Under the pieces are notes generated by a model. It was given only the letters and a program-made list of their open reading frames with translations. It was not told the DNA's origin and did not search any database. The position numbers and the translations under genes are program-made. A stretch of 20,429 bases of DNA from a virus: positions 1-20,429 of IMG/VR virus record IMGVR_UViG_3300028925_005092. One strand, 5' to 3'. Shown here in pieces: positions 1 through 20,429 of the stretch. Position 1 is the stretch's first letter. Each line of letters starts with the position of its first letter.

Positions 1-1
1 T

Positions 2-427
2 GAAGGAATGGTTGATAAATATATTGGTGACGCCATGATGGCTATATTTAATGCTCCTATAGATCTTGATAAGCATGAAGATAAGGCTATTGAATGTGCT
101 TTAGAAATACAGAAAAACATGATTGAATTAAACCGTGAATTAGTGGAGGAAGGACTACCTAGTATAGCTATAGGTATAGGGATAAACTCAGGTGACGCTA
201 TTATAGGGAACATGGGAAGTGACCAAAGATTTGATTATACCGCTATAGGTGACGCAGTAAATACTGCTGCTAGATTAGAAAGTTCTACTAAAGAGGTGGG
301 GGAAGATTTAATTATAGGTCAAAACACTAAACAAAAGTCTAAATTTGAGTTAAAATTATTGAAACCTATAAAAGTTAAAGGTAAAGCGAAAGCGTTAGAA
401 ATATATACTGTACATACGGAGGTATAA
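2..427 (+). CDS. Class III adenylate/guanylate cyclase, C-terminal part (5' truncated by window)
   Basis: This is the C-terminal half of a class III nucleotidyl cyclase catalytic domain, which makes a 3',5'-cyclic nucleotide from an NTP. The frame is open to the left edge, so the true start and the first metal-binding Asp lie outside. Numbering from the ATG at base 8, the motif DKYIGDAMMAIF holds the purine-selecting Lys4 and the second metal Asp8. The motif YTAIGDAVNTAARLE holds the partner Asp82 and the transition-state residues Asn85 and Arg89. A Lys/Asp pair is the adenine-specifying combination in this family, so cAMP is the expected product. The C-terminus has the usual closing pattern of these domains (PIKVKGKAKALEIYTV), so the 3' end is complete. 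The stop overlaps the next ATG by one base, coupling it to the holin. Its presence beside phage lysis genes is unusual. The domain call is firm; the activity is inferred. Confidence 0.9.
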   Translation, partial: EGMVDKYIGDAMMAIFNAPIDLDKHEDKAIECALEIQKNMIELNRELVEEGLPSIAIGIGINSGDAIIGNMGSDQRFDYTAIGDAVNTAARLESSTKEVGEDLIIGQNTKQKSKFELKLLKPIKVKGKAKALEIYTVHTEV

Positions 428-900
428 TGAAATTTAATCTAATCAAAAATATAGTTGGTGCCGTAGCCCCAACACTTGGTACTGCTCTTGGTGGTCCAAT
501 GGGAGGCATGGCTACTAAAATGATTGCTGATGTATTAGGTGTACCTAATAACTCTAAGTCAATAGAAAAAGGTTTATCAGAAGCTACCCCCGAACAAATG
601 CTAGAACTTAAAAAGTCTGAACAAGCTTTTGAGATACAAATGAAAGAGCTTGAAGTAGACGTGTTCGCTATGGAAACAGCTGATATCCAGGATGCTAGAG
701 GTAAGTTTAGTAAAGACTGGACAGCTAGAATAATGGGTATAGTAATCGTAGGTGGCTTTATGGGGTACATATTTTTAGTAACTCTACAACCGCCAGAACA
801 AAACTCAGAAGCTCTTATTAACTTAGTACTTGGTTACCTCGGTGGGTTGGCTAGTGCGGTTATATCTTTTTATTTCGGAGCCTCACACAAACAGGATTAA
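427..900 (+). CDS. Putative holin, GTA-type 3TM family
   Basis: A 157-residue probable holin, which would form inner-membrane lesions that release the endolysin encoded just downstream. It has a Gly-rich hydrophobic N-terminus (residues 5-38), a charged central stretch with TADIQDARGKFSKDWTAR (about 84-101), and two clear hydrophobic segments at about 102-120 and 129-151, the second ending ISFYFGASHKQD. This order matches the family known as holin of 3TMs for gene-transfer release, found in alphaproteobacterial gene transfer agents and many marine phages. The start is supported by GGAGG at 418-422, four bases upstream, and by the TAATG overlap with the cyclase stop. The adjacent lysozyme supports a lysis role. 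The assignment rests on pattern and context rather than on catalytic residues. Confidence 0.75.
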   Translation: MKFNLIKNIVGAVAPTLGTALGGPMGGMATKMIADVLGVPNNSKSIEKGLSEATPEQMLELKKSEQAFEIQMKELEVDVFAMETADIQDARGKFSKDWTARIMGIVIVGGFMGYIFLVTLQPPEQNSEALINLVLGYLGGLASAVISFYFGASHKQD

Positions 901-902
901 CT

Positions 903-1346
903 ATGAATATTTCACAAGAAGGGTTAGGATTAATTAAAAAATTTGAAGGGTGCGAATACAACGCATACAAATGTGCTGCTGGGGTATTGACTATAGGCTA
1001 TGGTCATACTGCTGGTGTTAAAGAAGGAGACTTAGTAACTCAACAAGAAGCAGATAAAATACTAGAAGAAGACATGAAAGAGTATGAAGGGTATATCAAC
1101 GATTATGTGACTGTTGACCTTGATCAGAATCAATTTGATTCTTTAGTAAGTTGGGTCTTCAATCTTGGACCAGCTAATCTAAGAGCATCTACTATGCTTA
1201 AAGTACTGAACAACAAAGAATATGAGGAAGTCCCAAATCAAATGAAACGTTGGAATAAAGCAGCAGGAAAAGTTTTAGAAGGTCTGATTAGACGTAGAGA
1301 AGCAGAATCTTTATTGTTCCAAGATAAAGAATGGCACGAGGTGTAA
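903..1346 (+). CDS. Endolysin, T4/lambdoid-type lysozyme (GH24 muramidase)
   Basis: A 147-residue glycoside hydrolase family 24 lysozyme that would cleave the MurNAc-GlcNAc bonds of peptidoglycan at the end of infection. The catalytic signature is complete: Glu15 in KKFEG, Cys24 eight residues later where many relatives have Asp, and Thr30 five residues further in LTIGYGHT. That E-8-C-5-T spacing is the canonical triad spacing. The later motifs QFDSLVSWVFNLG (about 77-89) and GLIRRREAESLLF (about 127-139) are also typical. Length is normal for the family. The N-terminus is not hydrophobic, so there is no signal-anchor-release segment; the enzyme probably stays cytoplasmic until the upstream holin triggers. 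AGGA at 893-896 lies six bases before the ATG. Confidence 0.93.
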   Translation: MNISQEGLGLIKKFEGCEYNAYKCAAGVLTIGYGHTAGVKEGDLVTQQEADKILEEDMKEYEGYINDYVTVDLDQNQFDSLVSWVFNLGPANLRASTMLKVLNNKEYEEVPNQMKRWNKAAGKVLEGLIRRREAESLLFQDKEWHEV

Positions 1347-1347
1347 T

Positions 1348-3213
1348 ATGCCGTTAAGTAAGTTTGTATTTAAACCAGGAATTATGCGAGAAGGTACTGC
1401 CTACGATAATGAAGGTGGGTGGTTTGATTCAAATTTAGTTAGGTTTAATGCCGGTAGACCAGAGAAGATAGGCGGATGGCAAAAAGATTCTATCAATACT
1501 TTTTTAGGTACTTGTCGTGCGTTACACTCTTGGGTTTCTTTAGACGGAAGTAAGTTCTTAGGACTAGGAACTCATTTAAAATACTATATATTAGAAGGAG
1601 ATACTTTTAACGATGTTACCCCAATTAGAGCCACCACAACTAATGGTATTGTTTTTTCTGCTACTAATGGCAGCAGTACTATAACCGCAACTGATAGTGC
1701 TCATGGAGCAGTATCGGGTGATTTTGTAACTATATCTGGTTCTGCTAGTTTAGGTGGTCTTGTTACTGCTGCGGTATTGAATCAAGAATATCAAATACTT
1801 TCTGTACCTACTACTAGTACTTTTACCTTTACTGCTAAAGATACTAGCGGTAACACAATAACAGCTAACTCAAGCGATAGCGGTAACGGGGGAAGCGGTG
1901 TAGACGGTGCGTTCCAGATAAACATAGGTTTAGACGTGTATGTTCAATCAACGGGTTTTGGTTCTGGACAATATAACACAGGTACATGGGGTTCAGTTAC
2001 TGCTCTATCTAAAACTAACCAGTTACGTAATTGGTCTCACGACCATTTTGGGGAAGACTTGATAATAGCTGTGCGTAACGGTGAGCTTTTTTATTGGGAT
2101 AAAACTGACGGGGTACAAACCAGAGCCGTAGCTTTAACAGGTATAAGCGGAGCTAGTTTTGTTCCTACTATTTGTTTAGGGGTTACTGTCTCGGAAACTG
2201 ATAGGCACGTTATAGTTTTAGGGGCTGACCCTATAGTCGGGGATGCTAGAACTGGGGTTCTTGACCCTATGTTAGTATCTTTTAGTGACCAAGAAAACCC
2301 GTTACAATTTGAGCCACTTGACACTAATACTGCTGGAGATTTAAGATTATCGGAAGGTAGTTTAATAGTAGGCTCAGTAAAAGCTAGACAAGAAACTTTG
2401 ATATGGACAGACACAGCTTTATATAGTATGGCTTTTATTGGACCACCGTTTACTTTTGGTCTTAATCTAATAAACAATAATACAGGTCTTATATCACCTA
2501 ACGGGGCTATTACGTCACCTAACGGTGTTTACTGGATGGGTTACGATAACTTTTACGTGTATAACGGTAGCGTTCAAAAAGTACCTTGTAGCGTACTTAG
2601 TTATGTTTTTGATGATCTTAACAGCGGTCAAGTATACAAAATAAATGCATTTACTAATAATGCCCATGATGAAATAGGTTGGTTTTATCCTTCTGCTAAT
2701 TCAACTGAAGTGGACAGATATGTTGTGTATGATTATAACGATAACGTTTGGAGTTACGGTGAGTTAAGTAGAACCGCTTGGTTAGATGAAGGCACAGTAG
2801 ACTACCCTAGAGCCGTAAGTGAGAACTATCTATATGAACATGAGTTTGGTTTTAACGATGATGGTAACCCTATGACTAATGTATTTATAGAAAGTAGTGA
2901 TTTTGATATAGGTGATGGTGAACAGTATGCATTCTTTAGTAAAATTATACCAGATATCAAATTCTTAAATAATAGCGGTGGCGGTAAAGTTAATTTAGTT
3001 TTAAAAACTAGGGACTTCCCTGGGGATACGCTTACTACTAATAGCACTAACGCTATAGCTAGTACAACTCAACAAGCACACATAAGAGGTAGAGCACGAC
3101 AAGCTGTGATACGTTTAGAGTCAGATGATACAAATACAAATTCAAGTAATGATGATACTGGTTGGAGATTGGGTGCTACTAGGTTAGATATAAAAGGTGA
3201 CGGTAGAAGATGA
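1348..3213 (+). CDS. P22 gp10-like packaged-DNA stabilisation/head-tail protein
   Basis: A 621-residue virion protein. The N-terminus (KPGIMREGTAYDNEGGWFDS, then VRFNAGRPEKIGGWQK, residues 9-46) is typical of a family common in marine podoviruses. The body contains repeated short beta-rich blocks such as ETLIWTDTALYSM, NGVYWMGYDNFYVYNG and DRYVVYDYNDNVWSYGEL, resembling the beta-propeller-like P22 tail accessory factor gp10, which plugs the portal and retains packaged DNA. Residues about 95-186 look like an inserted Ser/Thr/Gly-rich beta domain, ending in a SGNGGSG linker. GAGG at 1338-1341 precedes the start by six bases. The stop overlaps the next ATG by four bases (ATGA). The gp10 relation is inferred from pattern; a structure prediction would test it. 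A generic tail tube or hub protein is the alternative. Confidence 0.6.
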   Translation: MPLSKFVFKPGIMREGTAYDNEGGWFDSNLVRFNAGRPEKIGGWQKDSINTFLGTCRALHSWVSLDGSKFLGLGTHLKYYILEGDTFNDVTPIRATTTNGIVFSATNGSSTITATDSAHGAVSGDFVTISGSASLGGLVTAAVLNQEYQILSVPTTSTFTFTAKDTSGNTITANSSDSGNGGSGVDGAFQINIGLDVYVQSTGFGSGQYNTGTWGSVTALSKTNQLRNWSHDHFGEDLIIAVRNGELFYWDKTDGVQTRAVALTGISGASFVPTICLGVTVSETDRHVIVLGADPIVGDARTGVLDPMLVSFSDQENPLQFEPLDTNTAGDLRLSEGSLIVGSVKARQETLIWTDTALYSMAFIGPPFTFGLNLINNNTGLISPNGAITSPNGVYWMGYDNFYVYNGSVQKVPCSVLSYVFDDLNSGQVYKINAFTNNAHDEIGWFYPSANSTEVDRYVVYDYNDNVWSYGELSRTAWLDEGTVDYPRAVSENYLYEHEFGFNDDGNPMTNVFIESSDFDIGDGEQYAFFSKIIPDIKFLNNSGGGKVNLVLKTRDFPGDTLTTNSTNAIASTTQQAHIRGRARQAVIRLESDDTNTNSSNDDTGWRLGATRLDIKGDGRR

Positions 3214-3581
3214 GTAGGCTCTTAGCTACTAGACTACCCCAGTCTATGGAGGAGTCAGTAAAATCTGAAACTTACAATAGATTAATCAGGGTTTTAGAGC
3301 TCAACTTAGGTACGTTTGACCCTGATAACACAAGACAGATTAATCAAGTAGAAAGAGATACTCTTAGGTTTAATATTGGTAGTGTTATTTGGAACACTAC
3401 TATTGGTGTATTACAGGTTTGGACTGGTCACTACTGGTTAGACATTGGTGAACGGTTAATTGACCTTGGTTACGAGGCTACAGCCAGTTTAGGTAGTGTA
3501 ACGGTTACTACTAATGGTGACGTTTCTATAAACATAGGAAGTAATAATTCTGGTTATGGTGTAGAAGCCTACTATACATAG
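3210..3581 (+). CDS. Small conserved phage virion-associated protein, unknown function
   Basis: A 123-residue protein I cannot name. The N-terminal half is charged and probably helical (SMEESVKSETYNRLIRVLELNLG). It is followed by a beta-rich middle, FNIGSVIWNTTIGVLQVWTG (about 51-70), then HYWLDIGERL. This pattern of a fixed label being put on a sample-like string (NTTxGVLQVWTGxYWxDI) also occurs in collar and fibre-associated phage proteins. The C-terminus is Gly/Ser/Asn-rich. It starts inside the stop of the gp10-like gene (ATGA overlap), so it is translationally coupled to it and is probably a tail or head-tail component. There is no signal peptide or membrane segment. Confidence 0.65.
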   Translation: MSRLLATRLPQSMEESVKSETYNRLIRVLELNLGTFDPDNTRQINQVERDTLRFNIGSVIWNTTIGVLQVWTGHYWLDIGERLIDLGYEATASLGSVTVTTNGDVSINIGSNNSGYGVEAYYT

Positions 3582-3627
3582 TAGAAAGTTGTATATATAA
3601 TAAATAGATGTTCAATAAGTAGATAAT
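3582..3627 (+). promoter_or_regulatory. 46-bp gap with TATAAT box; possible internal late promoter
   Basis: This is the only sizeable gap inside the virion block, where all other genes abut or overlap. It contains TATAAT at 3596-3601 within an AT run. No convincing -35 box lies 16-18 bases upstream, and no clear Shine-Dalgarno sequence precedes the ATG at 3628. It may be an internal promoter for the ejection-protein genes, or only an AT-rich spacer. Confidence 0.25.
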
Positions 3628-5055
3628 ATGGGCGGTTTAAAAAGTGTAGCTAAAAGTCTTAAGAGGTTCGTAAAGAAGAACACAAAAGAGATCGCAACTA
3701 TTGCAGGCTTATTTATTCCTGGAGTCGGTCCAGTTTTAGGTGCAAGTATAGGTAGAGGTATAGGTGGACTAGCTGAAGGTGAAGACCTCGGTGAAGCAGC
3801 AATGGCTGGTGCACAAATATATGCTGCTGGTAGTATGATGAAAGGTGCTGGTTTTGGCTTTGACGGTACAGCATCAGGTACAGCAAAATTTTATAATTCC
3901 GCAAATGCTGGGGTTAGTGGTACTGGTATAACTGGATTTTTTGAAGGCGTAGGTGCTAATACAGCTGCAGCTCTAGGTGCAAATGTTCCTGGTGCTGGTG
4001 GTGTTGCAGGTGCTCCGGGAACTTTAGCCACTATAGGTGAAGGTTATGAAGGGCTGAATATTTTACAAAAAGCAGGAGCTGGGCTTATAGGAGCTAGTGG
4101 AGTTAGTAGTCTTACTGGTGGTTTTGGTGATGATGAAGCAGCGGCAATGCCCGGACCAATAGATCAAAGTGGGTATCTTACTCGAGGTTTAACCCCTGCT
4201 CAATTAAGTGACGTTTACGGTACTAAAGGTTCAGGTACGGGGATAACCGGTAGTATGCCTAGTTTAGAACAATCTTATGACTATGACCCTGTCAATTCTA
4301 GTATAGCGGAACTATTAAAACAACAAGATGAATACGAATTAGAGTTCCCTGAGTTCGCTAGAGTAGGTATGAATAGGGGTGGAGCTTTAGGCATGTCACC
4401 TGCTATACAAATGGGTACAGATATACAACAACTACAACCTATTATGAATGATATGTCACAACCACCACCGGTGCAAATGCTTAAACCATTTCCTTCACTT
4501 AGTCAACCATTTCAACAAAGGAGAGGGGCACAAGGAGACGTTATGAGTGCATTAAGACCCGTAGGTGATTTTATAAAAGATAGATTAAATACCGATGAGG
4601 TTGATTCTACTCTACAGGAGTTTGCTCAAACTATTGAAAGTAAGTTCCCAGATAATAACGGTGGAGGCATGCAAGGTGGTTTTCAAAACATGTACGGTGG
4701 TCCAGGGCAAAGTAACGGGATAGGTCAGTTAAAACAAATAAGCACCACAGATCAAGGAATGGATAGAAACAATTTCAATATTCAATCCAACGATGTAGCA
4801 AGATTAGCTGACGGTGGTCAAATGCCAACACAAGATTTAGATTTAAGAGAACATGGCGGGGACATTGATGACCCAGAAGGTTCGGGGGATGAAGATACTG
4901 TACCAGCATTACTTGCTGACGGTGAATTCGTTATGACAAAACAAGCAGTAGCCGGTATAGGCGATGGCGACCATGATAAAGGCATAGCTCAATTGTATGC
5001 AATGATGGGAATGAATGAAAACAAAGCTCAAACAATGGGCATAGGCAGGGCATAA
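3628..5055 (+). CDS. Gly-rich virion/ejection-type protein with C-terminal DGEFVMT motif
   Basis: A 475-residue protein of unrecognised precise function. It begins with a strongly basic stretch (residues 5-20), then a Gly-rich hydrophobic segment (about 21-47, IATIAGLFIPGVGPVLGASI) and a long Gly/Ala-rich low-complexity region to about 150. The middle is Pro/Gln-rich. The C-terminal module (about 423-475) has VPALLADGEFVMTKQAVAG, a motif frequent near the ends of large structural proteins of marine phages. The hydrophobic Gly-rich N-terminus would suit a protein that is ejected and crosses the host envelope, which is inference. It is the first of five consecutive large genes, and its stop overlaps the next ATG (TAATG). 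Confidence 0.6.
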   Translation: MGGLKSVAKSLKRFVKKNTKEIATIAGLFIPGVGPVLGASIGRGIGGLAEGEDLGEAAMAGAQIYAAGSMMKGAGFGFDGTASGTAKFYNSANAGVSGTGITGFFEGVGANTAAALGANVPGAGGVAGAPGTLATIGEGYEGLNILQKAGAGLIGASGVSSLTGGFGDDEAAAMPGPIDQSGYLTRGLTPAQLSDVYGTKGSGTGITGSMPSLEQSYDYDPVNSSIAELLKQQDEYELEFPEFARVGMNRGGALGMSPAIQMGTDIQQLQPIMNDMSQPPPVQMLKPFPSLSQPFQQRRGAQGDVMSALRPVGDFIKDRLNTDEVDSTLQEFAQTIESKFPDNNGGGMQGGFQNMYGGPGQSNGIGQLKQISTTDQGMDRNNFNIQSNDVARLADGGQMPTQDLDLREHGGDIDDPEGSGDEDTVPALLADGEFVMTKQAVAGIGDGDHDKGIAQLYAMMGMNENKAQTMGIGRA

Positions 5056-6734
5056 TGGCAGAACAAACAACAGGACGTACCGAGCAATTACCAGCACAGT
5101 ATTATAGAGATTTTATGGCGGGTGTTCCAGGAGCGAACGTCCCTGGCATAATGCCTTTATTGAATCAAGACTTAGTCAATAAGATTCAAGGTTTAGGCGT
5201 AGAAGGGGCAACTCCTTATTCTTACCAAGGTCAAAGGATAGCAGACTTTACCCCAGCTGAACAACAAGCTATGCAACTAGCGGGTGAAAACGTAGGTTCT
5301 TATCAACCGTATTTTGACCAAGGTAGCCAAATGGCTCAACAAGGTTACGGTGACGCTAGAAGTAGTGCTCAAGAAGGTATGGACTTTATGCGTCAAGGTG
5401 CTCAACAGGGTGCTGCGGGTATAAATGAAGCTCAAGGTTTATTAAGACAAGTTCCAGGTATAGCACAAGACGCAACGTTTGAAGGTTTAGGCGGTGTACG
5501 TGCTGGTCAGCAGACATTAGGTCAAGCTGGTAACATGATCGGTAACGCTGGTATAGATTTAAGCGGGGCTATGAACCAAGTATCTGGTTCAAGACCGGAC
5601 TTAGGTCAAGCACGTAATTTATTAGGTAGTCAGGCAAACGTCGGTCAAGCACAGAACGCTATCAGTGGAGCTTTAGGTAATATAGGAGCTAGTGCTCAAA
5701 CTGGGGCAGGTTCAACTCAAGGTTTTGACCCTAGAGGTATCTCTAGTTTTTCTAACCCGTATGAAGATCAAGTAGTAAGTAGAGCTTTACAAGATTTAGA
5801 AGATCAAGGTGCTAAAGCAGACGTCGCAGGTAGAGCTCAAGCTATAGGCTCTGGTGCTTTTGGCGGTAGTAGAGCCAGATTAGGTGCTCAAGAAAGAGAA
5901 GAATCATTAAGAGAAGCTCAATTAAAAACTGCTGCGGGTTTACGTAGTCAAGGTTATGAGTCTTCAGCTGGTAGAGCACAACAAGCATTTGAATCACAAC
6001 AAAACAGACAAGCACAACAAGCAGGTTTACTAGGTAACTTAGCAGGGCAACAAGCAGGTATCGGTAGTCAAATGGGTCAATTAGGTTTGAACCAAAATGC
6101 TCAAAACTTACAGGCAGGGCAATCTCTAGGTCAATTAGGTTTAGGCGAAGGTGCACAAGGCATTCAACGTGGTCAAGCTATGGGTACTTTAGGACTAGGT
6201 CAACAAGGTGCACAGCTTAATCAAGCTAATGCTATGGCTAACTTAGGAAGTGGTCAAGCGGGTATGGGTGCACAAATAGCGGGTATGGGACAAAACCTAG
6301 CAGGTACTATGGGTACTGCAGCTGGAGGACTAGGTAGTTTAGGAACAGGACTAAGTAACGTATTAGGCGGTACTGGTCAGAACTTAGCACAAAGCGGGTT
6401 ACAAGCTGGTCAGTTTGGTTCTAACGTCGGTGGTCAAATGGCTGGATTAGGTCAAGGTTTATCAGCTTTACGTCAAGGAGACGTAAATAATATGATGGGC
6501 GTAGGCGGAATGCAACGTGGTCAGAATCAAGCAGGACTAGACTTAGCGTACCAAAACTTTGTTGGTCAGTATAACTTACCAGGACAAATAATTAGTCAAG
6601 CAGCAGGAACTGCAGCAGGACTAGCCCCTACTTTAGGAGGTACTACTCTAGCTTCAGGTTCTAGTAGCGGTGGTAGTAATAGTGTAATGCAAGGTTTAGG
6701 AACTGCAGTAGCAGCATACGGAGCACTTAAATAA
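5055..6734 (+). CDS. Gln/Gly-rich internal virion or ejection protein with 18-residue repeats
   Basis: A 559-residue protein with an order common in marine podovirus internal proteins. The N-terminus is LPAQYYRDFMAGVPG, followed by an Ala/Gln/Gly-rich region. A conserved core at about 230-320 has SNPYEDQVVSRALQDLEDQG, then GSGAFGGSRARLGAQEREE and a coiled-coil-like stretch. A repeat tract follows. From about residue 341 there are at least four in-register 18-residue repeats (341-358, 359-376, 377-394, 395-412), beginning GQLGL, GQLGL, GTLGL and ANLGS. Eighteen residues is five alpha-helical turns, so the repeat could form a long helix with a fixed face. The exact role is unknown; a DNA-ejection conduit component is the likeliest reading. 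It is coupled to both neighbours by TAATG overlaps. Confidence 0.6.
   Translation: MAEQTTGRTEQLPAQYYRDFMAGVPGANVPGIMPLLNQDLVNKIQGLGVEGATPYSYQGQRIADFTPAEQQAMQLAGENVGSYQPYFDQGSQMAQQGYGDARSSAQEGMDFMRQGAQQGAAGINEAQGLLRQVPGIAQDATFEGLGGVRAGQQTLGQAGNMIGNAGIDLSGAMNQVSGSRPDLGQARNLLGSQANVGQAQNAISGALGNIGASAQTGAGSTQGFDPRGISSFSNPYEDQVVSRALQDLEDQGAKADVAGRAQAIGSGAFGGSRARLGAQEREESLREAQLKTAAGLRSQGYESSAGRAQQAFESQQNRQAQQAGLLGNLAGQQAGIGSQMGQLGLNQNAQNLQAGQSLGQLGLGEGAQGIQRGQAMGTLGLGQQGAQLNQANAMANLGSGQAGMGAQIAGMGQNLAGTMGTAAGGLGSLGTGLSNVLGGTGQNLAQSGLQAGQFGSNVGGQMAGLGQGLSALRQGDVNNMMGVGGMQRGQNQAGLDLAYQNFVGQYNLPGQIISQAAGTAAGLAPTLGGTTLASGSSSGGSNSVMQGLGTAVAAYGALK
6075..6290 (+). repeat. Four 54-bp (18-codon) in-frame repeats
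   Basis: Units start at 6075, 6129, 6183 and 6237 and are in register with the reading frame. Encoded units begin GQLGLNQNAQ, GQLGLGEGAQ, GTLGLGQQGA and ANLGSGQAGM; the first three share a Gln-rich middle and a hydrophobic last residue. A weaker upstream unit may occupy 6021-6074. The protein-level repeat is clearer than the DNA-level repeat, so the duplication is old or selected at the protein level. Confidence 0.7.
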
Positions 6735-9247
6735 TGGCTAGTAATTATTTAAGTCAGTTTGTTGATAGATATTCAGGGATGGAAGGTTACGGTATGGAAC
6801 CTACTGATATTGACCCAGTTTTAATGCAGGATAGTTTTCAACGTAGTCAAATAGAAAACTCCGCTAGGGAAATGCTTAGCCGTGGAGCGACCATGGAAGA
6901 TGTTGTGCAAGCTACTGGTCTTGATAGACAAAGCGTAGAAAATATCTTCATGAAAGATTCCGTGATGGGACAACAACCAAACGTTATGCCTAACCCAATT
7001 GACCCTTCGATAACTCAAGGTATTATGAGTAACTCTTCTAACGATGAAACTACTCAGATGATAATTGACGGTATGACTAGTGGTGAAGGTGAAGGTGCTG
7101 ATATAAAAGAATTTTTAGATGTAAGTTTAGGTGTTAATAAAGGTGAAGACGAAGACTTAACCGTAGGTGAAATGCTAGAAGCAGGAAGTCTCGCTGGTAG
7201 TAAAGGTAATCAAGGTTCATTCTCTTCTTATTTAGAGAGTTCTAGTATGTTAGAAGATATGACTGACCCAGAAAAAATGGAAGTTTATAAAAGAGCAGCA
7301 GCAAACATGGTCGGAGAACTAGATTACGAAAGTTTAATAGAACAACCCGACAAGGTGATGCCGTATCTAGCAGCAGGGCTTTCCCTTATTAACTCTGGAG
7401 AAAGAGGTGAGGACTGGGGTGCAGCTCTAGGTAAAGCATTTATATCTGGTAAAATGTCCAGTAAAAAAGAAGAGTCACGGTACAAAAAATCTAAAGCCAC
7501 TTTAGATATGCAGAGACAAGGAAATATTAATAGCCTAGTAACTAATATGGCTCTTACTGATGTTAAAGATAGAATGGCTATGAATACAGCTATCAGAAAA
7601 CAAGCGTACACAGATGAATCTACTATAAAAATGTATGATATAGCTGGTAGTAACGGCTTTGCTGATAAACAGACTAGACCTTTAACTGATACCCAGTATA
7701 AAGCAATTATTAAAACATTCCCGAACAGTGTAAGACCAACAGAAAAACAAGATTTAAAACCTTATACTGTTAATGCTGACTCAGGTAGCACAATGAATGT
7801 GTTCATGGACCAAGATCAATTAGCTTTTTATCAAAGTAACCCTAAGTATGCGGGGCAAATACGTGCTGGGCATGACAAACGTACAAACATGCAACTATAC
7901 TCAATAGATGAAGGTAACGATTCTAAAATAGAGAAGTGGTTAACTACGGATGAGTTTGATAACTTACCAGAAGGTCATATAGGTACTATATTACCTACTA
8001 GCGGTGTACCAACTTATGTGTTAAATAAACTTACAAATGCAACTGATTTTGTAAGTCCTATGGAGTTAGCACGTAACGGAGCTAAATACGAAAAAATCAG
8101 TAGCTTTAGCGGTAGTGTGACTAACACTGATGGTTCAGTTATTGAATTCGGTAACAGCCCTAACGGTAGTAAAGCTATAGAAAGACAAGGTATAAAACAG
8201 TTTGATAAAGTTAGAAATAAAATAAAAGGTATAGACAGAGCAATTGACAATTATTTTGTTTCAGCTGATAACTTAGACGGTGTTATTAATGATTACGTAA
8301 GTAGATTCCCAGACCAAGCAGATTTAGCATTTGATAACCTAGCGGGTAGAGCAACGGAATTAGCTGATAAGTTTGTTATTTCTGTTAAAGGTTTTGGTTC
8401 TCTGTTTCAAGCAGCACCCGATCAAGGAGGAAGCTCTTTTTATCAAGGTGATAATAAAGTAAGTTATGATAAATACAAAATTGATCTTATAACTTCTAAA
8501 GAATTTGAAACGTTTAGAAATAGCCCTATCGCTGGATTTTTAGAAGCTAACGGTGTGACAGGAGCTAGAAAAGACGCTGCATTATTTGATTTAGCTATGT
8601 TAGGTGCGGGTGCTTATTCAACTGAAAAAGGTTTAGACCTTAGAGCTATATCGGATTTTGAAACTAAACAATTTATGAGAATTCAAGGTGCTAACGCAAC
8701 TACTTTAAAACAATTCCAAGCTATTACTAATGACTTTAGAGGTAACTTAATTAATAGGAATATCCTAGAACTGGATAGAAGCACAGAAGATATTGATTTA
8801 ATGGATATAAAAAAAGCTGACAATACATTAGACATAGAGAAAGTACAAGCTCTAAAAGACACAAGAGATAAGTACATGAAAAAATTACTCGATCGTAAAG
8901 AAAAATTAAGTACTTCCATAAGTGACCCTAAACTACCAGGCGCAATAACCTTTGTCGCTGACGATAGTATAGACCCTGGAAATGAACAAGTTAAAAACTT
9001 GAATATTAATATATCTCCTGATTCTCAATTTGCCCTAAAATACGGTATAACCACACCTTTTACTACAGACACTAAAACTGAAATTGAAGGTACTTTCCGT
9101 GATATGGTTAATAAATACTCGAGTTTTGCTAATAATCTGGAAAAACAAGACGCTTACTTTACACAACTAGAAACAAATTTAACCGCTCAAGAGTTGATTA
9201 TATTCAAAGCACATTTACAACAAGCTAAAAAACTAGGACTGCAGTAA
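6734..9247 (+). CDS. Large alpha-helical virion protein, function unknown
   Basis: An 837-residue protein without a family I can name. It is soluble in character, acidic at the N-terminus and predicted helical over long stretches, with no membrane segment apparent. Residues about 42-72 (MLSRGATMEDVVQATGLDRQ and following) have the spacing of a small helix-turn-helix, though this may be chance helical packing. A beta-like patch at about 345-395 (MNVFMDQDQLAFYQSNP and after) resembles a short structural repeat motif. The C-terminal 100 residues are rich in Lys, Thr and Asn. Size and position between two ejection-type proteins suggest an internal core or ejection protein comparable in role, not sequence, to T7 gp15/gp16 or P22 gp16/gp20. 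It is coupled at both ends by TAATG overlaps. No peptidoglycan hydrolase signature is seen. Confidence 0.6.
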   Translation: MASNYLSQFVDRYSGMEGYGMEPTDIDPVLMQDSFQRSQIENSAREMLSRGATMEDVVQATGLDRQSVENIFMKDSVMGQQPNVMPNPIDPSITQGIMSNSSNDETTQMIIDGMTSGEGEGADIKEFLDVSLGVNKGEDEDLTVGEMLEAGSLAGSKGNQGSFSSYLESSSMLEDMTDPEKMEVYKRAAANMVGELDYESLIEQPDKVMPYLAAGLSLINSGERGEDWGAALGKAFISGKMSSKKEESRYKKSKATLDMQRQGNINSLVTNMALTDVKDRMAMNTAIRKQAYTDESTIKMYDIAGSNGFADKQTRPLTDTQYKAIIKTFPNSVRPTEKQDLKPYTVNADSGSTMNVFMDQDQLAFYQSNPKYAGQIRAGHDKRTNMQLYSIDEGNDSKIEKWLTTDEFDNLPEGHIGTILPTSGVPTYVLNKLTNATDFVSPMELARNGAKYEKISSFSGSVTNTDGSVIEFGNSPNGSKAIERQGIKQFDKVRNKIKGIDRAIDNYFVSADNLDGVINDYVSRFPDQADLAFDNLAGRATELADKFVISVKGFGSLFQAAPDQGGSSFYQGDNKVSYDKYKIDLITSKEFETFRNSPIAGFLEANGVTGARKDAALFDLAMLGAGAYSTEKGLDLRAISDFETKQFMRIQGANATTLKQFQAITNDFRGNLINRNILELDRSTEDIDLMDIKKADNTLDIEKVQALKDTRDKYMKKLLDRKEKLSTSISDPKLPGAITFVADDSIDPGNEQVKNLNINISPDSQFALKYGITTPFTTDTKTEIEGTFRDMVNKYSSFANNLEKQDAYFTQLETNLTAQELIIFKAHLQQAKKLGLQ

Positions 9248-11433
9248 TGGCACAAAACGATATAATAGATATTGATGAACTTATAGATGCTAATATTGAT
9301 TTAAGTCAACCTATACCGCCCATGGCTCAACAACCTGACCCAATGACTATAAAACCTGGAGTTTACGGTGAAGAAACTCCTGGACAGTTTGTACCTAGTG
9401 ATTTTAAAAATTATTTAGTAGACAAATTAAACATTAGCCCTAATATTATTGATAAAGTATTGGGGCAACCTTACGGGTTTAGAGACCGCTTTATAAATTT
9501 AAACCCTAAAGACGCTATAAGAGATTTATTTAGAGGCACACTTCCTGGTGACCAACCGTTAAAAGAAGGTCAGCAACCTTTCGGTTTAAATATGGATGAA
9601 CTATTTAACCCTACTGACCCCGCAACTAAAAGAGCGGAAGCTGCAGGAATAAACCCAAAAGAGGGTGCATCGTTTCAAGTACAAAAAGACGCCAGTTACT
9701 TACCCGCCGATAATTACGAGAGAGGAATAAAAGTTCTATTAAAAGAAGCTTACCCTAACGTACCTTTAGATGCTTTAGAATTAGCTACTGAACCACGTAC
9801 AGGTAGAGTAGTTTATAAGGATCCTGAATCAGGGGAAAAACAATTTGTACAACCTCCTGGTGTGGATTGGGCAGATGTTAGTGCGGTGATGGAACCTGTG
9901 ATGCTTGAGATAGCTGGTGGCGTCGCTGGTTTTGTAGCTGGTAATACAGCAGGTAGAGTTCAAGGTGGTTTAACGGGGGGTACAGCTGGTTTAGTTACAA
10001 CAGCACAATTAACCGATAGTGAATTTTTCCAAGGTGTTGGTGCTGCTACGGGGACGGTGCTTGGTGCTTTAAACCCTACTAGACCCGTAACGTTTACCCT
10101 AGCAGGTGAAGCTTTAAGTCACTACCTTTGGAGGTCAAGTAATTTAAGAGGTATGAAAGACCGTGGTATCTTAGATGAAACATACACACCTGATAAAATA
10201 GCACAAGTAGCCATGAAAGATGCTGGATTAGTTACTGCTTTTAGTGCTGGTGGCGGTGCTGCTTTCAATATGTTCGCTAGATTTTTGGGTCGTAACCCAG
10301 CTAGTGTTTTAGGTATAGATAGAGACAGTTTTATAAAAGCTTATGATGAAGTAGAAGGTATAAAAACTGGTGGTAGTAAAGCTGAACAAGAAGCGGTTGA
10401 AGATTTAACAACTCCTCAAGTTTTAGGTTTTTCTGAAGACGCAACTCCTATACGTAGACAGGCAATGCAAAAAGAGGTTGATGAGTCAGTTTCAACTAGG
10501 GCTGAAGTTGAACAAAGGATGATAGACCAACAAACTGGTTTTGACCTAGGGTATGAAAAAATATTTGACGAAGTAGGTATTGACCCTAATATTTTGATTG
10601 TGCCTGATGTCACTAAAATTAAACAAACGTTCGGTAGAGATATTGGCGGGTATTTTGACCCTGAAGACGTAAGTACTAAAGCTGGTAAAGGCGTAAACCC
10701 AACTGATAGAAAAGCCATGGCTAATAAAATAACCGAGCTTACTAGAGGAGCTGACCCCGAAGGCGTATTTGATGTCGTATGGAGAGAAGGTAAACTAACC
10801 AATACTCAAACGTTTTTAGATATGATGCCTAGTAGTAAGGTGAATGATTTTAAAACTTTAATTTATAGGGATTTTATCGATTCTACTAAAGCGGTGGACG
10901 GTAACTTTAATCCTAATGCTATACAAGTTTACTTGAATAAACATACAGACGGTCTTAAAGCCGTGTATGGGGAAGAGTTCGTTAATGGTTTAAGGAGCTA
11001 CAATAAACTTATTAAAGATATAAACATCATAGCTGGTAAAGAAGGCTTACCAGAAAACCAAGTGATTGAATTAGCTAATAGTTTAGCTAGAGCTTATTTA
11101 GGTATCTTTACTAGACCAGGAAGGGTGATTACTGCGGGTACTAAACTTACTTCCAAAAGCAGAAAAGCAACTTTTGAAAATATGATTCTTAACCCAGAAA
11201 TTTTATACAATAGAATCATGAGAGAAAAACTTTTAAGTGATCCTAAGTTTTACGATACAGCTAGGGCTATAGCTAGAGCTTACGATAAAAGTGGAGGTAC
11301 AGATCCAGAACAACCGCTCACTAATTTCCCTGTACAATCAAGAGTTATAGAAGAGTTAGACATAGAAGGGTTAGAAATGAACATGGGCGGTAACCCCTTA
11401 ATAGAATTACAATACGGTTACGGAGATAACTAA
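9247..11433 (+). CDS. Large virion protein with Gly-rich hydrophobic hairpin, probable ejection protein
   Basis: A 728-residue protein of unknown family. The first 210 residues are polar and Pro-containing. Residues about 218-282 form a Gly/Ala-rich hydrophobic region (MLEIAGGVAGFVAGNTAG, GGLTGGTAGLVTTAQ, VGAATGTVLGALNP), of the kind seen in proteins that insert into membranes after ejection. A second short hydrophobic patch follows near 326-345. The remainder is charged and helical, ending with a run of acidic residues and Gly (GLEMNMGGNPLIELQYGYGDN). I see no catalytic motif. Location in the late block and the hydrophobic hairpin favour an ejection or tail-channel role, which is inference. 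It is coupled by TAATG overlaps at both ends. Confidence 0.6.
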   Translation: MAQNDIIDIDELIDANIDLSQPIPPMAQQPDPMTIKPGVYGEETPGQFVPSDFKNYLVDKLNISPNIIDKVLGQPYGFRDRFINLNPKDAIRDLFRGTLPGDQPLKEGQQPFGLNMDELFNPTDPATKRAEAAGINPKEGASFQVQKDASYLPADNYERGIKVLLKEAYPNVPLDALELATEPRTGRVVYKDPESGEKQFVQPPGVDWADVSAVMEPVMLEIAGGVAGFVAGNTAGRVQGGLTGGTAGLVTTAQLTDSEFFQGVGAATGTVLGALNPTRPVTFTLAGEALSHYLWRSSNLRGMKDRGILDETYTPDKIAQVAMKDAGLVTAFSAGGGAAFNMFARFLGRNPASVLGIDRDSFIKAYDEVEGIKTGGSKAEQEAVEDLTTPQVLGFSEDATPIRRQAMQKEVDESVSTRAEVEQRMIDQQTGFDLGYEKIFDEVGIDPNILIVPDVTKIKQTFGRDIGGYFDPEDVSTKAGKGVNPTDRKAMANKITELTRGADPEGVFDVVWREGKLTNTQTFLDMMPSSKVNDFKTLIYRDFIDSTKAVDGNFNPNAIQVYLNKHTDGLKAVYGEEFVNGLRSYNKLIKDINIIAGKEGLPENQVIELANSLARAYLGIFTRPGRVITAGTKLTSKSRKATFENMILNPEILYNRIMREKLLSDPKFYDTARAIARAYDKSGGTDPEQPLTNFPVQSRVIEELDIEGLEMNMGGNPLIELQYGYGDN

Positions 11434-12779
11434 TGAGTATACTTAGTAAAATTAGAGAAGCGAAAAGACAACAAGTAAAGGCAGAAGAACGTATACCACC
11501 TGATCAAATGCCTATACGTTTACCACCGCCACCAAGAAAAGGACCTCCTCCTGGGGGCATAAGTATCGGTACTAAAATGGACCCCGATTTAATTATGCGT
11601 GATCAAACGAGTGGTCTTGGTGGGTATTTAAACCCTCAACAGTTAAGAGATTTCACTAATGCTCCTAAACCTGATAATAGTGCTGGTCAACAGAACATGG
11701 CAGATTTATTAAGACAGCAACAAACCTTCGGTAGTTTTTTAGCACCCCCTCCATCAGAAGATGACGGTGGTGGTGATGACGGTGGTGGTGATGACGGTGG
11801 TGGTGGTGGAGGTGATGACGGTGGCGGTGGTGGCGGTGGCGGTGGCGGTGGTGGCGGTGGTAGACCTCCAGGTAGACCTCCAGGTGACGGTGGTAGACCT
11901 CCTTTTGATGATATTGGTTTTCCTCCAATAGATTTTCCTCCAATAGATTTTCCACCACCTATAGTGCCAGGATTTCCGCCAGGTGGTAATCCAGGGGCAG
12001 GAATCCCAGGTTCAGGTATACCACCAATAGATTTTGAGCCAGGTTTAATTCCTCCAGGGTTTACTCTCCCACCACTTCCGCCAGGGTTTACTCCTCCAGG
12101 GTTCAGTGAGCCAGGAATAGGCGGATTACCGCCAGTTGATCCAGGTATGACACCTATGGTAATTGTTTATGGTCCAGACGGCACGCCATATTCTAGTCCA
12201 GCAGCAGCAATAGAAGCAGGAGTTATGGATTATTCTATGACGCCACCAGGTTCTTCATCCGTAGCCGGTTCACAATTTCCTCCTATGATGCCACCAGGAG
12301 ATGGGGGACAATTTCCTCCTATGATGCCACCTGTAGCCCCGCCAATGGATATAGCTCCACCTATGCCACCAATGGCACCTCCGATGGATAGACCAATTCA
12401 AAGACCAATGCCTGAACCGCCAATGGGTATAGCACCGCCACCTATGGATATAGCACGATTACCCACAAAAGGAAGACCAGATGGGTTTATGCCAGAACCG
12501 CCACGAGAAAGACCTAAACCTATGGAAATTACTCCTCCGGGAATCGGTGGTTTAGATTATGACGCTCTTACTAAACAGCTACAAAAACAGATGGAGATGC
12601 CTAAAGGTGTTGATGAAGATATAGTGATGCGAGACTTAATGAAAAATATGGTACCTACTGAAACGGGAACTAACGCTGGGGCTATATCATCTTTACCTGG
12701 AATGAATTTACCTGTACCTAGAAGGGCAACAGGTATGGAAACTTTAGTATCACCTAGAATGATGAGAAGAGAACGTTAA
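11433..12779 (+). CDS. Pro/Gly-rich low-complexity structural protein, last gene of the virion block
   Basis: A 448-residue protein of strikingly low complexity. A basic, Pro-rich N-terminus is followed by a Gly/Asp tract (about residues 110-143), then RPPGRPPGDGGRPP, duplicated PPIDF units, and a long Pro/Met-rich region (PPMMPP, PPMDIAPP, PPMGIAPPP) to about residue 375. The C-terminus (from about 376) is more ordinary and basic, with EDIVMRDLMKN and PRMMRRER. MRD also occurs near residue 52, so the two ends may share a short motif. No enzymatic motif is present. It may be a flexible linker or extended surface or tail protein. Its stop lies inside the 3' end of the opposing helicase gene. 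The frame is uninterrupted and the start overlaps the upstream stop, so it is a real gene. Confidence 0.6.
   Translation: MSILSKIREAKRQQVKAEERIPPDQMPIRLPPPPRKGPPPGGISIGTKMDPDLIMRDQTSGLGGYLNPQQLRDFTNAPKPDNSAGQQNMADLLRQQQTFGSFLAPPPSEDDGGGDDGGGDDGGGGGGDDGGGGGGGGGGGGGGRPPGRPPGDGGRPPFDDIGFPPIDFPPIDFPPPIVPGFPPGGNPGAGIPGSGIPPIDFEPGLIPPGFTLPPLPPGFTPPGFSEPGIGGLPPVDPGMTPMVIVYGPDGTPYSSPAAAIEAGVMDYSMTPPGSSSVAGSQFPPMMPPGDGGQFPPMMPPVAPPMDIAPPMPPMAPPMDRPIQRPMPEPPMGIAPPPMDIARLPTKGRPDGFMPEPPRERPKPMEITPPGIGGLDYDALTKQLQKQMEMPKGVDEDIVMRDLMKNMVPTETGTNAGAISSLPGMNLPVPRRATGMETLVSPRMMRRER
11760..11861 (+). repeat. GGT/GAC tandem repeat tract encoding Gly/Asp
   Basis: About 100 bases of GGT, GGC and GAT-GAC codons. 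The left part has three near-identical 15-base units (GATGACGGTGGTGGT) starting at 11760, 11775 and 11790; the right part is a nearly pure GGY run. Purine/pyrimidine composition differs sharply from the AT-rich surroundings. Such a tract is prone to slippage and is likely length-variable between relatives. Confidence 0.85.
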
Positions 12780-14221
12780 GTTAGCCAGTCTTTAAGGGTT
12801 TCTTCACCTAGTATTGTACTGGCTATAGATTGCTTTTTACGTAACGCTTTTACTATCTTTTCATCGACTGTTTTTTCACAGACGATATCAATATAGGTTA
12901 CTTTATTCATTTGACCTATACGGTGTGCACGGTCTTCTGATTGTAAACGTTTTTCAAGGTCGTAATTATTACTGTAATAGATAACTGTGCTGGCAGCAGT
13001 CAGAGTAATTCCGTAACCGCCTGTCTGGGTATTACCTACAAAAAATCTCATAGGGCTATCGGGGTCTTGGAATAAATTAATTACTTCTTCTCTACGTTCT
13101 TGAGGTACGTCACCGAAATAAGTTCCTACTGATTCTTCACCGTACATTTCTGTTAGTAACTTTTCTATTCTTTTTATGTCGTGGCGGTAGTTAGCCCAGA
13201 TAATTATCTTACCGTCTGTTTCCTCTAAAATAGAGGACAATTCAGAGACTCTATTATTAGTAAACTCGGTAATACTACCGTCATCCGTTCCTATGAATCC
13301 ACATGAAATTTGATGTAAACGTATGATCTGAGTCATGACATGATTTATAGTAACAAGCTTATTATTTTTCAATTGAGTGGCTGCAAAGTTTTGTAATTCT
13401 TTATACGCTTTGGTTTGCTCAGCTGTCATTTGTATTTCACGACGTATGTAAACTTTCTCTGGTAAATCTAAACAGTCTTTCTTTAATATTCTGTGGCTAA
13501 ACTTACCGAGTGCTTCATTTAACTCTTCTAAGTTTTTATAACCAGTCACCATTTTAAAAGTTCTACCTTGGCCAGTCATTTCTTTTAGGTCTGCATATCT
13601 AGCTCTGAATGCAAAGTAACTACTAAACCCTAGTAAAGCTGGATCTAGAAACATACACTGGCTATATAAATCTAATGGACTCTTAGTAATAGGTGAGCCT
13701 GTTAGTATCCTTCTGTAGTGGGCATACTTACCTAGCCTTACACAATTTACTGTACGCTTAGCGGAAGGGTTTTTTATAGTAGTACTTTCATCTATTATAA
13801 ACATAGTCTTATTAGACTGAATAAACTTATTGGCATACTGACAACCTTTCTTAGTACTAAAGGCTTCAATATTCATAACTAATATTTTTAGGTTATCGTC
13901 GTAAACAAATAACTTTTCTAAGTCTTTTAAAAACTTTTGAGTATGGCTACTAGTCCACTTAACAACGTCCCTCTCTACATGGTCAGGTATATGGGCGTCT
14001 AGTTCTTTATTGACCCACGTACTGTACACACCTTTAGGGGCTACTATTAATATATTATTAACTTTACCTTGACCGTACAGGTGAACGAAGTTGTCTATAG
14101 TAACTTTTGATTTACCACAGCCCATCTCCATAAATAGAGCGTACTCTTTTTTGTCGCATGATTCTACTAAAGCCTCCAACTGATGGTCGTAAGGTTTAGT
14201 CTTAAAAATAAAATTATCCAT
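12776..14221 (-). CDS. SNF2-family (SF2) DNA helicase/translocase
   Basis: A 481-residue ATPase with the full SF2/SNF2 motif series and the usual short phage length. It has a Q-motif-like YDHQLEAL (11-18), Walker A MGCGKSK (33-39), Ia LIVAPKGVYSTW (58-69), motif II DEST (144-147, a variant of DEAH common in phage SNF2 proteins), motif III LTGSPI (173-178), and C-terminal motifs V/VI GGYGITLTAAS and RLQSEDRAHRIGQ with the arginine fingers. Expected to translocate on or remodel dsDNA during replication or recombination; the exact job is not deducible. It is the only minus-strand gene here. It reads out of the 14.2-14.56 kb control region, with AGAGACGAG just before its ATG, and its 3' end overlaps the virion block by four bases. 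Confidence 0.92.
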   Translation of the reverse strand: MDNFIFKTKPYDHQLEALVESCDKKEYALFMEMGCGKSKVTIDNFVHLYGQGKVNNILIVAPKGVYSTWVNKELDAHIPDHVERDVVKWTSSHTQKFLKDLEKLFVYDDNLKILVMNIEAFSTKKGCQYANKFIQSNKTMFIIDESTTIKNPSAKRTVNCVRLGKYAHYRRILTGSPITKSPLDLYSQCMFLDPALLGFSSYFAFRARYADLKEMTGQGRTFKMVTGYKNLEELNEALGKFSHRILKKDCLDLPEKVYIRREIQMTAEQTKAYKELQNFAATQLKNNKLVTINHVMTQIIRLHQISCGFIGTDDGSITEFTNNRVSELSSILEETDGKIIIWANYRHDIKRIEKLLTEMYGEESVGTYFGDVPQERREEVINLFQDPDSPMRFFVGNTQTGGYGITLTAASTVIYYSNNYDLEKRLQSEDRAHRIGQMNKVTYIDIVCEKTVDEKIVKALRKKQSIASTILGEETLKDWLT

Positions 14222-14232
14222 ATCTCGTCTCT

Positions 14233-14246
14233 TATATAGCTATATA
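14233..14246. promoter_or_regulatory. 14-bp perfect palindrome TATATAGCTATATA
   Basis: Perfect dyad centred between 14239 and 14240, twelve bases upstream of the helicase ATG (minus strand) and next to its ribosome-binding leader. Could be an operator or a small hairpin in the helicase mRNA. AT-rich composition makes chance occurrence possible. Confidence 0.35.
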
Positions 14247-14291
14247 GTAAACTAGGTCAGTATAATTAAAAAGGATATTGTATGTTTTAGC

Positions 14292-14439
14292 GTAATAGGG
14301 TCGTAATAGGTTTAGCTAATAGCCACAGGACTCTCTACCTTACAATGTATTCTCTCTAACCTATTACCGATATTACCTAAAGTACTAACTATTTAAAGAT
14401 TAAACTTTATTAATTATAAAAACTATATATAGTAATAGG
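14292..14439. repeat. GTAATAGG iteron-like repeats (4 copies)
   Basis: Exact GTAATAGG copies lie at 14292-14299, 14303-14310 and 14432-14439 on the plus strand and 14360-14367 on the minus strand. The first two sit in CGTAATAGG units 11 bp apart, about one helical turn. A related GCTAATAGCC lies at 14315-14324. One further copy occurs inside the helicase gene (13686-13693), so the octamer is not confined to this region, but four in 150 bp is dense. Candidate binding sites for a regulator or initiator. Confidence 0.5.
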
Positions 14440-14490
14440 TAAGTAATTAAGTTTACTTTCACATTGTCATAAGTGTGATTCCTTAAAGGT

Positions 14491-14535
14491 ATAAAGTGGG
14501 GGCAATGGAACTACGCGTATCCCCCCCTTTATTTT
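14491..14535 (+). terminator. GC-rich hairpin plus T-run, terminator or attenuator before replication operon
   Basis: Arms 14491-14502 (ATAAAGTGGGGG) and 14521-14532 (CCCCCCCTTTAT) pair at 11 of 12 positions around an 18-base loop, followed by ATTTTTAG, a plus-strand intrinsic-terminator pattern. The reverse strand lacks a T-run after the stem. It has the same CCCCCTTTnATTTT end as the terminator at 16172-16200. It lies 22 bases before the ATG at 14557, so it could stop rightward late transcription that crosses the helicase gene, or act as an attenuator. Confidence 0.55.
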
Positions 14536-14546
14536 TAGTAAGATAA
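14505..14546 (+). CDS. Possible 13-codon leader peptide inside the hairpin
   Basis: An ATG in the hairpin loop opens a 13-codon frame (MELRVSPPLFLVR) that runs through the C-rich arm and T-run and stops ten bases before the next gene. A GGGGG run precedes it but is not a good ribosome-binding site. Translation of it would unwind the hairpin, so it could be an attenuation leader. It is equally likely to be a chance frame. Confidence 0.15.
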   Translation: MELRVSPPLFLVR

Positions 14547-14556
14547 AAGAGACAAG

Positions 14557-14868
14557 ATGAGTGTATATATAGTAGAGAAGCCGAGCGATAATAAAAACAT
14601 ATCCTCCGCTTTAGAATATGGTGACTTCGAATTTATATTAGACAGCCGTTCTAATATGATGTATAGTCCTGTACCCACAATAAGTAGAATACGTAAAAAA
14701 CTTCAAGACTTTAACGACAATGACTATCTATTATTAATAGGTGATCCAGTTGCGATTGGAGTTTGTATGCATTATGCTTTACTTTCTAATACAGGTAAAG
14801 TTAAATTGTTAAAGTGGGATAACCGCGACTATAAATATAACATTATAGAGGTAAATATAAATGTTTGA
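14557..14868 (+). CDS. Conserved small phage protein, unknown function
   Basis: A 103-residue protein, first gene of the replication operon. It starts SVYIVEKPSDNKNISSALEYGD, has a central ISRIRKKLQDFNDNDYLLLIGDPVAIGVCMHYALL (about 49-84), and ends with KLLKWDNRDYKYNIIEVNI. I recognise the YLLLIGDPVAIG pattern from uncharacterised proteins of marine phages but know no function. The beta-strand/Gly-Asp-Pro/helix layout could be a nucleotide- or phosphate-binding turn, but no Walker A is present. AGAGACAAG immediately precedes the ATG as a probable ribosome-binding site. The stop overlaps the next start by eight bases (ATGTTTGA), so the two are coupled. Confidence 0.7.
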   Translation: MSVYIVEKPSDNKNISSALEYGDFEFILDSRSNMMYSPVPTISRIRKKLQDFNDNDYLLLIGDPVAIGVCMHYALLSNTGKVKLLKWDNRDYKYNIIEVNINV

Positions 14869-15391
14869 AGATATAAAAACAGAGGTTAGTGAGGTCTCTT
14901 TAAAAACGCTCACCGATAAAGCAAATGAAATGGTAAGGTTAGAGGAACTAGTAGAGGAAAAACAGGCTAGTTTAAAGCTAACTCAAAAAGAGCTTAAAGT
15001 ATTAAGCGAGGAAGAAATACCTGCACTACTTAGTGAGGTTGGGTTAAGTGAGATAACCCTTACTAACGGTAAAAAGATTAGTACTAACCAGTACTACTAT
15101 GGTCGTATCACCGAGCATAACCAAGAAGAAGCCTTTGAATGGTTACAAAATAACGGACACGGGGATATTATAAAAAATGTAGTATCTGTAAGTTTTGGTA
15201 GAGACGAAGACGTCGACGCCCAAAAGCTCTTATTAAACCTTAAAGATGGAGGGTATGCTACTAACGGTAAAAAGTGGGTAGAGCCTATGACTCTTAAAGC
15301 GTTTATAAGGGAACAAGTTGAAGGTGGGAACGACCTACCACTAGAAACTTTTAACGTATATATAGGTCAAAAAACTAGGATAATTAAATAA
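14861..15391 (+). CDS. Conserved coiled-coil phage protein linked to replication genes
   Basis: A 176-residue acidic protein. Residues about 15-56 form a heptad-like coiled coil (VRLEELVEEKQASLKLTQKE onward). A compact beta-rich part follows with LSEITLTNGKKISTNQYYYG, then AFEWLQNNGHGDIIKNVVSVSFGRDED (about 91-118), and LKAFIREQVEGGNDLPLETF near the C-terminus. This is a recognisable family found beside single-stranded-DNA-binding-type proteins in several phages, but I know no experimentally assigned role. The order coiled-coil protein, SSB-like protein, primase, helicase suggests a replication accessory factor, which is inference from context. AGAGG at 14847-14851 supports the start. Confidence 0.7.
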   Translation: MFEDIKTEVSEVSLKTLTDKANEMVRLEELVEEKQASLKLTQKELKVLSEEEIPALLSEVGLSEITLTNGKKISTNQYYYGRITEHNQEEAFEWLQNNGHGDIIKNVVSVSFGRDEDVDAQKLLLNLKDGGYATNGKKWVEPMTLKAFIREQVEGGNDLPLETFNVYIGQKTRIIK

Positions 15392-16165
15392 ATGACAAAT
15401 AAAAATGAAATAAGTGACAAGAAAAATACTGATATTGCTGTACCATCAGCCTTTCTAGAAGACGCTGGTAGTGGACTAGAGAATATTGGTGCCGAGGACG
15501 TTACCATACCACGTTTAAAAGTGCTTCAGGCTATGAGCCCAGAAGTCAATAAACATGACGGTAAATATGTTGACGGTGCTAGTACTGGTGATATTATCAA
15601 TACAGTGAGTAGTATGCTCTATAACGATGATAACCCATTGGTAGTTTTACCCGTGGCTTATAAGCGTTTATTCCTAGAGTGGACTCCTAGAGACTCTGGT
15701 GGTGGGTTAGTAGCTCAACACGATGACGCTAGTGTTCTTAGTAAAACTACTAAGAATAAAATAGGTCAGGATGTTCTAGAAAACGGTAACTATATCCAAA
15801 CTTCAGCTACCCACTTTGTGTTAGTAATAAACAAAGACGGTGGTTATGATACGGCTATGATATCTATGGCGGGGACTCAACTTAAAAGGTCTCGTACATG
15901 GAACTCTATGATGGCTAGTGTTAAAATGAAGCAGGGCGATAAAGTATTTACACCACCCAGTTTTAGTCAAAAGTATACGCTCGGTTGTGTACAAGAGTCT
16001 AACGACCGTGGTTCATGGTTTGGTTGGGGTATTACTGCCTCGGGTCAAGTCTCAGAAGCTGAGATGACTTACTACCAAGCAGCAAAAACTTTTGCTGAGC
16101 AAGTAGGGGGGATTAACCTTTCCCAGACTAGTGCCACTACTGATACTGTAGACGCACCGTTTTAA
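15392..16165 (+). CDS. Putative single-stranded DNA-binding protein (SSB analogue)
   Basis: A 257-residue protein beginning immediately after the preceding stop. Its C-terminus ends ATTDTVDAPF, an acidic tail finishing Pro-Phe as in bacterial SSB proteins, where that tip recruits partner enzymes. The body contains IPRLKVLQAMSPEVNKHDGKYVDG (about 43-66), aromatic beta-rich stretches (YKRLFLEWTPRD, THFVLVINKDGGYDTAMISM) and SRTWNSMMASVKMKQG. These features match a phage family usually placed with replication genes and thought to bind ssDNA. No canonical OB-fold signature can be proved by eye. A strong terminator follows it, so its mRNA may be more abundant than that of the primase and helicase downstream, as an ssDNA-coating protein would require. 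Confidence 0.6.
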   Translation: MTNKNEISDKKNTDIAVPSAFLEDAGSGLENIGAEDVTIPRLKVLQAMSPEVNKHDGKYVDGASTGDIINTVSSMLYNDDNPLVVLPVAYKRLFLEWTPRDSGGGLVAQHDDASVLSKTTKNKIGQDVLENGNYIQTSATHFVLVINKDGGYDTAMISMAGTQLKRSRTWNSMMASVKMKQGDKVFTPPSFSQKYTLGCVQESNDRGSWFGWGITASGQVSEAEMTYYQAAKTFAEQVGGINLSQTSATTDTVDAPF

Positions 16166-16171
16166 CTAACT

Positions 16172-16200
16172 TAGGGGGATTAATTTCCCCCTTTTATTTT
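16172..16200 (+). terminator. Rho-independent terminator after SSB-like gene
   Basis: AGGGGG (16173-16178), loop ATTAATTT (16179-16186), CCCCCT (16187-16192), then a T-rich tail TTTATTTT. It lies just after the stop at 16165 and before the primase ribosome-binding site at 16201. Likely partial, reducing expression of primase and helicase relative to the SSB-like protein. Confidence 0.75.
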
Positions 16201-16206
16201 GAGGAG
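16201..16206 (+). promoter_or_regulatory. Ribosome-binding site GAGGAG for primase; start GTG or TTG
   Basis: GAGGAG lies three bases before GTG (16210) and six bases before the in-frame TTG (16213). The spacing slightly favours TTG; the protein differs by one residue. Confidence 0.6.
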
Positions 16207-16209
16207 TAG

Positions 16210-17718
16210 GTGTTGGAATTACACAAATCTTTTTACGACATTTTTGAGGGGTCACGTAGGGCTCATGGTGTATTCAACGTTAATCAAAATGGTACAGGAC
16301 TAAAACAGCAGGGTGTAGCTAAGACTATCAAGACTGCTGGACCAACTGCAGATCACTGGATCGCTCACTTAGAAGGTAAAAGTGGTTTAGGTATAATACC
16401 AATTAATGAAGAGAATCAAGTACGTTGGGGGGCTATCGATATAGATACCTATCCCCTTGACATACCAGAATTAGTAAAGAAAATAGAATCATTTAAACTA
16501 CCTTTGGTAGTATGTAGGTCAAAGAGCGGTGGAGCTCATGTATATTGTTTTGTAGAGAATTTTATACCTGCTGGAGATATGCAGGATAAGCTAAGAGAAT
16601 TAGCAGCAGGATTAGGTTACGGGGGTGTTGAGATATTCCCTAAACAAAGAGAAGTTTTAGTTGATAGAGGAGACATAGGTAGCTGGTTAAATATGCCATA
16701 CTTTGAAGGCGAGACTTCAGTAAGGTACGGGTATAATCCTAATGGTGTAGCTTTAACCCCCGAAGAGTTTATAGCGTTTGTCCGTAGTCAAACTATAAGT
16801 CATGAAAAATTAGTAGAGTTATCAGTACCCGAAGTAGATGATATAAAAGGTGGACCACCGTGTCTCAAAACTTTATTGAAGCAAGGCTTCCCTGAAGGTA
16901 CTCGTAATAATGGGTTATTTAACGTAGGCGTTTATCTTAAACAGGCTACTCCAGATAAGTGGGAAACTCAGATAGAGGAGTATAACCGTAAGTATGTTAG
17001 TCCTCCGCTACCCGCTCAAGAAGTACTGGGTTTAATAAGTACCTTAAAGAAAAAAGAATATAACTATAAGTGCAGCGACGAGCCTATAAGATCTTACTGT
17101 GACGTACAAAAGTGTAGAACTTGTAAGTTCGGTATAGGTAAAGGTAATACAACGCCTAGTTTCTCTAGTCTAGCTAAACTAGATGCTAAGCCACCTTTAT
17201 GGTTTTTATCGATAGATGATAAGCGTTTAGAACTAACTACTGAGGAGTTACAGAATCAGACTAAGTTTCAAAGGGTCTGTATGGAAACCTTAAACCTTAT
17301 GCCCCCTAAAACTAATGAACGTGAGTGGCAAGCCCAAATACAAACCTTGATGGATTCAGGTATGGAAATTATTGAGGTTACTTCAGACGTATCAACCGAG
17401 GGGCAGTTCTTAGAATTATTAGAATCATTTACTACCGACCTTGCTCAAGCTAGTACCCGTGAAGAAGTACTACTAGGTAAACCATATAGTGAAGGGGGTA
17501 ACACCTACTTTAGAATAAAAGACTTTAGAGAGTTCCTAGTTAAACACAGGTTTACTGAGCTCGAGACTAATAGAATAGCTTCTAAGTTGAGAGACATGAA
17601 AGCTAAAACTAAATTTTGGAATTTAAAAGGTAGGGGTACTAACGTCTGGTATATCAAAGAGTTTGAGTATAAAGATGATACCATAGCTGGTCATAACTTT
17701 GAGGAGGATATGATTTGA
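16210..17718 (+). CDS. Archaeo-eukaryotic-type primase (AEP/prim-pol-like)
   Basis: A 502-residue primase that would make primers, and possibly extend them, at the phage fork. The N-terminal domain carries the AEP signature: WGAIDIDTYP with Asp77 and Asp79 as metal ligands, CRSKSGGAHVYCF with His110, and EIFPKQ (141-146), followed by GSWLNMPYF. The arrangement resembles TOTE-type and phage prim-pol domains more than DnaG or T7 gp4. A helical region follows (LKQGFPEGTRNNGLFNVGVYL), then a Cys cluster C288, C297, C302, C305, likely a zinc or iron-sulfur site in a primase C-terminal domain. The last 190 residues are uncharacterised and probably DNA-binding. The GTG (or TTG) start follows a GAGGAG site. 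It overlaps the helicase start by four bases, indicating coupled synthesis. Confidence 0.8.
   Translation: MLELHKSFYDIFEGSRRAHGVFNVNQNGTGLKQQGVAKTIKTAGPTADHWIAHLEGKSGLGIIPINEENQVRWGAIDIDTYPLDIPELVKKIESFKLPLVVCRSKSGGAHVYCFVENFIPAGDMQDKLRELAAGLGYGGVEIFPKQREVLVDRGDIGSWLNMPYFEGETSVRYGYNPNGVALTPEEFIAFVRSQTISHEKLVELSVPEVDDIKGGPPCLKTLLKQGFPEGTRNNGLFNVGVYLKQATPDKWETQIEEYNRKYVSPPLPAQEVLGLISTLKKKEYNYKCSDEPIRSYCDVQKCRTCKFGIGKGNTTPSFSSLAKLDAKPPLWFLSIDDKRLELTTEELQNQTKFQRVCMETLNLMPPKTNEREWQAQIQTLMDSGMEIIEVTSDVSTEGQFLELLESFTTDLAQASTREEVLLGKPYSEGGNTYFRIKDFREFLVKHRFTELETNRIASKLRDMKAKTKFWNLKGRGTNVWYIKEFEYKDDTIAGHNFEEDMI
17701..17707 (+). promoter_or_regulatory. Ribosome-binding site GAGGAGG fixing a TTG start
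   Basis: A strong Shine-Dalgarno seven bases before TTG at 17715. The nearby ATG at 17710 is in the primase frame and hits a stop after two codons, so TTG is the real helicase start. Confidence 0.75.
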
Positions 17719-19217
17719 CGCCCTGGAATATAGTTCTTGGACCACCAGGCACAGGTAAAACCACCTACCTTTTAAACACTGTAGAAAAGTTATTTGATTC
17801 TGGTGTACAACCGCATGAGTTAGCCTATGTTGCTTTTACTAAGAAAGCAGCAACTGAAGCTCTAACTAGGGCAGTTATCAAGTTTGATCATGACGAAGAT
17901 TCTTATACATACTTTAGAACTATTCATTCACTATGTTATTTTTGGCAGGGCTTAAACAAAGCAGATATCTTAGACCGTAAAGACTTACGTTCTTTTAGTA
18001 AAGGCGTAGGTGAAAAGATTAGTAGTGCGTGGGACGGTGAAAACTTAATGGCGTTAAACTCTAAAGGCGATAACATGTTATTCCTAGAAAACATAGCCCG
18101 TAATACTTGTATGGATTACCAACGTGCTTGGCAGTTAGCTAACTCTGATTTAAGTTGGATGCATTTTGACTGGTTTGTTAAGAGTTACAATAACTATAAA
18201 CAGACCAACTTCTTAATGGACTACACAGATATGTTATCTGGTTTCTTAAACATGAAAAACTCACCGTCGTTAAAAGCGTTGATAGTAGATGAGGCTCAAG
18301 ACTTATCAGCCTTACAATGGAAGTGCGTACATAAACTAGCTAAAGACGTTGACCATGTCTATATTGCTGGTGACGATGATCAAGCTATTTATAAATGGGC
18401 TGGTGCGGATACTGACCACTTTATAAACTTAGCAGGTAAAGAAATATATTTAGACCAGTCCTATAGAGTTCCCAGAAAGGTTCATGACGTAGCTTTAAAT
18501 ATAGTTAGCCGTATAAAACACAGGCGTGAGAAAACATGGATACCTAAAGAAGAGGAAGGCACAGTAACCTATCATAAAAGTTTCGAGCACGTCGATATCT
18601 CTGAGGGCGACTGGTTGATCCTCGCTAGAAATAATTACTTACTTTCTAAAGTAGAGGAGCACGTTAAGAACGCAGGGTACTTCTACACTAGAAGTGGTAA
18701 GCCTAGCGTAACCGACAACTTGATACAAGCTATTAAAGATTGGGAATCATTACGTAGTGGTAAAAGTATAGAAGCTTATCGTATTAAAAAGATTTACGGG
18801 TACATGAAAGCTGGTAGGGGCGTCAAGGTAGGATTTAAAACTATGAAACAAGCAGACCCCGAAGCCTTTTTTGATATAAACCAGTTAAAGAAAGACTATG
18901 GTTTAATGGTAGATGATATATGGCACAAGTGCTTTGATCTACTAGGTAATATTAACACACAATACATTATAAATGGTTTAAAGAAAGGTCAAAAAGTAAA
19001 CTCATCTAGAATTAAAATGAATACTATACACGCCACTAAGGGCGGTGAGTGTGATAACGTAATACTATTAACTGACGTAGCTACTAAAACCTATGACGAG
19101 CTTATACGTAGCCCTGACAACGAGTGTCGAGCGTTTTACGTAGGAGTAACCAGAGCTAAAGAAAACCTACACATCATTCAAGGGAGGACTAGGAAAGAGT
19201 TTAGAATAATGATTTAG
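17715..19217 (+). CDS. SF1A (UvrD/Rep-like) DNA helicase
   Basis: A 500-residue ATP-dependent helicase, shorter than cellular UvrD (about 720 aa), as is common in phages. Motifs in order: Walker A GPPGTGKT (9-16), Ia FTKKAA (41-46), Ib TIHSLC (69-74), Walker B VDEAQD (191-196), motif III AGDDDQAIYKWAGA, motif IV LDQSYRVP, motif V TIHATKGGECDNVILL, and motif VI FYVGVTRAKENL near residues 474-485. All catalytic residues appear intact. It probably unwinds DNA at the fork with the primase encoded upstream. The start is TTG, chosen because GAGGAGG lies seven bases upstream and the gene then overlaps the primase stop (TTGA). Confidence 0.94.
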   Translation: MTPWNIVLGPPGTGKTTYLLNTVEKLFDSGVQPHELAYVAFTKKAATEALTRAVIKFDHDEDSYTYFRTIHSLCYFWQGLNKADILDRKDLRSFSKGVGEKISSAWDGENLMALNSKGDNMLFLENIARNTCMDYQRAWQLANSDLSWMHFDWFVKSYNNYKQTNFLMDYTDMLSGFLNMKNSPSLKALIVDEAQDLSALQWKCVHKLAKDVDHVYIAGDDDQAIYKWAGADTDHFINLAGKEIYLDQSYRVPRKVHDVALNIVSRIKHRREKTWIPKEEEGTVTYHKSFEHVDISEGDWLILARNNYLLSKVEEHVKNAGYFYTRSGKPSVTDNLIQAIKDWESLRSGKSIEAYRIKKIYGYMKAGRGVKVGFKTMKQADPEAFFDINQLKKDYGLMVDDIWHKCFDLLGNINTQYIINGLKKGQKVNSSRIKMNTIHATKGGECDNVILLTDVATKTYDELIRSPDNECRAFYVGVTRAKENLHIIQGRTRKEFRIMI

Positions 19218-19218
19218 C

Positions 19219-19253
19219 TTTACTTTACCTTTAGAAGTAAAGTAAAATTTTTA
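19219..19253 (+). terminator. AT-rich hairpin with T-run after the helicase gene
   Basis: TTTACTTTAC (19219-19228) and GTAAAGTAAA (19237-19246) form a perfect 10-bp inverted repeat with an 8-base loop, followed by ATTTTTA. It sits two bases after the helicase stop. Only two G-C pairs make it a weak intrinsic terminator; it could also be an operator half. Confidence 0.4.
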
Positions 19254-19255
19254 AC

Positions 19256-19274
19256 AGTATTAATAATTAATACT
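19256..19274. promoter_or_regulatory. Perfect 19-bp palindrome upstream of the last gene cluster
   Basis: AGTATTAAT and ATTAATACT are perfect inverted 9-mers around A19265. It lies 18 bases before the ATG at 19293, where a repressor would block transcription. It could be an operator for the nuclease/modification genes. The sequence is entirely AT-rich apart from its outer G-C pair. Confidence 0.4.
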
Positions 19275-19292
19275 TTACTTAGAGAATACACT

Positions 19293-19787
19293 ATGAATAT
19301 ATTTTACGTACATAATGACCCCGCAGATGCTGCAATATGCTTACCCGATAAGCTAGTAGTTAAAATGCCCTTAGAGTCAGCTCAAATGTTAAGCACCGCC
19401 CACCGTTTACTTAGCGGTGAGGACTACTGTGATAAACGCGGTATCTATAAAAAAGCCTACATGAACCACCCTTGTACTATATGGGCTAGGGAAACTAGTG
19501 AAAACTATATGTGGTTGTACTGGCACTTTTTTGCTTTATGTAAGGAGTACGAACATAGGTACGGCAGACAGCACCTTAGTTATGTAAAACTAAATCAATC
19601 TTTATCTGAGTTACCTATAGGTATCCCTGAGTCTGGTTTAACTACCATGCCACAGGCTATGCCTGACCAGTATAAAAACCCCGACCCCGTTAAAGCCTAC
19701 CGTGATTACGTAGTAAACGAAAAGACTTATGCCCAGTGGAATAAAATACCTACTAGGCAACCAGACTGGTGGCAACGTGCGTCCTAG
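19293..19787 (+). CDS. Conserved phage protein of uncharacterised family (possibly DNA-repair or base-modification related)
   Basis: A 164-residue protein of a family widespread in tailed phages. The pattern is clear: NIFYVHNDPADAA (2-14), KLVVKMPLESAQMLSTAHRLL (20-40), NHPCTIWARETSENYMWLYWHFFALC (58-83), EYEHRYGRQHLSY (85-97), then TTMPQAMPDQYKNPDPVKAYRDY and a closing PDWWQRAS. It has many invariant-looking aromatic and His residues (His37, His59, Trp63, Trp73), so an enzyme or nucleic-acid-binding role is plausible. Some relatives are loosely annotated as pyrimidine-dimer glycosylase-like, which I cannot confirm. Its neighbours are a nuclease and a base-hypermodification protein. AGAGAA before the ATG is a weak ribosome-binding site. 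Confidence 0.65.
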   Translation: MNIFYVHNDPADAAICLPDKLVVKMPLESAQMLSTAHRLLSGEDYCDKRGIYKKAYMNHPCTIWARETSENYMWLYWHFFALCKEYEHRYGRQHLSYVKLNQSLSELPIGIPESGLTTMPQAMPDQYKNPDPVKAYRDYVVNEKTYAQWNKIPTRQPDWWQRAS

Positions 19788-20115
19788 TAGTGCTAAAGCT
19801 AAAGGGCGTAAACTACAGCAGTGGTTTGCTAGTAAGTTAGTAGAGATACTAGGTCTTGATTCAGAAGACTTAGAAAGTAGACCCATGGGTAGTCAAGGTG
19901 AAGATATTATTATGGGTAAGCAATCCAGGAATATATTCCCATACTCTATTGAGTGTAAGAATCAAGAGGCTGTGAACGTATGGAAAGCCTATGAACAAGC
20001 AGAAAGTAATTGCGGTAAGTATCAACCATTAGTTGTGATTAAACGTAATAGAAGTAAACCATTAGTATTAGTAGAAGCAGAGTATTTTATTAAACTACAT
20101 AAAGAGAAAGAATAA
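19777..20115 (+). CDS. PD-(D/E)xK-type endonuclease, small phage family
   Basis: A 112-residue nuclease. The start is taken as GTG at 19777 (RPSSAKAKGRKLQQW), which overlaps the previous gene by 11 bases; an ATG at 19729 would add 16 residues that merely re-read the neighbour's coding sequence. The core holds KGRKLQQWFASKL (helix carrying an acidic partner further on), SRPMGSQGEDIIM with the catalytic Asp, and FPYSIECKNQEAVNVWKAYEQA with the Glu-x-Lys pair and the helix that follows it in this fold. VVIKRNRSKPLVLVEAEYF completes the sheet. It resembles small Holliday-junction resolvase or RecB-like nucleases of phages; the exact substrate is unknown. The stop overlaps the next ATG (TAATG). 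Confidence 0.75.
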   Translation: MRPSSAKAKGRKLQQWFASKLVEILGLDSEDLESRPMGSQGEDIIMGKQSRNIFPYSIECKNQEAVNVWKAYEQAESNCGKYQPLVVIKRNRSKPLVLVEAEYFIKLHKEKE

Positions 20116-20429
20116 TGGACAATATTAACCTTAAAAGAGTAGCTGATTTTAATAATTTTATGGTCGAACGTCACAATATATTTATACGTAAGGAGTTAAA
20201 TAATGAGCCCTATCCTTGGAGTGACGATTCTATCCTCACTGCTTACAGTTTTTGTAATGTTTATCGTGAGCTAGATAGGGTAACTATCTGGATAAGAGAA
20301 AACTGGAGAGACCCACATGCTGACCACCCAAACCTACCTTTTGCTATGGCTATGGCTAGGCAAATCAATTGGCCACCCACTTTAGCAGAGATTGGCTTCC
20401 CTGACACCTTTGACCCAGAACGTATTAAA
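20115..20429 (+). CDS. Putative 5-hmdU DNA kinase helical-domain/thymine hypermodification protein (3' truncated by window)
   Basis: The first 105 residues of a gene that runs off the right edge. It contains FNNFMVERHNIFIRKELNNE (13-32), PYPWSDDSILTAYSFCNVYRELDRV (about 33-57), WIRENWRDPHADHPNL and MARQINWPPTLAEIGFP. The series ERHxIxxR, PW(S/T)DDxIL, Y(x)FCNVYRELDR is characteristic of the helical domain shared by phage 5-hydroxymethyl-dU DNA kinases and the related alpha-glutamyl/putrescinyl-thymine pyrophosphorylase families, which act on hydroxymethyluracil in phage DNA to build hypermodified thymines. Which of these it is cannot be told without the C-terminus. It starts by TAATG overlap with the nuclease. 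If right, the phage DNA probably carries a modified T base that protects it from host restriction. Confidence 0.7.
   Translation, partial: MDNINLKRVADFNNFMVERHNIFIRKELNNEPYPWSDDSILTAYSFCNVYRELDRVTIWIRENWRDPHADHPNLPFAMAMARQINWPPTLAEIGFPDTFDPERIK

Follow-up and report, generated by a model that had tools for sequence, protein, structure and literature searches.

A predicted CHASE2 receptor adenylate cyclase that most likely closes a curli-FecR gene module in phages

Why would a phage carry an adenylate cyclase gene directly in front of its lysis genes? The question is raised by a marine viral record of 20,429 bases (the window, meaning the whole stretch of DNA analyzed), which begins on the plus strand with an open frame without a 5' end at 2-427; the gene starts upstream and is cut by the 5' end of the contig, leaving 141 codons from the 3' end of a CHASE2-class III adenylate cyclase gene. 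This frame matched the Pfam family Guanylate_cyc (PF00211, E 3e-14) at profile positions 55-182 of 183, with 53.3 bits against a curated cut-off of 21.9. Its stop codon TAA (425-427) overlaps the ATG (427-429) of the following gene as TAATG (425-429, plus strand), and that gene (427-900, plus strand) encodes a holin-like membrane protein of 157 aa in PHROG 1544 (function unknown), in which no Pfam match to a holin domain was found; the holin label rests on PHROG 1544 and on the position beside the lysozyme. The phage lysozyme (endolysin) follows at 903-1346 (plus strand, PF00959 E 7e-49, PHROG 7), and a virion structural/stabilisation protein, which served as lineage marker, at 1348-3213 (plus strand, PHROG 3287 E 8e-67; identity to isolates 38.7% for DSL-LC04, the best, 32% for HTVC027P, and 29% for HTVC023P). 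The coordinates, neighbours, and TAATG overlap had been given correctly in the first-pass annotation, which took the locus for an active cyclase making cAMP late in infection and offered three meanings: retuning of host catabolite control, timing of lysis, or flooding of the receptors of cyclic-nucleotide defence.

The part of the gene that lies upstream of the window was obtained from relatives. The contig L002 (5,009 bases), which comes from another metagenome, aligns with window 1-3761 at 98.0% identity (over 3,767 b) and carries an additional 1,231 bases upstream. It contains a continuous frame of 551 residues, missing about the first 40 residues of the cyclase, in which CHASE2 (E 7e-22) was found along with transmembrane helices and a complete cyclase domain (E 6e-21; 75 bits against PF00211). 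The first metal Asp, which the window fragment by itself does not have, being cut, is intact in L002 within FTDVRGFT; a sensor or membrane domain and this residue were the two upstream elements that the first-pass annotation had proposed to look for, and both are present. Full-length viral relatives have about 585-595 residues, and the CHASE2 profile PF05226 also matched L005 and L006 (E 1e-23 to 1e-25), both of which have the cyclase domain as well. In an AlphaFold model of a relative (pLDDT 87.5), N-terminal helices are followed by CHASE2, further long helices, and then the cyclase, so CHASE2 sits between N-terminal and further transmembrane helices. The modelled catalytic domain resembles CyaC (1wc1) and P. 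aeruginosa CyaB (3r5g), class IIIb-type enzymes with the same catalytic fold and about 30-36% identity, whose sensor domains differ from the CHASE2 of the phage enzyme. A chimera of host and phage DNA was ruled out, as L002 spans the same genes and junctions at 98% in another metagenome.

We then compared the catalytic residues. The purine-contacting Lys (17-19) and the second metal Asp (29-31) lie in KYIGD (17-31, plus strand) and are invariant in 93/93 viral and 78/78 cellular sequences, and alignment places a Thr (239-241) at the selecting-Asp site and the transition-state Asn (260-262) and Arg (272-274) after it (239-274, plus strand). Among the 93 full-length viral relatives the selecting site is Thr in 73, Ser in 19, and Asp in 1; both metal Asp, Lys, and Arg are kept in all 93, and Asn in 92/93, being lost in Melnitz. 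L002 holds the full set of two metal Asp, purine Lys, and transition-state Asn and Arg. The active site described at first reading therefore stands for the second metal Asp, the Lys, and the Asn/Arg pair, but not for the Asp of a Lys/Asp pair, which is a Thr. Such a Lys/Thr pair points to ATP as the substrate and is of the class IIIb type, in which Thr or Ser replaces the selecting Asp; in sAC-like enzymes, a Thr at this site has been taken as a predictor of stimulation by bicarbonate (PMC3383692). A decayed gene was ruled out by the open frame, the retained catalytic residues, and a dN/dS of about 0.1 for the window part against L007 (34 synonymous and 18 non-synonymous changes), values which show purifying selection on the cyclase gene. 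Of the earlier phrase "active rather than decayed", the second half is thus confirmed, whereas activity is a prediction from conserved residues: the locus encodes a phage-borne, conserved, and probably active adenylate cyclase beside lysis genes. In the Melnitz cyclase (L083 6917-8968) the selecting residue is Asp, and a Ser has replaced the transition-state Asn, so that its activity may differ.

The lysis genes were considered as the first candidate partners. Of the 90 loci with enough downstream sequence, 80 have a gene of the holin or spanin type on the same strand no more than 3 kb downstream, and 72 have a lysozyme there. These frequencies, the TAATG overlap in the window, and a published proposal that the phage CsgGF pore regulates lysis (PMC9004378) would suit a cyclase that times lysis, with cAMP or the accompanying curli pore taking part in a late switch together with holin, lysozyme, and spanins. 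However, lysis genes of this kind are missing from the 3 kb downstream in 10/90 loci, among them the myophages HTVC008M and Melnitz, where the module adjoins tail and baseplate genes. L166 is 99.85% identical to the window over 902-7593 (6.7 kb), that is, from the lysozyme start, but its positions 1-1490 are wholly different from window 1-902, with spanin-like genes where the window has the holin-like gene, and a cyclase whose protein sequence is only 60% identical; L007 likewise has spanin-like genes in place of the holin-like gene. In L175 and L218, curli and FecR genes without a cyclase precede the same holin and lysozyme, and adjoining late genes may merely share a transcript. We consider it quite unlikely that the cyclase times lysis. 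The order cyclase-holin-lysozyme, which the first-pass annotation had suggested to seek in related phages, is common (80/90) but not fixed (L166, HTVC008M, Melnitz), and its ideas of late cAMP coupled to the holin and of lysis timing found no support: the lysis neighbour is exchangeable, the holin is not the conserved partner, and the constant partners are the curli and FecR genes upstream. As a separate observation, the break between L166 and the window at the lysozyme start has the form of a sharp module exchange.

What, then, stands upstream of the cyclase? A scan of viral contigs gave at least 594 confirmed stretches related to it; the frames of 80 loci were clustered, followed by profile searches over 159 viral loci. 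The gene order in the viral relatives is csgF, csgG, curlin, FecR, (curlin), cyclase. In loci long enough, FecR was found upstream of the cyclase in 79/79, curlin in 58/58, CsgG in 56/56, and CsgF in 47/47, counts which cover related sequences and hence are not independent events. Conversely, the cyclase is present in 82/86 FecR loci with enough downstream sequence and absent in 4/86 (L175, L180, L218, L227). All four belong to the same lineage and are natural cyclase-minus phages for comparison, and three of them, L175, L180, and L218, have the whole csgF-csgG-curlin-FecR set; in L175 a short gap after FecR is followed by the holin-like gene. In the lineage of the window, the cyclase is present in 20 of the 26 loci that have 4.5 kb upstream of the structural gene. 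Since FecR occurs without the cyclase in 4/86 and the cyclase always occurs with FecR, the cyclase depends on the curli-FecR module and not vice versa. The sequences of the window and of L002 break off within the cyclase gene, before FecR, so it is through its relatives that a FecR and curli set is strongly indicated for the window's phage. Judged from this gene content, the window ORF most likely ends a phage module made up of curli (T8SS), FecR, and CHASE2 cyclase genes.

A previous study described pelagiphage curli clusters with FecR and adenylate cyclase and suggested a regulatory role (PMC9599517), and adenylate cyclases are annotated within the phage curli clusters of HTVC008M and Melnitz. 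The relatives of the window have this gene set in identical order, and the full-length L005 cyclase shares 33-34% identity with those of HTVC008M and Melnitz across 96% of its length. The lineage of the window is separate (structural protein 29-39% identical to isolates), and its module lies before lysis genes and not beside tail genes. We found no published pelagiphage T8SS podovirus genomes in a tblastn search of the phage collection with CsgG or FecR, and the integrase PF00589, a temperate marker, was absent from 18 records. In front of csgF stands a small gene (cluster c5, e.g. L051 2098-2388 and L069 1103-1450) with a hydrophobic stretch and a probable coiled coil. A histidine kinase has been reported at this place in phage T8SS clusters (PMC9599517), whereas no kinase domain was matched in the two c5 members scanned; the c5 gene may be what was reported as the kinase. 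The cyclase frame of L069 (4502-6248) is in two pieces, owing to a frameshift, an error, or decay.

The phage FecR was characterized as the constant neighbour of the cyclase. The FecR domain PF04773 is present in 40/40 viral partners (best E 2e-13). A model (pLDDT 71) begins with a signal helix, continues with the FecR beta domain and a linker, disordered at about 216-295, and ends in stacked short strands at the C-terminus. Structural comparison matched the beta domain to the cell-surface signalling domain of PupR (Z 15.4), and its first part to the cell-surface anchoring domain 5ix9 (Z 7.3, in the range of common arrangements). Phage FecR thus shares the signalling domain of FecR/PupR systems and differs from them by the disordered linker and a curlin-like tail; no sigma factor partner of the FecR/PupR type was seen for it. 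The tail resembles one curlin repeat, e.g. SYTVILIQDGVSNTVKINGGSSTTITIKQ. A profile of 73 FecR tails matched the phage curlin profile with E 5e-4 (probability 32%); for ten further families from these loci, used as controls, E was no better than 0.15. The Pfam curlin repeat PF07012 had no match in the tail. Because the tail had been noticed by eye ahead of the test, its curlin-like nature is suggestive.

Putting the enzyme and the module together, we think it fairly probable that the ORF encodes the C-terminus of a membrane CHASE2 receptor cyclase which closes a csgF-csgG-curlin-FecR-(curlin) module, with FecR relaying the state of the fibre. During infection, phage CsgG/CsgF would form a pore in the outer membrane of the host, curlin fibres would be exported, and FecR, with its signal peptide and curlin-like tail, would be exported and stay in the periplasm or at the pore. 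There it may sense that a fibre is being exported, anchored, or touched, and pass this state to the periplasmic CHASE2, whereupon the activity of the cytoplasmic cyclase would change; the contact between FecR and CHASE2 is our proposal. The resulting cAMP would act on a host receptor, probably of the CRP family. Profiles of the cNMP-binding domain PF00027 found no match in 26 phage records, several of which are fragments, while the controls matched, so the cAMP target is presumably a host protein; no literature report of a cAMP receptor in Pelagibacter was found. Because the cyclase gene closes the curli block, the cyclase probably reports on the cell surface, not on lysis timing. More specifically, and more tentatively, the phage may run an outside-in line in which a curli-tied FecR switches the CHASE2 cyclase, so that cAMP follows fibre export or contact with a cell or surface. 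Against the module reading speaks that Melnitz caused no host clumping in culture (PMC9004378).

The other two meanings given at first reading bear on the same evidence. The cyclase might only lift host cAMP and retune metabolism via CRP, FecR and curli being separate passengers, as a class III cyclase with all catalytic residues in phages without a cAMP receptor of their own, whose target must then be in the host, would allow. But a large periplasmic CHASE2 is kept in the full-length viral copies and the linkage to FecR is without exception, and since an unregulated enzyme needs neither, we regard plain metabolic retuning as unlikely. The remaining idea is a cyclase that floods or blocks the receptors of cyclic-nucleotide defence systems. 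The signals of CBASS are cyclic oligonucleotides, and those of Pycsar are cCMP and cUMP; a class IIIb membrane receptor with a Lys/Thr pair that is tied to FecR and curli is ill-suited as a maker of soluble decoys. We found no supporting evidence for this defence function, which the first-pass annotation had raised: the enzyme is a predicted transmembrane CHASE2 receptor whose constant partners are curli and FecR. We consider counter-defence very improbable, and much less likely than metabolic retuning or lysis timing. An anti-CBASS or anti-Pycsar nuclease or sponge was also considered and rejected, as the domain content is that of a cyclase and not of a nuclease.

The favoured reading, a receptor cyclase informed by FecR, was further compared with cellular systems. 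Among cellular proteins, CHASE2 cyclases from Alphaproteobacteria and other groups come closest (27-34% identity). Such enzymes (S. meliloti CyaD1/CyaD2/CyaK; Campylobacterota, Alphaproteobacteria) share with the phage enzyme the CHASE2 and class III domains, the Lys with Thr/Ser pair, and a FecR neighbour. In a tree of 78 sequences, however, the viral cyclases form a group of their own (support 90; podovirus-type 100), apart from the cellular ones. FecR directly adjoins the CHASE2 cyclase in 22/59 cellular loci, and 7 of the 8 such FecR proteins scanned have RTX and/or cadherin-like adhesin domains; the cellular partners have 750-2,500 aa and are mostly RTX/cadherin proteins, whereas the phage FecR is small with a curlin-like tail. 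A host curli operon was rejected as the direct source, as no CsgF/CsgG was found beside the 80 nearest cellular CHASE2 cyclases. The FecR-CHASE2 cyclase pairing has likewise been reported in Campylobacterota (PMC9239204). In S. meliloti, the CHASE2 cyclases answer to a plant protein via the outer-membrane barrel NsrA (PMC13001267), and CyaD1 without CHASE2 makes cAMP constitutively (PMC5498481); the FecR gene smc02177 beside cyaD1, however, is a target of the pathway, and the assay used showed it to be dispensable for perceiving the signal (PMC5498481).

That phage curli clusters include FecR and an adenylate cyclase was already known (PMC9599517). New here are the complete domain make-up, the corrected active site, the strict dependence on the curli-FecR module in one direction only, the cyclase-less modules, the exchangeable lysis genes, the frequent location of cellular CHASE2 cyclases beside giant FecR-RTX/cadherin adhesins, and the possible curlin-like tail of FecR, for a receptor cyclase found in hundreds of marine viral contigs. 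If the proposal is true, lytic ocean phages would install a new surface fibre with a private sensor and write the result into host cAMP, a viral form of a wider principle by which CHASE2 cyclases would read the state of a FecR-bearing surface adhesin. The strict FecR pairing may offer a route to what bacterial CHASE2 domains sense, as FecR-bearing adhesins are frequent neighbours there.

In addition, the contig L086 (3-7718), which bears phage genes (exonuclease PHROG 255, PHROG 18771, PHROG 527) although its bin is a bacterial genome (Rickettsiales), stands beside the viral group in the tree. It encodes a cadherin-domain protein, a TolC-like outer-membrane protein, an ABC-transporter-like membrane protein, and a HlyD-type protein directly before a CHASE2 cyclase, and this set is possibly a phage type I secretion system, a second export of surface proteins linked to a CHASE2 cyclase. 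In the window itself no RNA features or tRNAs were found. A protein with very high Pro, Gly, and Asp content (GGGDDGGG runs) at 11433-12779 adjoins the structural genes, and an SNF2-type helicase at 12776-14221, the sole long minus-strand gene, lies between the structural and the replication genes.
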